Shown in pieces: positions 1 to 64,000 of a DNA stretch of 64,000 nucleotides. The stretch is from NCBI RefSeq assembly GCF_000381545.1, contig NZ_KB906677.1, positions 1-64,000 of the forward strand. Reading direction: 5' to 3'. A program made the translations under genes and the position numbers. Each line of letters begins with the position of its first letter. Positions within the stretch are counted from its first letter, which is position 1. This DNA comes from Rhodonellum psychrophilum GCM71 = DSM 17998. GTDB lineage: Bacteria > Bacteroidota > Bacteroidia > Cytophagales > Cyclobacteriaceae. The notes below the pieces were generated by a model. It was given only the letters and a program-made list of their open reading frames with translations. It was not told the origin of the DNA and did not search any database.

Positions 1-387
1 AAAAAAATCGCGATTAATGTCAACTACCTGCTTTGGCGAAAAACCTTCGGGATTCAATCTTTTTCTTTAGCCAAAGACAAACAACCACGACATTCCAATT
101 CCCACGGGTTCAACCCGCGGCTATTCAAGGTTGAAGTCCTTCAGACTTCGCGGATATTGGACGGTAATTGGGAAGTGGTCTGCGAGGACACAGACCACGG
201 ATGGAACGGATGGAGCTAATGACAATGGAAATACAAGCCAAACGACCTCAGGACCAAGCCTGAAAGACTTGAATTTGAAATTGATTGAAAACCCATTCAT
301 CGTTGGAAACACAATAGACAACATCATATTTCATGACCTTTAAACCTTCCGGAATACTACGAACCCAGTCGGGCCCTTGGGAAATAC
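1..387. repeat. gene-free hairpin-rich intergenic DNA
   Basis: No convincing gene lies here; the short open frames cross hairpins and have no coding character. Two compact inverted repeats stand out: CGGGTT-C-AACCCG near 105-117 and GAAGTC-CTTCA-GACTTC near 133-149. They are followed by a 'cacagaccacggatggaacg' stretch at about 189-208. Similar hairpin-bearing intergenic pieces recur in Bacteroidota genomes (general knowledge, not checked). The stretch lies downstream of the minus-strand gene ending at 388, so one hairpin could act in transcription termination, although neither is followed by a clear T-run. Confidence 0.45.
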
Positions 388-1578
388 CTAGTGGTACTTG
401 TCCAGCCACAGCAGACGGATGAGATACAGCATGCCTGAAAATACATGAAGGGAATACAGAAAAAGGAGCATTTGGGTTTTCCATGGCAAATCACTGATCT
501 TTGGGACAGATTGGATTTCCAAAAGGAGATGTTTTACGAAGACCAGATAGAGGATAAATAGGGAAATGGGGATTTGCCAATAGAAATTGGCATCCAGCAT
601 CCTGGTTCCGGATTCCGCAATCAAAAAATAAATGGATATGGCTCCCAATACCATAATCAAGGCATATTGGAAATGCCAGTCATTCCACAACCGCTTTCCC
701 ATCAAAAAAATCCCCGCGAAAACAAACAGAAAGCTGGTGGCCACATCCTGAAATTTGTTCTCCACATAGAAATCCCAAACCTCAAAAGGTGCTAAAATAA
801 TTTCAGATTTAGCCGAAACACCAAATACTTGGTCCGTAAAGGGATTTTGATGATAAATCAGGTATTTCTGAAAGAACACACCTCCCAAGAGCATTCCTGA
901 TAGCAATACTGTCAGAGCAAAGTTTTGGTCAAATCGCTTTCTTTTGAGGAGATCAATCAAGGGCAGGGCGGGAATAAACACAAAAAGAAAACTGGGTTTG
1001 ATCGACAATACCAAGACGCCCAACAGCAATTGCGCCCACCACCACTTTTGTTTGGGAGATCCAATCCATTCTAAACTAACAAAAAACAAGGCAATGGAAA
1101 AAGGAAATACAAAGATCGTGGTGGAATTGTGCCAGACATTGGGCGTAAACTTGCCCAGATACCAATAAAGTCCTTCAAAGCGATATGCATAAACTGGAAA
1201 GAAAAACATCAAGCCAAAAACAAGCATTCCAGAAAACCAAGAATGTGCGCGGAAATCAATTGCTTGGGATTTCAGATAAAAGAGAGAAATGAAATATTTG
1301 GCTAGGGAAGCAAATCCCAATACAAGGATAGCTGCCAATACAAAAGGATACCGGAATGAGCAGAATTTATCGACAAGCCCGATGGTCCAATAATAAAGGG
1401 GCGGCATTGGAAGTATATCTTTTTCCAATAAGTCCATATAGATATAAACATGGCCCTTCATATCCGTGGAAAAATTGTATTTGAAAATCCAGGAAAAGGC
1501 AAAAAGCACTATCGAAAAATACAACATGGAAAGGAATCCATTGACTATCCCCACCTTTAAAAATTCCTTATTTTTCAT
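388..1578 (-). CDS. polytopic membrane protein, probable GT-C type glycosyltransferase (4th gene of cluster)
   Basis: Predicted 396-residue integral membrane protein with roughly nine to ten hydrophobic segments by eye. The first extracytoplasmic loop carries acidic residues (NFSTDMKGHVYIYMDLLEKD), the usual position of the metal- or lipid-donor-binding acidic residue in GT-C glycosyltransferases. No family could be named. The ATG at 1578 overlaps the end of the upstream gene by 11 bp, so the two are translationally coupled. It is the last of four co-directional membrane-protein genes, which suggests assembly or decoration of one surface or periplasmic glycan. Membrane location is clear from sequence; the glycosyltransferase role is inferred from topology and context. 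Confidence 0.6.
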   Translation of the reverse strand: MKNKEFLKVGIVNGFLSMLYFSIVLFAFSWIFKYNFSTDMKGHVYIYMDLLEKDILPMPPLYYWTIGLVDKFCSFRYPFVLAAILVLGFASLAKYFISLFYLKSQAIDFRAHSWFSGMLVFGLMFFFPVYAYRFEGLYWYLGKFTPNVWHNSTTIFVFPFSIALFFVSLEWIGSPKQKWWWAQLLLGVLVLSIKPSFLFVFIPALPLIDLLKRKRFDQNFALTVLLSGMLLGGVFFQKYLIYHQNPFTDQVFGVSAKSEIILAPFEVWDFYVENKFQDVATSFLFVFAGIFLMGKRLWNDWHFQYALIMVLGAISIYFLIAESGTRMLDANFYWQIPISLFILYLVFVKHLLLEIQSVPKISDLPWKTQMLLFLYSLHVFSGMLYLIRLLWLDKYH

Positions 1579-3121
1579 ATTTCAACATTTCAAATATAGT
1601 ATTGCTTAGGATTTTGGTTTTAGTCAATTCCAACTCTAAATACTGAAAATAGCCGGGCATCTGACTGGACTCATCCGCCTTTTGCTGGACCAAGTAGTAC
1701 CGGTCAATTTCTCTGAAAGCATTGACCCCGAACCTCTGAAAAGCCCTTTTTTGCATGGGACTACGGGAAATCCAGCCCGTCTGAAGCATCGGCGGTGGAT
1801 TTTGGAAATCATACTTTCGATTCAGCAATTCAACACTGTACGCATGCACAAAAACCTTTTCCCCATCAGGGACCTGATCCAAAAGCTGATAAAAATCCTT
1901 GTTCCATACCGCCCATTTGGCCTCCGCTTTCACAACATTGAGGGAATGAATACCCATTAGCGCCAAACAAAGGAGGACAAACACTGACCCTAGGATCATT
2001 GGTATTTTTGCCAACCGGTTGAGGAAGGCAACACCCAACAAAATCAGGATAAACAAGGTCTGCACCCTGCCTGCTAACAAGAAAAAATGGTTGACCGACA
2101 AAAAGAAAACCACCCAAATGAAGAGAAACCAAAACGTCTTTTTTTGTCGGAATCCAACCCATAAGGCCAGGGAAAAGAAAAAGAAAAAGAGCGCTTTTTT
2201 ATAATACTCATATTTGGTGCTTACCAAAACCCTTGACAAAGCAGTTTTGAAATAAAATAAATCGAAATATCCCTTGTTCAATCCCTTCTTTTTTTCGACC
2301 AGATCCGCTGTGGATATTTTTTGGGCATCCTCAAAAAGCCATTCCTTGAAATAAAACCATTCCGGCTCCTCCTCCCTGTCGATCAGCGCCTTATTCATCT
2401 GAAAAACTGGATGGTCAATGACGCCCGACCGGGCCTTGTTGAAGGCGACATAGTCTTTGATTTCCTCCCGATTTTCGTAGTGAACTCGGTAACCAATCAG
2501 AAATAAAACCCCGAAAATCAGCCATTTTTGCCTCCAAATCACCAGATGGATTTCCTTGAACCCTTGATGCAACAGCCAATAGGTGCCAAATCCGATGACC
2601 ATCAGGAAAAAGGCGTCTGTTCTGATCAGGACCGAAAGGAGGATCAGGACGTAGGCAAGAAAACTAGAAGTCCCCTTTTTGCCCTGCAGCTGGAGAACAA
2701 GACCCAAAATTCCTGAAAATGCAGCAATCCCGGCAACGGCTGTAAACTGGAGGAAATAAAGATGATGGATGGCATAGGTCAGAAACAATACAATCCAGAA
2801 AATCCTTTGATTCAATAGCTTTTCCTGGGAAAGTACGATCCGCACCCACTGCACATAGGCCAGATACACCACCAGAAACCAAGTCAAGGGATACCAGGGA
2901 ATGGATGGGAAATTGCGGTAGCAAAAAGCAAAAAAATGGGAGAGCAAGGGATGGATAAACACCGCATAAGTTTCGAATTCTCCCGTATAGGCGCCCGATA
3001 CCAACCACATCATCAAGACGTCATCATTGACCTGAAACCTGAACGGAAGCAGGTAGGCGACCATATACAGAATTGCCCCAATAAGGATGAATATATGGTA
3101 AGTGGTGATTTTAGCAATCAT
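1568..3121 (-). CDS. polytopic membrane protein, probable GT-C type glycosyltransferase (3rd gene of cluster)
   Basis: About 517 residues. The frame is open from 3148, but the ATG at 3121 gives a classic ATGA overlap with the stop of the preceding gene (3118-3120), so that start is preferred. N-terminal membrane segment followed by a loop with an Asp-Asp pair (FQVNDDVLMMWLVSG), typical in position for the GT-C acidic motif. Many further hydrophobic helices follow, then a C-terminal soluble domain of about 100 residues. Such a domain is common in GT-C enzymes, where it sits outside the membrane. The specific substrate and family are not recognised. Confidence 0.6.
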   Translation of the reverse strand: MIAKITTYHIFILIGAILYMVAYLLPFRFQVNDDVLMMWLVSGAYTGEFETYAVFIHPLLSHFFAFCYRNFPSIPWYPLTWFLVVYLAYVQWVRIVLSQEKLLNQRIFWIVLFLTYAIHHLYFLQFTAVAGIAAFSGILGLVLQLQGKKGTSSFLAYVLILLSVLIRTDAFFLMVIGFGTYWLLHQGFKEIHLVIWRQKWLIFGVLFLIGYRVHYENREEIKDYVAFNKARSGVIDHPVFQMNKALIDREEEPEWFYFKEWLFEDAQKISTADLVEKKKGLNKGYFDLFYFKTALSRVLVSTKYEYYKKALFFFFFSLALWVGFRQKKTFWFLFIWVVFFLSVNHFFLLAGRVQTLFILILLGVAFLNRLAKIPMILGSVFVLLCLALMGIHSLNVVKAEAKWAVWNKDFYQLLDQVPDGEKVFVHAYSVELLNRKYDFQNPPPMLQTGWISRSPMQKRAFQRFGVNAFREIDRYYLVQQKADESSQMPGYFQYLELELTKTKILSNTIFEMLKYEK

Positions 3122-4815
3122 TTGATTTGATAGAGATAAAGATCCCAAGCGGATAATTCATTTTGAAAATAATGCAACAAGACAAGTTCCGGCACCTCCA
3201 CCAAAACGGAGGAAAGGAGATAATCCACTTTCAGGTCATTTTTCAAGGTTGTAAAATCGAAATCAAGGTCTTGGATGGGTTGGTGAACCCTCCATTTGAA
3301 AGCTGTAAAATCATCCGGATAGGTGGCGTTCTGCAAATAGCATTTATTTCCCCAAAGGTAAAATTGATCCAACAAGAATTCATTTTTGTTTATCTCCTGG
3401 GCGATGGCTTTTCCCACAGCATGTTTGTGTGTCAAATCATAATTTTGGAGGTAACCGTCCAGACAGGTCAATCCATTGTAAGCACTCACGGCCGGAGGAA
3501 AATTGAGATGGCCAATCACTGCATGCTTCCACTCTTCCCCCAAATAGGTTTTGATCTCCTCAAATTGGGTTACCGCAAAATAAGACTGGAAACTTGGAAC
3601 TTGCCGCTCGGTCCAAGGGACAACTCGACTGACCCAATGTCTCCATTCATACTGATACACGAAAATATTCAATCCAATAAGCCCCATCAGCAAGAGGTTT
3701 TTGAATCGGAAATCCATTTGCAATATCAGGGTGCCGAGAAGAGCAAACAACAGAAAGGGAAGCAGGTGATTGAACCTTAACAGGTTAATGGAATTCAATT
3801 TGGATATGACTGTCCCCATTTGGTCCAAGAATCCAAGATTGGAAATCCCCCAACAGCACAGGAGTATCCCCAACAATGAAACCAACAAAAGCAGGCTTGT
3901 CTGGTCTAGCTTTTTTTGGACTGCTACTAAAATCACAAGAACGCTTGCCAGCAGTGGATAAATCACCGAATAGAAAGCCCCGCTGTAATCCCCGGATTTG
4001 AGCATTCCCCAAAGGGTCCAATCGGTCCATAAACCCCAAGAAAATGTAAGTTCCTTTCTATGGCTTTCAAAACCATGGTTTCCAAACAATGCATACAACA
4101 ACTGATATTCCTGGACAAGGGAACAAAACAACCAAAATCCCAAAAGAAAAATATGCGGAACATGCCATTTTCGATCCCTCCACATCCAGAAAATGGACCA
4201 AATGGAAAAGGTTACCCAGATAAAGAAACCTGCTAGGGCAAACATAGAATAACCCGCATACACAAAAATGATCCCGAAATGAAGGGCGGAAAGTTTCTGG
4301 AAGCGCAGCTGGTCCATTAGCACAAAAATCAGTGGCAATGCCGCAATGGAAATCCCTCTGTGTGGATAAAAGACCAAAGTTACCCAGACGAGGCTAAAGA
4401 GAACCTTGGTCAGGGAGGCACTGTTTTCTGGCTTTTGATGCGATAGGAAAACAAACATGCAGGCAAAAGCGATCAACCCAATCAGAAATTTATTGAGGGC
4501 ATAAGCCAAAAAGGGAGGGAAAAAGAAATAGAGCAACAATTCCAAGTTCAAGCCGGAAGGATAGGACATCCTTGGGGTTTCGATGACCATGCCCTTTACC
4601 ATTTCCATTGGTCCCGAAAAAATCATTCCCTGGTCCCTGAGCATTTTATACCAGGCGACATTGGAATCCAAATTGTCCGACACGATGATGGGGACTTGCT
4701 CCCCCAGCCAGAGATATGGAAACATCAGCAGCCATAAAACCACGATGACCAAGGACCATCCAGCGATGGAAATCTCCCCGAGACAGGACATCGGATTATT
4801 TCCCCTTTCAATCAT
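3118..4815 (-). CDS. polytopic membrane protein, possibly DUF6044-like GT-C protein (2nd gene of cluster)
   Basis: A 565-residue protein with an N-terminal membrane anchor, then an acidic loop (VSDNLDSNVAWYKMLRDQG), about ten more hydrophobic helices and a C-terminal soluble domain from about residue 410. The DNLDSNVAWYK stretch resembles what I recall of the DUF6044/YkoS-like membrane family; that assignment is tentative. The ATG at 4815 overlaps the upstream gene by 8 bp; an internal ATG at 4791 is an alternative start. No catalytic role is proven. The context of four overlapping membrane-protein genes beside a glucan synthase points to glycan or lipid-glycan chemistry. Confidence 0.6.
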   Translation of the reverse strand: MIERGNNPMSCLGEISIAGWSLVIVVLWLLMFPYLWLGEQVPIIVSDNLDSNVAWYKMLRDQGMIFSGPMEMVKGMVIETPRMSYPSGLNLELLLYFFFPPFLAYALNKFLIGLIAFACMFVFLSHQKPENSASLTKVLFSLVWVTLVFYPHRGISIAALPLIFVLMDQLRFQKLSALHFGIIFVYAGYSMFALAGFFIWVTFSIWSIFWMWRDRKWHVPHIFLLGFWLFCSLVQEYQLLYALFGNHGFESHRKELTFSWGLWTDWTLWGMLKSGDYSGAFYSVIYPLLASVLVILVAVQKKLDQTSLLLLVSLLGILLCCWGISNLGFLDQMGTVISKLNSINLLRFNHLLPFLLFALLGTLILQMDFRFKNLLLMGLIGLNIFVYQYEWRHWVSRVVPWTERQVPSFQSYFAVTQFEEIKTYLGEEWKHAVIGHLNFPPAVSAYNGLTCLDGYLQNYDLTHKHAVGKAIAQEINKNEFLLDQFYLWGNKCYLQNATYPDDFTAFKWRVHQPIQDLDFDFTTLKNDLKVDYLLSSVLVEVPELVLLHYFQNELSAWDLYLYQIK

Positions 4816-6451
4816 GGTTTTCCTTTAAAACATATATTTCTACCCCAATCAAAGGCTTTTCCGGGTGTTCATATCGCAAGTAATTTTGTTGAACTGCTTC
4901 TGGCAATGAATCCAAACCGTTGAATAAAATCACCTTTGCATTGAGATCCTTTGCAAAATAGGCTTCAAAGTGGGAAGGGTTCCAGATCCCCGGCGTCTTG
5001 GGGATTTGTCTATTCAGTAAATACAAAGGTCCCGGTATACTATAGAGCGGAAGTACCTGTAAGTTTTCGGCTTGAAGTTTTTCTAAAATCCCTTCGAGAT
5101 TTTGGAGGAACAGGATTTGTTCCCGATCGAGGAAAATGACTTTTTTTCCTTGATAAACAAACCTTTCCGTCTGATGAAAGATCGGTTCTATACCAAAAGG
5201 TCGCCACCACAAACCATCCAAAACAAATGGGAGAAAAGAAATACAGATGGCCAAAACCGCTATTCTGAGTTGGTGAAATTCTCCATACACTTTAAGCCAA
5301 ACCATGATCCAAAGGATCCATAAAAAAAGATAATGCACGCCGAGCCGCATAAAATACACATTGCTCCCAAAATGGAGAACAAAAGGCAAGAAAAACAAAA
5401 CCAAGAGCAGGAATTTGATTTTGGGAAGGCTTGCCTTGGTTGATTTGTTCATTGTCAAAAACCCCATGGCAAACAGGATACCGAATAAGAGGTAAAACGT
5501 CGATTCCTCCGTAATGGTGATCCAATAAATACAAAAAAAGGCAATGGAAAGGGAGCAAAAGGCAAAGGCTGTTTTAATCCTTCTATTGTTGCTTTGAAAA
5601 AAAAGAGCGCCCAGAAGACCCGATCCAAATATCAATCCACTCCAAAAAATCCCCACCAGAACGGACTTCAACACATGAAACAACCCATACCCCTCCCGCA
5701 ATTGGCTGAATAGGAACCCTTCAATCATTGACAACAGTCCTGATTTCCCCAAAACCAAACCAAATATGGCTTCCATGATCACCAAAGGAAGCAGCAACAG
5801 GAGAAGGCTGATGATTATTCTCTTTTTTGCGAACAAGTCAAATCCAAGAATCAGCACCAAAAAGCCAAAAAAGACCGTGATTTTGATGTAAAACAAAAAA
5901 GCAAGAAATGTTCCGGTGAAAAGCATTGTGATGAGACTGCTTTTTCCCTTCCAATATGCCGTTCCATAAACCCCAAAAAGAAAACAGGTCAAGACTACTG
6001 TCAGAGAATTGTAGGACAAAGACTGTGGCAAGAAAGCGTATCCGCCAAACAACGAAATCAAAATCAGGGGAACGATCTGCATCCCGGTTCCTTTTTGCCA
6101 ATCGTCGGGAAAGAGAGCAAGCCAAAACCGGAAAACAAAACCCGCCGCCATAAAATACAACATCAATCTCAAAATCCTGAGTTGCACAATACCGAACTGG
6201 AAACCAGTAAACCGGTAAAACAATTTGAAAAAAAGATCATAATTCAACAAGCCGTACTGATTGGGTTGATGGGGATCGGTCAGCATCAGGTACATGCCCT
6301 CATCGGAAAAATCAAAGCCTTTGTCCAATCCAAAAAGGATGATCGCCACATAAATCCCCAATAACGCCGACACCACAAATTTGTCCATTTGGGTAAAGGC
6401 ATTTTTTACGAAGAGGCTGGACGATTTTTTCAATTCAATTGTTTTAAACAC
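4808..6451 (-). CDS. polytopic membrane protein, probable GT-C type glycosyltransferase (1st gene of cluster)
   Basis: First gene of the four-gene minus-strand cluster. The longest frame starts at a GTG (6451) and gives 547 residues. An ATG at 6388 (MDKFVVSALLG) just before the first hydrophobic helix is a reasonable alternative, and neither has a clear Shine-Dalgarno sequence. After helix 1 comes a short loop with acidic residues (GFDFSDEGMYLMLTD), the typical GT-C arrangement. Around ten further hydrophobic segments follow, then a soluble tail of about 110 residues. It is separated from the upstream glucan synthase gene by a terminator-like hairpin at 6517-6554, so the cluster probably has its own promoter. 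The enzyme family is not identified. Confidence 0.6.
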   Translation of the reverse strand: MFKTIELKKSSSLFVKNAFTQMDKFVVSALLGIYVAIILFGLDKGFDFSDEGMYLMLTDPHQPNQYGLLNYDLFFKLFYRFTGFQFGIVQLRILRLMLYFMAAGFVFRFWLALFPDDWQKGTGMQIVPLILISLFGGYAFLPQSLSYNSLTVVLTCFLFGVYGTAYWKGKSSLITMLFTGTFLAFLFYIKITVFFGFLVLILGFDLFAKKRIIISLLLLLLPLVIMEAIFGLVLGKSGLLSMIEGFLFSQLREGYGLFHVLKSVLVGIFWSGLIFGSGLLGALFFQSNNRRIKTAFAFCSLSIAFFCIYWITITEESTFYLLFGILFAMGFLTMNKSTKASLPKIKFLLLVLFFLPFVLHFGSNVYFMRLGVHYLFLWILWIMVWLKVYGEFHQLRIAVLAICISFLPFVLDGLWWRPFGIEPIFHQTERFVYQGKKVIFLDREQILFLQNLEGILEKLQAENLQVLPLYSIPGPLYLLNRQIPKTPGIWNPSHFEAYFAKDLNAKVILFNGLDSLPEAVQQNYLRYEHPEKPLIGVEIYVLKENHD

Positions 6452-6516
6452 TATTCGGTAAAACTATCTGATTTTTACTTTTAAAGGAAATGAAATATGC
6501 GGACAATTTAGAATCC

Positions 6517-6554
6517 AAAAAAACCACCCAAATTTTTCAGTTTTGGGTGGTTTT
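6517..6554 (-). terminator. rho-independent terminator of the glucan synthase gene
   Basis: Inverted repeat AACCACCCAAA / TTTGGGTGGTT with a 9-10 nt loop, followed on the minus strand by seven T residues. It lies about 40 bp after the glucan synthase stop codon and before the four-gene membrane cluster. Confidence 0.8.
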
Positions 6555-6595
6555 GAATTGAATGAACAGAAAATTACCTTACGGATTTATTCAGG

Positions 6596-9500
6596 TCAAA
6601 TCGGCACCTGCATCTCGATTATATGTTCCTTTCCATCATCTTCCAAAACTATTGAAGCACCCAATCCTTTTTGATCATCCATTTTCCACCAAGATTCGGT
6701 TTCCGCCGCTGTCTGGAAAACAGTGATCCGGTAGGTGGAACTTCCCTTTCGGTAAATGACGGATACCGATGGCCAAGACAAAGGGAAACAAGGATTGAAG
6801 CTCAGTACATTGCCCTGGATTTTCATCCCGATAAGAGAACCTGTGATAAATTGATACATCCATCCCGAGGAACCCGTGTACCAGGTCCACCCTCCCCTAC
6901 CTTCGTGGGATTCATTGGCATAGACATCCGCTGCCATCACATAAGGTTCTACTTTATAAACCTTGACTTTATCGGCATCAGAGGCATGACCGATGGGTTG
7001 AACCATACTGAATAGTTCATAGACTTTTTCTCTTTGGCCCAGTGCGGCAAAGGCCATCAGCGTCCAGATGGCGGCATGGGAATATTGCCCTCCATTTTCC
7101 CTTACACCCGGGACATATCCTTTGATATATCCTGGGTTCGGTCCTTCTTTGTCAAATGGTGGATCCAGCAATTGGATGAGTTGGAGGTCTTTTCTGACCA
7201 GATGTTTTTCCAAGGAATCCATGGCTGTCAAGATTCTCTGACTGTCACCGGCGCCGGACAAGACCGCCCAGCTTTGGGAAATGGCATCAATGCGACAAGC
7301 CACATTTTGTTTGGAACCCAAAGGGCTGCCATCATCAAAAAAGGCCCGAAGATACCACTCCCCATCCCATCCCGATGCTTCAATTTTCGCTTTCAGGGTC
7401 TTGGCTGTTGTCCTGCAGGTGTCGGCAAATAGAGAATCTCCATAACCTGATGCAATGGCTTCATATCTACTCAATACATCATATAGGAAAAAAGCAAGCC
7501 ATACGCTTTCTCCCTGGCCTTTGTGCCCCACCTGATCCATTCCATCATTCCAGTCTCCAGAACCTATCAGGGGAAGGCCGTGGCTACCAAACCGAAGAGA
7601 TTGGTTAATGGCGCGGACACCATGTTCATACAGACTTGCCTTCAGGTTGCTTGTCGAGGGAAGGTCGTAAATGGAATCTTCACCTTCTGCCAACAATCTG
7701 CCTTCCAGAAAACCAACCTGTTCATCGAGTATTTGGGAATCACCTGTATCTGTGATGTATCTGGAAAGCACATAAGGCAACCAAAGCAAATCATCCGAAC
7801 AGGTGGTACGAACGCCTCTTCCTTCTGGTGGATGCCACCAATGCTGTACATCTCCTTCCACAAACTGACGGGAGGCACTCAGAAGGATTTGCTCGCGAGC
7901 CAACATGGGTTTGGAATGAAGCAGTGCCAATACGTCCTGCAACTGGTCCCTGAAACCAAATGCACCTCCGGATTGATAGAATCCGCTTCTGGCAAATATC
8001 CTGCAGGCAATCGTTTGGTAAGTCAGCCAACCATTGGTCAATATATCCAAGGCAGGGTCAGGCGTGGTCACTTGCACCGTACTGACCATTTCTTCCCAAT
8101 ATTCCTTTACTGCCTGAAGGGAAGTCTTCACAGATTCCTGGTCAGCAAACTTTTGGAGAAGCGCTTCTACTTCGGCTGGATTATTTCCGGTCCCTAGTTG
8201 AAAGATTATCTCTTTTTCTTCCCCTTCAAGCAAGTCGAACTTGACCTGTAATGCTGCACAGGGATCCAACCCTGCGCCTAGGCTACCAGAAAGTTTGGTC
8301 CGGTGAAGGGCTTGGGGATCTTCAAGATTTCTGTTTCTTCCGATAAATTCTCCGCGATCGCCGGTGAAACATCTTTCAGCTCCTTCCACTTTGAAAAAGC
8401 ATATCTTCTCAGCAAATGCGGTATTGTACCTGTTCCTGAACAGAAGCGCCCCATTGGGCTGATCCCATTCGGAAAAAACATGCATGTTTGTTTTGGAGCG
8501 AAGATCCCCCAAAATCATTTCCATGAAACCTACAGCTGAAATTTTTCGATGCGTTCCCGATTGGTTTTTGATTTTCAGAACAATGAATTTTACAGGAAGG
8601 TCCTTATCCACAAATACACACATTTCCGAATGAAGACCCATTTCTGAATGCTCAAAAGTGGAATATCCAAAACCGTGTGTCGTGATATAGGGTGTTTTCC
8701 CCGCTCTTGGAAAGGGAGAAGGTGACCAGAAATGACCTGTTTTTTCATCCCGGAGGTAAAAGGCCTCCCCTCCTGTATCGGAGACAGGATCGTTGTGCCA
8801 TGGGGTAATGCGGTATTCGTGCGCATTGATTGACCAGGTATACGCAGACCCATTTTGAGAAATGACCGAACCAAAACCAGGGTTAGCAATCACATTTACC
8901 CATGGGGCTGGTGTGGTTTTCACCTTGTCTGTTAGGATTTTATAGGATTTTCCATCTGGAGAGAATCCACCCGTCCCATTAAAAAACAACAAGTCGCGAG
9001 GCAGTACCATTGGCGTTAGGTCCCCAAATTCAGGCATGGAAGCCGCTTCCAATAGTGGCGGAAGTGCTTTGGGTACAATCTCTCTGTTCACTTGTTCGGA
9101 CAATGTTCCGTTGCTATCGTGAATGATGATGCGGGCAACACTTTCGAAAAGGACTCTGTCTTCCGGAGAAAGCTGATCAGCGGATTTGACGAAGATATTT
9201 CCAGGTTTGTTATTGGTTTCATGTCTGAAAGACTCCATGGTGATGAGACCAAGGATTTGTTCCTGAAGAACCTTTCTATAAGCTCCATGGTCCTCATTCC
9301 AAATGACCAAATCCACTGCCAAGCCCTTGAGACGCCAATAGCCATGAGCTTGGACCATTTGCTTGACAAGCTCCATGTTTTCGGGATTTTGAATATGCAA
9401 CAAAACGATAGGGATATCTCCGGAGACCGAATGGCTCCAAAGCCCGGACTGTCCCCTGGAATTGGCAAGGATGACCGATGGATCCGCCCGAAGCGAAGGA

Positions 9501-12500
9501 TGGGGATAAATCAAAGAAGCGGCCAAGCGGTCATAAAGATGCGCATCTGACTCGGTGGCATTGATCTGTCTCAAAAGCACCTGATTATGGGTCCAAGAAA
9601 GTTCAAAGGCACGCTTTTTTAGATGACGGTCACGGTACTTGTGCATCAGCGCCTCACAGCTTTCCCTCGTATCGCTGATCCCATAGATCAAGTCTACCGT
9701 TCCGGTTTGTTGGGGTTTGATGCTGATTTTTAAACGGATTGAGACAATTGGATCCAAGACAGACCCCTGCTTCCCCGACAACCTGTTCACCTTCAGGGCT
9801 TGCGGATGGGCCAGGGTGTTTCCCCTTCCAATAAACTCCATCCGATCGGTTTCGTATGAAACCTCTTCCAATTCAGCTCCATGGGTCTCCATCAGGTGAA
9901 ACATCCACGGGGGAATTTCTCCTTCCGACCGGGGTCTGCGTGTACATATTACCGCTTTGTCTTCCGGAAGTATTTCTGTTTGGACAAAAAGATTGCTGAA
10001 TGCAGGATGCGCTTCATCAGAAGCCTGGCTGGCCAGCACAATTTCGGCGTAGCTCGTCACTTCCAAGATCTTGGTGAAGTTGGTCTTGTTGGTGATTCTG
10101 ATCCTTCTCATTTCGGTATCATCCTCAGGAGAAATGACAATTTCAGTTTTGGTTTCCACTCCATAATCCTGTCTGTAAAACTCAGCATGACCCTGGGAAA
10201 AAACCGCTTGATACACTTTCGCTGGATGCATGGTGGGTTGATAGGTATTTGACCAGAAAACACCACTGCTGATATCCTTGATATAGCAGAAAATACCCCT
10301 ATTGTCTTGGGTAGTATCTTCCCGCCAACGCGTCACGACGATATCTTTCCATCGACTGTAACCTCCACCGGAATTGGTGACCATTACTTGATAATTTCCA
10401 TTGCTGAGCAATTGTACTTCAGGCATTTGGGTGTTTGGTGTCTGGATGATTCGGGCCTTGACCCCATCATCCGTTACTGAAGCATCCATCAGGTCGGCAG
10501 TGTGGGCGAAAAACAAAGTCGTCCTCGGTATCCGCTCCTGAAGCAATAAAATCGTCGCCTGAAAGCGGAGTTCAGAAACGAATCTCTGCTGCATGGGCTG
10601 ATCCAGAAGCAAATAAGCCAGGGACAAGAGCCCCATTCCCTGATGATGTACCATATAGGAGCGTACAATGGCATTTTTCTCTCCCCTAGGCAGACGGCTT
10701 ACGGTATAATCTATGGCTTCATAAAAACCAAATTCCCCTTCAAAACCTTCTTTGTAAAGCAATTCAAGATTTTGGTAGGCTTTTTTGGGTGAAACCATCA
10801 AAGCCATCATCGTTGCATACGGGGCGATCACCAAATCCTCTTCCAGACCACGCTTAAGACCGATTCCAGGAACGCCAAAGGCATGATATTGGTAATTCAA
10901 ACTGGCATCTACCTGATTGTACCCGGATTCGGAAATTCCCCAAGGCACCCCCCGTTGCGCACCGTATTCAATTTGTCTTTTGACTGTGGCTTTGTTGGTT
11001 TGAAAAAGCAGAGTGTTTTCATAAACTGGCATCACCAATTGGGGCATCAGGTATTCAAACATTGACCCACTCCAAGAAAGTAAAATCGGACCTCCACCCG
11101 AATCGGTCAACAAGCGCCCGAGGGCAAACCAACTTTCCTGTGGCAACTTGCCTTGGGCAATGGCCACAAAAATCCCCAACCGTGCCTCTGAAGCCAGCAG
11201 GTCATAATTTCCACTGTCCTTTTTTCGTTCTTCGACATTGTAACCAATACTGAGGAGACTTGTGGATTTGTCAAAAAGAAAGTCGTAGTCAACCTCAGAC
11301 AGTTGCTCGCAGTATTCGGCAAGTTGGGTGATCAAAAGGTTCCTTTTGCTTGCCATAATGCCTCCCTGTGCCAAGGCTTCCCTTACTTGGGCCAACCATT
11401 CCTTTTGCTCTTGACTATTTTGCGCCATGGCATATTCATCCAGTATTTGGGAATAGGTTTCTGATGCGGTTTGGATGGCGTGTAAAGTTGGGTTGTCGAT
11501 TATTGGCGCAAGAAGTCCAAATTGTTCTGGAACTGGGGTCAATTCCAACCAAGGCGCCAGAAGAAGCCAATCTTCCCGTGTATTTTTGATTTGGGTCAAC
11601 AACCTTTTGATCCACCTTTGGTATTCAGTTTCAATTCCCGGATTTTGGGTTTCTCCCTGTTCAATAAAAGAAACCAAATCATCTAGCAGGTTTTTCAGTT
11701 TTCTCAGAGAAAGGGTTTCTGTAGCCAATGCTGTTTCCAGCATGCCCATGATTTTTGCAGAAATTTCATTTTGTTTTCCAACAGAAAAGTCCATTACAAT
11801 CCCGGCGGTAGTTCTGAGTCCTTCGATTACCCGCTTGCCCACAATCGGGTCTTCGGGCAAAGCCAATAGCCCCTGCCGAAAAGTAAGCAAGTGCCCGATC
11901 AGATTGCCACTGTCCACTGTTGAAATATATTTGGGCTGTAAAGTGGTCAAGGAAACAGTGTCATACCAATTGTAAAAATGACCTTTGTACCTTTCAAGTT
12001 CCAGCATCGAGGACATCGTCTGCCTGGATCTTTTGACCAGTTCACCGCTCCCAATGTATCCAAAATCATACGCGGATAGATTTGCCAACAAAGCCAGCCC
12101 CATGTTCGTGGGTGAAGTTCTGTGGGCGATTTTGGCAACAGGTTCTTCCTGGAAATTATCCGGAGGAAGGAAATTGTCAGGCTCGGCAACAAACTGCTGA
12201 AAAAACGACCAGGTTTTTCTGGCTGTTTTGTGCAGAAAAAAGAGCTCATCTTCAGGTAATCGCACATTTTTCTCAGATTTGGGTTTGCCAAGACGCCATG
12301 CAAGAGCAGGAGCCATAAGCCATAACAATAGAATCGGAGAAGCCACCAGTAGGGATATAAATTGGCTGTTGTAAACCAAAATCCCTATCAAAACCAGTGA
12401 CAAAAGTGGAGGGAAAATCATTTTCCCGTATATCTGTAGAAGCTTATTTTCGGTTTTCCTTGCCGTATTGGCTGAAGGCGTCCATTCCAGTAATTTTTTT

Positions 12501-15295
12501 CCGGAAATGAAAATCCTCCAAATGGTCCGAAAGACTGCATCTGCAAAAACGAAAGCCTCATAGGGCAAAACCGCAAGTCCAAAAACAAACCTGATCAAGA
12601 AATCCCTGACCACACCACCCACTTCCGAAAGGTGTGCAGTTGAATTCAGCTCTATGGGTTTATGGAGCAATTGCCAGCCTGCGGCCATCATCAATGGCAA
12701 CAATACTATCAAAGTCACGGCTGCAGTCCAGAACCAAGAAAAAGGCAAAATGGTCCAACCCATCAGTAAAACCAACAGCAAACAAAGAGGCACCAAGCTC
12801 CTTCTCAGGTTGTCAAACAATTTCCATTTGGAAAGGCTGGAAAGCGGATTGCTTTTCCATTGGCCATCTGCATCCTTTACAAAAGGAAAAATCCAGGCTG
12901 CAATCTGCCAATCCCCCCTTGTCCACCTGTGGTAACGTTTGATGTCGGCATGGTACTGGGAGGGATTTTCCTCATAAAGCAGCACATCGCTAAGCAAGCC
13001 CGAACGCACATAACAGCCTTCCAGCAAATCATGGCTCAATATCCTGTTTTCAGGAAACACCCCGTTCAATCCCTGTTCAAATACATCCACATCATAGATT
13101 CCTTTTCCGATAAAGGATCCTTCCCCAAAAAGATCTTGGTACACATCGGAGGAAACTCTGGTATAGGGATCTATGCCGGTGACATCTCCCTGCATTCGGG
13201 AATATAAGGATACTGCTGATTTAGAAATGGCCGCAGCCACTCTGGGCTGAAGAATACCATATCCCTCTGTCACTATCTGTCTTTTTGGATCAAAAACAGG
13301 ATGGTTGAGCGGATGTGCCATGGTGGCAATAAATTTCCAGACCGTTTCCCTGGGCAATTGTGTGTCTGAATCAAGCGTGATCACATATTTTACACGTGAC
13401 AATATCCTTTGATTTCCAGAGATCAAGGAAAACTCATTTTTATCTTTCCCTCTTAAAAGGGCGTTCAAAGCCGATAATTTCCCCCTTTTCCTTTCATAGC
13501 CCATCCACTTTCCTTCCCGTTCATTCCAGGTTCTTGGACGGTGGAAAAGAAAAAATATATCCTCTTCGTTTTGATATTTCTGATTCAGTACTTCTATTTT
13601 TTCACTGACAAGTTCGAGAAAACCATCATCTTCCGGCATTAATTCAGAGCCCGCGTCCATAAAGTCGGTCAATAAACCATAATGCACATTTTTCTCCTTG
13701 TTGGCCAAAAACCTGATCTCCAAGGCCTCAACGAGTTCTTCGATATAAGCCTTACTCGAAAGCATTGTCGGAATGACCACCAGGGATCTGAATTCTGTGG
13801 GAATACCCCTTGAGAAATCCATTCTGGGCAGCATTTTGGGATTAACACTGATCGTTGCGATCCAATTCACCAATGAAACCGCAAGCTGTGCCGCACCTGA
13901 AACCGCAATCAATGCCAGCACTGCCAAGATCGGCCATTCGAAATTACTGTAGCGATTGACCAAATGGAGCATGCCATAAGAGGCAATTCCGGTCAGTGCA
14001 GCAATGGAGAAAAAATAAAGAAACATGGGTATTTTCCCGGAAAATCTTTTGAATTTTTGGGTGAAGGTGTACCTTCTTTCACAGATTTTTTCTGTCTGTT
14101 CCAACCCTTTGTCCACCAAGAAATAACCCACGTGGGACATCCTGGCCTCAATACCTTGGCTAATCGCATTTTCGTGTGCCAAATCCACCGCCTTTTGGGC
14201 AACTTCAGTTTCGGAAAATGGACTGTATTTGGCAATGGCTTCTACAACATGCCTGTACCTGTCCCTGGTCGCAAAATCCATGAAAGGATAGGTGCCGGAA
14301 ACATCCTGTCTCAGGATTTCCTCCACGCTGCTGAGTGTTTCTACAAATTCACGCCAATCATTGGCTCCCAAAAATCTCAGGGTCCCGATGCTGTTTCTTA
14401 CCGAAACTTGGTTGGCTGCCTGCTTTTGGTTTTCCTTGCCGACAAGTTCATTGCTGGAATAGCCCATTTCGACAAGCTTTTGCTCCATCCATGTCAGAGG
14501 CAATGCCAGAGCGGGTCCCTTCCCTTGAAGTTTCCTCACCATGCCAGCTACAAAAGGGCTGACCAAAACAGGATTTGACCTTGCCATGTCGGCAAGATCC
14601 AAAACCAAATTTCCCGGACTTTCCTTCACCGTGGCAATCATCCTGTCTGCCCAATAATCGGCAAAGTTATGATCCACCATATCCAGTGCGATCTTATTGG
14701 CAATCCTGCGTAAATTTTCGATCACGGCCAAGCGAAGCATGATCGGAATGGCCCAGAGTTCTCCAAGAGTAAGGAGGCTTACGGTCTGATAGGCGGAGAT
14801 GAAATTGCTCAAGCTCTTTACATCCACCCGACCGTCACTGTGGGAAATAATTTCCAACACGATGTCGTACACACGTGGCAATCCTGAAGACAATCCATTC
14901 CCCAAACTTGGGAGGGTTTCACTGTATCCTTTTGGTAAATGGTCTCTTGCAATGACCACCTGCTCTTCTATCAGGTAAAAATTGTCCAGCAGCCATTCGG
15001 CGGCAGGCGTAATGGTTTTGCCCAGCCGGATGCTTTCCACCAATAAGTTTCGGGCCTCGACCAGTGTCGTTTCATTCTCATCCAAGCGTTTGAGCAACTT
15101 GTCTGCCGGTTTTTCAACCTGAAGTTTATGGGATTTGGCCAGTACTTTACCATGGGCATAGATTTGGTCCATACTGAACAATTCAGAGCGGAAAGGCTCT
15201 TTTGTTTCAGCAATCATCGCCGCATTCCCTCCTTGAAAATAGACCCTCCAATGGGACAGTATATCAAAGACAGAACTAGTTGTTACCTTCATCAT
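6596..15295 (-). CDS. ndvB: cyclic beta-1,2-glucan synthase, NdvB type (GT84 + glycoamylase-like + GH94)
   Basis: A 2,899-residue protein, the usual size of cyclic beta-1,2-glucan synthases, which make, cyclise and trim beta-1,2-glucan at the inner membrane. Order of parts: soluble N-terminal region (1-420); membrane helices near 424-480; glycosyltransferase 84-type domain with the motif TLDSDTQLP near 640; helices near 832-880, 900-925 and 957-1000; glycoamylase-like (cyclisation, GH189-type) domain about 1020-1560; two GH94 N-terminal beta-sandwich-like regions around 1600-1880 and 2110-2300; and a GH94 phosphorylase-like catalytic region about 2400-2850 containing FRDQLQD near 2445 and GSGDWNDGMDQ near 2580. 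The start is one of two consecutive ATGs. It stands alone as a transcription unit with a terminator at 6517-6554. The domain reading is strong; whether the product is cyclic or linear is not visible from sequence. Confidence 0.9.
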   Translation of the reverse strand: MMKVTTSSVFDILSHWRVYFQGGNAAMIAETKEPFRSELFSMDQIYAHGKVLAKSHKLQVEKPADKLLKRLDENETTLVEARNLLVESIRLGKTITPAAEWLLDNFYLIEEQVVIARDHLPKGYSETLPSLGNGLSSGLPRVYDIVLEIISHSDGRVDVKSLSNFISAYQTVSLLTLGELWAIPIMLRLAVIENLRRIANKIALDMVDHNFADYWADRMIATVKESPGNLVLDLADMARSNPVLVSPFVAGMVRKLQGKGPALALPLTWMEQKLVEMGYSSNELVGKENQKQAANQVSVRNSIGTLRFLGANDWREFVETLSSVEEILRQDVSGTYPFMDFATRDRYRHVVEAIAKYSPFSETEVAQKAVDLAHENAISQGIEARMSHVGYFLVDKGLEQTEKICERRYTFTQKFKRFSGKIPMFLYFFSIAALTGIASYGMLHLVNRYSNFEWPILAVLALIAVSGAAQLAVSLVNWIATISVNPKMLPRMDFSRGIPTEFRSLVVIPTMLSSKAYIEELVEALEIRFLANKEKNVHYGLLTDFMDAGSELMPEDDGFLELVSEKIEVLNQKYQNEEDIFFLFHRPRTWNEREGKWMGYERKRGKLSALNALLRGKDKNEFSLISGNQRILSRVKYVITLDSDTQLPRETVWKFIATMAHPLNHPVFDPKRQIVTEGYGILQPRVAAAISKSAVSLYSRMQGDVTGIDPYTRVSSDVYQDLFGEGSFIGKGIYDVDVFEQGLNGVFPENRILSHDLLEGCYVRSGLLSDVLLYEENPSQYHADIKRYHRWTRGDWQIAAWIFPFVKDADGQWKSNPLSSLSKWKLFDNLRRSLVPLCLLLVLLMGWTILPFSWFWTAAVTLIVLLPLMMAAGWQLLHKPIELNSTAHLSEVGGVVRDFLIRFVFGLAVLPYEAFVFADAVFRTIWRIFISGKKLLEWTPSANTARKTENKLLQIYGKMIFPPLLSLVLIGILVYNSQFISLLVASPILLLWLMAPALAWRLGKPKSEKNVRLPEDELFFLHKTARKTWSFFQQFVAEPDNFLPPDNFQEEPVAKIAHRTSPTNMGLALLANLSAYDFGYIGSGELVKRSRQTMSSMLELERYKGHFYNWYDTVSLTTLQPKYISTVDSGNLIGHLLTFRQGLLALPEDPIVGKRVIEGLRTTAGIVMDFSVGKQNEISAKIMGMLETALATETLSLRKLKNLLDDLVSFIEQGETQNPGIETEYQRWIKRLLTQIKNTREDWLLLAPWLELTPVPEQFGLLAPIIDNPTLHAIQTASETYSQILDEYAMAQNSQEQKEWLAQVREALAQGGIMASKRNLLITQLAEYCEQLSEVDYDFLFDKSTSLLSIGYNVEERKKDSGNYDLLASEARLGIFVAIAQGKLPQESWFALGRLLTDSGGGPILLSWSGSMFEYLMPQLVMPVYENTLLFQTNKATVKRQIEYGAQRGVPWGISESGYNQVDASLNYQYHAFGVPGIGLKRGLEEDLVIAPYATMMALMVSPKKAYQNLELLYKEGFEGEFGFYEAIDYTVSRLPRGEKNAIVRSYMVHHQGMGLLSLAYLLLDQPMQQRFVSELRFQATILLLQERIPRTTLFFAHTADLMDASVTDDGVKARIIQTPNTQMPEVQLLSNGNYQVMVTNSGGGYSRWKDIVVTRWREDTTQDNRGIFCYIKDISSGVFWSNTYQPTMHPAKVYQAVFSQGHAEFYRQDYGVETKTEIVISPEDDTEMRRIRITNKTNFTKILEVTSYAEIVLASQASDEAHPAFSNLFVQTEILPEDKAVICTRRPRSEGEIPPWMFHLMETHGAELEEVSYETDRMEFIGRGNTLAHPQALKVNRLSGKQGSVLDPIVSIRLKISIKPQQTGTVDLIYGISDTRESCEALMHKYRDRHLKKRAFELSWTHNQVLLRQINATESDAHLYDRLAASLIYPHPSLRADPSVILANSRGQSGLWSHSVSGDIPIVLLHIQNPENMELVKQMVQAHGYWRLKGLAVDLVIWNEDHGAYRKVLQEQILGLITMESFRHETNNKPGNIFVKSADQLSPEDRVLFESVARIIIHDSNGTLSEQVNREIVPKALPPLLEAASMPEFGDLTPMVLPRDLLFFNGTGGFSPDGKSYKILTDKVKTTPAPWVNVIANPGFGSVISQNGSAYTWSINAHEYRITPWHNDPVSDTGGEAFYLRDEKTGHFWSPSPFPRAGKTPYITTHGFGYSTFEHSEMGLHSEMCVFVDKDLPVKFIVLKIKNQSGTHRKISAVGFMEMILGDLRSKTNMHVFSEWDQPNGALLFRNRYNTAFAEKICFFKVEGAERCFTGDRGEFIGRNRNLEDPQALHRTKLSGSLGAGLDPCAALQVKFDLLEGEEKEIIFQLGTGNNPAEVEALLQKFADQESVKTSLQAVKEYWEEMVSTVQVTTPDPALDILTNGWLTYQTIACRIFARSGFYQSGGAFGFRDQLQDVLALLHSKPMLAREQILLSASRQFVEGDVQHWWHPPEGRGVRTTCSDDLLWLPYVLSRYITDTGDSQILDEQVGFLEGRLLAEGEDSIYDLPSTSNLKASLYEHGVRAINQSLRFGSHGLPLIGSGDWNDGMDQVGHKGQGESVWLAFFLYDVLSRYEAIASGYGDSLFADTCRTTAKTLKAKIEASGWDGEWYLRAFFDDGSPLGSKQNVACRIDAISQSWAVLSGAGDSQRILTAMDSLEKHLVRKDLQLIQLLDPPFDKEGPNPGYIKGYVPGVRENGGQYSHAAIWTLMAFAALGQREKVYELFSMVQPIGHASDADKVKVYKVEPYVMAADVYANESHEGRGGWTWYTGSSGWMYQFITGSLIGMKIQGNVLSFNPCFPLSWPSVSVIYRKGSSTYRITVFQTAAETESWWKMDDQKGLGASIVLEDDGKEHIIEMQVPI

Positions 15296-15644
15296 ATAAA
15301 TTTTATTTAAAGCATGAGCTTAAATTGAATAAATGGGTAACCCAGACCTAAATAGTAAAAAGGCCTTTTTCATCTGAAGAAAATTAGCAAGAGAAGGTTT
15401 GGGATTTTTACCTTCCAAAAAAAGATAAATAGCTTATTTCAATTTAATTTTTTTCAAGTTAGATAAAATTGATTTAAGATAAATAATTAAAGATTTGCAT
15501 AAATTAAAGATTTACTTTTCGCGAAATTTCAGATGCATTTTCCCATTCATCCCCTCCTACGACGCATTCACACACAAAATTTATTCTTGTCATTCAATTC
15601 ACAGTACCTTTGGAACAATTCAATAACCCAATCGCCAGAATTTA
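15296..15644. other. divergent intergenic region between ndvB and a DUF5916 gene
   Basis: A 349-bp A/T-rich stretch between divergent genes with no plausible gene. It holds the putative promoter of the rightward gene near 15605. No clear operator or palindrome was seen. Confidence 0.5.
15581..15612 (+). promoter_or_regulatory. putative Bacteroidota-type promoter of the DUF5916 gene
   Basis: The -7 element TACCTTTG at 15605-15612 matches TAnnTTTG exactly. The -33 element is imperfect: TTA at 15581, 21 bp upstream, or a TTG at 15587 with short spacing. The predicted start of transcription is near 15619, about 25 bp before the ATG at 15645. Confidence 0.4.
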
Positions 15645-17822
15645 ATGAAGAAACTTACCGTTTTGACCATACTATATTTTAGTTTGGTCGCTATACTTTT
15701 CGGTCAGAAGATAAATGACAAATACAAGCTGCCGATCCGATTGGCGAGTTCCCCCATTGTCATCGATGGCGTGTTGGATGAGCAGGCATGGTTGGATGCT
15801 TCGGTCGCAAGCGAATTTTTCATGATTACCCCGATGGACACCAGTTTTGCCCATGTCAAAACCGATGTGAGAATGACCTATGATGCGGACAACCTCTATT
15901 TGGTCGTCGTCAATCACCATGGCATGGAGGGGCCTTATATGGTAGAATCCCTCCGCAGGGATTTTTCATTTGGCAAGAATGACAATTTTCTCCTCTTTAT
16001 GGATCCCTTCGATGACCAAACCAATGGATTTTCTTTCGGCGCCAATGCAGCCGGTGCCCAATGGGATGGCATCATGTTCGAAGGCGGAAAAATCGACTTG
16101 AGCTGGGACAACAAATGGGAATCCACCGTGAGGAACTACCCCGACAAGTGGGTTTTTGAGGCGTCCATTCCATTCAAGTCCATTCGTTATAAAAAAGGAA
16201 TTACCGAATGGGGAATCAATTTCAGCCGGATGGATCTCAAAACAACCGAAAAATCAAGTTGGGCGCCGGTTCCAAGGCAGTTTCCCTCAGCATCTCTGGC
16301 TTATACGGGTACTTTGATCTGGGACAATCCTCCGCCTCAAGTAGGTTCCAATATTTCCCTGATCCCCTATGCGATGGGGGGAGTAACCAAAAACATCTCC
16401 GAAGGTGGCCAAGAAGTATTCAAGAGGGATGTTGGCTTGGATGCTAAGATCGCCTTGAGCTCTTCCCTCAATCTGGATTTGACGGTGAACCCTGATTTCT
16501 CACAGGTGGAAGTGGACAGACAAGTGACCAATCTGGACCGATTTGAATTGTTCTTTCCCGAAAGGAGACAGTTCTTTCTGGAAAACGGAGATTTGTTTGC
16601 CAATTTTGGCTACGAGAGCATCCGTCCATTTTTCTCGAGGAGAATTGGCTTGAATGCACCCATCAATGTTGGGGCAAGGCTAAGTGGTAAAATCAACAAA
16701 GATTGGAGGATCGGCGCCATGAACATGCAAACCGGTGAGGTGGATGAATCCGGATTGCCTGCCCAAAATTTCAGTGTTTTGGCCCTCCAAAGAAGGGTCT
16801 TCTCCAGGTCCAATATCGGCGTCATCTTTGTAAACAAAGAATCCCTAAACTATCGCCCTGACCCCAGCGAAGACAAACCCGTTTATTCCAGATTCAACAG
16901 AAATGTGGGCTTGGAGTACAATCTGGCTTCCTCCAACAACCTTTGGACAGGAAAGGCCTTGGTCCTAAAATCCTACAGCCCCGGCCAAACCGGAGAAAGC
17001 ATGGTCCATGCGGCAAACCTGCGGTATAGCAGCGGAAACTTGACTTGGAATTGGCAGCATGAATACGTGTCCGAAAACTACACTGCGGAAGTTGGCTACG
17101 TGCCAAGAAACGGATATTACAAAATCAACCCCAGCATCGGGTACCTATTTTTCCCCAAAAGTAAAAAAATCCTCAGCCACGGTCCAGAATTCAACACCAA
17201 GTTCTTTTTCAATACGGATATGAAGGAAACCGACAACGAAAGTTACCTGTTGTATCGGGTGAGGTTCAGAAGCCAAAGTGTTTTCAGCGCATGGACCGCA
17301 CACGATTACGTCCAACTCCAAAGGCCATTTGATCCCACGAATTATAGCGGGGATACCTTGGCCACTGGAACCCAACACAAATGGAATTCCTGGGGAACGG
17401 AATATACATCAAAGCCCCAGAGCATTTTCACCTATGCCTTTTCGACACGGATGGGAGGATATTATGCAGACGGAGATCGATACAATGTGGCTGCGGAACT
17501 CGGCTACAGGTTCCAGCCCTTTTTCAGTCTTACCCTAAATGCCAACTATAATGAAATCCATTTGCCAGAGACATGGGGAAAAACCAGGTTTTGGTTGGTG
17601 GGGCCGAGACTGGATGTAACGATGACCAACAAGGTCTTTTTCACGGCATTTGTCCAATACAACGAGCAGATCAAAAACATCAACTTGAATACCCGCTTTC
17701 AATGGCGATTCAAACCCGCCTCCGATCTCTTTTTGGTTTACACAGACAACTACCTTCCAGCACCTTTCTATGTAAAGAACCGGGCATTGGCATTGAAATT
17801 CACCTATTGGTGGAATGTCTAG
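15645..17822 (+). CDS. DUF5916 / CBM9-like domain outer-membrane protein
   Basis: A 725-residue secreted protein with an N-terminal signal peptide (MKKLTVLTILYFSLVAILFG). Residues about 25-230 form a family-9-like carbohydrate-binding domain (sandwich with PIVIDGVLDEQAWLDA and YDADNLYLVVV). The rest is a beta-rich DUF5916 region that looks like an outer-membrane barrel and contains the hallmark VNPDFSQVEVDRQVTNLDRFELFFPERRQFFLE region near residues 285-320. The C-terminus ends in aromatic residues (FTYWWNV), as barrels do. The family is common in Bacteroidota and its function is not established. A paralogue lies at 59547-61748. It appears to be a single-gene unit. Confidence 0.85.
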   Translation: MKKLTVLTILYFSLVAILFGQKINDKYKLPIRLASSPIVIDGVLDEQAWLDASVASEFFMITPMDTSFAHVKTDVRMTYDADNLYLVVVNHHGMEGPYMVESLRRDFSFGKNDNFLLFMDPFDDQTNGFSFGANAAGAQWDGIMFEGGKIDLSWDNKWESTVRNYPDKWVFEASIPFKSIRYKKGITEWGINFSRMDLKTTEKSSWAPVPRQFPSASLAYTGTLIWDNPPPQVGSNISLIPYAMGGVTKNISEGGQEVFKRDVGLDAKIALSSSLNLDLTVNPDFSQVEVDRQVTNLDRFELFFPERRQFFLENGDLFANFGYESIRPFFSRRIGLNAPINVGARLSGKINKDWRIGAMNMQTGEVDESGLPAQNFSVLALQRRVFSRSNIGVIFVNKESLNYRPDPSEDKPVYSRFNRNVGLEYNLASSNNLWTGKALVLKSYSPGQTGESMVHAANLRYSSGNLTWNWQHEYVSENYTAEVGYVPRNGYYKINPSIGYLFFPKSKKILSHGPEFNTKFFFNTDMKETDNESYLLYRVRFRSQSVFSAWTAHDYVQLQRPFDPTNYSGDTLATGTQHKWNSWGTEYTSKPQSIFTYAFSTRMGGYYADGDRYNVAAELGYRFQPFFSLTLNANYNEIHLPETWGKTRFWLVGPRLDVTMTNKVFFTAFVQYNEQIKNINLNTRFQWRFKPASDLFLVYTDNYLPAPFYVKNRALALKFTYWWNV

Positions 17823-17959
17823 GTGAAATTTCGGACAAAGTTCACCGTGTATTTCTTGAGGTTTGTAAAGAAATAGTCCATAATTGAATACACTAAAATT
17901 TATTCAACATCAACAATAAAGCTGTCAAAAATCCTTGGAGGCACCCGTTTAAAAAATTC

Positions 17960-19414
17960 ATGCAAAAACCACGGAGTGTTTCGCAGAGAACGCAAAGAAA
18001 AAACAAATTCTTCCAGATCTTCCGAAAACCAACAGATTCTAAAAACCACAGTAAAAACCTTTGCGACCTTCCCGAGACACTTGGCGCACTCTGCGTTAAA
18101 ATAATTTCTCGCAAAGTCCGCAGAGTTTTTCGCAGAGACCGCAAAGAAAAAAATACATCCTCCCAAATCTTCCGAAAACCAACAGATTTTCAAAACTACC
18201 AAAAAACCTTTGCGACCTTCCCGAGACACTTGGCGCACTCTGCGTTAAAATAATTTCTCGCAAAGTCCGCAGAGTTTTTCGCAGAGACCGCAAAGAAAAA
18301 AATACATCCTCCCAAATCTTCCGAAAACCAACAGATTTTCAAAACTACCAAAAAACCTTTGCGACCTTCCCGAGACACTTGGCGCCCTCTGCGTTAAAAC
18401 AATCTCTCGCAAAGTCCGCAGAGTTTTTCGCGGAGAACACAAAGAAAAAAATTACATCCTCCCAAATCTTCCGAAATCCAACAGATTTTTAAAAACAAAA
18501 AAACCTTTGCGACCTTCCCGAGACACTTGGCACCCTCTGCGTTAAAACAATCTCTCGCAAAGCCCGCAGAGTTTTTCGCGGAGAACGCAAAGAAAAAAAT
18601 ACATCCTCCCAAATCTTCCGAAAACCAACAGATTTTCAAAACTACCAAAAAACCTTTGCGACCTTCCCGAGACACTTGGCGCACTCTGGGTTAAAATAAT
18701 TTCTCGCAAAGTCCGCAGAGTTTTTCGCAGAGACCGCAAAGAAAAAAATACATCCTCCCAAATCTTCCGAAAACCAACCGATTTTTAAAACTACCAAAAA
18801 ACCTTTGCCGCCTTCCCGAGACACTTGGCGCAATCTGCGTTAAAATAATTTCTCTCAAAGTCCGTAGAGTTTTTCGCGGAGAACGCAAAGAAAAAAATAC
18901 ATCCTCCCAAATCTTCCGAAAACCAACCGATTTTTAAAAACAAAAAAACCTTTGCGACCTTCCAGAGACACTTGGCGCCCTCTGCGTTAAAACAACCTCT
19001 CGCAGAGACCGCAAAAAAAACAATGGGTTCGAACCCCTCCCTCAATTCAAAACCTGAGATTAGGTCCAAAAAACCTTTGCGTCCTTCGAGTAAAACTTAG
19101 CGCCCTCTGTGTTGAAAATTCAGCAAAAACAGGTTTTTCGCAAAGCACGCAACGTGTTTCGCAGAGAACGCAAAGAAAATAACAACACATCCAAACCCCT
19201 CCCTCAAATCCAAACCTGAGATCAGGTCCAAAAAACCTTTGCGTCCTTCGCGTGAAACTTAGCGCCCTTTGCGTTGAAATTCCGCAGAATGAAGGTTTTC
19301 ACAAAGCAAGAAGCATGTTTCGCAAAGACCGCAAAAAAAACAATGGTTTCGAACCCTGATTTTAAAATCAAAAAAACCTTTGCGTACTCCGTGAGAAACT
19401 TACCTCTTTGGGTG
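17960..19414. repeat. tandem array of about ten palindromic 149-bp repeat units
   Basis: CTTTGCG left arms start at 18059, 18208, 18357, 18505, 18654, 18803, 18950, 19075, 19237 and 19378, giving spacings of 149,149,148,149,149,147,125,162,141. Each full unit has four heptamers facing one way (CTTTGCG, CTTCCCG, CTTGGCG, CTCTGCG, separated by 2, 5 and 2 nt), a 14-nt A/T spacer, then four facing back (CGCAAAG, CGCAGAG, CGCAGAG, CGCAAAG with the same 2/5/2 spacing). A linker of about 61 bp with 'cctcccaaatcttccgaaa' follows. The first piece (about 17968-18000) is a right arm only and the last is a decayed left arm. Units 1-7 are near-identical; units 8-10 have drifted and carry a different linker. 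Confidence 0.9.
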
Positions 19415-19428
19415 AAAACAGTTTCAGA

Positions 19429-20169
19429 CTAAATGGCCTTATTCCTTACGTAGATCAATTTAAACCTTCCTTTCTGGTTTTCCCTTTTTTCGATTTCGAA
19501 TTTGTTGATGGCGCTGATCAAGGGTGTTAATTTTTGGAAACCAAAGTTTCGCGCGTCAAAATTGGGTTGCTTTTTTTGAAGCAGATTGCCCACGTCTCCC
19601 ATGAAAGCCCATCCTTCCTCATCTGCCAAATCCGAAATCGTACTGGCGATCAATCGAATCAATTTCGGATTGATCTTGTCCACTTGAGGTCTCGGAACGC
19701 TCTTTTCTTTTGGATCATCCTGATCCTCACTTTGTTGGGTCAGGATTTCAAGATAGATGAATTTGTCGCAGGCAACGAAGAATGGTTCAGGCGTTTTCTT
19801 TTCCCCGATTCCGATGACCAACATCCCCGCTTCTCTCAGACGTGTCGCCAACTTGGTGAAATCACTGTCGCTGGATACCAAACAGAATCCGTCTACCCTT
19901 TCTGAATAGAGGATATCCATGGCGTCAATGATCATCGCCGAATCTGTTGCATTTTTGCCTGTGGTATAGCTGTACTGCTGAATGGGGCTGATGGCATTTT
20001 CAAGCAGGACATTTTTCCATTTCCCAAGTTGCGGCTTTGTCCAATCCCCGTAAATCCGCTTAATGGTGGGGTTGCCGTATTTGGCGATTTCCTCCATCAT
20101 TTCTTTCACTTGGGTGGCGGGAACGTTATCGGCATCTATCAACACGGCAATTTTAAGATCAGTCTGCAT
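19429..20169 (-). CDS. NYN-domain (PIN-like) protein with C-terminal LOTUS/OST-HTH domain
   Basis: A 246-residue protein. Residues 5-145 form a NYN/PIN-like nuclease fold: IAVLIDADNVPA (Asp12, Asp14), TDSAMIIDAMDILY and SSDSDFTKLATRLREAG supply the conserved acidic residues of this metal-dependent RNase class. Residues about 170-245 (ISDLADEEGWAFMGDVGNLLQ ... FGFQKLTPLISAINKFE, split here for brevity) form an OST-HTH/LOTUS RNA-binding domain. The combination is widespread in bacteria and predicted to act on RNA; substrates are generally unknown. Its stop codon lies 15 bp from the end of the 149-bp repeat array, which would fall in its 3' untranslated RNA if transcription reads on. Confidence 0.85.
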   Translation of the reverse strand: MQTDLKIAVLIDADNVPATQVKEMMEEIAKYGNPTIKRIYGDWTKPQLGKWKNVLLENAISPIQQYSYTTGKNATDSAMIIDAMDILYSERVDGFCLVSSDSDFTKLATRLREAGMLVIGIGEKKTPEPFFVACDKFIYLEILTQQSEDQDDPKEKSVPRPQVDKINPKLIRLIASTISDLADEEGWAFMGDVGNLLQKKQPNFDARNFGFQKLTPLISAINKFEIEKRENQKGRFKLIYVRNKAI

Positions 20170-20360
20170 AAGAAGGGAAGGGTGTTAAAAATTATTCAAT
20201 AGCACCTAAAGGTAATCAAAAATTGGGAAGCCGCTGTTTCTGGATTTAAAGATCCCCCCGTTCCCTGCTCTTTAAATCGAAATAATGGGTTTCTCCTGTA
20301 ATAATTTCTTTGTCTCCTTAAAAAAATAATAGAGTTTTCACGCAACCCACTTGTTTCAAA

Positions 20361-20525
20361 ATGGATGACATAACCTATAAAATCTTCCCTAAAGCACTTG
20401 GATACCTTCTTGACCCCATCCTAACAAACCTAAGCCAATTGCTGGAGGAAGGGAGATTGATCCTGAGAATCAGGGGATTGGAAGAGAGGAAAATCAATCC
20501 AAATTTAATATCCATTGTGATTTGA
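20361..20525 (+). CDS. possible small ORF, unknown (54 aa)
   Basis: An ATG-started frame encoding 54 residues (MDDITYKIFPKALGYLLDPI... ending ...PNLISIVI). It is too short to appear in standard listings and resembles nothing I know. There is no Shine-Dalgarno sequence. Its stop overlaps the -33 element of the tRNA promoter. It may be a chance frame. Confidence 0.2.
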   Translation: MDDITYKIFPKALGYLLDPILTNLSQLLEEGRLILRIRGLEERKINPNLISIVI

Positions 20526-20553
20526 AAAAGTCACAAAATTCAGCCTAAATTTG
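20522..20553 (+). promoter_or_regulatory. promoter of tRNA-Gly
   Basis: TTG at 20522-20524, a 21-bp spacer, then TAAATTTG at 20546-20553, an exact match to the Bacteroidota -33/-7 pattern. The predicted transcription start is a few bases before the tRNA at 20564. Confidence 0.65.
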
Positions 20554-20563
20554 CGCTATAAAA

Positions 20564-20636
<73 letters not shown>

Positions 20637-20727
20637 CTTTTTTTGAAAAACCCTTTGATTTTCATTCCCGATTCTTCCTCTAATTCCTAGATCTTATTGC
20701 GTTCCTTTCTTTTGGTTTCAAAAAACC

Positions 20728-20761
20728 TTGTCTTTTCGTTGACTCAATCGATGTATTTTTT
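20728..20761 (+). promoter_or_regulatory. weak candidate promoter of ybjQ
   Basis: TTG at 20728-20730, a 23-bp spacer, and TATTTTTT at 20754-20761, one mismatch from TAnnTTTG. The predicted start is about 20 bp before the ATG at 20790. Read-through from the tRNA is also possible. Confidence 0.3.
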
Positions 20762-20789
20762 AAATTCAGCAAAAAAACAAAACAACAAA

Positions 20790-21113
20790 ATGATAGTATC
20801 CACCACACCAAGCCTTGAAGGCTACAGAATCACCGCCTATTTGGGCATTGTCACGGGAGAAACCATCATCGGGGCAAACATTTTCAAGGACTTTTTCGCC
20901 AGCATCACCGATATTGTCGGGGGCCGATCTTCCGCCTATGAAAGGGTTTTGCGAGAAGCAAAATCGACTGCAATGGCAGAATTACAACAGCAAGCACAAG
21001 CATTTGGCGCCAATGCCGTCGTTGGAATAGACCTGGACTATGAAACCATCCGAGAAGGTATGCTGATGGTAACTGCCAGTGGAACTGCCGTGCGGGTGGA
21101 AACCATCCTTTAA
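20790..21113 (+). CDS. YbjQ family heavy-metal-binding-domain protein
   Basis: A 107-residue protein matching the YbjQ/PF01906 family in length and pattern: [19 protein letters not shown] at the start, [19 protein letters not shown] in the middle, and [17 protein letters not shown] followed by [11 protein letters not shown]. The family forms pentameric assemblies and has no settled function. The frame is open from 20697, but the ATG at 20790 gives the family's normal N-terminus, so the extra 31 residues are rejected. Single gene, downstream of tRNA-Gly. Confidence 0.88.
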
Positions 21114-21692
21114 AAACCTAAAAGCAATCCTGCAACTTCCTTTTAATAATTGGATGGACGGGAATTGAAAAACATTGACTGCTCCAGACCAATAAAAAAG
21201 ATACCCGTACTTTAGAAAACCAGTCTTGAACATCGCTATTTTTCGCTGTTTTTCAACAATTATTTTCCTAAACGGAAGGAGTGATCGACCAATTTTAGGT
21301 TGATCCTCCCCCGTTTGGAAGATGCTCATTTACTGAAATAGATGCCTTCCCGATAAAGAGTTGCAATAGGTGATGTCCTGTCGGAGCCACCTTGATTGTA
21401 TATTATTTTGGTTTTCGCATAATAAATGGTTGAGGCAAGAATTTTTTCAGACCTATGGCATTTCTTGGTTTGCGAAAATGGTGGATGGTTTGGAAAGAAC
21501 GACCAATAACCCATTGATACGATACTTCATCCTGAATTTTTTCACTGTTCAATTCCTATTGAAAAATTCAAATATTCCAATTAAGGTTCTGAATAACATT
21601 GAATTGTCAATTAAAAAAGACTGACTTTTCCTTTTCTAAACAAATACAGTTAAATTTAGTTAAAATATCATTCAAAACTTAAAAGAAACTCT
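21114..21692. other. gene-poor intergenic region with a strong stem-loop
   Basis: A 579-bp stretch. It contains a 47-bp imperfect hairpin at 21270-21316 (listed separately) and an 84-codon open frame (21370-21624) that lacks coding character. The last 70 bp before the receptor gene are A/T-rich and may hold its promoter, but no clean -33/-7 pair was found. Confidence 0.4.
21270..21316. other. 47-bp inverted repeat (stem-loop)
   Basis: Pairing blocks AAACGG/CCGTTT, GGAG/CTCC, GATC/GATC and ACC/GGT enclose the loop AATTTTA, with one internal loop and one bulge. No T-run follows, so it is not a standard terminator. It sits 157 bp after ybjQ and 377 bp before the receptor gene. Confidence 0.55.
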
Positions 21693-24488
21693 ATGAAAAA
21701 ATCATTACTCTTTTTATTGGTGTGCATTGGACTGAGTTTTTCTCAAACCCTACAAGCACAAACAAGAACGGTCACTGGGAAAGTGATCACAGAAGAAGAT
21801 GGATTGGGCTTGCCTGGAGCAGCTGTCCTGATCAAGGGGACGACCACTGGCACCACGACAGATATGGAAGGTAAATTCTCAATCGACGTACCCGCTGGTA
21901 GGAATATTTTGGTGATTTCGTTTATCGGATTGAGATCCCAAGAGGTGAATATTGCCAACCAATCCAGTATCAATGTCACAATGCTTGCGGATGACACGGA
22001 TTTGTCTGAAATCATTGTGACGGGAACCAGAGTAGGTGCGAGATCAAGGATAGATTCTCCCGTACCGGTGGATATCATACCGGTATCCAAGGTAATCGAC
22101 GCTTTGGGTCAAGTCGACTTGAACCAAATCCTGACCTATATTGCCCCTTCTTTCCAATCCAGCAGGCAGACCATTTCCGATGGTTCTGACCATGTTGACC
22201 CTGCACAATTGAGGGGTTTGGGAACGGACCAGGTTTTGGTCTTGGTGAATGGAAAAAGAAGGCACCAATCCGCCTTGGTAAACGTAAACGGTACTGTGAA
22301 CAGAGGTTCAGTCGGTACGGATTTGAATGCCATTCCTGCAAACTCAGTGGAAAAAATCGAGATCCTGAGGGATGGAGCAGCTGCACAATATGGATCCGAC
22401 GCGATCGCAGGAGTAGTCAATATTATCCTGAAAAAATCAGTGGGACTCAGTGGATCCTTTGCTTCTGGAACGCATGTCACCAATTATGACAAAAACTTCA
22501 TCGTCAGCGGTGGGGAAAATTCAAGCGTGAGCGTAACAGATGGAACGATGGTCAGCGCAGGTTTGAATTATGGCATGAAAGTCGGAAAGGAAGGTTTTTT
22601 GAACGTTACCGGCGAGTACGTCAAAAGAGGCTTCACCAACAGAACAGGTACGTATGCCGGACAGATCTTTCCTGCTGTTGGCGGAGTAAATGTGGACAAT
22701 GCCGAATTGCTGGCAAGAGGTCTTTCGCGTGATGATTTTGACATGCGTATTGGCAACTCTGAAGTAAACGGAGGAGGCATCATGATCAATTTTTCGCTTC
22801 CGCTAAAAAACGGAATGGAAATTTACTCCTTTGGAGGATACAACAATAAAAAAGGAAACGCTGCAGGTTTTTATCGCTATCCAAACAGTGTTCCCGCAGC
22901 AGTTCGTGGAAATGTATTTCAGGTTTACCCAAATGGTTTTTTGCCCAAAATCAATACGGACATCACTGACCTTTCCAATACCATTGGACTTATGGGCACA
23001 CTTGGTGAATGGAGATTTGATTTGAGCAATACTTTTGGACAAAACATTTTCGATTTCGAAATCACCGAATCCGTGAATTACACCCAAGCACTTCAGACGG
23101 CCAATTTCCAAAAAGAATTTGATGCCGGGGGATTGAATTTTCTCCAGAACACGATCAACTTCGATGCGGCAAGAAAATACGATGTATTGGCAGGTCTGAA
23201 TGTGGCGGTAGGTGCTGAATTCAGGTTCGAGCAATTCGGAGTGAGGGCAGGTGAAGAAACCTCCTACAGAAATTTCAATCCTGACGCAGGTGTTCCAGCT
23301 GGCTCTCAAGTATTTGGCGGCTTCACCCCTTCTACCGCTGGATATTTCAACAGAAACAACAAGGCAGTTTATCTTGATGTGGAGCAGGAATTCACCAAAT
23401 CCTGGAACGTAGCCGCCGCCATAAGATTCGAAGATTATTCCGATTTCGGAAGTACCTTCAACTACAAACTCGCTTCCCGATATAAAATCGCTGAAGGATT
23501 CGCCTTGAGAGCCTCCACCAGTACGGGGTTCAGAGCGCCTTCCATGCAGCAGATTTATTACTCCAGGGTGAATACGCTGTTTGTCACAGTGCCGGGCAGT
23601 GGCCTTATCCCGATAGAAAGTGGGACTTTCAGAAACAACAGTGAGCCTGCAAGGATCTTGGGCATACCCACCTTGAAACAAGAAACCTCCAGGAGTTATA
23701 CCATCGGAACGACCTTACAGCCCACGGAAAATCTGGAAATCACCGTGGATGCCTATCAAATAGACATCGATGACAGGATTGTATTGACCAACAACTTCAA
23801 CGACGGTGGCAATGAAATCATTCGGCAACAATTGGCAGCAGCCAACGCCACTACCGCCAATTTCTTCACCAATGCCATTGACACCCGCGCAAGGGGAATT
23901 GAATCTGTCATCACCTACAATGTCAACCTGAACAGCACCTCTTCGATCAGTTTTATCTTGGCCGGTACATTTATCAACAACACCGTCAAGAAAGACAGTG
24001 ATGGCAAAGCGATTATCAAAGGGTCTCCGATATTGGAGCAAACTGGACAATTGGGCAACTATTTCAACAGAGAAGACCAAAGCAGGATCGAAGTAGCCAA
24101 TCCAAGGGACAAAGTGAGTTTTATGGCCAACTATAACGTGGGGAAATTCACTTTTATGGCAAGAGCCGTTAGATTTGGGCAGGTGGTGTTCCTTGATCCA
24201 ACGATGGGAAATGATCCAGGTACTTGGCCGGTGAATACGCTTACAGGCAATAGGGAAACACTTGACCAGACTTTTAGTCCCAAAGTGGTCACCGATGTGA
24301 CGCTAAGCTATAAATTCACGGATCATTTGAGATTGAATGTGGGTGCAAACAACCTATTTGATGTCTATCAAGACATGCACAACCACAGTGGAAACTTCAG
24401 TGCAGGAAGATTTGTCTACTCAAGAAGAGTCCAACAAATGGGCTTCAACGGAAGGTTTATCTTTGCCAGAATGAGCTTCAATTTCTAG
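21693..24488 (+). CDS. TonB-dependent outer-membrane receptor with carboxypeptidase-like N-terminal domain
   Basis: A 931-residue protein. A signal peptide (about 1-23, ...SFSQTLQAQ) is followed by a CarboxypepD_reg-like domain (25-110, TRTVTGKVITEEDGLGLPGA ... TDMEGKFSIDVPAG). A plug domain comes next (about 115-250), with EIIVTGTRVGARS, LRGLGTDQVLVLVNGKRRHQ and VEKIEILRDGAAAQYGSDAI, and then a long barrel ending in aromatic FIFARMSFNF. It imports a substrate across the outer membrane using TonB energy. No SusD-type partner or degradative enzymes lie beside it, so a glycan-uptake locus is not supported; a siderophore-type or other small ligand is as likely. A strong terminator follows at 24512. 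Confidence 0.92.
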   Translation: MKKSLLFLLVCIGLSFSQTLQAQTRTVTGKVITEEDGLGLPGAAVLIKGTTTGTTTDMEGKFSIDVPAGRNILVISFIGLRSQEVNIANQSSINVTMLADDTDLSEIIVTGTRVGARSRIDSPVPVDIIPVSKVIDALGQVDLNQILTYIAPSFQSSRQTISDGSDHVDPAQLRGLGTDQVLVLVNGKRRHQSALVNVNGTVNRGSVGTDLNAIPANSVEKIEILRDGAAAQYGSDAIAGVVNIILKKSVGLSGSFASGTHVTNYDKNFIVSGGENSSVSVTDGTMVSAGLNYGMKVGKEGFLNVTGEYVKRGFTNRTGTYAGQIFPAVGGVNVDNAELLARGLSRDDFDMRIGNSEVNGGGIMINFSLPLKNGMEIYSFGGYNNKKGNAAGFYRYPNSVPAAVRGNVFQVYPNGFLPKINTDITDLSNTIGLMGTLGEWRFDLSNTFGQNIFDFEITESVNYTQALQTANFQKEFDAGGLNFLQNTINFDAARKYDVLAGLNVAVGAEFRFEQFGVRAGEETSYRNFNPDAGVPAGSQVFGGFTPSTAGYFNRNNKAVYLDVEQEFTKSWNVAAAIRFEDYSDFGSTFNYKLASRYKIAEGFALRASTSTGFRAPSMQQIYYSRVNTLFVTVPGSGLIPIESGTFRNNSEPARILGIPTLKQETSRSYTIGTTLQPTENLEITVDAYQIDIDDRIVLTNNFNDGGNEIIRQQLAAANATTANFFTNAIDTRARGIESVITYNVNLNSTSSISFILAGTFINNTVKKDSDGKAIIKGSPILEQTGQLGNYFNREDQSRIEVANPRDKVSFMANYNVGKFTFMARAVRFGQVVFLDPTMGNDPGTWPVNTLTGNRETLDQTFSPKVVTDVTLSYKFTDHLRLNVGANNLFDVYQDMHNHSGNFSAGRFVYSRRVQQMGFNGRFIFARMSFNF

Positions 24489-24511
24489 AATAAACAAATT
24501 TCTATTTACCC

Positions 24512-24549
24512 AAAAAAGGCTTTCCAAATGATTGGAAAGCCTTTTTTTT
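24512..24549 (+). terminator. rho-independent terminator after the TonB-dependent receptor
   Basis: GGCTTTCC-AAATGATT-GGAAAGCC flanked by an A-run and a run of eight T residues, 23 bp after the stop codon. Confidence 0.9.
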
Positions 24550-24571
24550 ATGGTCCCAACAAAAAAATTTG

Positions 24572-24740
24572 AACCCGAAATATGCAATAGGTTTCCAAAT
24601 GGGATTGGAACTGAAAGAAAATCAGCCGATTGGAAGAATAATTCCTGACACCAATAGGATGAAATCAAGAATAGTCAACATCCAATTGATTGTCATTCAA
24701 TTACAATATTGCGTTGAGTCCGTAATGAATAAAACGGATT
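24572..24740. repeat. 170-bp intergenic element, copy A
   Basis: Starts AACCCGAAATATGCA and ends TGAATAAAACGGATT, which are near-complements of each other and act as terminal inverted repeats (169 bp). It shares internal blocks (GGTTTCCAAAT, AAAATCAG, GAATAAT) with copies at 28379, 54385 and 61833. Confidence 0.75.
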
Positions 24741-24788
24741 GAATCAAGCAGACATGATTTAGGAGATTGGGTTTTTCAGGAACGGTTC

Positions 24789-25226
24789 AACCCGAAATAT
24801 ACTTTCCTCTTCCGAATAGAGCTTGAAACTGCAGGAATTCAGACCCTCTTTAGGCCAACTGGTGCTTATATGGTGAAGTCAAAAATTAAAAAAAGACTGA
24901 TGATGAATCAATTTCAGGGTGGAATTGAACCCGAAAAATGCATTAAATTTCCAAATAGAGCTTCGAACTGCAAGAAATCAGTCCCTCTTTAGACCAACTG
25001 GAGCTTATATGGTGAAGTCAGAAATTACAAAAAGACTGATGATGAATCAATTTCAGGGTGGAATTGAACCCGAAAAATGCATTAAATTTCCGAATAGGGC
25101 TTGAAACTGCAGGAAATCAGCCCCTCTTTAGACCAACTGGAGCTTATATGGTGAAGTCAGAAATTACAAAAAAGACTGATGGTGAATCAATTTCAGCGTG
25201 AAATGGAGAATGCATAATACAGGTTT
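24789..25226. repeat. tandem version of the 170-bp element (three units, 139-bp period), copy B
   Basis: AACCCGAAA starts at 24789, 24928 and 25067 (exactly 139 bp apart) and the last unit closes with TGCATAATACAGGTTT at 25226. Units share GAGCTT-AACTGCA, GACCAACTGG, ATATGGTGAAGTCA and GACTGATGATGAATCA. Units 2 and 3 are almost identical, which implies recent duplication. Confidence 0.8.
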
Positions 25227-25317
25227 ACAAACACAGCCATCTTAAAATGAAAAACCTGAATGGCTTTGTCCTTTCAAAATCTCGCCTCAGGAATTTTCAA
25301 AAGCAAAAATTACAAGC

Positions 25318-25554
25318 CTAAAGCATTTTTTTCTTCAAATCCGTCAAATCAGCTTTTTTGATCACCTCATTGTTGATCACCACCACGGGTGCGGATTTGC
25401 AAAAGTCCATACATTTGGTTTTGATGATCTTGAACTTCCCCTTGTGGTCCTCGGATTTGATCAACTCCTTGATTTCAGACTGGAGGTTTTTACAACCTGA
25501 TTTTTTACAATCGGATCCGTTGCATACGAAAATGAATTTTCTATAAGTTGGCAT
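25318..25554 (-). CDS. small thioredoxin-like [2Fe-2S] ferredoxin-domain protein
   Basis: A 78-residue protein with cysteines arranged as FVCNGSDCKKSGCKN near residues 10-21 and TKCMDFCKSAPVVVI near 47-60. This is the Cys-x(n)-Cys ... Cys-x3-Cys spacing of thioredoxin-like [2Fe-2S] ferredoxins (as in NuoE C-terminal domains and CbiX-type fusions). It probably carries a 2Fe-2S cluster and transfers electrons in the cytoplasm; the partner is unknown. It lies 80 bp downstream of the DUF819 gene on the same strand and may share its transcript. Confidence 0.8.
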   Translation of the reverse strand: MPTYRKFIFVCNGSDCKKSGCKNLQSEIKELIKSEDHKGKFKIIKTKCMDFCKSAPVVVINNEVIKKADLTDLKKKML

Positions 25555-25634
25555 AATTTGATTGTCTCTGTGATAAATTTAAGGCAATTGCTTCAATGCA
25601 ATTTTCGAACCCGTATTTTTCCCTGGCACTTTTC

Positions 25635-26888
25635 TTATAGTCCATGGACAAAACGCAGGAGCAATCCCGCCAAATAGGCCCCATATGTACCCACCGCATA
25701 TCCCAATACCGCCATCAGAACCCCTACTGGAGCCAAGGAGGCATTGAAGGCAGAGGCAACGATGGGTGCAGAAGCTGCACCTCCCACATTGGCCTGAGAC
25801 CCCACAGCCACAAAAAAGAAAGGAGCCTTGATCAAATAGGCAACGATGAGCATGATGGTGATGTGGAAAAACATCCAAAGGATCCCGATCAGAAACAGGA
25901 TTGGACTGTCAAAAATAGCCATCAAATCCATCTGCATCCCAATGGTAGCTACCAAAACATAGAGCAAAACCGATCCCAACCTGGAGGCTCCGGCACCTTC
26001 AAGTTCCCTTGATTTGGTAAAGGAAAGCATCAATCCTCCTGTCGTGGCAATGATGACAATCCAGAAAAAAGTTGAATCCAATGAATACTGGGCCATTTGG
26101 GGATAATTTTCGCCGATGTAGGGCGCCACATTGTCCGCAATCAAATGCGCCAGACCCGTCAGACCAAAGCCAATGCCCAATATCTTCATCGTATCCGCCA
26201 TATTGGGCACCTTGAGGATACTCTCCCTGTATTTTTCTACCTTTTCCTGCAACTCCAAAATTGCAGAACTGTCAGCCCGGAAGAGCTTGTCAATTTTTTC
26301 GGGTTTCGCAGCCCAATAGAGCAACACTGCCATCCAGACATTGGCGACCAAGACATCCACTGCGATCATTTGGCTGAACAAGGCTGGACTTGCTCCGAAA
26401 ACCTCCAGCATGGCTGTCTGATTCGCTCCTCCACCAATCCAACTCCCGGCGATGGTCGCTAAACCCCTCCACACCTCGTCCGGCCCAACACCTCCCAAAA
26501 TCTCCGGATAAACTGCTGAAACCACCAACAAAGCCAAGGGGCCTCCCAAGATGATTCCCAATGTACCTGCCAAAAACATGATCAGGGCTTTTGGCCCCAA
26601 TTTTAGAATTCCCTTGAAGTCTATACCCAAGGTAAGCAAAACCAAGGATGCCGGTAGCAGATACCTTGACGCCACGAAGTAAAGTCTGGATGTTTCGCCT
26701 GAAATCAATCCAAAGGAATTGAGCAGCGCTGGTACAAAATAACAAAGCAAAATGGAAGGGACAACCCGGTAAAATTTAAGCCAAAAATTTCTCTTGCTGG
26801 AAGCCGTGGCAAAAACCAAGGCCAATATGGTCATCAAAATTCCAAAAACTACGGCATCATTGGTGATCAGTGGGCTATTTTCCTGCAT
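25635..26888 (-). CDS. DUF819 family integral membrane protein
   Basis: A 417-residue polytopic protein with about eleven to twelve hydrophobic segments. It starts MQENSPLITNDAVVFGILM and contains the family-typical glycine-rich segments WRGLATIAGSWIGGGANQTAM and VGSQANVGGAASAPIVASAF, which look like paired discontinuous-helix motifs of a secondary transporter. DUF819 (YjcL-like) proteins have no assigned substrate that I know of. It lies 55 bp downstream of the Nudix gene on the same strand, so it probably shares an operon with it. Confidence 0.88.
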   Translation of the reverse strand: MQENSPLITNDAVVFGILMTILALVFATASSKRNFWLKFYRVVPSILLCYFVPALLNSFGLISGETSRLYFVASRYLLPASLVLLTLGIDFKGILKLGPKALIMFLAGTLGIILGGPLALLVVSAVYPEILGGVGPDEVWRGLATIAGSWIGGGANQTAMLEVFGASPALFSQMIAVDVLVANVWMAVLLYWAAKPEKIDKLFRADSSAILELQEKVEKYRESILKVPNMADTMKILGIGFGLTGLAHLIADNVAPYIGENYPQMAQYSLDSTFFWIVIIATTGGLMLSFTKSRELEGAGASRLGSVLLYVLVATIGMQMDLMAIFDSPILFLIGILWMFFHITIMLIVAYLIKAPFFFVAVGSQANVGGAASAPIVASAFNASLAPVGVLMAVLGYAVGTYGAYLAGLLLRFVHGL

Positions 26889-26943
26889 TATCTGTTCATT
26901 TGAGAATGCATAAATACCACAAATGCATCAGATGCCCAAAAAA

Positions 26944-27582
26944 TCATTCTCTGGAATTTTCCCAGAGTTGCATAAACTCGCCCAGGATCATCGCCGTGGC
27001 GCCCCAAACCATCTCTTGGTCAATGTCAAAATAAGGCGTTTCCAATTTGAGTCCCGAATCAATATTTACGGACCCCATTTTTCTGATTTTTTGGTCCAAC
27101 AAGTCACTTAAAGGAAAAGTGATGATCCTTTCCACTTCAAAGGGATCCGGTCTGAATTCCGGCTTTTCATGGGTAAAACCGATAAATGGGGAAACCATGA
27201 AATTGCTCGCCGGAATGTAAAGATCCGTCAACCTGCCGATCAGTTCCACTTTGTTACGGTCCACCCCTATTTCTTCTTCCGCTTCCCGCAGTGCCGTTTC
27301 TCCGAGATTCAGGTCGGTCAATTCCCATTTTCCGCCCGGAAAAGCAATTTGTCCGCTGTGGACGCCTTCGTAGGTCGGTCTTTTGATAAATGGGACCAAG
27401 CAACCCTCCTCATCTTGATAGAAAAGCATCAATACGGCCCCCTTTCGATGGTTTTCAGGAATGTTCAATGAGAACCTGCGCGCATCAATCGGTTTTGGCG
27501 CCATTGTCCCCTGCCCCATCTTTCCAGGCAAGGGCTTTTTCAAAGCTTCTTCGAGTTTACGAATGACTTTATCGAGTTTCAT
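26944..27582 (-). CDS. Nudix hydrolase, probable CoA pyrophosphatase
   Basis: A 212-residue protein with the CoA-pyrophosphatase signature (VPFIKRPTYEGVHSGQIAFP then GGKW) running into a full Nudix box (LGETALREAEEEIGV) near residues 95-125. Such enzymes hydrolyse CoA and derivatives to 3',5'-ADP and phosphopantetheine using Mg2+ held by the EExxEE-type glutamates, all present here. Its ATG overlaps the stop of the upstream lipoprotein gene (ATGA at 27579-27582), showing translational coupling. The function is clear at subfamily level; the preferred substrate was not tested. Confidence 0.88.
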   Translation of the reverse strand: MKLDKVIRKLEEALKKPLPGKMGQGTMAPKPIDARRFSLNIPENHRKGAVLMLFYQDEEGCLVPFIKRPTYEGVHSGQIAFPGGKWELTDLNLGETALREAEEEIGVDRNKVELIGRLTDLYIPASNFMVSPFIGFTHEKPEFRPDPFEVERIITFPLSDLLDQKIRKMGSVNIDSGLKLETPYFDIDQEMVWGATAMILGEFMQLWENSRE

Positions 27583-28256
27583 TTCAAAAAATTGATCTTA
27601 TTTAATTTCTTCTTTAGATATCCTTCTCGGGGATACTGACTGGAGACCACGGGACTTTCAAAATACAGGTATCGATTTTCGCCTGGAATGATCAGCCAAA
27701 CGATGGGCCTGACCCCGGTTTCCTCTTCAAATATCCCTGCCACCAGCAGGTGATCGGGGCTTACCCAAATGGCCTCCTCAAAAGCTCCAGAGGGCCCAAT
27801 GAAAAGGAGTCTTTCCCGCATCCCGTTGGATTTGAAATAAATGACTTCGGAATCCGGATTGAAATACGGCTTTCCTTCTTCATTGAAGGAAACTTTATAG
27901 CTGTAGATGTCTACTACGCCGTTGCCATCTGGCTGAGGAACCAGATAGGGATAAAAGGCAGTGTTGGGCATGATGAAATTTTCCTCAGGCCATTCCAACA
28001 CCTCATAGGTATAGCCTCTTGCAAAATCGAAAGCCGTTGCGTCGAATCCAGGTTCAATGCTTTTCCAATTGGCCGTCCATTCCGGAAATTGCCCCAAACC
28101 TTCCAGGACCATGGTCATTTCTTTTTCTTCCACGGTCAAGATCAGAGCTTCACTGGTTTCTTCCTTTGTTTCTTTATCAGAAGAACAAGAAAAAGCCAAG
28201 ATCAAAAGAAAGAACCAAATGGGATTTGATGTCCGATTGAAGAAAACTACTTCCAT
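27579..28256 (-). CDS. hypothetical lipoprotein
   Basis: About 225 residues from the ATG at 28256. The frame is also open from a TTG at 28283, but the ATG directly precedes a short basic segment and a hydrophobic stretch ending in a lipobox (ILAFSCSS), so it is preferred. The mature part is a soluble, beta-rich domain with many aromatic and acidic residues (EWPEENFIMPNTAFYPYLVP). It resembles no family I can name. It is probably anchored to the outer or inner membrane and exposed to the periplasm. Its last codon overlaps the Nudix gene. Confidence 0.75.
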   Translation of the reverse strand: MEVVFFNRTSNPIWFFLLILAFSCSSDKETKEETSEALILTVEEKEMTMVLEGLGQFPEWTANWKSIEPGFDATAFDFARGYTYEVLEWPEENFIMPNTAFYPYLVPQPDGNGVVDIYSYKVSFNEEGKPYFNPDSEVIYFKSNGMRERLLFIGPSGAFEEAIWVSPDHLLVAGIFEEETGVRPIVWLIIPGENRYLYFESPVVSSQYPREGYLKKKLNKINFLK

Positions 28257-28378
28257 TTTTTCAGAGTGGGATTTGGTAGACAAAAATTGAATGTGTTGTT
28301 CATTGCTTTTATTGGATCAAGCCTCAAATACAGTCAAGCCAGACATTCCGGATCCAAAGTTAATGGAAAAACGGGTTA

Positions 28379-28547
28379 AACCCGAAATATGCATTCCATT
28401 TCCAAAGGGGATCGAAGCTGGAAGAAAATCAGACTATAGGGAGACTAATTCTTCATGCCAAAAGAGCATGTTCAAAAATAGTCAAGCCCTCATTCATTAT
28501 CCGTTAATTACAAGCTTGAATTGAGTTCGGAATGCATAAAACGGGTT
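28379..28547. repeat. 170-bp intergenic element, copy C
   Basis: Runs from AACCCGAAATATGCA to TGCATAAAACGGGTT (169 bp), the best-preserved terminal inverted repeats of the family. Immediately to the left lies ACGGGTT, the end motif of another copy, so it may abut a decayed neighbour (28330-28377). It occupies the space upstream of the lipoprotein gene and downstream of aceA. Confidence 0.8.
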
Positions 28548-28623
28548 CAACGCTTTTGCAGAAAAAACCAGCGGCCAAAAAGCAAAACCGCAATACAAAT
28601 CAAGCATGTTTTGGCTAAAAATC

Positions 28624-28656
28624 AAAAAAGGTCCAGACATTGCCTGGACCTTTTTT
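28624..28656 (-). terminator. rho-independent terminator after aceA
   Basis: GGTCCAG-ACATTGC-CTGGACC between an A-run and a T-run, so it could work both ways. The only transcript ending nearby is aceBA on the minus strand, whose stop is at 28770. Confidence 0.8.
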
Positions 28657-28769
28657 ATCTCTCAAACCTATTAAACCTATTGTAGATATTCAAAGTATGA
28701 ATAACATGATCGAAAGGTATAAAATGTTTTTAAAAACTGCAAACAATCGATTGCGAAAATTTTATTCTG

Positions 28770-30050
28770 TTAAAATTGCGCCTCTTCTGTACTCCCTTTC
28801 AAAGCCATTGTAGAAGATTCTCCACCAGTGACAACTTGCTGAACTGCATCGTAATAACCCGTCCCAACAAAGGCTTGGTGCTTCACTGCCTTAAAGCCAT
28901 TTTTTTGTAAAGAAAATTCTCTTTCTTGCAATTCGGAGTACCCCGCCATTCCCCTGTCTTTGTAAGCCAGAGAAAGTTCGAACATGCTGGTGTTGAGTGC
29001 ATGGAATCCGGCTAGGGTGATAAACTGAAATTTATAGCCCAGTTCAGCCAAATTCTCCCTGAAAGTCAGCATCTCGCTCTTCGAAAGATGCGCCGCCCAG
29101 TTGAAGGATGGAGAGCAGTTGTAGGCCAGCATTTTGCCAGGAAACTTTTCATGGATGGCTTGGGCAAACTCCCTCGCATAACCCAGGTCAGGATTAGAGG
29201 TTTCCATCCAAATCAAATCAGCATAGGGTGCATAGGAAAGTCCTCTATCAATTCCCTGTTCGATTCCATTATTCACTTCATAAAAACCTTCCGAGGTTCT
29301 TTTCCCCGTAATGAACTTGTGATCCCTGGGATCAATATCCGAGGTGATCAAATTGGCTGCGTCAGCATCCGTTCTTGCAATGACAATAGTGGGAACACCA
29401 CATACGTCTGTTGCCAACCTTGCCGCCAAAAGTTTATTGATCGCTTCTTGTGTCGGGACCAATACTTTGCCTCCCAAGTGGCCGCATTTTTTGGCAGAAG
29501 ACAGCTGATCCTCAAAGTGGACACCGGAGGCGCCTGCTTCTATCATCATTTTCATCAACTCAAATGCGTTCAGGTTTCCACCAAAACCAGCTTCGGCGTC
29601 AGCAATGATAGGGACCAAATATTCCAAATCCGTGTTTCCCGATACGGACTGAATCTGGTCTGCTCTCAAAAGCGCATTGTTGATTCTTCTGACCACTGCG
29701 GGAACTGAATCAGCAGGATACAGACTTTGGTCGGGATACATTTGACCAGCCAAATTGGCATCTGCAGCCACTTGCCAGCCACTCAGGTAAATGGCCTCCA
29801 GTCCTGCTTGGACTTCCTGGATGGCTTGATTCCCCGTCAGTGCGCCAAGGCCTGCAATAAAGGGTTGATTGTTTAGTTTGTCCCAAAACCGCTCTGCACC
29901 CATTCTGGCAATGGAAAACTCCAACTTGTAACTTCCGGTGAGTCGCAAAACATCCTGTGCAGAATAATTTCTAAGGATGCCTTTCCATCTTGGATTGTTT
30001 TTCCAGTCATTTTCCATCGCCAAGGCATTTTCGATTGATTGATTTTTCAT
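28770..30050 (-). CDS. aceA: isocitrate lyase
   Basis: A 426-residue cytoplasmic enzyme of the glyoxylate shunt that splits isocitrate to glyoxylate and succinate. The catalytic-loop motif KKCGH is present ([17 protein letters not shown], about residues 187-203), together with [19 protein letters not shown] for Mg2+ binding, [14 protein letters not shown], and CSPSFNW near residue 315. Length is normal for the bacterial form. It follows aceB by 52 bp on the same strand and probably shares its transcript and its control from the 31705-31869 region. Confidence 0.96.
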
Positions 30051-30102
30051 AATTGTTAGGGTTAAATTGATTGTTGTGATTTAAGAATAAGGTCATTATA
30101 GT

Positions 30103-31704
30103 TTAAAGCATTGCATAGGCAGGGAGCGTGAGAAAATCGACAAAGTCGTTAGAAAGCACCAGCTTATCCATCAGCGCAGATGCCTGTTGCAGAGCCCTTC
30201 CATTGGCCCTCTCCTCCCCCAAAAGGGTTTTTATTTTTTCCATTTCCTGGAGTTTGAGGCTCAAATAAAATTCTCCGGTGATGGTTTGGCCGTCCTTGGT
30301 TTGGACACCATGCCTGATCCATTGCCAAAGTTGGGCGCGGCTAATCTCGGCCGTGGCGGCATCTTCCATCAGATTATACAATGCTGCTGCACCCACACCA
30401 GAAAGCCAGCTTTCCAAATAAAGAATACCCACATTGATATTGGTCCGCACTCCGGATTCCGTGATGCTCCCATCTGGAATCCTCACATCCAATAAATCCT
30501 CTGTTTCAAATCCTGAATGAAATGGTGGCTTATTTTTTTGATTGACATGTCCCTGATCAAAGGCCTTTGTAAAAACTTCTTCAGCAATGGGTACCAGAAA
30601 TGGATGGGCTACCCAGGTGCCATCATACCCAATGGAGGCTTCCCTCTCTTTGTCCGCCTTCACTTTTTCTTGAGCCATGCGGTTGATTTCTGCATCTTTG
30701 GCGGGGATAAAAGCAGACATCCCACCGATGGCATGCGCACCCCGTGCATGACATATTTCCACAAGTTTGGTGGCATAAGCCCTCATAAAGGGCGTTTCCA
30801 TCGTCACCAAGCTTCTATCGGGAAGTATGAAGGCGGGATTATTTCTGAATTTTTTGATAATGCTGAAAATATAATCCCACCGACCGGCATTGAGGGCCAC
30901 GAGGTGATCCTTAAGCTCATAGACGATATTGTCCATCTCCAAAGCCCCAAAAATGGTTTCTACCAAAACAGTGGTTTTGATCGTCTTTTGAGGGATTTTC
31001 AAGTAGTCCTGAGCCGCTACAAATACATCGTTCCACAAACGGGCCTCAAAATGACTTTCCAACTTTGGCAGGTAGAAGTAAGGCCCTGAGCCATTTTCCA
31101 ATAATTTTTTTGCATTGTGGAAGAAAAACAATCCAAAATCAACCAATGATGCGGAAAGTGGTTCCCCGTTGATGACCATGTTTTTTTCCTCCAAATGCCA
31201 ACCTCTTGGTCTCACTTTCAATACCGCATGCTTGGCATTCAACGCATAGGATTTCCCGTTTTCGGCTTCAAAATCAATTTGATTTCGGATGGCATCGTAA
31301 AGATTGATTTGTCCGGTAATGATGTTGTCCCAAGTGGGAGAAGTAGCGTCCTCGAAATCCGCCATAAAAACCTTTGCCCCACAATTCAGCGCATTGATGA
31401 CCATTTTCCGATCCACAGGACCTGTGATCTCCACTCTCCTATCTTCCAAATCTTCCGGTATGGCCGCGATCCTCCAATTCCCGCTTACATCCGGAATCTC
31501 CGCCAACACCGATTTCAACTCCCCCATTTCGAGCTGCTGCTGGACTCGCTGCCTTCTGACAAGAATTGAAAACCTCTTTTCCCTGAACTTCAATTCAAGA
31601 AAAGCCAAAAACCCCAATGCTTCGGGCGTTAGAATCTTTTCATACGCTTTGGGCATCTCTCCCAAAACCTTTAACTGTAAAGTATCTGATACTGCTATGG
31701 TCAT
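30103..31704 (-). CDS. aceB: malate synthase A
   Basis: A 533-residue enzyme condensing glyoxylate with acetyl-CoA to malate. Recognisable parts are VFMADFEDATSPTWDNIITG, LKVRPRGWHLEEKNMVINGE, LVETIFGALEMDNIVYELKD, HAIGGMSAFIPAKDAEIN and YDGTWVAHP. These are the conserved elements of the isoform A family, including the catalytic Arg and the Glu/Asp metal ligands. First gene of the aceB-aceA operon, divergent from the ScfR-type regulator. A possible -7 element (TACATTTA, minus strand, 31735-31742) lies about 30 bp upstream. Confidence 0.96.
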   Translation of the reverse strand: MTIAVSDTLQLKVLGEMPKAYEKILTPEALGFLAFLELKFREKRFSILVRRQRVQQQLEMGELKSVLAEIPDVSGNWRIAAIPEDLEDRRVEITGPVDRKMVINALNCGAKVFMADFEDATSPTWDNIITGQINLYDAIRNQIDFEAENGKSYALNAKHAVLKVRPRGWHLEEKNMVINGEPLSASLVDFGLFFFHNAKKLLENGSGPYFYLPKLESHFEARLWNDVFVAAQDYLKIPQKTIKTTVLVETIFGALEMDNIVYELKDHLVALNAGRWDYIFSIIKKFRNNPAFILPDRSLVTMETPFMRAYATKLVEICHARGAHAIGGMSAFIPAKDAEINRMAQEKVKADKEREASIGYDGTWVAHPFLVPIAEEVFTKAFDQGHVNQKNKPPFHSGFETEDLLDVRIPDGSITESGVRTNINVGILYLESWLSGVGAAALYNLMEDAATAEISRAQLWQWIRHGVQTKDGQTITGEFYLSLKLQEMEKIKTLLGEERANGRALQQASALMDKLVLSNDFVDFLTLPAYAML

Positions 31705-31760
31705 GATGATAAATGGTTTATGTGATTGATGTGATAAATGTAGGAAAACGAATTTAATAT

Positions 31761-31782
31761 AAAAAGCGAAATTTCGCTTTTT
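31761..31782. promoter_or_regulatory. perfect 22-bp palindrome between aceBA and the regulator gene (putative operator)
   Basis: AAAAAGCGAAA followed directly by its exact reverse complement. It sits midway between the divergent starts (31704 and 31870), 19-20 bp beyond the candidate aceB -7 element. Part of the half-site recurs as TTCGCTT at 31845-31851 close to the regulator start. The A-rich/GCAAA-like half-site is of the general type bound by RamB/ScfR regulators; binding is an inference. Confidence 0.6.
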
Positions 31783-31869
31783 ATTACTTTTCTTTTATTT
31801 ATGATTTTTCACAAAAAATTATTTCAACTGATATTTTTAATATCTTCGCTTAATCAAAAAAGGTAAATC

Positions 31870-33339
31870 GTGAAAGAAGAGCATATCAGGATAATTTTCG
31901 GATTGAAAGTCAAGCATCTCAGAAAGGAGAAAAACCTTTCTCTTCTGGAACTTTCCGAATTGACAGGAATCTCCATCTCCTATCTGAATGAGATTGAAAA
32001 GTCAAAAAAATACCCCAAATCTGACAAAATATTCAAATTGGCGGAAGTGCTGGGGGTAAACTATGATTATTTGGTTTCCCTCAAGTTGGAGGACAAAATG
32101 AAAACCATCTCTGATTTGCTCCAATCGGACATCCTTTCTGAACTTCCCCTGGAACTGTTCGGGATAGATGTCAGCTCATTTATTGAATTGCTTTCCGATG
32201 CTCCGTCTAAGCTGAATGCCTTTATCATCACCCTAATGGACATCAGCAGGGCATACGACATCTCCAAGGAGGAATTTTTCCTTTCTTCCCTCCGCGCCTA
32301 CCAAGAGATGCATGACAATTATTTCCCTAAAATCGAGCTTGAGGTAGAAAACTTCAAAAAATTAAACTCTTTGGTTCACTTGCCCAATTCAGCCATTCTG
32401 CATCAGATTTTGGTGGAAAAGTACAATTATCAAATCGAGTCTTTTGATTTTGATCTCGATCAGAGCCTCAAGGGAACACGGACGGTTTTATTCCCTGGCA
32501 AAAATCCAAAATTGCTTTTGAACCCCCATTTGACTGAAAACCAAAGGGTTTTTGCCTTGGGCAGGGAACTTGGATACAATCATTTGAGTCTCCAGAAAAG
32601 GGCCTATACCTCTTCCTGGGTTAGCGTCAATTCCTTTGAGGAAGTATTGAACAACTTCAAAGCGAGCTATTTTAGTTGCGCACTTTTGATTCCGGAAAAA
32701 GAAATCACCAAAGACTTGGAGTCTTTTTTTGCACAGGACAAATTAGATGAAGAGAAACTTTTGTCCTTGATCGAGAAGTACAATGTCACTCCCGAAACAC
32801 TGGTTTACAGAATGACGAATATTCTTCCAAAGCATTTTGGTCTCAAGGAATTGTTCTTCTTAAGAATCACCAAAAACTTGAATTCAGGGGATTTCTCCCT
32901 GAACAAGGAATTGCATCTCACGGGAATTCACCATCCGCACGCCTCCAAAAACAAGGAGGATTACTGCCGCAGATGGGTTTCGGCTACGATTTTCAAGGAG
33001 TTTGAGATACACAACAAGAACCGAATCGGAAAAGGCCAGTATTCCTTCTATCCAGATGGACAATCCTATTTTGTTTTTGCCATCGCGTACAGATCAGGTC
33101 TGGAAAAGCAAGAGCAGGTGAGTATTTCATTTGGGTTAAAAGTGAATTCCCAATTCAAGAAAAAGGTGAAGTTCCATAATGATTCCAAAATCCTCCTCAA
33201 ACATGTGGGGACAACCTGTCAAAGGTGTCCCGTAGAAAATTGCGAGGTGAGAGTTGCTCCTGCACACATTCTTGAAGCACAGAACAAAAAGGAAGAGAAG
33301 GAAAAAAGATTGGCCGAAATCAAAAGAGAATTTTCATGA
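31870..33339 (+). CDS. XRE-family short-chain-acyl regulator (ScfR/RamB type)
   Basis: A 489-residue transcription factor starting at a GTG. Residues 8-62 form an XRE helix-turn-helix (LSLLELSELTGISISYLNEI). The middle resembles the ImmA/IrrE-like domain but lacks an HExxH site (GRELGYNHLSLQKRA). The C-terminal region (about 345-475) is the ScfR/DUF2083 domain with the cysteine cluster TTCQRCPVENCEVR. Relatives such as RamB and PrpR control acetate, propionate and glyoxylate genes and sense acyl-CoA. Its position, divergent from aceB-aceA and overlapping aceK by ATGA, strongly suggests it controls the shunt. It may also regulate itself through the palindrome at 31761-31782. Confidence 0.88.
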   Translation: MKEEHIRIIFGLKVKHLRKEKNLSLLELSELTGISISYLNEIEKSKKYPKSDKIFKLAEVLGVNYDYLVSLKLEDKMKTISDLLQSDILSELPLELFGIDVSSFIELLSDAPSKLNAFIITLMDISRAYDISKEEFFLSSLRAYQEMHDNYFPKIELEVENFKKLNSLVHLPNSAILHQILVEKYNYQIESFDFDLDQSLKGTRTVLFPGKNPKLLLNPHLTENQRVFALGRELGYNHLSLQKRAYTSSWVSVNSFEEVLNNFKASYFSCALLIPEKEITKDLESFFAQDKLDEEKLLSLIEKYNVTPETLVYRMTNILPKHFGLKELFFLRITKNLNSGDFSLNKELHLTGIHHPHASKNKEDYCRRWVSATIFKEFEIHNKNRIGKGQYSFYPDGQSYFVFAIAYRSGLEKQEQVSISFGLKVNSQFKKKVKFHNDSKILLKHVGTTCQRCPVENCEVRVAPAHILEAQNKKEEKEKRLAEIKREFS

Positions 33340-35063
33340 ATGCCGAATTAAGCAAAACCATCGTTCATCTCATCCATCAGGGATTTGAAAGCTACATCAA
33401 TTCTTTTAAGGAATTGACCAGCCATGCCCCACATTTCTTTAAATCAAGGGATTGGAATGCAAGTCAACAAAACCACAGGAGGAGATTACTCCTTTACAAG
33501 GATCAGGTGTATGCTACCCGCCTCATTTTGGAAGGAATTTTAAAGGATCAGGTGGGGAATATCATGTTGTGGAAAGAGATAAAATCTGATTACAATTGGG
33601 AAATTACAGAAAGAAAAGACAAAGAACTTGCGGAGACCTTTTTCAATTCGGTGATCAGAAAAACATTTCCGGGATTGGCCATTTCCGATGAATTGATGTT
33701 TGTGCGTGAAGGCTATGACACCTGTGACATTCATCCTCAAGAACATTTGTTCTACAATTATCCCTCCCAATGGGGTTTACAGAAAATCATCAGAAAAATC
33801 GTTGCGGATTTTGATTTCGGTGTTCCCTATATGGAAAAGGAAAAGGACATCCAGTACCTGGTGAAAGCCGTCCGGGAGGTGATCCTTACCCGTTTTCAAG
33901 CCACTTCGGAAACCACCACTCAAGTGCTCAAGAGTGTTTTTTACCGAAACAAAGCGGCCTATCTGATCGGCAGAACCAGAATTGGTGGAAAATGGATGCC
34001 TTTTATCATTCCCTACATGAATGGCCCCAAAGGCATTTATGTAGATACCCTGATTTTTGACCCCAACATCATGAGTGGGCTTTTCAGCTTTTCCAGGTCT
34101 TATTTCATGGTGGAGGCAGAGATTCCATCCCAAATCATCGCCTTCCTGAACTCTGTGATTTCCCAAAAACTCATCCATGAACTCTACAATGCCATCGGCT
34201 TCAACAAGCATGGGAAAACCGAATTCTATCGGGATTTTCTAAACCACCTCGAGCGGACTTCGGATCCCTTTATCCAAGCAGAGGGGATCAAGGGGATGGT
34301 CATGACGGTGTTTACACTGCCTTCTTATAACATCGTATTCAAGATGATCAAGGACCATTTTGAACCCCCAAAAAGCATGACCAGGCTGGAAGTCCGGCAA
34401 AAATACAAATTGGTCTCCCTCCACGATCGGGTGGGAAGGATGGCTGATACCCATGAGTTCGAATTTTTTCGATTGCCTCTCGACAGGATTCACCCGGAAT
34501 TGGTCACCGAATTGAAAAACACCTGCAATTCCCTGCTCGAATTCACGCAGGATGAATTGATCATCAAACACCTTTATACCGAAAGGAGAATGGTCCCCCT
34601 GAACATCTACCTGGACAGCTGTACACTGGAAGAGGCCAAACACGTGGTCGAGGAATACGGCAATGCCATCCTCCAATTGGCACAGGCGAACATTTTCCCC
34701 GGAGACATGATGGTCAAAAACTTCGGCGTGACGCGGCAAAAGCGGGTTATTTTTTATGATTATGACGAAATCGAGTTTTTGACCGACATGAATTTCAGGT
34801 GGAAACCTAAGGCAGAAAACTATGAGCAGATCTATGCATCGGCACCTTGGTATGACATTGCCAAGAACGATGTGTTTCCCGAGGACTTCAGACGTTTTAT
34901 GATTGGCCGTGCCGATGTGAAGCCCCATTTTTTGGCGTTTCACGAAAAGCTGTTCAATCCAGACCATTGGAACCAAATCCAGGAAAAAATAAGGACGGGC
35001 GAATTGCTGCATGCTTTCCCCTATCCAAAAAGCATGAGGTTTCGACCTGAAGAAGAGGTTTAA
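33336..35063 (+). CDS. aceK: isocitrate dehydrogenase kinase/phosphatase
   Basis: A 575-residue bifunctional enzyme that phosphorylates and dephosphorylates isocitrate dehydrogenase to divert carbon into the glyoxylate shunt. The N-terminal regulatory part (LIHQGFESYINSFKELTSHA, RDWNASQQNHRRRLLLYKDQ) and the kinase-like C-terminal half (FKMIKDHFEPPKSMTR as the ATP-loop lysine region, NIFPGDMMVKNFGVTRQKRV as the catalytic loop, and IFYDYDEIEF as the metal-binding DFG-equivalent) are all intact. The ATG overlaps the regulator's stop by 4 bp, so the sensor regulator and AceK are made together. Classical operons place aceK after aceA; here it is split off to the divergent arm. Confidence 0.95.
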   Translation: MNAELSKTIVHLIHQGFESYINSFKELTSHAPHFFKSRDWNASQQNHRRRLLLYKDQVYATRLILEGILKDQVGNIMLWKEIKSDYNWEITERKDKELAETFFNSVIRKTFPGLAISDELMFVREGYDTCDIHPQEHLFYNYPSQWGLQKIIRKIVADFDFGVPYMEKEKDIQYLVKAVREVILTRFQATSETTTQVLKSVFYRNKAAYLIGRTRIGGKWMPFIIPYMNGPKGIYVDTLIFDPNIMSGLFSFSRSYFMVEAEIPSQIIAFLNSVISQKLIHELYNAIGFNKHGKTEFYRDFLNHLERTSDPFIQAEGIKGMVMTVFTLPSYNIVFKMIKDHFEPPKSMTRLEVRQKYKLVSLHDRVGRMADTHEFEFFRLPLDRIHPELVTELKNTCNSLLEFTQDELIIKHLYTERRMVPLNIYLDSCTLEEAKHVVEEYGNAILQLAQANIFPGDMMVKNFGVTRQKRVIFYDYDEIEFLTDMNFRWKPKAENYEQIYASAPWYDIAKNDVFPEDFRRFMIGRADVKPHFLAFHEKLFNPDHWNQIQEKIRTGELLHAFPYPKSMRFRPEEEV

Positions 35064-35070
35064 CTCAAAG

Positions 35071-35378
35071 AACCATGAGGTTTCCCTTAGAGCAATGCCT
35101 GCAAGAAAATCAGGCTTTTTGAAAAATAAGGCATCACACCTATGTGGTGAAGTCAAAAAAATTAACCAAATATATCATTATCAGGAATTTACATCCTTAA
35201 ATTGAATTGATAATGCAAATCCAGGTTTAAAGAAAAACGGATAGCACCGATCGGTGAAGTCAAAATTTCGAAGAACCGACTGATTCCTAAGTAATTTGAG
35301 GATCGAGTAGAAATATAAATGCATAAAAGGGGTTAAAACCCGGCATAAAACGAGTTAAAGCCCGAGAAAAACGGGTTA
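35071..35378. repeat. 170-bp intergenic element, composite copy D
   Basis: Two degraded copies side by side. One runs from about 35071 to 35227 (GCAAGAAAATCAGGC, TGTGGTGAAGTCA, ending TAATGCAAATCCAGGTTT). The other runs from about 35233 to 35334 (CGGTGAAGTCA ... AAATGCATAAAAGGGGTT). Extra end fragments (AACCCGGCATAAAACGAGTT, ACGGGTT) follow up to 35378. The final GGGTT overlaps the stop codon of tamL at 35376-35378. Confidence 0.7.
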
Positions 35379-37667
35379 AAAAGGATAGCCGATGGCAAAA
35401 TTGAACACCAGGTTTTCCCTTCTCCAATTTCGGTCCCGGAAATCGAAGGAATTTCCCCAGCGCTCGTTTTCGGGCAATGATGGAACCCTAAGGGGTGTGG
35501 CGAGATCAAAGCGGATCACAAAAAACTCGATATCAAACCGCAAGCCAAACCCTGTGCCTACTGCAAGTTCGTTCCACCATTTCGAGGTGAATTTACCCCC
35601 TGGAAGGGCTTCGTTTTCGTTCATCAACCAGACGTTCCCGGCATCCATAAAAAACGCCCCTTTCAATATTGACACAATCGGGAAGCGGTACTCGATATTT
35701 CCCTCCAACCTGATGTCTCCTGCCTGGTCGAAAAAAGAGCCCAAATTGAATTCTTCGGGACGGTAAGTGCCCGGACCAATGGACCTGATCCGGAATGCGC
35801 GGACGCTGTTTGGTCCCCCAGAGAAAAACTGTTTGACGAAGGGTAAGGAATTGGAATTGCCATAAGGAATCCCCACTCCTCCAAAAAGTCTGGTTGCGAT
35901 GGTGTGCTTTTGATTCATCCTGAGATAATATCTAAAATCAACATCGCCCCGTGAATACTGCGCATATCTTAGACCCAAAAAAGTGTTCGGGTCTCCACCA
36001 AAAACCCTGTTGGCCAGATTAATTCCATTTCCAGCCAAATCAACTGTGCTCGCCACAAAAATCCCATGGGTCCTGAATTTGTCTGACAACTTGTTATAAT
36101 TGAACGTGTAATTTATTCCCGCAATAAACTGCTGGTCAAAACTGCTGCGCAAAAAGGGATTTTTGTTCAAAATTTCCTCAAATTCATCCGATGTTCTGGA
36201 CAAGTTCACCACATTGATACTGATCGGATTGATTTCATGGTAAACAAAACGGTTTGCATTCCAAAAATAACCATAGTTACCGGAGAATGTATTTAACTTG
36301 TACAAGCCTCCCCTGCTGAGATATTCGGTACCCAAGCTGATTTTGGTTTTCGGCACCGAATAGCTGAAACGTTCTTTGATTGGGATAAAAAAGACCACCC
36401 TTGGATAGATCAAGTCTGCTTTCAGGCCCAACTCAATAGAATTCAAACCCGCTCTTTCCCCACTTGAAATCTGCGTTTCGTAGCCAAATTTCCCTGTTAT
36501 GTTCAGTGATTCCCCACCCAGAAAAAGATTTCTGTTGCGATAGGTAACGTTTAATGCCGGACCCGCGAAATTATTGGATTTGGATACCGCCTGAAGCTCT
36601 ACCCTTACCGAGCGCTTGGTCTGCGGCGAAAGGTAAATGCTTGCTTCAAGTGATCCCTGATCTCCCCGGTTTTCCACTTCGGTGTAACGAAGGTTGACAA
36701 ATCTATAATTGCCAATAGAGCTCAAACGGTTACTGGTGAGCCTTGATTTTTCTGGACTGAAATAGTCTGCGCTGTCTATCAGGATGTATTCATCCAGGAG
36801 AGCTGGCTTGAACACCACTTTCCCTTGGATAAATTCCTTTCCCTCCAGGAAAACGGTATCCAATTTTTCGCGTTCATCATCAATGGAATAGTTAGGGAAA
36901 ACCTTGATTCTGTCAATTTTGTAGGGAATGATGCCGGAAGTCGGTACACTTTTCTTGAACCTGAGAAAAAGGTCAAATTTCCTTAGGGTATCGCTGATAT
37001 TGGTGTCCGCCTCAAATACGAGATAATCCTGATTGAAATTATAATACCCTTTGTTCTTCAATGCTCCATCCAACCTCAAACGCTCCTCTTGAAGTGTGGC
37101 AAGATCAAACCTCATTCCTTCCTTGATCTGAGTATCCTCCAACAAAGCGATAATTTGCTTGTCAATTTCCAGAGAATCCCGGTCTATCTTAAAATTGACC
37201 AATGTATAGGGCGCTGAAATCTTCACCGTATAATCCACCTTGGCGAATTTTTCCTTTCGGGTCACATCTGAATTGGTGACGGAATAAAAAAAACCTCTGT
37301 TTTCCAAACGGTTCAAAATCAATTCTTCGGTTCTTTGTGGATCAACAGCACTAAAGTAAACCGGTTCCTGCCCCAGCTTTTTTTTCAAAAACCGATTGAT
37401 AAAACCAGGCTTCTCCTTGGACCCTTTATAATGCGCCCAGAGCCCCACGTACATTCCCAATATCTTTTTGTTTGGAATGGGCCTGATCAAACCCTCTACC
37501 TCGGACTCAATTGCCTTAAGGTCGGAAACCCTTTCTTTCGTTTCCAACTTCAGTTCGGCACCTTCATAGAGAAATTCATCCTCAGGGATATATTTTTTTA
37601 CACTACATCCTATAAATAGACTGTTCAAAAAAATCAAAAAGACAATATATATGTTCCTAATCTTCAT
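35376..37667 (-). CDS. tamL: TamL-type lipoprotein, BamA/TamA-family outer-membrane protein
   Basis: About 763 residues from the ATG at 37667, chosen because AAGGAGG lies directly upstream. The longer frame would put 26 charged residues before the signal peptide. The lipobox NSLFIGCSVKKYIP near residues 14-22 makes it a lipoprotein, as in the Bacteroidota TamL variant of TamA. POTRA-like domains run to about residue 370, then a BamA-type 16-strand barrel containing FSGGPNSVRAFRIRSIGPGT and ending FNFAIGYPF. It overlaps the end of the tamB-like gene by 11 bp. With that partner it probably moves proteins or lipids to the outer membrane. Confidence 0.88.
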   Translation of the reverse strand: MKIRNIYIVFLIFLNSLFIGCSVKKYIPEDEFLYEGAELKLETKERVSDLKAIESEVEGLIRPIPNKKILGMYVGLWAHYKGSKEKPGFINRFLKKKLGQEPVYFSAVDPQRTEELILNRLENRGFFYSVTNSDVTRKEKFAKVDYTVKISAPYTLVNFKIDRDSLEIDKQIIALLEDTQIKEGMRFDLATLQEERLRLDGALKNKGYYNFNQDYLVFEADTNISDTLRKFDLFLRFKKSVPTSGIIPYKIDRIKVFPNYSIDDEREKLDTVFLEGKEFIQGKVVFKPALLDEYILIDSADYFSPEKSRLTSNRLSSIGNYRFVNLRYTEVENRGDQGSLEASIYLSPQTKRSVRVELQAVSKSNNFAGPALNVTYRNRNLFLGGESLNITGKFGYETQISSGERAGLNSIELGLKADLIYPRVVFFIPIKERFSYSVPKTKISLGTEYLSRGGLYKLNTFSGNYGYFWNANRFVYHEINPISINVVNLSRTSDEFEEILNKNPFLRSSFDQQFIAGINYTFNYNKLSDKFRTHGIFVASTVDLAGNGINLANRVFGGDPNTFLGLRYAQYSRGDVDFRYYLRMNQKHTIATRLFGGVGIPYGNSNSLPFVKQFFSGGPNSVRAFRIRSIGPGTYRPEEFNLGSFFDQAGDIRLEGNIEYRFPIVSILKGAFFMDAGNVWLMNENEALPGGKFTSKWWNELAVGTGFGLRFDIEFFVIRFDLATPLRVPSLPENERWGNSFDFRDRNWRRENLVFNFAIGYPF

Positions 37668-40600
37668 TTTCCTCCTTAATTTTTTCCTTTTTGGAAGGTT
37701 TGGATTCTTTTTTTCCTTCGGAATTTTCGCGATTTTGATTTTCAATCTCCTCTATTGGATTGGTATTGTCCTTGTTCAAATCAATACCGCGCCACAATTC
37801 AGTAAATCTGTTAAACTCCCTGTTGAAAATCAGGCCAAAGCCTGTCACGATCAACTGGCCGTCAATGATACTCTCGAATTGGTTTCTCCGGAAAGCCCTG
37901 AGACGATACCTGCCATTTTCGGTCAACATGTATTCAAGGCTTATATTTCCCAAAACTGCATTTTCCTGATCCGGGCTTTGAGAACTTCCCTCAATATCCA
38001 CCTGACTTCCCACCTGGACGATCAGCCGATCATCGAACAGTCTTTTCCGAGCACTCACGTTCAATTGCGTTCTGTCTTGTGGCCGACCCGATTGGTAATC
38101 CGTGAAACTGTCCAAATCAAAATCCAACTCCAGTCCACTTTTTCCAAAAACATTGCTGGAGAGTGCGTTCAGCTGCCCGGAAAGCACCTGGCTCACACTG
38201 TTCCGTGCGATCGCTGAGGTTCCTCCACCGGAGCCATCGCTTCCCGTTGTTGGGAAAAAACGGTTGAGAACCAAAAGAGAAAACACCTGTTTGTTCAATT
38301 CGTCTTCCTGGTCATTTACCTGCAAAACCCTGGAATACACATTACCACCAATGGCTCCACGCTGGTCTTCGGGCATATCCAATCTAAAGGATATTTCAGG
38401 TCTTAGCAGTGGCCCATTGACATTCAAAAACACCAAAAAAGGCAATTCTTGTAAGTATTGCGTCCTAGACCCTGCATCGGCTCCAGAAAGTTGGCTGGAC
38501 ATCAATTCGGAAGAGGCAGTCCTAACTGCATAAATTGCACTGATGTTGAGATCTGCATCCATCGGGTCCCCGTTCCAGGTGATCCTACTTCCCTGACCAA
38601 TCTCGAACCTTTTGCTGACCAAGTTGTAAAGCGACATTTCATAATGGCCTTTGTTGATTTCATACAAACCACTGAGTGTAATCCTTCCATTCGGATTTAT
38701 TTCCATATTGAGGTTGGCCTGACCGGAAACAAGGAGATTGTCCCCTGAATTTTTATCCACCACGATGTTGAATTCCGCGGCTGGATCAATATTCAACCTT
38801 GCCCGAATATCGTAGCCAACAAACCCGGAAGTGGTTTCTTCTATGGATCGCGTAAGAATGTCGTAAGGATCCTGACGGTTTACAAACACCACAATCCCGT
38901 CTCTCTCCACCAGATCCAATTGGGATTCCGGAACAATAAAAGTCAATTTCGTTCCGCTTTTTACGCCCAGAGTGGCCACAACCACTGGTAGATTGAGGTC
39001 CCCTTTTACAGTCACATCCGCATCGATAATCCCCTTGCCAAAGAAGAGATCATTGTCCTTGATGGTAGAATTTATTGCTGAAAAATTCTTGGCGTTTATC
39101 TTTAGATCAAAAGACGGATTGGTATAAGTTTCTGTGAAGACACTTCCGTCTATAGAAAATGTATTGTTTTGAGCATCCGAAAAGGTGAAATTCTTCAAAT
39201 ACACCCCATCGTTATCAATACGGATCGCCTCATCGGAAAGCAAAAGTTTGGAGTTCAATTGCGACAGGACAAAGCCCGCTTGGTTGAACCGGATATCCCC
39301 TGAGTAAATCGGGTCGGTGGTAGATCCACTGGCTTTGATGTTACCAGAAATATATCCAGAGCCATCTCTCACTTCATCTCCCGAAAGTCCTGCGAAGACC
39401 TCCATATTTATTTTGTTCAAATCAAGGTTAAGATCAAATGTGCCCGCTTCCTCATTTGCCTTGAAATCACCGGTGAGGTCAAGGTCGATTCCTCCATCCT
39501 TGAGTGCTAGATTGACTTCATAATCCCCCATTGTCCTGGAAGATGCATCCAGACTCAGATTCCCCAAGGCAACATCCAAGGCCTTCAAATCCGTGATTTT
39601 CAGATTCGCCAACAAACCAGTGGCACCGAAAGGATTTTCGACGATAAACTGTCCATCCATGAGACCACCTGCAACGAACTGATCGGGATTCAACAAACTG
39701 GTAAAAGTCTCCAGTCTAAACCCCTTGAAAACAAGGGCCAAATGATCGTCCTCAATTTCAGCCAAGTCATCCCTGATCTCCAGTTCCTGTTGCTCCCTGA
39801 AGAATCTGAATTCCTCAAAATGAAGGTATTTGTCAGAAAAGGCAATAAGGTTGTTTTCAGGTATTTGCCAAGCTTCCTTGTTCAGGAGCAAATCTTTTGG
39901 ACTGATATGGATGCTTAGGGTATCCCCGCTAAAACCGATATCGGACGCCAAGTGCATCAATTTTTCTTCCCCATCAAAGGAATTGAAATCGAAATACAAC
40001 CTGGAGTTTTCCAGCTCGCCTGTGAAATACGTCCTCCCCATGGACAAGGGGCTGGATTCCAGTGCCAAGAATCCAAATGCCAAATTCAAATCCTCTTGGT
40101 CAGATCTGACCCTTAGCCCAAGACTGTCTATTTCGACAGCGCCATATTTAATATAAGGCAAATCCAAATCAGCGTCCAGCTTGTTTTCACTTGCTTTGAA
40201 ATCCACCCTTAATTTCACACTGTCCAGTTGATCCAATCCTTTCAACAATACCTGGTTCAGGATGGGCGCTTGATTGATGACCAGGTCCAAACGCATCTCA
40301 ACAGTCCCGTTCACTACGGAATCTTTCTCATCCAAATACTGCCTTAAATGGCGCTGAATCGCTTCAGATAATCCTTGGGGTGAGGTATTGGATCTTAGTT
40401 TCCCATTGACCATCAAACTCTTGATATCCACACTGGTACTGTCTTCCCTGACATGCGCCACCAAATCGAGTGCTCCCAAAGGATAGGTTCTTTGGTCAAT
40501 GATCACAATGGAATTCTCAAGGGAGGTTTTCACATCAAAACTGGAAGGATTTCCTTCAAATTGTGCATTGAAGCGAAAACTGCTCCGGAGATCTTGTGAA

Positions 40601-42699
40601 GAGAGTCCCAATTCAAAAAAATTGGCCCCTACAAGATCCAAGGTCAGGTCAATCTTGGAATTGACCGTATCGAGGTCAAGTTTTGTCAACAGTTCAAAAT
40701 CCAAAAACTCTTCCTTCAACCACATTTTCACTTCCCCCACACCGGATTCGAGTTGGCCTTCCAAGGCCAAGCCGGCGTAATCCCTTCCATAAATATTCAG
40801 CTTCTCAAAGGTGGAATTCAGAGATGCATTCAGCGTACCCATCGATTCGCCCTCCGCTGAAGCCTGAATCTGGAAGGTCAAAGAACCAATCTCTGGGTTT
40901 TCTATAATCTCGCCCAATTGTAGATCTTTCACTTTCAAATCCGCCTCAAATGCGAGCTGCCCAATATCCCGGTATTTTCCATCAAGAATTATTTGGCCCA
41001 ATTCAGTGTCCAGCTGGACAAAAGCCACCAGATCATCCAGTTTTCCTGAGGCATAGGCCTGAATCTCCAAATCCTCAGGCAAACGGATGCCCAGATTTTT
41101 TTCCTCGACAAATTTGGCAATTGTTTTCCTGTCGGTTTTCAGGTTCAATTTGGGGAAATCAAATCCCAACAAGTCCGTATCCATAGGATTGGTGATCTGT
41201 CCATTTGCGTTCAAAACGGTTTTGGGCCCCCATGAAAGATTGAGTTTTGGGATATCGATTTGGGAAAGATCCCCATTCGCCCTCAGGGAAAGGTCAAAGG
41301 GAAATGCCGCAAGTTTTCGGATCATTTCTTCCCTTGCCAATGTCTGATCAAAATAATAAGCATCCCGGACATCCGCCCGCAATTTATCCACCGACAAATC
41401 AAATTTGATCCGGTCGGGAAATTCAATCAACTCCTGGAGGGAGGCAAAGGACAGATCCACTTCCCCGGAAAGAATACTGCGGTTTGTCTCCAGAGACAAT
41501 TCCTCAAGGTGGATTGCAGTATCCGAAGCTTTGGCTTTAAAAGAAAATCCCTTCAGCTGGAATCCTCCGCTTTCGGTGAAAACAAGCTTTCGAAGGTTTA
41601 ATCCAGCTTTTTGATTTTTCAGAAAAATATTAGAGGCCGACAAATTGAATTGATCCAAGAGGATGGCTTCAGGGTTGAAATAGCCAGCCCGTACAGGCTG
41701 ATCCTTGCTTTTATATTCCAGGTAGTTGTCTTCCAAATCAAACTGCCCAATTTCAATGTTCCATTCAGGCCAAGAAAATCCTGTTGGATCACCGTCCACG
41801 CGCACTGCAGCTGTGGGGGCGCCGGTCTTTTCAGAAAAATCGTGAAAAAGAATCGAGGATTGATTCAGGGCAAAGGTTTTGACGGAGATTTTTTGGGATT
41901 GAAGATCCGCCTCTGGTATCTGGAAAGTCAGCGAACCTATTTTGACGTCTGCTTTTTGGTTGTCCGGATCATTCTGATAGAGGAGTTCCACGTTTTTCAT
42001 CAGGAAATTCTCCACCACCAACAGTGGCATTTGCGTTTCTTCCAAGGAATCCACCTCTGAAGGTAGAAAGGGTTTGGTTTGATGGTAATGGATTTTGCTG
42101 TCTTGGAGGGTTAGATTTTGGATATAGAATTCAAATTTTTCAAGATTCAACTGCTCTGTTTCCAATACCAATTCACCGATGATCAGGGATGCATCCATCC
42201 CGGTCACTTCATCCTGATAAATCAAGTCGAAATCTTTGAAACTTACAGGCCCTAAAGTAATGGACAGGGCATTTTCTTCTCCTTCGGGAGTATCGGAAAC
42301 ACTCACCCCTACTTCTTTATTCCCTTCTTTGGGAGAAAACGCTTCGATAAAAAAGTTGAAATTGAATTGCTCGGTGTTTTCATCCCTTCGTATTCTGGCC
42401 ACCAATCCTTCCCATTCCAGTTTGGAAATCCTGATTTCTCCATCTTTTATCAAGGGCATAATGGCCACGCCCGATTCCAAGCTTTTGGAATACAGCAAGG
42501 TGTCTCCAACCAAATCTTCGATGTATAATCCTTCCAGATATACATTTCCCCGGAATGTCAAAAAAAGTTTTTCGATTTCAACCTTGGTTCCTGTTTTTTT
42601 TGAAACATAGGATGTTGCCTTCTCCACGATTATGCCTTGGCCCCAAGGACTTCTGATAAAAAATACCAGCGAAACCAATAGGATAAGCAGTATAGCCAA
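37657..42699 (-). CDS. tamB: TamB / AsmA-like translocation and assembly module protein
   Basis: A 1,680-residue inner-membrane-anchored periplasmic protein. An N-terminal transmembrane helix (ILLILLVSLVFFIRSPWG) is followed by a very long repetitive beta-strand region typical of bridge-like TamB/AsmA proteins. The C-terminal DUF490 domain is at about 1340-1650 (GHYEMSLYNLVSKRFEIGQG, FLNVNGPLLRPEISFRLDMP, ARKRLFDDRLIVQVG). A lysine/glutamate tail ends the protein. The listed start is a TTG. The frame stays open 23 codons further and encodes a basic stretch (KRTLIKKFFYKLLKIIG) with no ATG or GTG, so the true start is uncertain. It is coupled to tamL downstream and probably forms an envelope-spanning transport complex with it. 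Confidence 0.88.
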   Translation of the reverse strand: MAILLILLVSLVFFIRSPWGQGIIVEKATSYVSKKTGTKVEIEKLFLTFRGNVYLEGLYIEDLVGDTLLYSKSLESGVAIMPLIKDGEIRISKLEWEGLVARIRRDENTEQFNFNFFIEAFSPKEGNKEVGVSVSDTPEGEENALSITLGPVSFKDFDLIYQDEVTGMDASLIIGELVLETEQLNLEKFEFYIQNLTLQDSKIHYHQTKPFLPSEVDSLEETQMPLLVVENFLMKNVELLYQNDPDNQKADVKIGSLTFQIPEADLQSQKISVKTFALNQSSILFHDFSEKTGAPTAAVRVDGDPTGFSWPEWNIEIGQFDLEDNYLEYKSKDQPVRAGYFNPEAILLDQFNLSASNIFLKNQKAGLNLRKLVFTESGGFQLKGFSFKAKASDTAIHLEELSLETNRSILSGEVDLSFASLQELIEFPDRIKFDLSVDKLRADVRDAYYFDQTLAREEMIRKLAAFPFDLSLRANGDLSQIDIPKLNLSWGPKTVLNANGQITNPMDTDLLGFDFPKLNLKTDRKTIAKFVEEKNLGIRLPEDLEIQAYASGKLDDLVAFVQLDTELGQIILDGKYRDIGQLAFEADLKVKDLQLGEIIENPEIGSLTFQIQASAEGESMGTLNASLNSTFEKLNIYGRDYAGLALEGQLESGVGEVKMWLKEEFLDFELLTKLDLDTVNSKIDLTLDLVGANFFELGLSSQDLRSSFRFNAQFEGNPSSFDVKTSLENSIVIIDQRTYPLGALDLVAHVREDSTSVDIKSLMVNGKLRSNTSPQGLSEAIQRHLRQYLDEKDSVVNGTVEMRLDLVINQAPILNQVLLKGLDQLDSVKLRVDFKASENKLDADLDLPYIKYGAVEIDSLGLRVRSDQEDLNLAFGFLALESSPLSMGRTYFTGELENSRLYFDFNSFDGEEKLMHLASDIGFSGDTLSIHISPKDLLLNKEAWQIPENNLIAFSDKYLHFEEFRFFREQQELEIRDDLAEIEDDHLALVFKGFRLETFTSLLNPDQFVAGGLMDGQFIVENPFGATGLLANLKITDLKALDVALGNLSLDASSRTMGDYEVNLALKDGGIDLDLTGDFKANEEAGTFDLNLDLNKINMEVFAGLSGDEVRDGSGYISGNIKASGSTTDPIYSGDIRFNQAGFVLSQLNSKLLLSDEAIRIDNDGVYLKNFTFSDAQNNTFSIDGSVFTETYTNPSFDLKINAKNFSAINSTIKDNDLFFGKGIIDADVTVKGDLNLPVVVATLGVKSGTKLTFIVPESQLDLVERDGIVVFVNRQDPYDILTRSIEETTSGFVGYDIRARLNIDPAAEFNIVVDKNSGDNLLVSGQANLNMEINPNGRITLSGLYEINKGHYEMSLYNLVSKRFEIGQGSRITWNGDPMDADLNISAIYAVRTASSELMSSQLSGADAGSRTQYLQELPFLVFLNVNGPLLRPEISFRLDMPEDQRGAIGGNVYSRVLQVNDQEDELNKQVFSLLVLNRFFPTTGSDGSGGGTSAIARNSVSQVLSGQLNALSSNVFGKSGLELDFDLDSFTDYQSGRPQDRTQLNVSARKRLFDDRLIVQVGSQVDIEGSSQSPDQENAVLGNISLEYMLTENGRYRLRAFRRNQFESIIDGQLIVTGFGLIFNREFNRFTELWRGIDLNKDNTNPIEEIENQNRENSEGKKESKPSKKEKIKEENED

Positions 42700-42807
42700 G
42701 GTTATCCCTATGATTTTTAGCAGCTTATAGAAAAATTTTTTGATAAGAGTGCGCTTTAGTGAGTGTAATCAACAAATATAACAGAATAAAGAATTTATTG
42801 ATCAAAA

Positions 42808-42845
42808 ATAAAGCCACTCTCGCTACACAAGAGTGGCCTTTTTAG
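42808..42845. terminator. terminator-like hairpin after catalase gene
   Basis: GCCACTCT-CGCTACACA-AGAGTGGC flanked by AATAAA on one side and TTTTT on the other. It lies 22 bp after the catalase stop on the minus strand, where its T-tract is TTTATTTT. Confidence 0.75.
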
Positions 42846-42867
42846 GAAAAGAGAAAAGAATTAAGCC

Positions 42868-44382
42868 TTAATCATGAATTACATTCATGCTTTCCATCAT
42901 GGCGTTTACGTCCACGCCAAGACCCTCGGCAACTCTTGACCCGAATTCATTGTCCATCCTAAACCAGTGACACAACTGTCTGTTGACAATCACCTCCCGC
43001 ATAGGGCCGGAAATGCCTGACATCGCTCCTATGGTATTGTTGATCGTATTGGTTTGCTCCTCCTCTGACATGACATCCCGAAAGAGTGCCCGAGGCTGAG
43101 AGTAATGGTCATTGTCTCCGACCTTGGAGTTTCTGTCATACCAGTCTGCGATGGTGCTTTCCAATTGCTCTGAAGGCTCTCGGTAACTTTCGTCTATTTC
43201 GATATTGTCAAAGCTGTTCGGGAAATAATTCGGCTTTCTGCCTCCGTTCCCATCTATCCTCATTTGGCCATCCCTTTGATAGTTGTTGACGGCATAGGGA
43301 CATCTATTCACAGGAATTTGCTCATAATTCCCTCCCAATCGGTGTCTATGCGCATCCGGGTAGGAAAGCAATCTTCCCTGAAGCATTTTATCGGGGCTAT
43401 ATCCGATCCCATCCACCACATGCGCCGGTGCAAAGGCAGCTTGCTCCACATCCTGGAAATAATTATCCGGATTGCGGTTCAATTCCATTACCCCAACATC
43501 GATCAAGGGAAATAGGCTATGCGGCCAAACTTTGGTCAAGTCAAAAGGATTGAATTCAACTTTTCTTGATTGCTCCTCGGTCATCAACTGAATCCGGAGG
43601 TTCCATTTTGGACAATCCCCATTCTCTATCGATTCCAACAGGTCCCTTTGGGCATAATCCATGTCCTTTGCCTTCATTGCGGAGGCCTCTGCATCAGTGA
43701 AATTCTTGATGCCTTGGGCAGTTTTAAAATGGAATTTGACAAAGGTCTTTTCGTTTTTTGAATTGATCAGCGAAAAGGTATGCGATCCATATCCGTTCAT
43801 GTGTCTGTAACCATCCGGCGTACCCCGGTCACTCATCAAGATCAACACCTGATGCAAGGATTCGGGATTGAGGGACCAAAAATCCCACATCATCGTAGGG
43901 GATTTCATGTTGGTAAAAGGATCTCTTTTTTGGGTATGGATAAAATCACCGAATTTTTTGGCATCCTTCACAAAAAAAACTGGTGTATTGTTCCCCACTA
44001 AATCCCAATTTCCGTCCTCTGTGTAAAACTTCAAAGAGAAACCGCGTGGATCTCTCTCCGTATCGGCAGATCCTTTTTCACCACCGACGGTAGAAAAACG
44101 GGCAAACATCTCTGTTTTTTTTCCTACTTTATTGAAGATTTTCGCTTTGGTATATTGGGTAATGTCATGGGTGACAGTAAAAGTCCCGAAAGCGCCGGAA
44201 CCCTTGGCGTGCACCACCCTTTCGGGAATTCTCTCCCTGTTGAAATGGGCCATTTTTTCGTGAAGAATATAATCTTCCAAAAGAATTGGACCTCTTGGAC
44301 CCACCGTTTTCGAGTTTTCATTTTCCACATAAATCCTACCGGATGCCGTAGTGAGTTTATTGTGCTTGGTTTCGTCAGACAT
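42868..44382 (-). CDS. katA: heme catalase (clade 3, small subunit)
   Basis: A 504-residue monofunctional catalase that splits hydrogen peroxide to water and oxygen. Visible signatures are the active-site region FNRERIPERVVHAKGSGAFG with the distal His near residue 62, FARFSTVGGEKGSADTERDP and GNNTPVFFVKDAKKFGDFIH with the distal Asn. The proximal heme ligand motif is RLLSYPDAHRHRLGGNYEQIP near residue 340, with Tyr as the ligand. No secretion signal, so cytoplasmic. Single-gene unit with its own hairpin terminator. A DJ-1/PfpI stress protein lies just upstream on the same strand. Confidence 0.96.
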   Translation of the reverse strand: MSDETKHNKLTTASGRIYVENENSKTVGPRGPILLEDYILHEKMAHFNRERIPERVVHAKGSGAFGTFTVTHDITQYTKAKIFNKVGKKTEMFARFSTVGGEKGSADTERDPRGFSLKFYTEDGNWDLVGNNTPVFFVKDAKKFGDFIHTQKRDPFTNMKSPTMMWDFWSLNPESLHQVLILMSDRGTPDGYRHMNGYGSHTFSLINSKNEKTFVKFHFKTAQGIKNFTDAEASAMKAKDMDYAQRDLLESIENGDCPKWNLRIQLMTEEQSRKVEFNPFDLTKVWPHSLFPLIDVGVMELNRNPDNYFQDVEQAAFAPAHVVDGIGYSPDKMLQGRLLSYPDAHRHRLGGNYEQIPVNRCPYAVNNYQRDGQMRIDGNGGRKPNYFPNSFDNIEIDESYREPSEQLESTIADWYDRNSKVGDNDHYSQPRALFRDVMSEEEQTNTINNTIGAMSGISGPMREVIVNRQLCHWFRMDNEFGSRVAEGLGVDVNAMMESMNVIHD

Positions 44383-44486
44383 GGATGGCTTGTTTTGGTT
44401 GTTGTTATCAAAATTTTAAAATAAAAAGCTTTTCAGTAATGATTATCTACTAACCTTTTGATGGGGAAATTATTGTTTGCTTTGGA

Positions 44487-45065
44487 TCAAGAAGATATTT
44501 TCAAGCCCAATATCTTGTAGAATTCCTTCAAAATAGCAGGATGTCCGGGCCATGCAGGAGAGGTGACGAGCTGACCATCTACAACCGCTTGATCGACAGG
44601 GACATTTTCCCAAATCCCACCCGCCAACGCTATATCCGGACCAATGGCGGGATAGGCCGTCAGGGTTCTCCCTTTCAAAACCCTGGCAGCTGTCAATATT
44701 TGGATCCCGTGGCAAATAGCTGCTACAGGTTTGTTTTCATCAAAAAAATGTCGGGTTATCTCGATCACCTTTTTATTCAAACGCGTGTACTCGGGAGCAC
44801 GGCCCCCAGCGATGTACAATCCGTCATAATCCGCTGGATTTACGGAGTCAAAATTGACCGTAATCCCAAATCGGTGTCCCACCATTTCCTTATAGGTCTG
44901 ATCCCCCACAAAATCATGTACCGCTGTTGGTACGGTTTCTCCCTTTTTGCGGTCAGGTGCTGTCGTATCCACAGCCAATCCTACCGACAACATGGCTTGA
45001 AAAGGGACCATTGCCTCATAATCCTCTACATAATCCCCCACCAACATCAATATTTTCTTGGTCAT
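44487..45065 (-). CDS. DJ-1/PfpI family protein
   Basis: A 192-residue class I glutamine-amidotransferase-like protein of the DJ-1/PfpI/YhbO group. The nucleophile-elbow motif is PVAAICHGIQILTAA (Cys near residue 105, His next to it), and the conserved acidic residue and Gly-rich strand are in DYDGLYIAGGRAPEY. Members act as proteases, deglycases or redox chaperones; which applies here cannot be seen. It lies 104 bp upstream of the catalase gene on the same strand, consistent with a stress-response pair, though separate promoters are possible. Confidence 0.85.
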   Translation of the reverse strand: MTKKILMLVGDYVEDYEAMVPFQAMLSVGLAVDTTAPDRKKGETVPTAVHDFVGDQTYKEMVGHRFGITVNFDSVNPADYDGLYIAGGRAPEYTRLNKKVIEITRHFFDENKPVAAICHGIQILTAARVLKGRTLTAYPAIGPDIALAGGIWENVPVDQAVVDGQLVTSPAWPGHPAILKEFYKILGLKISS

Positions 45066-45318
45066 ATCTTCAATAGTTTTTAATAAAAATCAAAATACTC
45101 ATATTTTAAAGTTACCCATTCTTCACCAATTTCGAAAATTTTTCCTCGATATCTCAAATTTAAAAAAGGGGATGAATAGACATTCCTGAGCGTCGCCTCT
45201 GAGAATTACAATCTTGCAAGCGCCTTTGGAGTGGGGATGCCCGTGAAATATTTCCAAAATTAAGACTGTCATTATGTCCGTATTTTATTAATTTCGCTTT
45301 CTGAAAGTTTACTGATTT

Positions 45319-46779
45319 ATGGAAAACATAATAAAAGACATTGACATCCTTACGGCAGAGGAATCACAGGCCTGTGATTTCAAAACGACAGGAGACGAAA
45401 ATAACGGAAACACCAAAAAACTATACATTGAATCTTATGGCTGCCAGATGAATTTTTCTGATTCGGAAATCGTCGCATCCATTATGAAAGAAAATGGATT
45501 CGATACCACTTCCGACTTTGAACAAGCAGATGTGATTTTTTTGAATACCTGTTCGATCAGGGAAAAGGCGGAACAAACAATCCGCAAAAGGCTGAGTCAG
45601 TTCAATACCCTCAAAAAAAGCAAACCAGAGTTGACCATCGGTGTTTTGGGCTGTATGGCGGAGCGTCTGAAGGAAAAACTACTGGAGGAGGAAAAAATCG
45701 TGGATGTAGTGGCGGGACCGGATGCCTACCGTGACCTCCCCAACCTGGTTTCCATCGCAGAAGACGGAAGCAAGGGGATCAACACCTTTTTATCAAGGGA
45801 AGAAACCTATGCGGACATTTCTCCGGTACGTTTGAATTCCAATGGCGTCTCGGCCTTGATATCGATCATGCGGGGATGCGACAACATGTGTTCCTTTTGT
45901 GTGGTCCCTTTCACCAGAGGAAGAGAAAGGAGCCGCGACCCCCACTCTATTGTCAAAGAAGCTCAGGAACTCTTTGACCTGGGGTATAAGGAAGTCACCC
46001 TTTTGGGACAGAATGTGGACAGTTACAAATGGTCCGCTGAGGAAAACAACAAGGCCAGGCTAAACAAAAATGAAGACAATCTGACGCAAGTGGTGCATTT
46101 CGCTCATCTTCTTGAGATGGTGGCCCAAGTTAGCCCCCTGCTTCGGGTCAGATTTTCGACTTCCCATCCAAAGGACATCACGGACGAGGTATTGTACACC
46201 ATCCAAAAATACGACAACATCTGCAAATACATCCACCTGCCGGTTCAAAGCGGAAATTCCAGGGTTTTGGAATTGATGAACAGAACCTATGACCGGGATT
46301 GGTACCTGGAAAGGGTGGCCAGCATCCGAAGGATACTGGGTGAGGAATGTGGGATTTCATCGGACATGATCGCTGGCTTTTGTTCTGAAACCGAGGAGGA
46401 GCACCAAGACACCTTGACGCTGATGGACATCGTGAAATTTGATTTTTCGTACATGTTTTTTTATTCCGAACGCCCAGGAACCCTCGCCGCCAAAAAGCTG
46501 GAAGATGATATTTCCCTGGAAGTGAAAAAAAGAAGGTTGGCCGAAATCATCGCAAAGCAAAGCGCGCTATCTCTGGAACGCAATCAACTTGATCTTGGGA
46601 AGACACAGGAAATCCTCATTGAAGGGGAATCCAAAAGGTCTTCCGAGCAATTGAAGGGGAAAAATTCCGCAAACAAAGTCGTGATCATTCCCCGGGGAAA
46701 ATTCCAAAAGGGAGACTATGTGACCGTAAAGATTACGGATTGCACCCCCGCAACATTATTTGGTGAAGTCATTTCCTGA
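45319..46779 (+). CDS. miaB: tRNA-2-methylthio-N6-dimethylallyladenosine synthase MiaB
   Basis: A 486-residue radical-SAM methylthiotransferase that adds a methylthio group to i6A37 of tRNA. The N-terminal MTTase domain has its three cluster cysteines in [26 protein letters not shown] and [13 protein letters not shown]. The radical-SAM triad is [20 protein letters not shown] (about residues 188-207), and a TRAM RNA-binding domain lies at about 410-484. Length is usual for Bacteroidota. A possible -7 element TAATTTCG lies at 45289-45296. It heads the cluster with the sigma-54 activator, lptE, a hypothetical gene and secG. Confidence 0.96.
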
Positions 46780-46794
46780 ATTTAAACCGTCAAC

Positions 46795-48078
46795 ATGATC
46801 ACAGCATCAGAAATCCAAAGTGTCAAATTGAGATTTGGCATCATCGGAAATAGCCCCTTGCTCAACCATGCCATCCAAGTAGCGATGCAAGCTGCTCCGA
46901 CCGAAATGACCGTGTTGATCACAGGGGAAAGTGGAAGTGGAAAGGAATCATTTTCGAAAATCATCCATTCGCTGAGTGCCAGAAAACACGGCAAGTTCAT
47001 CGCCATCAACTGCGGAGCCATTCCGGAAGGGACGATCGATTCCGAACTTTTTGGTCACGAAAAAGGGTCATTTACCGGTGCCCACGAAGCCCGAAAAGGA
47101 TATTTTGAGGTGACGGATGGCGGCTCCATTTTTCTGGATGAAATTGGAGAGATGCCCTTGGGGACACAAGCCCGATTGCTAAGGGTTCTCGAAAATGGGG
47201 AATTCATCAAAGTAGGTTCTTCCAAGGTTTTGAAAACGGATGTTCGGGTCATTGCCGCGACAAATGTCAACCTTATCAAGGCTGTTGAAAAGGGGAAATT
47301 CAGGGAAGATCTTTATTATAGGCTGAATACAGTCCCCATTTACGTCCCCCCGCTTCGTGAAAGAGGTGAGGATATGGTCTTGCTTTTTCGGAAATTCACT
47401 TCCGATTTTTCGGAAAAATACAAGGTAAAACCGATTTCCTTGGATGAAGATGCCAAAAAACTCCTTGTCAAATTCCCTTTTCCGGGGAATATCCGTCAGT
47501 TGAAAAACCTGGCAGAACAGATCTCGTTGTTGGAGGAGGAAAGGGAAGTTAGCGCATCGACTTTAAACCGATATTTACCTTCGGTCCAAAGCCGTCTTCC
47601 TGCCACCTATACGGGGCCGGGTGGGCATGAATCCACGGATTTTTCAGAAAGGGACATTCTTTACAAGGTGCTCTTTGACATGAAAAAGGACATGAATGAC
47701 CTGAAAAAACTTGTTCTGGAAAGTTACCAATCCGGTGGATTGAATTCATCCATCATCAACAAGCATCAAGGGCTTTTCGAAGACCTGGAATCACCGGTCA
47801 CTTTTGAAGACAAAAAATCCAGTTCCCCGGCAGTTCACTCTCCTTTGGCCATTGACCTTCAAAAACAGAATGACCATGATGATGATTATGAGGAAGAAAG
47901 TGTAGAGGATATCTTGCATGAAGAAGATGACAACTCCCTTTCCTTGGAAAAAAAGGAAAAGGAGATGATCCTCCGGGCGCTTCGCAAGCACAACAACAAA
48001 AGAAAATACGCTGCTTACGACCTTGGAATTTCCGAAAGGACGTTATACAGAAAAATCAAACAGTATGATATTGAATAG
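46795..48078 (+). CDS. sigma-54-dependent transcriptional activator without receiver domain
   Basis: A 427-residue bacterial enhancer-binding protein. It lacks an N-terminal sensor or receiver: the AAA+ domain begins near residue 15, with Walker A GESGSGKE at 44-51, the sigma-54-contact loop as GSFTGA at 91-96 (usual form GAFTGA), Walker B near GGSIFLDEIGEMP, and the arginine-finger region in FREDLYYRLN. Residues about 265-380 are an acidic, low-complexity linker. The C-terminus (385-427, LRKHNNKRKYAAYDLGISER, then TLYRKIKQ) is a Fis-type helix-turn-helix. It begins 15 bp after miaB and overlaps lptE by 14 bp. Its targets are not visible. Confidence 0.92.
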   Translation: MITASEIQSVKLRFGIIGNSPLLNHAIQVAMQAAPTEMTVLITGESGSGKESFSKIIHSLSARKHGKFIAINCGAIPEGTIDSELFGHEKGSFTGAHEARKGYFEVTDGGSIFLDEIGEMPLGTQARLLRVLENGEFIKVGSSKVLKTDVRVIAATNVNLIKAVEKGKFREDLYYRLNTVPIYVPPLRERGEDMVLLFRKFTSDFSEKYKVKPISLDEDAKKLLVKFPFPGNIRQLKNLAEQISLLEEEREVSASTLNRYLPSVQSRLPATYTGPGGHESTDFSERDILYKVLFDMKKDMNDLKKLVLESYQSGGLNSSIINKHQGLFEDLESPVTFEDKKSSSPAVHSPLAIDLQKQNDHDDDYEEESVEDILHEEDDNSLSLEKKEKEMILRALRKHNNKRKYAAYDLGISERTLYRKIKQYDIE

Positions 48079-48610
48079 GGTATTGAAAAAAGGCAGTTTA
48101 TTGGGCATCCTGACCGGTATATTGCTGGGCTCATGCGCGATTAAATACAGCTTCACAGGAACCAACATCAACTATGAGTTGACCAAGAGTTTTTCGGTGG
48201 AGAACTTTTTCAACGATTCCGGTGGTGGCCCTGCCAACATGGGGCAGCTATTTACGGAATCGATGAAGGAGTATTACCAGCGAAACACCCAATTGGAATT
48301 GGTAAGGAACAATGGCGACCTTCAATTTGCGGGAGCCATCAGCAGGTATTCGATTACCCCACAAGCCACGGTATCCAGCCAAGACCCGAATTTGCCCGAC
48401 AGGGCTGGACAAATGAGACTTACCATTTCGGTGGAAGTAGAATATCTCAATATGGCGAATGAGGAGGAAAACCTGAAAAGGACATTTTCCTTTTTCAGGG
48501 ATTATGATGTAAGGACGACCTCCCTTCTCCAGGTGGAAGGAGAGCTGATTGAAGAAATCTTTGAAAACATCATTCAGGATATTTTCACGGCAACGGTTGC
48601 CAACTGGTAA
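48065..48610 (+). CDS. lptE: LptE family LPS-assembly lipoprotein
   Basis: A 181-residue lipoprotein starting at the ATG at 48065, inside the end of the activator gene; an upstream in-frame ATG at 48023 is rejected because it would bury the signal peptide. The lipobox is GILLGSCAIKYSF near residue 18-22. The mature domain (LTKSFSVENFFNDSGGGPAN ... SQDPNLPDRAGQMRLTISVE) matches the Bacteroidota LptE-like family, the plug and partner of LptD in placing lipopolysaccharide in the outer membrane. Overlap with the activator gene implies translational coupling. Confidence 0.85.
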   Translation: MILNRVLKKGSLLGILTGILLGSCAIKYSFTGTNINYELTKSFSVENFFNDSGGGPANMGQLFTESMKEYYQRNTQLELVRNNGDLQFAGAISRYSITPQATVSSQDPNLPDRAGQMRLTISVEVEYLNMANEEENLKRTFSFFRDYDVRTTSLLQVEGELIEEIFENIIQDIFTATVANW

Positions 48611-48645
48611 AAACACCTATCTTAGAACCACTAAATCCCACTCAC

Positions 48646-49491
48646 GTGAACGCCCAGCAGTTTTTGGAAATCATTCAACATAGCAATGCTCTTCATCGAG
48701 AGGAAATCTCCCAGTTGCTGAAGCTGCATGAAACTTTCCCTTATTTTCAGATTCCAAAAGTGCTCCTGGCCAAATACGAATTTGACCAAAGCGGTGGGCA
48801 GGAAAAGGACTTTCTCCATTGGGCTGCTGTCACCAGCCCCAACAGGCTATGGCTCCAATCTTTGGTCGAAACCAAGACCCCTTTAGAGATTCTGAAAAAG
48901 GAATTGATTCTAAAAACCCAAGAAAAAGAAAGAATTTCCTCAGCGAAAAAACCTTTACCTGAATCTGAGGACTCCTTGGAGGACGGTAAATCCCTCATGC
49001 CCGATCAAGTGCCCCTGGTCAATCCCCAAGAAAGGGCCGAGGCACTCAAAAAACTCGAAGAAACCCTCAATCCCAACAAAATCCAAACAGACATCGCAAA
49101 AGAGGATGCCGATGAACGGGTTTTGTCCAGGAAAATACCTGTTGGAAATCGAGATGGGGAAGAACTGATAGAAAACCTCAGGAAAAAGGAAAAGAAGGAG
49201 ATCATCGATGAAAAACAAAAGGCGCAGATTGACATGATCAAGGCCTTCAGCAAACGGGAATTCAAATTGGCCAGCTTGAAAGAGATGGCCAATTTCCAGA
49301 AACAGGATGATTTGTCGAAAACCAGTACGCAATTGAATAATGATCTGATTTCGGAATCCTTCGCCCTTTTGCTGGTAAAACAGGGGAAAAAACAAAAAGC
49401 CAAAGAAATTTATCGGAAATTGATGGTGAAATTCCCAGAGAAAAGCGTTTACTTTACGGAGTTATTGAATGCACTAGAAGACAAAATTTAA
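48646..49491 (+). CDS. conserved hypothetical protein between lptE and secG
   Basis: A 281-residue soluble protein starting at a GTG (MNAQQFLEIIQHSNALHREE). It has no signal or membrane segment. The N-terminal third is helical with a short WAAVTSPNRLWLQSL motif, the middle is rich in Lys/Glu and probably coiled or disordered, and the last 40 residues (LLLVKQGKKQKAKEIYRKLM) look like a single tetratricopeptide-like helix pair. I recall similar uncharacterised genes in this same position in Cytophagales genomes. The function is unknown; the constant place beside lptE and secG hints at envelope biogenesis. Confidence 0.75.
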   Translation: MNAQQFLEIIQHSNALHREEISQLLKLHETFPYFQIPKVLLAKYEFDQSGGQEKDFLHWAAVTSPNRLWLQSLVETKTPLEILKKELILKTQEKERISSAKKPLPESEDSLEDGKSLMPDQVPLVNPQERAEALKKLEETLNPNKIQTDIAKEDADERVLSRKIPVGNRDGEELIENLRKKEKKEIIDEKQKAQIDMIKAFSKREFKLASLKEMANFQKQDDLSKTSTQLNNDLISESFALLLVKQGKKQKAKEIYRKLMVKFPEKSVYFTELLNALEDKI

Positions 49492-49495
49492 AAAC

Positions 49496-49858
49496 ATGTT
49501 CACCGTACTTATCAGCATCATCATCATCTTATCGGTATTATTGATACTCGTGATCCTTTCTCAAAACTCCAAAGGCGGCGTAGGTGCTGCATTCGGAGGG
49601 GGTGCTTCCCAGGTAATGGGTGTCACCAAAACTGGAAATATCCTTGAAAAATCAACTTGGATCCTGGCTATCGCCATCTTGGTACTCTCCTTGGGATCAT
49701 CAGCTTTTTATACCAGCTCCAGTGGAGACCAGTTTTCCTCTCCAAACGTGGAAAGCGCCAAAAAACAAATCGTAGCTCCTTCTTTTGGAGACTCTGAAGG
49801 TCTTTTGCCAGCTCCAGCTACTGAGCAACCAACAGAGATGGATACTACCGAAAATTAA
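49496..49858 (+). CDS. secG: preprotein translocase subunit SecG
   Basis: A 120-residue membrane protein with two hydrophobic helices (about 2-22 and 53-72) separated by the SecG signature loop SQNSKGGVGAAFGGGASQVM. It assists the SecYEG channel in moving proteins across the inner membrane. The C-terminal tail (about 75-120) is acidic and longer than in E. coli, as is usual in Bacteroidota. It begins 4 bp after the preceding hypothetical gene, so it is the last gene of the miaB-lptE cluster. A bidirectional terminator follows. Confidence 0.92.
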   Translation: MFTVLISIIIILSVLLILVILSQNSKGGVGAAFGGGASQVMGVTKTGNILEKSTWILAIAILVLSLGSSAFYTSSSGDQFSSPNVESAKKQIVAPSFGDSEGLLPAPATEQPTEMDTTEN

Positions 49859-49872
49859 AAGAATCTAACCTC

Positions 49873-49909
49873 AAAAAAGGGTCTGGAAGTAATTCCAGAC
49901 CCTTTTTTT
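49873..49909. terminator. bidirectional rho-independent terminator between secG and a convergent gene
   Basis: GGGTCTGGAA-GTAA-TTCCAGACCC flanked by six A and seven T residues. It serves secG (plus) and the convergent gene ending at 49908 (minus). Confidence 0.92.
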
Positions 49910-50615
49910 ATTCCACTTTTTTGAGCAAAAGTCTTTTGCTGATGGGAAGAAAGCTTTCCTGAAAAGGAATCTGGAAGCGGCTGTGAATCCTATAAGTTGC
50001 AGGATTGGGCAATTCCCGGTAGGATTTGATCAAGTCCAATTTCACCTGCTCAAGGGTATTGACAAAGGTTCGTCTGACCCTTTTGACAAACTCCATCATG
50101 ATGCCCTTGAATGAATCCACACTGTTCTGGAAGAGATTGATTTTATACCGGTACACATAGATGTCTTTTGATTTTTCGAGAGACAAAAACGCATAGCCTT
50201 CCTTCTGATAAAGAGGTGACAGCCCAATGGGTTCGATCTTCATTTCATTTTCCAAAAAATCATAGATGTTTTTCCCCTCCTCGATGTGAAGCTGAAGTTT
50301 TGGCAGGGCATAAGCAACGATTTCTTCAAGTTGCCGCATGGTTTCATCGTCTTGATAAAGCGGCCTGTAATTCAATTTCATTTCCTTGAATGCCGATTCG
50401 TTCAGCATTTTTGGAAAAGCATCCTTCATCAAATCCCTGTTTTCCAAAAAGGATTTGAGCCGGGATTGATGGCGGATGAGATCCGCCAAGGGTGGATAAA
50501 GTTTGACTTCCTTGAATTGCGAGGAAACTTCTTGAAGATAAGCCAGCAGGAGGTATTTTTTGTATTCAAAATCTATCCATCCTTCCGTAATCCAGTTTTC
50601 AGATAAGTTTTTCAT
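49908..50615 (-). CDS. conserved hypothetical protein, unknown function
   Basis: A 235-residue soluble, mainly helical protein beginning MKNLSENWITEGWIDFEYKK. It has no signal peptide, membrane segment or known motif. It carries mixed charged residues throughout, and the C-terminal 50 residues (SRFQIPFQESFLPISKRLLL) are well ordered. It is transcribed away from groES and converges on secG. I do not recognise it; proteins of this look occur next to groESL in related genomes to my recollection, but no function follows from that. Confidence 0.75.
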   Translation of the reverse strand: MKNLSENWITEGWIDFEYKKYLLLAYLQEVSSQFKEVKLYPPLADLIRHQSRLKSFLENRDLMKDAFPKMLNESAFKEMKLNYRPLYQDDETMRQLEEIVAYALPKLQLHIEEGKNIYDFLENEMKIEPIGLSPLYQKEGYAFLSLEKSKDIYVYRYKINLFQNSVDSFKGIMMEFVKRVRRTFVNTLEQVKLDLIKSYRELPNPATYRIHSRFQIPFQESFLPISKRLLLKKVE

Positions 50616-50709
50616 AGGAATAATTTTGTAAAAATTTAACGAAAACTGACATCAAAAAAAAGTTCTTGGGAAAAATTGGCAGTGAAAAAGTCTATGGATT
50701 CTTAAGGAT

Positions 50710-50744
50710 GACAGCAAAGCGGGAAGTAATTCCGCCTTTATGTC
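50710..50744. promoter_or_regulatory. 35-bp imperfect inverted repeat upstream of groES
   Basis: GACA-gc-AAAGCGG-gaagtaatt-CCGCcTTT-at-GTC-type pairing in the 212-bp gap between divergent genes (50616-50827), about 84 bp before the groES ATG. It is not a CIRCE element. It could be an operator or a structured leader; no T-run makes it a terminator. Confidence 0.4.
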
Positions 50745-50827
50745 AGGATATCCAAATCGCCTTCAATTGGCATAGGAAATGATATAAGGTCAAAGAATTT
50801 TAGAACTAACATAAAAATAAAATAATT

Positions 50828-51106
50828 ATGTCAAACGTGAACATCAAACCTCTTGCAGACCGAGTTCTTGTTGAACCTGCTGCAGCTGAAGAGAAAACTG
50901 CTTCCGGTCTTTATATCCCGGATACTGCAAAAGAAAAACCACAAAAAGGAACTGTCGTGGCAGTAGGAAGTGGAAAAAAAGATGAGCCCCTGACTGTAAA
51001 AGTAGGTGATCAAGTGCTTTATGGCAAATATGCAGGTACTGAGCTTTCTGTAGACGGTCAGGATTACCTGATCATGAGAGAATCGGATATCTTCGCGATC
51101 CTTTAA
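50828..51106 (+). CDS. groES: co-chaperonin GroES
   Basis: A 92-residue co-chaperonin that caps the GroEL chamber as a heptamer. The conserved features are [20 protein letters not shown] with the mobile loop that contacts Gro[22 protein letters not shown], and the C-terminal [16 protein letters not shown]. Full normal length. It lies 48 bp before groEL and forms the usual bicistronic heat-shock operon. No CIRCE repeat or obvious sigma-32 promoter could be found upstream. Confidence 0.97.
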
Positions 51107-51145
51107 GCACCCTCTATTTTATTCAATCCAAAACATTCAAAATAA

Positions 51146-52783
<1,638 letters not shown>

Positions 52784-52794
52784 TTCATTCCCCT

Positions 52795-52833
52795 AAAAAA
52801 AAAGGGAACCCAAAATGGGTTCCCTTTTTTTTT
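52795..52833 (+). terminator. rho-independent terminator after groEL
   Basis: GGGAACCCA-AAA-TGGGTTCCC, preceded by nine A and followed by nine T residues, 12 bp after the stop codon. Confidence 0.95.
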
Positions 52834-52941
52834 ACCCCTATTCCCCAATGGCTTACAAGATTTTGGAGTTGATTTTAAAAAAATAAGTTCAATCTTTTTT
52901 TATCTTTTTATAATTATGTAAATTCAAGTAAATATTTCATC

Positions 52942-52949
52942 TATCTTTG
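52942..52949 (+). promoter_or_regulatory. putative -7 element of the receiver-corA operon
   Basis: TATCTTTG is an exact match to TAnnTTTG, 54 bp before the ATG at 53003. The -33 element is not clear, so only the -7 box is marked. Confidence 0.35.
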
Positions 52950-53002
52950 TAATAATATTGTCATTATTTATAGAAACAAATACCACCCGAATCCATTTAT
53001 TG

Positions 53003-53377
53003 ATGCAATCTTTTTATTCAATTATTTTGGTTGACGACGATCCCATCAATAATTTGATTAACAAAAGATTAATATCAAAATTAAATCTATCCCCCCAAGT
53101 TGAAGAATTTTTAGTGGCCGAAAGGGCCTTAGAAAGGATAAAATCATTGAATTGTGATGAAAAAATCCTCATATTTTTGGACATTAACATGCCTGTGATG
53201 AATGGCTGGGATTTTCTAAGCAAGTATATTGAAGTTTTTCAGGAGAGGAATGACAAGATTGTGATGCTCTCCAGTTCGATTGATTTCCAAGACAGGCAAA
53301 AAGCAAAGCTATTTTCCTGTGTAAATGGGTTTATCGAAAAACCGCTGACCCCAGAAAAAATAAAAAAAATCTTGTAA
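53003..53377 (+). CDS. single-domain response regulator (receiver only)
   Basis: A 124-residue CheY-like receiver starting at the ATG at 53003; the frame is open from 52958, but the extra residues precede the normal first strand. Key residues are present: the acidic pair in IILVDDDPINN, the phosphorylation Asp in ILIFLDINMPVMNG, the switch Ser in IVMLSSSID, and Lys in GFIEKPLTPEK. There is no output domain, so it acts through protein contacts or as a phosphate shuttle. Its stop codon is immediately followed by the corA ATG with no gap, so the two are made together. No histidine kinase lies in the window. Confidence 0.9.
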   Translation: MQSFYSIILVDDDPINNLINKRLISKLNLSPQVEEFLVAERALERIKSLNCDEKILIFLDINMPVMNGWDFLSKYIEVFQERNDKIVMLSSSIDFQDRQKAKLFSCVNGFIEKPLTPEKIKKIL

Positions 53378-54385
53378 ATGGAAATTAGCGAGCCCCAAAA
53401 CCAACCCACCCTCATGGATTTATATGTTTTTGGGGAGGATTTTTTAGAGAAGTACCTTATAAAGGACACCAAGGAAATTGAACCATTTTTACACCAGGAA
53501 AGGAAATTCTGGCTGAACATATCAGGGCTGGAAGACCTAAGCCTTTTGGAAGAAATCCGTGTCCTTTTTGACATCCACATTTTAGCCATGGAGGACATCA
53601 AGAACAATCATCAAAGACCCAAACTGGAGGAATTCGAGCATTTGATATTGGTTGTTTCCAAAATGATTTACACGAAAGACCACATTACAGAACTTGAGGT
53701 AGAGCAGGTCAGTCTGGTTTTTGGGAAAAATTTTGTGATTTCTTTCCAAGAAACCCCCTTTGATATTTTTGATCAAATCAGGGCTCGCCTCGAAAACCCG
53801 AAAGGGAAGATGAGAAAGATGGGGACAGACTATTTCACCTACACCTTATTGGATGCCATCGTGGATCAATATTATACCATACTGGAAATGGTCGGGGAAA
53901 AAATAGAGGAGCTTGAAGATCAAATCATCAGCCAAAACAAAAACATCAAGCTTTCCGATATTTATCTCCAGCGCAAATCCCTACTGGAAGTAAAACGCAA
54001 TGTTTGGCCCACTCGGGAAATGATTTCCGCTTGGAGGAAATCGGAAAGTCCCTTGCTTAAACGAAAGACCGTCCCGTTTATCAATGATTTGTACGAGCAC
54101 AGTGTCGAAATCATTGAAAACCTCGAGATCCAAAGGGAATCCATCACCACACTTGTTGAAATTTTCATATCCAACATCAGCTTGAAACAAAACGAGGTGA
54201 TGAAAACCCTAACCATCATCGCTACCATTTTTATCCCGCTGACCTTTATCGCCGGTGTTTATGGGATGAATTTCGATTACATGCCGGAATTGTCCTGGAA
54301 ATATGGCTACATCAGCATTTGGATTTTGTTCTTGGGAACGACCTTGTCCATGGTCGTGTATTTCAAAAGAAAACATTGGTTTTAA
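53378..54385 (+). CDS. corA: CorA-type magnesium/cobalt transporter
   Basis: A 335-residue channel. A cytoplasmic N-terminal domain of about 270 residues with a long helical region (EMVGEKIEELEDQIISQNKN) precedes two C-terminal membrane helices. The first ends in the selectivity motif YGMNF (GVYGMNFDYMPELSW, about residue 294-308), and the protein ends in the basic tail YFKRKHWF. It forms pentamers that admit Mg2+ and other divalent ions. It follows the receiver-domain gene without a spacer. The last base of its stop codon is the first base of repeat copy E. Confidence 0.94.
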   Translation: MEISEPQNQPTLMDLYVFGEDFLEKYLIKDTKEIEPFLHQERKFWLNISGLEDLSLLEEIRVLFDIHILAMEDIKNNHQRPKLEEFEHLILVVSKMIYTKDHITELEVEQVSLVFGKNFVISFQETPFDIFDQIRARLENPKGKMRKMGTDYFTYTLLDAIVDQYYTILEMVGEKIEELEDQIISQNKNIKLSDIYLQRKSLLEVKRNVWPTREMISAWRKSESPLLKRKTVPFINDLYEHSVEIIENLEIQRESITTLVEIFISNISLKQNEVMKTLTIIATIFIPLTFIAGVYGMNFDYMPELSWKYGYISIWILFLGTTLSMVVYFKRKHWF

Positions 54386-54552
54386 ACCCGATAAATGCAG
54401 TAGGATTCGCAATAAGGGTTGAAACTGTACGATAATCAGACTATTTGAAGAATAAGGTAACCTTCCGATAGGGTGAGCTAAAAATAGTGAGCAAGGACTT
54501 ATTATTAAGTGGTATTAGGCTGGGATTGACTTCGCATTGCATAAAATGGGTT
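54385..54552. repeat. 170-bp intergenic element, copy E
   Basis: Runs from AACCCGATAAATGCA to TGCATAAAATGGGTT (168 bp). Its first base is the last base of the corA stop codon. It shares GGGTTGAAACTG, ATAATCAGACTATTTG and GAAGAATAAGG with the other copies. Confidence 0.8.
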
Positions 54553-54915
54553 AAAGTCATTTGCGCTTGATTCAAGGTTTTTTCTGCATTCCCATCTGAT
54601 TTTTCGCTTATGCTTTGGCATTCCCGTTGAAAATCTCCAGAAATGGTGCATCCCCATTTCTCCACAAAGCAAGTAGTATAGCCGCTTTTCATAGTTCCTA
54701 AAAACCAGGTGGATACAACCCGCTAAATTTCGAATTCTCCAGAAGTGTCAATCCTTTTTTCAAATCGGATTTCATCCTACAATTCAAAAAAAAGAGAATT
54801 CCGAATATTTCAAATTTTTATAGGGTTTCACACCCAAAATTCAAAATACAGAAAGACTTTTTAGCGAATTCTTAATATATCCTTTAATATTGTGGTTTAA
54901 ATACATTTCTCCACA
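54553..54915. other. gene-free region upstream of proB
   Basis: A 363-bp stretch with no plausible gene. The last 100 bp are A/T-rich and likely contain the proB promoter, but no clean -33/-7 pair was found. Confidence 0.4.
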
Positions 54916-56010
54916 ATGCGTCCTGAAATACAAAAATCCAAGTTGATGGTCATCAAAATCGGTTCAAACGTCTTGACAAAAGAAGACGGCAAACCGGATT
55001 TGGCACGCATGGCTTCCTTGGTCAAACAAGTTTCTTTTCTAAGAGAAAATGGAAAAAAGGTCATTTTGGTTTCTTCCGGTGCGGTGGCTTTTGGAAGGAA
55101 GGAAATCACCCTGCCTGAAAAGATAGATCCGATCCTGAAAAAACAGATCTGGGCTTCTGCTGGACAAATTGAGCTGATCAATACCTACAAGAATCTTTTC
55201 CGGGAATTGGGGATCACGATTTCTCAAATCTTGGTTACCAAAGAAGATTTCAGGGACCGAAAGCATTACCTGAACATGAAAAATTGTCTGCTTGGTTTAT
55301 TGTCTCAGGATATTGTCCCAATCGTCAATGAAAATGACACCGTGGCCATCACCGAATTGATGTTTACAGACAATGATGAACTGGCTTCACTGACTGCCGC
55401 CATGGTTAATGCCGATACTTTGATTCTTTTGACAAATGTAGATGGTGTTTTTGATGGTCCTCCCTCCGACCCTACTTCTAAATTGATCCCCCATATCGGG
55501 ACGAAAATGCCAGATCTTGATCATGTGATCAGTCCGATCAAATCCTCTTTTGGCAGAGGGGGAATGCTGACCAAACTGTCGATGGCAAAGAAGTCCGCGG
55601 ACCTCGGCATCCAAGTATTGATCGCAAATGGAAAGAAAGAAAACATCCTCCTAGATTTTCATGAAAAATCCATCACTTGTACCTACTTCGAACCCAAACC
55701 TTCCAAACAGAGCCCCAAAAAATGGCTCGCTCATGGAGACCAATACTTCAAGGGAGAAGTGATCATCAACGAAGGCGCTAAAACCGCCCTCTTTTCCCAA
55801 AATATATCCAGCCTGCTTCCTGTCGGGATTTTGGAGATAAAAGGAGATTTCTCAAAAGGGGACATCATCCGAATCCTCGATGTGGAAGGGAACAAGCTTG
55901 GCTTGGGAAGGGCCGAAATTTCTTCCAAAACCGCTTTGGAAACAATCGGACAAAAGAATCAAAAACCATTTATCCATTACGATTACCTTTATCTTTTCAA
56001 CCATGTCTGA
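54916..56010 (+). CDS. proB: glutamate 5-kinase
   Basis: A 364-residue enzyme phosphorylating glutamate as the first step of proline synthesis. The amino-acid kinase domain (about 1-260) shows [52 protein letters not shown] and [17 protein letters not shown] domain (about 280-360, [20 protein letters not shown]) follows, as in the full-length bacterial form. It overlaps proA by 8 bp, so both proline enzymes are coupled. Confidence 0.95.
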
Positions 56011-57253
56011 ACTCACTCCTCTTTTCAAAAGCGTTCAACAAGCTTCACGAAAGCTCAACAGAATGCTTCCGGGACAAGTGGACAACACACTTCAAACCCT
56101 TGCCGAACTCACCCTTTCCAAGATTCCTTTTCTTTTGGATGCCAATCAAAGGGATCTGGAGCGGATGGACCCACAAGACCCAAAATACGACAGGCTTCAA
56201 CTGACAGAAGAAAGAATCCATGGAATCGTAAAAGAAATACTTCAGGTAAGAAGCTTGATCAGTCCACTCGACCGGGTTTTGGAGGAAAAACAGCTTGAAA
56301 ATGGTCTTCTGCTTCAAAAAATCACCGTCCCCCTTGGCGTAATCGGGGTCATTTATGAATCCAGGCCCAATGTCACTTTCGACGTGTTTTGCCTAAGCCT
56401 GAAATCGGGAAATGGGCTAATCCTCAAAGGAAGTTCAGATGCCGACCATTCCAACCGGGCCATCATGACGCTCCTCCACCGGGCACTTGATGAAAACGGA
56501 TTTCCCACTGCGGCATTTCAACTTTTGCCTGCGGAAAGAACTGCGACAAAAGCGCTTTTGGAAGCTGTCGGTTATGTGGACGTCATCATTCCTAGGGGAA
56601 GTCAGGGATTGATCAGTTTTGTCAGGGAAAATTCAAAAGTACCGGTTATCGAAACTGGTGCGGGCATCGTACACACCTATTTCGACGAAACTGCAGACTT
56701 GGGAAAAGGAACAGCTATAATTTTAAATTCCAAAACCCGAAGGGTGAGTGTCTGCAACGCCTTGGATTGCCTCATCATCCATGAGGACCGGTTGAAGGAT
56801 TTGCCTTTGATCATCGCTCCCCTATTGGAAAAGGGAGTTATCCTGTATGCCGATGAAAAAGCATTCGACGCACTGAAAGAAATGCATGAACCTGAGAGGA
56901 TCCAATTGGCAAAGGCTGAACATTTCGGTACGGAATTTTTATCCCTAAAGATGTCCCTCAAAACCGTGGCAAATTTGGAAGAAGCTCTGGATCATATTGC
57001 ACAAAACAGTTCAAAACACAGCGAAGCCATCCTTTCCGAAGATCCCGATCATATCGATATTTTCCTGAAATCCGTAGATGCCGCAGCTGTCTACGCGAAT
57101 GCCTCGACCGCCTTTACCGATGGCAACCAATTTGGACTAGGCGCCGAGATCGGCATCAGCACCCAAAAACTCCATGCCCGTGGGCCAATGGCACTCCATG
57201 AATTGACCAGTTATAAATGGGTGATCCGGGGAAATGGACAAGTGAGGAATTGA
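56003..57253 (+). CDS. proA: glutamate-5-semialdehyde dehydrogenase (gamma-glutamyl phosphate reductase)
   Basis: A 416-residue NADPH-dependent enzyme reducing glutamyl-5-phosphate to the semialdehyde, the second step of proline synthesis. The start is the ATG at 56003 ([20 protein letters not shown]); the frame is open from 55880, but the extra residues duplicate proB sequence in another frame. Markers are [46 protein letters not shown] and the active-site cysteine in [13 protein letters not shown] near residue 250. It overlaps proB by 8 bp. Confidence 0.95.
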
Positions 57254-57300
57254 TCCAAATTGAAGCAAAGCTTCAAAACCCCAATGACGATCTTTCTCCA

Positions 57301-57876
57301 TCAGAACGCATAGCCAAAACCCACTCCAACCCATAATGGCCAGAAACCATTGGAGTTGAAAATCGGGTTCAGGTTCACTCGCCAAGTGAATCCGCCATCC
57401 ACCGGGATTCTTCGATAGCCTAAGTTCAGCGTTCCCATCACATTGGGAGACCCATCGATTTCCAGGATAAACTCAGTCCTGTCACTCCTGCTTGTGAATT
57501 GCTTGTCGCAAATAAACATTCCGGTATTATTGTCATAGGTACCAGATTGACAATAGGAAAAGGTGTCACTATTGAAGGCCATAAAGGTAAAACCACCTCC
57601 CAACTCAAAATAATGCGGTCCCTTTCCATACAACCTATTCACTTGAATGGGGAGCGAAAAAAAGGAATCCCCTCCTGCAAATGCATAGCCACCGGCACCC
57701 ACTCTCATTCCCCAAGAATCCATTTTGGTTTTGTCAAACCTGAAATCATAATTGAAGGAATACGGCAATCCCGCGCCCCCCAATTCCAGGAAAATAGACT
57801 GAGTGGGTAATTTTTCCTGGGCCATCGCCGGCAAGGATAAAACAAAAATCAGAAGTACTAAGGCTATTTTTTTCAT
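57301..57876 (-). CDS. small outer-membrane beta-barrel protein, paralogue 1
   Basis: A 191-residue protein from the ATG at 57876 (MKKIALVLLIFVLSLPAMAQ, signal peptide). The mature part is beta-rich with alternating aromatic residues and ends GVGFGYAF, the terminal aromatic barrel-insertion signal. It is about half identical to the two genes upstream, sharing LPTQSIFLELGGAGLPYSFN at the start and NLGYRRIPVDGGFTWRVNLN near the end. The function is not known. It is the most diverged of the three, with an extra cysteine pair (YCQSGTYDNNTGMFICDKQF). The spacer to the next gene is 24 bp. Confidence 0.82.
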   Translation of the reverse strand: MKKIALVLLIFVLSLPAMAQEKLPTQSIFLELGGAGLPYSFNYDFRFDKTKMDSWGMRVGAGGYAFAGGDSFFSLPIQVNRLYGKGPHYFELGGGFTFMAFNSDTFSYCQSGTYDNNTGMFICDKQFTSRSDRTEFILEIDGSPNVMGTLNLGYRRIPVDGGFTWRVNLNPIFNSNGFWPLWVGVGFGYAF

Positions 57877-57900
57877 GTCATTTATTTTATAATTCATTGT

Positions 57901-58449
57901 TTAAAAAGCATATCCAAATCCCACTCCTGCCCAAATCGGCCAAAACCCATTCTGATTGAAAATTGGAGTCAGATTGGCACGAAACGTAAACCCACCATCC
58001 ACGGGGATCCTTCTGTATCCCAGATTCAGGGTCCCCATAAATGCAGGAGTGTTGCCTGAATTCAAAATAAAATCAAAATCACGACTTACCTGAGGAGACT
58101 GATTGCCATAGGTATAGGTATCTCTGGAGTAAATGAAAGTGGTACCGCCTCCGACTTCAAAAAAATGTTTTCCCTTTCCAAAAAGCCTTGTAACTTGGAC
58201 AGGAAGCGTGAGTAGGGCATCAGTATCCTTTCCATCGCCATAATTGAAAGTCCGGCCATAACCACCCGCCCCAACCCGTAAACCCCAGGATTCAAGGTTT
58301 TCCTTATTAAACCGAAACTCATAATTGAATGAATAAATCAATCCTGCTCCACCCAATTCCACAAAAACCGATTGGGTAGGCATTTTCTCCTGCGCCATTG
58401 ATGGAAAGGATAAAACAAAAATAAGGAGTGCAAAGGCTATTTTTTTCAT
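57901..58449 (-). CDS. small outer-membrane beta-barrel protein, paralogue 2
   Basis: A 182-residue protein from the ATG at 58449 (MKKIAFALLIFVLSFPSMAQ). The longer open frame begins inside the previous gene and is rejected. Almost identical over its second half to paralogue 3 (LNLGYRRIPVDGGFTFRANL, NQNGFWPIWAGVGFGYAF). The signal peptide instead matches paralogue 1, so it looks like an intermediate or recombinant copy. Beta-barrel outer-membrane location is predicted from the terminal Phe and alternating pattern. The function is unknown. Confidence 0.82.
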   Translation of the reverse strand: MKKIAFALLIFVLSFPSMAQEKMPTQSVFVELGGAGLIYSFNYEFRFNKENLESWGLRVGAGGYGRTFNYGDGKDTDALLTLPVQVTRLFGKGKHFFEVGGGTTFIYSRDTYTYGNQSPQVSRDFDFILNSGNTPAFMGTLNLGYRRIPVDGGFTFRANLTPIFNQNGFWPIWAGVGFGYAF

Positions 58450-58474
58450 GTCGTTTATTTTATGATACATTGAT

Positions 58475-59026
58475 TTAAAAAGCATATCCAAATCCTACTC
58501 CTGCCCAAATTGGCCAAAAACCATTCTGATTGAAAATAGGAGTCAAATTGGCACGAAATGTAAAGCCTCCATCCACTGGGATTCTTCTGTATCCCAGATT
58601 CAGGGTTCCCATAAATGCCGGAGTATTGTCTGATTCCAAGATAAAATCAAAATCGCTGTACTCATCATATTGATTCCCATATTTATAGGTCCTCTTGGCA
58701 TAAATAAAAGTGGTGCCTCCACCCACTTCAAAAAAGTGTTTCCCCTTTCCAAAAAGTCGGGTTACCTGAACGGGAAGCGTGAATACCGCATTGGTTTCCC
58801 TTCCATCATAGATACCGTTAACCCTTCCATATCCTCCTGCACCCACTCTCAATCCCCAGGATTCAAGATTTTCTTTATCGAACCGAAACTCGTAATTGAA
58901 CGAATAAATCAAGCCTGCTCCACCCAATTCCACGAAAACGGACTGGGTCGGAATCTTCTCTTGTGCTTGGCCAACAAAACTGTATAGGGACAATATGAAT
59001 CCCAAGCCAAAAATTTTCTTAAACAT
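58475..59026 (-). CDS. small outer-membrane beta-barrel protein, paralogue 3
   Basis: A 183-residue protein, first gene of the tandem triplet, with its own signal peptide (MFKKIFGLGFILSLYSFVGQ). The mature part matches paralogue 2 almost residue for residue (TQSVFVELGGAGLIYSFNYE, GKGKHFFEVGGGTTFIYA), differing mainly in a loop at about residues 75-85 and 115-130. It ends GVGFGYAF. Probably surface-exposed. The variable loops between near-identical strands are the pattern expected for surface proteins under diversifying pressure, which is an inference. Confidence 0.82.
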   Translation of the reverse strand: MFKKIFGLGFILSLYSFVGQAQEKIPTQSVFVELGGAGLIYSFNYEFRFDKENLESWGLRVGAGGYGRVNGIYDGRETNAVFTLPVQVTRLFGKGKHFFEVGGGTTFIYAKRTYKYGNQYDEYSDFDFILESDNTPAFMGTLNLGYRRIPVDGGFTFRANLTPIFNQNGFWPIWAGVGFGYAF

Positions 59027-59546
59027 AAGTGTTGATTAAGGTGAATGAATGAGAATTCAAAACTAAAATAATTGTTATATTTATTTCAAAAAATCTGTTA
59101 AAATTTCTGAAAATTATCCTAAATATTATCTTTTAGAGCAATGAGTTGGGTGTTTTATGGAATTGGGGAGATGATAACAGGAGAATGGCGAAAGGCGAAA
59201 GGGTGGCGGTTGTTGGTTTTGGGCGTAATTTTCAAGCATTGCAATGTGGCGCCAGATCTAGGATTGCACAAAAATAAAGTGTTCATAAAAAAACAAAACA
59301 ACTGCAAGATCAAGTCACACTAGGGCATCATCTATTCGGCACATGTCGGAAGATGTGGTCAATTCGTATGGAATAAGGCTGGGGAATACTGAATTCCTTG
59401 TCATTTAAAACCTTAAAGCCTGATAGCGAAAGAGTTGGATTTGCTCTTAAATCAAAGTCAAAATGATCCATTTATTTTTTGCATCATTATAAGGCCATCT
59501 GTAATAAATCACTTATGTGCCAAATAATTCTTTTTGACCTTGCAGG
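59027..59546. other. gene-free intergenic region between divergent envelope genes
   Basis: A 520-bp stretch. A 60-codon open frame (59141-59323) has no coding character or family resemblance. A/T-rich ends probably hold the two divergent promoters. Nothing further is recognisable. Confidence 0.4.
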
Positions 59547-61748
59547 GTGCTTACTCGAATAAAGAATCTCCTACTATTTATGCTCTGCCTTATTCTTTGC
59601 GCTGTAAATGAGGCAAATGGACAGGAAAAAAAAGAAATCTCTGCCTACAGGTTGCAGCCAGGGGAAAAGATTGTCTTGGATGGCTGGGTGAATGAGGATT
59701 TTTGGGACAAAGTTTCGGTGGCTGGGGATTTTAGGCAGCAAGAACCTTTTCCAGGAAATCCAGCAACCGAAAAGACTGAGGTAAGGATTTCTTATGACGA
59801 TGAATATTTGTATATCGGGGCCATTTTTTATGATTCGGAACCTGACAAAATCACTGCTTTTCAAAAGAAAAGGGACGCCGCATTGGATACAGATGATCGC
59901 TTTGTCTTTATATTGGACACCTATAACGACCAAAGGTCTGCATTCTATTTTGAGGTAAACCCACTTGGACTGATGGGAGATGGTATCCTCAAAGTTGGCC
60001 AAGGTACTTCCATCAACAGGTCATGGGATGGAATTTGGCAGGCTTGGGTGGCGAAAAGTGACATCGGATGGTCGGCAGAAATCAGGATACCGTTCATGAC
60101 ATTGAATTTTGACCCCAATGCTACAACATGGGGGATAAATTTTTTGAGGACGATCAGACGAAAAAATGAAGAGACACTCTGGACCGGCTTTCAGCGAAAC
60201 CAAGGTATCAACAGGCCACAAGATGCCGGAAAGCTCGTAGACCTCACGAACATCAATCAAGGGATCGGGATAGAGGCAATTCCATATGCCCTGATTTCCG
60301 AAACCAGGCGAAGACCTGATTCAGAAAGCCCAAAAAATAGACAAGCCACTTTCAATATGGGAGGGGAAATCAACTACAACATCAATCCCAACTTAAAGGC
60401 GGGCATAACCGTCAACACCGACTTTGCCGAAACAGAAGTTGATGATAGACAGATCAACCTCACGCGTTTCCCATTGTTTTTTCCGGAAAGGAGGGCTTTT
60501 TTTCTTGAAGGATCCAACATTTTCCTGTTTGCCCCCAGCAGTAATCCCAACCCATATTTTAGCCGCAGGATTGGATTGCAGGATGGCAGACCCATCCCTA
60601 TCAAATACGGAGGAAGGTTGATAGGAAGGATCAAGGATACAGACGTGGGCTTCCTGCAAGTCAGGACTGGATCAGAAGGAGAACGCCCTGGGGAACACTT
60701 TACCATTGGTCGGATCATCCAAAACATCTCAGAGGAAAGCAATGTGGGGATTATGTACACGCGAAGGGAAACCGATGGTGACAGCCTCCCTGTAAGGCAG
60801 ACTTTGGGAGCTGATTTGGGCTTGAATACTTCCACATTTCTGGGAAACAAAAATCTCCAGTTTGAGGCTTTTGTTGTTGGGCATACAGAGACTTATTTGG
60901 GGGATACCACCAGCATTTGGGACAGGTCTTCCAGAGGTGGTAGGATCAATTTTCCCAATCAGCCATGGAATGCCCACGTGTCCTACCGGGAGTTTGGCGT
61001 CAATTATGACCCCGAAGTGGGTTTTGCACCAAGAATAGGTTTCAGAAGACTTCAGCCCTCTGTCGTGTATTCACCCTTATGGAAAAACAGTAAATTGATC
61101 CGGGAACTCAGTTGGGAGTATTATTTTGAATATTTGATGCAAATGAACTGGCGTCCGGCCACTGTCAATCACAGGCTTCGCGTCCTGGGACTGCGCTTTG
61201 AAACGGGTGACATCCTCCAATTTTCGGTCAACCGCAACTATGAATTTTTGAATTATAACTTTGACATTCTTAGAAATGAGCGATTTGTGATTCCAATAGG
61301 TGAATATACCAATGTAGGATATGCCATCACAGCAGAGACGGCAAGGTTCCGAAGACTGGGAGGCTCTTTTTCCTTTGAAGAAAGCGGCTTTTGGACAGGC
61401 ACACAGACCAATATTAAAGCCGATGTGTTTGTGCGGCCAATGGTCGGGCTCAACATGACCGCTACTTGGCTCCACAGTCAGGTCAGGCTTTTGGGAGGGA
61501 GTTTTGACACCCACCTTTTCAGATTGGTGACCGGGTATGATTTTTCCCCTTGGATGTCGGTAAATTTCAATGTCCAATATGACAACGTAACCAAATTCTT
61601 AGGCACCAACAATAGATTTACCTGGGTCATCAACCCTGGAAACACTTTTTTTGTGGTTTACAACCACAATTGGCAGCGATATGATGAGAGGTTGTTGTCT
61701 ATGGAAAGTAGGACCAACATCAAATTCGCTTATACCTTTAGATTCTGA
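59547..61748 (+). CDS. DUF5916 / CBM9-like domain outer-membrane protein (second paralogue)
   Basis: A 733-residue protein starting at a GTG (59547), with a signal peptide ending near NEANGQEKK. Residues about 30-230 are the family-9-like carbohydrate-binding domain (GEKIVLDGWVNEDFWDKVSV, YDDEYLYIGAIFYDSEPDK). The DUF5916 barrel region follows, with VNTDFAETEVDDRQINLTRF, then PLFFPERRAFFLEG, near residue 290-325, and a C-terminal FAYTFRF. Same architecture as the gene at 15645 but only moderately similar, so an old duplication or separate acquisition. Stand-alone gene. The function is unknown; outer-membrane location is predicted. Confidence 0.85.
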   Translation: MLTRIKNLLLFMLCLILCAVNEANGQEKKEISAYRLQPGEKIVLDGWVNEDFWDKVSVAGDFRQQEPFPGNPATEKTEVRISYDDEYLYIGAIFYDSEPDKITAFQKKRDAALDTDDRFVFILDTYNDQRSAFYFEVNPLGLMGDGILKVGQGTSINRSWDGIWQAWVAKSDIGWSAEIRIPFMTLNFDPNATTWGINFLRTIRRKNEETLWTGFQRNQGINRPQDAGKLVDLTNINQGIGIEAIPYALISETRRRPDSESPKNRQATFNMGGEINYNINPNLKAGITVNTDFAETEVDDRQINLTRFPLFFPERRAFFLEGSNIFLFAPSSNPNPYFSRRIGLQDGRPIPIKYGGRLIGRIKDTDVGFLQVRTGSEGERPGEHFTIGRIIQNISEESNVGIMYTRRETDGDSLPVRQTLGADLGLNTSTFLGNKNLQFEAFVVGHTETYLGDTTSIWDRSSRGGRINFPNQPWNAHVSYREFGVNYDPEVGFAPRIGFRRLQPSVVYSPLWKNSKLIRELSWEYYFEYLMQMNWRPATVNHRLRVLGLRFETGDILQFSVNRNYEFLNYNFDILRNERFVIPIGEYTNVGYAITAETARFRRLGGSFSFEESGFWTGTQTNIKADVFVRPMVGLNMTATWLHSQVRLLGGSFDTHLFRLVTGYDFSPWMSVNFNVQYDNVTKFLGTNNRFTWVINPGNTFFVVYNHNWQRYDERLLSMESRTNIKFAYTFRF

Positions 61749-61832
61749 TCGTGATCAGGGCGATCCTTTTGTTTTCAACTCTGACCTGGAAGGACATAAT
61801 AATGTGATTGCCTCTGCACTTTTCCAGTCTTA

Positions 61833-62003
61833 AACCCGATATAGGCATTGGGTTTCCTATTGAGGGCTGGAGCTGCAAAAAAATCAGACCATTGGGGGAA
61901 TAAGTCGTTTTACAGATATGGTGATGTCAAAAAATAGCGCATACCTATTTGATTTTTAAGTAATTTAGTACTGAAATCGAAATAGGAATGCATAAGGCGG
62001 ATT
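61833..62003. repeat. 170-bp intergenic element, copy F
   Basis: Runs from AACCCGATATAGGCA to TGCATAAGGCGGATT (171 bp). Internal blocks GGTTTCC, GAGCTGCAAAAAAATCAG, GGGGGAATAAGT and ATATGGTGATGTCAAAAAAT match the family. It lies in the convergent gap between the DUF5916 and M28 genes. Confidence 0.8.
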
Positions 62004-62081
62004 AAAAGATGACCTTGACTGATTTTGCTTTTGATAGCCGTCTTTGCAGAAATCCCTTGGTTTTCTCGTGATACAATTCAT

Positions 62082-62119
62082 AAAAAAAACCTTCCAGTTT
62101 TTTTTAGTTCTGGAAGGTT
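62082..62119 (-). terminator. rho-independent terminator after the M28 peptidase gene
   Basis: AACCTTCCAG and CTGGAAGGTT enclose a 12-nt loop. On the minus strand a T-run follows. It lies 42 bp after the peptidase stop. Confidence 0.8.
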
Positions 62120-62160
62120 CTCGTAAAACTTATTTTTTTGGTATTGGGAATCCGATTCCC

Positions 62161-63810
62161 CTATTTCATATAACTGTCTCTTATCGCCTTGAATTCGGAC
62201 CCTTGTTTCCATCCAGGCCAAACTTCACTGTTCGCCAGTCGCTTTCCCACATTGAACAATAACTGGACATCTTCTACGGCACCATCCAAGTTCCAGCGTG
62301 CGGGATCGTATTCATCCGAAGGTTTGTGGTAGTATTCTGCGGTATAATTGTCCTGCAATTCCTTTCCATATTCTTTTCCTTTCTCAAAATGATCGATTCC
62401 CGTTCCGATGTACAATGCCGGAATTCCGATCTTGGCGAAATTGAAATGATCAGAGCGGAAGTAATAACCCGCCGAAGGAGTCGGTTCCGCGGCACTGTAT
62501 CTTCCTACTTTTTCAAGTTCCTCATTCAGCAGGTCCTCCAAATCAGATTGTCCAATTCCGATGAGGGAAACGTCCTTCATTTTTCCATAAGGATTCACAC
62601 CGTCCATATTGATATTGGCAACGGTCTTTTCCTTGGGATAAATCGGGTTTTCCGCATAATAAGCAGATCCCCATAAACCTTGCTCCTCTGCGGTTACCGA
62701 AAGAAAAACGACGGTCCTTTCAGGTTGTTTTTCTGATTTAAAAGCTTTGGCCAGTGCCAAAAGAGCAGCTGTTCCACTGGCATTGTCCAATGCTCCGTTG
62801 TATAGACTGTCACCGGTTTCATCCGGTTTTCCAAATCCCAAATGATCCCAGTGCGCGGTATAAATGATGGTTTCTTCAGGGTTTTTGCTTCCGCTGATTT
62901 TGGCGACCACATTTTTTGAAACATCATATTTGACTTTCACTTCCAGCGAAGAACTGGCTTTTAGGTTCATGGGAAATGCCTGGAAATCAGGTTTTCTAGC
63001 CTTGCCCAAGATTTCCCTTTCATTTATCCCCGCCAATTCAAAAAGCTTGTTTGCCACCGGCAAGGTGATCCAGCCTTCAAAAGCAGCTTGGTATTTTTCC
63101 TTTCCCCTCTGGTCCAGGTATAATTTGGTGGCATTCCAACTGTTTTGGATCACATTGAATCCATATCCCGCGGGTATGGTGTTGTGGACTATCAGACAAC
63201 CCAAAGCTCCGTGGCGGGCGGCTTCCTCAAATTTATAAGTCCATCGGCCATAATACGTCATGGTATTGCCTTTGAAAAGAGACTTCTCCTCCGTGCCAAA
63301 ACCAGGATCATTGATGAAAATGACCACGATTTTATCTTTGACATCAATGTTTTTATAATCGTCCCAACCATATTCCGGAGCCACGATACCAAATCCGGCA
63401 AATACCAGTTCCACGTCCTCAAAGTTCACCAATGAATCCGTTCGCTGGGTCCACAGCACATAATCCTTCAATCCTTCCAAAACCATCTTTCCTTTTTGGG
63501 ATTGGATGGTCATTTGCGGAGCGGGAGTCGTCAAAATGGAAACCATGGGTACATCCTGAAAATAACTGTCTCCATTTCCGGGTTCCAGCCCCATGGATTT
63601 AAATTCATTTTCGAGGTAGGCAATCGTTTTTGTTTCACCTTCGGTAAAGGGCATCCGCCCCATAAAATCGTCGGAGGACAAGGTAATCAGATGTGGTTCG
63701 AGGTCTGATTTGGCAATTGGATAAAGTGTCTCATTTGGTGCACTGCAACTCAAGTACACCAAAGCGAATGCCGAGGACAGCATCAGACTTATTGGAAATT
63801 TCTTTTTCAT
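62161..63810 (-). CDS. M28 family zinc aminopeptidase, lipoprotein
   Basis: About 549 residues from the ATG at 63810; the frame is open from 63864, but the later ATG begins a normal signal peptide with a lipobox (ALVYLSCSAP). A protease-associated insert lies at about 110-250. The M28 catalytic domain has its zinc and catalytic residues in order: IYTAHWDHLGFG (His, Asp), NGALDNASGTAAL (bridging Asp), VTAEEQGLWGS (Glu pair), VANINMDGVN (Asp), and FRSDHFNFAKIGIPAL (His). It cleaves N-terminal residues from peptides outside the cytoplasm. It is preceded by a textbook promoter at 63835-63864. Single-gene unit. Confidence 0.92.
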   Translation of the reverse strand: MKKKFPISLMLSSAFALVYLSCSAPNETLYPIAKSDLEPHLITLSSDDFMGRMPFTEGETKTIAYLENEFKSMGLEPGNGDSYFQDVPMVSILTTPAPQMTIQSQKGKMVLEGLKDYVLWTQRTDSLVNFEDVELVFAGFGIVAPEYGWDDYKNIDVKDKIVVIFINDPGFGTEEKSLFKGNTMTYYGRWTYKFEEAARHGALGCLIVHNTIPAGYGFNVIQNSWNATKLYLDQRGKEKYQAAFEGWITLPVANKLFELAGINEREILGKARKPDFQAFPMNLKASSSLEVKVKYDVSKNVVAKISGSKNPEETIIYTAHWDHLGFGKPDETGDSLYNGALDNASGTAALLALAKAFKSEKQPERTVVFLSVTAEEQGLWGSAYYAENPIYPKEKTVANINMDGVNPYGKMKDVSLIGIGQSDLEDLLNEELEKVGRYSAAEPTPSAGYYFRSDHFNFAKIGIPALYIGTGIDHFEKGKEYGKELQDNYTAEYYHKPSDEYDPARWNLDGAVEDVQLLFNVGKRLANSEVWPGWKQGSEFKAIRDSYMK

Positions 63811-63834
63811 GGGACAAACGATTGTGATTGACAT

Positions 63835-63864
63835 CAAAAATAAGAAAATCCAAACAATCCACAA
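63835..63864 (-). promoter_or_regulatory. consensus Bacteroidota promoter of the M28 peptidase gene
   Basis: Read on the minus strand: TTG (63864-63862), exactly 19 bp, then TATTTTTG (63842-63835). This is a full match to TTG-N19-TAnnTTTG. The predicted start of transcription is near 63828, 18 bp before the ATG. Confidence 0.75.
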
Positions 63865-63937
63865 CTTTCCCGAAATTCTACTTGTTTAGACAAATACATG
63901 GGCTTAGCTTTACTTTGATCCACAAAACGCTAAAAAA

Positions 63938-64000
63938 ATGCTAAAAAAAATACTCATTGGGTTGATGTCTCTCTGTATCGTCCTGGTCATCGCTTGGATG
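63938..64000 (+). CDS. start of a membrane or secreted protein gene, cut by the window edge
   Basis: Twenty-one codons are visible (MLKKILIGLMSLCIVLVIAW...), a basic start followed by a hydrophobic helix: a signal peptide or membrane anchor. A near-consensus -7 box (TTTACTTTGA region, 63910-63919) lies about 20 bp upstream. The rest lies outside the window, so no product can be named. Confidence 0.6.
   Translation, partial: MLKKILIGLMSLCIVLVIAWM

What the first reader, a model, noticed from the sequence alone, without database searches (positions are those of the whole stretch)
17960..19414. 149-bp tandem array whose units are mirror-image sets of spaced heptamers
Each unit carries four CTTTGCG-like heptamers with 2-5-2 nt gaps, a 14-nt A/T spacer, and four CGCAAAG-like heptamers with the same 2-5-2 gaps, so the two 37-nt arms are mirror images in layout as well as sequence. 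Seven units are near-identical at 147-149 bp, while the right end decays into a related version with a different linker. The regular spacing suggests repeated protein binding or a strongly folded RNA rather than simple slippage repeats. CTTTGCG/CGCAAAG intergenic repeats are known to me from environmental bacterial genomes, but I know of no function.
Basis: seen in the sequence. Interest (0 to 1): 0.65.

Follow-up and report, generated by a model that had tools for sequence, protein, structure and literature searches.

The report
Repeat array tied to Cas4-like nuclease
The array is built from the same spaced seven-letter repeats that bracket a widespread uncharacterised nuclease gene (GxxExxY, distantly Cas4-like) in many bacteria, which suggests a little-known class of selfish DNA that resembles, but is not related to, the REP repeats of E. 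coli.

Summary
In detail: about 7 near-identical 147-149 bp units plus a decayed end, each with two arms of four heptamers spaced 2-5-2.

The array is not isolated. The genome has about eight such loci, and its only GxxExxY gene (PF13366/TIGR04256, a PD-(D/E)XK, weakly Cas4-like nuclease) lies between two arrays of the same repeat family.

In 80 further GxxExxY genes from at least five phyla, CTYYGYG is about 28-fold enriched within 150 bp of the gene, as inverted arms. De novo word counts recover CTTTGCG, CTCTGCG and CTCTGTG. 23S-IVP, NYN and Y1-transposase genes show nothing.

At Flavobacterium trpS the nuclease gene is vertically inherited, inverted in place, or lost leaving arms. dN/dS is 0.04-0.09.

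Best reading: a gene-less, tandemly amplified derivative of GxxExxY elements, REP/BIME-like in organisation but with an unrelated nuclease. The association is shown; mobilisation by GxxExxY is inferred. A folded RNA is not supported: no partner-specific covariation among array units. I found no earlier description in the open-access library.

The parts
17961..19414 (.). whole heptamer array: tandem [- arm, linker, + arm] units, between the 3' ends of two convergent genes
18059..18095 (+). + arm, unit 1 (CTTTGCG-type x4, gaps 2-5-2); further + arms at 18208-18244, 18357-18393, 18505-18541, 18654-18690, 18803-18839, 18950-18986
18110..18146 (-). - arm, unit 1 (CGCAAAG-type x4, gaps 2-5-2); further - arms at 17961-17997, 18259-18295, 18408-18444, 18556-18592, 18705-18741, 18854-18890
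18147..18207 (.). ~61-nt linker of unit 1 (same linker family on contigs C33, C34, C41; only short partial matches in 2 of 118 other genomes of the family)
19075..19414 (.). decayed right end: + arms 19075-19111, 19237-19273, 19378-19414; - arms 19139-19175, 19300-19336; loop 26-27 nt, different linker
15645..17822 (+). DUF5916 protein gene, ends 138 bp before the array (context only)
19429..20169 (-). NYN + OST-HTH/LOTUS protein gene, convergent with the array (context only; relatives of this gene lack the array)

Best explanation
The array is a tandemly amplified, gene-less (non-autonomous) derivative of a repeat family whose gene-carrying form is a GxxExxY gene between two inverted arms of four spaced heptamers. 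SHOWN: the arms bracket GxxExxY genes in many bacteria. The same arms without the gene are scattered in intergenic DNA of the same genomes. In this genome one linker family has spread to several sites and been amplified in tandem. The gene is under strong purifying selection. The segment between the arms can invert in place, and the gene can be lost while the arms stay. INFERRED: the GxxExxY protein, a small Cas4/RecB-type PD-(D/E)XK nuclease, recognises the heptamer arms, either as double-stranded sites two helical turns apart or as the cruciform they can form. It cuts there, and repair copies the arm pair to new intergenic sites, as RAYT is thought to do for REPs. Tandem units then multiply by unequal recombination.
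For: 80 GxxExxY loci from genome contigs: CTYYGYG in the expected orientation 12.7/kb upstream and 13.5/kb downstream within 150 bp, against about 0.5/kb 1-3.5 kb away; 71 of 80 have at least one flanked side and 51 both. Four-heptamer arms in 95 of 183 adjacent windows against 4 of 299 distant windows (Fisher p 2e-43). Unbiased word counts near GxxExxY return CTTTGCG, CTCTGCG, CTCTGTG, CTTTGTG and GGTTAA. Controls: 30 23S_IVP genes 0.22/kb, 13 NYN genes 0.5/kb, own Y1_Tnp 0/kb, against 13.8/kb for 29 separate GxxExxY loci. 297 Bacteroidota genomes: 36 of 40 with at least 5 heptamer-pair hits carry GxxExxY, against 115 of 257 others (p 3e-8). The only GxxExxY gene of this genome sits between two arrays of the window's own repeat family. 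Flavobacterium trpS site: 14 of 30 species carry the gene between arms, four have arms without the gene, and the genes there form one clade with a nested inverted clade. dN/dS 0.04-0.09. Presence/absence of arm pairs between related species at two other sites. The 149-bp unit is restricted to this genome among 119 of its family but sits at several sites. E27, D67, E77-x-K79 and Q91xxxY95 are invariant in the 13 aligned proteins; Cas4 profile match E 1.7e-4; best PDB fold hits are SSO0001 (4ic1) and lambda exonuclease, all weak.
Against: No transposition, binding or cleavage has been shown. No target-site duplication or exact empty site could be defined; intergenic flanks differ too much. In this genome GxxExxY has a + arm upstream instead of the usual - arm, and its downstream arm is degenerate with a group II intron beside it. 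The trpS element is vertically inherited across many Flavobacterium species, so active movement is at best rare. Two genomes (G045, G014) have several heptamer pairs, few or no control hits and no detected GxxExxY. Nine of 80 GxxExxY loci show no heptamer on the expected strand within 150 bp.
Confidence: 0.6

Rival explanations
1. Reverse causality: heptamer palindromes are host features (sites for a nucleoid or regulatory protein, or 3'-end elements), and GxxExxY is a parasite that homes into them, so the nuclease follows the repeats rather than making them.
For: In this genome the gene is embedded in an array in an atypical position. Arms without the gene are found at trpS. Two genomes have heptamers without the gene. 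The array lies between convergent genes.
Against: The arms hug the gene in most loci, with inverted orientation and often matched spacing. The trpS-site genes share one history. Heptamer-rich genomes without GxxExxY are rare (4 of 40).
Confidence: 0.2
2. Plain tandem duplication: a palindromic intergenic piece was amplified by unequal recombination, with no dedicated protein.
For: Units within one array are more alike than between arrays. Unit length and loop length change in steps.
Against: The same linker family occurs on C5, C33, C34 and C41. Heptamers and layout recur across phyla next to one gene family.
Confidence: 0.1
3. Transcribed structural RNA (sRNA or mRNA-end hairpins) selected for base pairing.
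For: The 88-nt palindrome folds better than shuffles (z -2.86). Some gene-carrying elements have matching mirror arms.
Against: No partner-specific pairing among array units (p 0.97 and 0.76). The longer unit folds at chance. In matching arms the spacers match too. No Rfam match.
Confidence: 0.05
4. Ordinary MITE of a DDE-transposase insertion sequence.
For: Inverted arms, short size and scattered intergenic copies without a gene.
Against: The gene repeatedly found between full arms is GxxExxY, not a DDE transposase. No target-site duplication seen. I did not search every IS family for matching ends.
Confidence: 0.05

Closest known systems
REP / BIME / REPIN elements with RAYT (TnpA-REP) transposases (PMC2817692, PMC3116915, PMC8266576)
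   Same: A gene bracketed by inverted repeats; gene-less inverted pairs scattered in intergenic DNA; head-to-tail arrays of regularly spaced repeats in alternating orientation; one gene copy directly associated with an array.
   Different: The protein is a PD-(D/E)XK nuclease, not an HUH (Y1) transposase. The repeat is four spaced heptamers per arm, not a GTAG-headed 20-40 nt palindrome. The genome's own Y1_Tnp genes are not near the arrays.
GxxExxY protein family (TIGR04256 / PF13366, PDDEXK_3)
   Same: The gene of this genome is a full member (E 2e-41), and the related loci were found by that family or its alignment.
   Different: The family record describes only a protein; I found no paper linking it to flanking repeats.
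TAACTGA spaced heptamer repeats of Beggiatoaceae, Cyanobacteria and some Bacteroidetes (PMC4679880)
   Same: Intergenic heptamer repeats with patchy distribution across phyla.
   Different: [quoted passage not shown] the passages read name no linked nuclease.
Cas4 / RecB-type nucleases
   Same: Same nuclease superfamily, with conserved D, ExK and QxxxY motifs; weak Cas4 profile and fold similarity.
   Different: About 125 aa and a stand-alone single domain; no CRISPR-Cas genes were noticed beside the own-genome gene.

Membership tests
REP/BIME with RAYT | inverted repeats flank the mobilising gene | tested here: met
   met in layout, with GxxExxY as the gene
REP/BIME with RAYT | associated gene is a Y1 HUH transposase (PF01797) | tested here: not met
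   own Y1_Tnp genes lie elsewhere and have no heptamers beside them
REP/BIME with RAYT | GTAG/CGTC-headed short palindrome | tested here: not met
   repeat units are CTYYGYG heptamers with a GGTTAA end
REP/BIME with RAYT | regular head-to-tail arrays in alternating orientation, intergenic | tested here: met
GxxExxY-associated heptamer repeats (proposed here) | four heptamers per arm with a-b-a spacing | tested here: met
   2-5-2 in the full window units; 2-5-2, 2-4-2 and 3-4-3 among others in other species
GxxExxY-associated heptamer repeats (proposed here) | same repeat family lies next to a GxxExxY gene in the same genome | tested here: met
   C33 arrays either side of the gene; orientation of the nearest arm is atypical
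GxxExxY-associated heptamer repeats (proposed here) | protein binds or cuts the arms | not testable with these tools
   needs protein and DNA in vitro
DDE-transposase MITE | target-site duplication at exact ends | tested here: inconclusive
   flanks too divergent to place exact ends
structural RNA | partner-specific covariation between arms | tested here: not met
   arm similarity elsewhere includes spacers

The most novel reading that the evidence does not exclude
GxxExxY proteins are the mobilising nucleases of a previously undescribed class of prokaryotic mobile DNA: a Cas4/RecB-like PD-(D/E)XK enzyme that recognises clusters of spaced heptamers and spreads inverted arm pairs, giving rise to solo palindromes and BIME-like arrays across several phyla.
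Probability: 0.4. Interest if true: 0.87.

Novelty: new variant of a known kind. Interest (0 to 1): 0.72.

Why it matters
GxxExxY proteins are in about half of the sampled Bacteroidota genomes (151 of 297) and have no known function; CTTTGCG/CTCTGTG-type intergenic repeats are also common there and unexplained. Showing that the two belong together gives the protein its likely substrate and the repeats their likely origin, and makes both testable with one purified protein and one 88-bp DNA. If the nuclease moves the repeats, it would be a REP-like system built on an unrelated enzyme.

Tried and rejected
RAYT/Y1 transposase as the partner: own copies are elsewhere and unflanked.

Rfam: only a tRNA in the region.

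Position-specific pairing in the array: none. An early hint of mirror similarity in gene-carrying elements is explained by whole-arm similarity, spacers included.

Exact empty sites and target duplications: attempted at NYN, trpS and six other Flavobacterium sites; presence/absence seen, exact junctions not resolvable.

The repeat finder found no inverted repeat of 16 or more because the arms are imperfect.

Literature: the papers listed for CTTTGCG as a word are not about bacterial repeats; no paper on GxxExxY with repeats. Subscription journals are largely not in the library, so prior description cannot be excluded.

Phage or plasmid carriage: no phage record, 7 plasmids, 1 locus in 2.9 million viral contigs, so it is mainly a chromosomal resident.

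The group II intron beside the own GxxExxY gene is taken as incidental.

Full report
OBSERVATION. The array at 17961-19414 is as described: about seven units of 147-149 bp, 92% matching, then two decayed units with another linker. A heptamer scan gives gaps 2-5-2 in each arm, 14 nt between + and - arms and 60-61 nt between - and + arms. Because the array begins with a - arm and ends with a + arm, the better unit is [- arm, linker, + arm]. It lies between the 3' ends of a DUF5916 gene and a NYN/LOTUS gene.

THE SAME REPEATS ELSEWHERE IN THE GENOME. A 93-bp query finds 39 places in the 5.19-Mb genome, on contigs C5, C7, C16, C33, C34 and C41; a pattern scan adds C2. The spaced-pair pattern has 160 hits against 4 for its reversed control. 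Window, C33, C34 and C41 units share a linker family at 81-100% identity. Among 119 genomes of the family only two others show short partial matches. So this unit has been dispersed and amplified within this lineage. On C41 and C34 the array ends run into what looks like an insertion sequence at contig ends.

THE PARTNER GENE. Between the two C33 arrays lies a 125-aa GxxExxY gene, followed by a group II intron. It is the only GxxExxY gene of the genome. In other Bacteroidota, GxxExxY genes were seen with CGCAAAG-type heptamers just upstream and CTTTGCG-type just downstream. I then tested this with fixed motif, distance and orientation on a new set of 80 loci. The result was 12.7 and 13.5 per kb within 150 bp against about 0.5 per kb far away; 51 of 80 are flanked on both sides and 71 on at least one. 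Four-heptamer arms with free spacing occur in 95 of 183 adjacent windows and 4 of 299 distant ones. Unsupervised word counts give the same heptamers plus a terminal GGTTAA. 23S_IVP, NYN and Y1_Tnp genes give background values. At genome level, 36 of 40 heptamer-rich Bacteroidota genomes carry GxxExxY against 115 of 257 others. Loci with clear arms include Bacteroidota, Ignavibacteria, Chloroflexota, Verrucomicrobiota and Acidobacteriota, with heptamers on both sides in Planctomycetota too.

A NATURAL EXPERIMENT. In Flavobacterium the trpS-acyltransferase gap was read in 30 species. Fourteen hold a GxxExxY gene between arms, nine in one orientation and five in the other. Four hold arms without the gene, and the rest hold a few heptamers, mostly on one strand, or none. 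All trpS-site genes form one clade, and the reversed ones form a nested clade. That fits one old insertion, vertical descent, one inversion in place and repeated gene loss that left arms behind; this history is inferred from the tree, not observed. The gene is under strong purifying selection (dN/dS 0.04-0.09). At the same site the heptamer type differs between species: mostly CTTTGCG in reversed copies, CTCTGCG in several forward ones, with both arms largely agreeing. Elsewhere in Flavobacterium, gene-less arm pairs sit in intergenic gaps, one tandem array has a ~156-bp period (L210), and pairs are present in some species and absent in others at two well-resolved sites (L258 and L266).

PROTEIN. 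E27, D67, E77-x-K79 and Q91-x-x-x-Y95 are invariant among 13 aligned members. Reading this as the Cas4/RecB/lambda-exonuclease signature rests on general knowledge of PD-(D/E)XK nucleases. It is supported by a Cas4 profile match (E 1.7e-4) and by weak fold hits led by SSO0001 (4ic1; Cas4-type by my own knowledge) and lambda exonuclease on a confident model (pLDDT 92.5). No sequence relative was found in the PDB. Phages and viral contigs almost never carry it.

PAIRING OR BINDING. In the genome's own arrays heptamers are pairable at 85% and spacers at 38%, but mirror partners are no better matched than other heptamers. This fits sites read one by one, spaced about two helical turns apart (21-bp step), better than a selected hairpin. 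In gene-carrying elements mirror arms match position by position, but so do their spacers (89% and 74%), so arm-to-arm conversion suffices.

HOW IT WOULD WORK. Shown: arms bracket the gene, gene-less arms and arrays are dispersed and amplified, the inside differs in orientation or is missing between species, and the gene is selected. Inferred: the nuclease recognises the arms and its cuts drive copying; unequal recombination then lengthens arrays. The closest model is RAYT with REP/BIME, where the gene is flanked by two inverted REPs and REPs form regular arrays (PMC2817692). Two defining features of that family, the Y1 transposase and the GTAG/CGTC palindrome, are not met, so this works like a REP system but is not one.

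LIMITS. No exact insertion junction, no activity data, an atypical arm orientation beside the own gene, and a literature library without most subscription journals.

Noticed in passing
L221-L250 (23S_IVP / four-helix bundle genes): These genes also seem flanked by short spaced repeats of another type (CTTAG, ACTAAC, TACTAA words about 10-17 fold enriched within 150 bp), hinting at a second gene-repeat partnership, perhaps related to the published TAACTGA heptamers.
   Followed up: partly
window 24810-25204: A 139-bp tandem repeat, 2.8 copies, 92% alike, just after the TonB-dependent receptor gene; unrelated to the heptamer array.
   Followed up: no
L041 6900-8740 (contig C33): Group II intron with reverse transcriptase/maturase sits immediately downstream of the GxxExxY gene inside the repeat region.
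   Followed up: partly
L042 1-370 and L043 4100-4534 (contigs C34, C41): Array ends meet what looks like IS3-type transposase sequence at contig ends, so one array may be split by an insertion sequence.
   Followed up: no
window 6596-15295: 2899-aa GH94/glucoamylase-type protein, resembling cyclic beta-glucan synthases.
   Followed up: no
L289-L292 (Flavobacterium): Runs of GAAACCTGAAAC-type 7-nt repeats occupy the same intergenic gaps as, or lie beside, heptamer arm pairs in related species.
   Followed up: no
window 35321-35381: 22-bp tandem repeat GCATAAAACGGGTTAAAACCCG, 2.8 copies.
   Followed up: no
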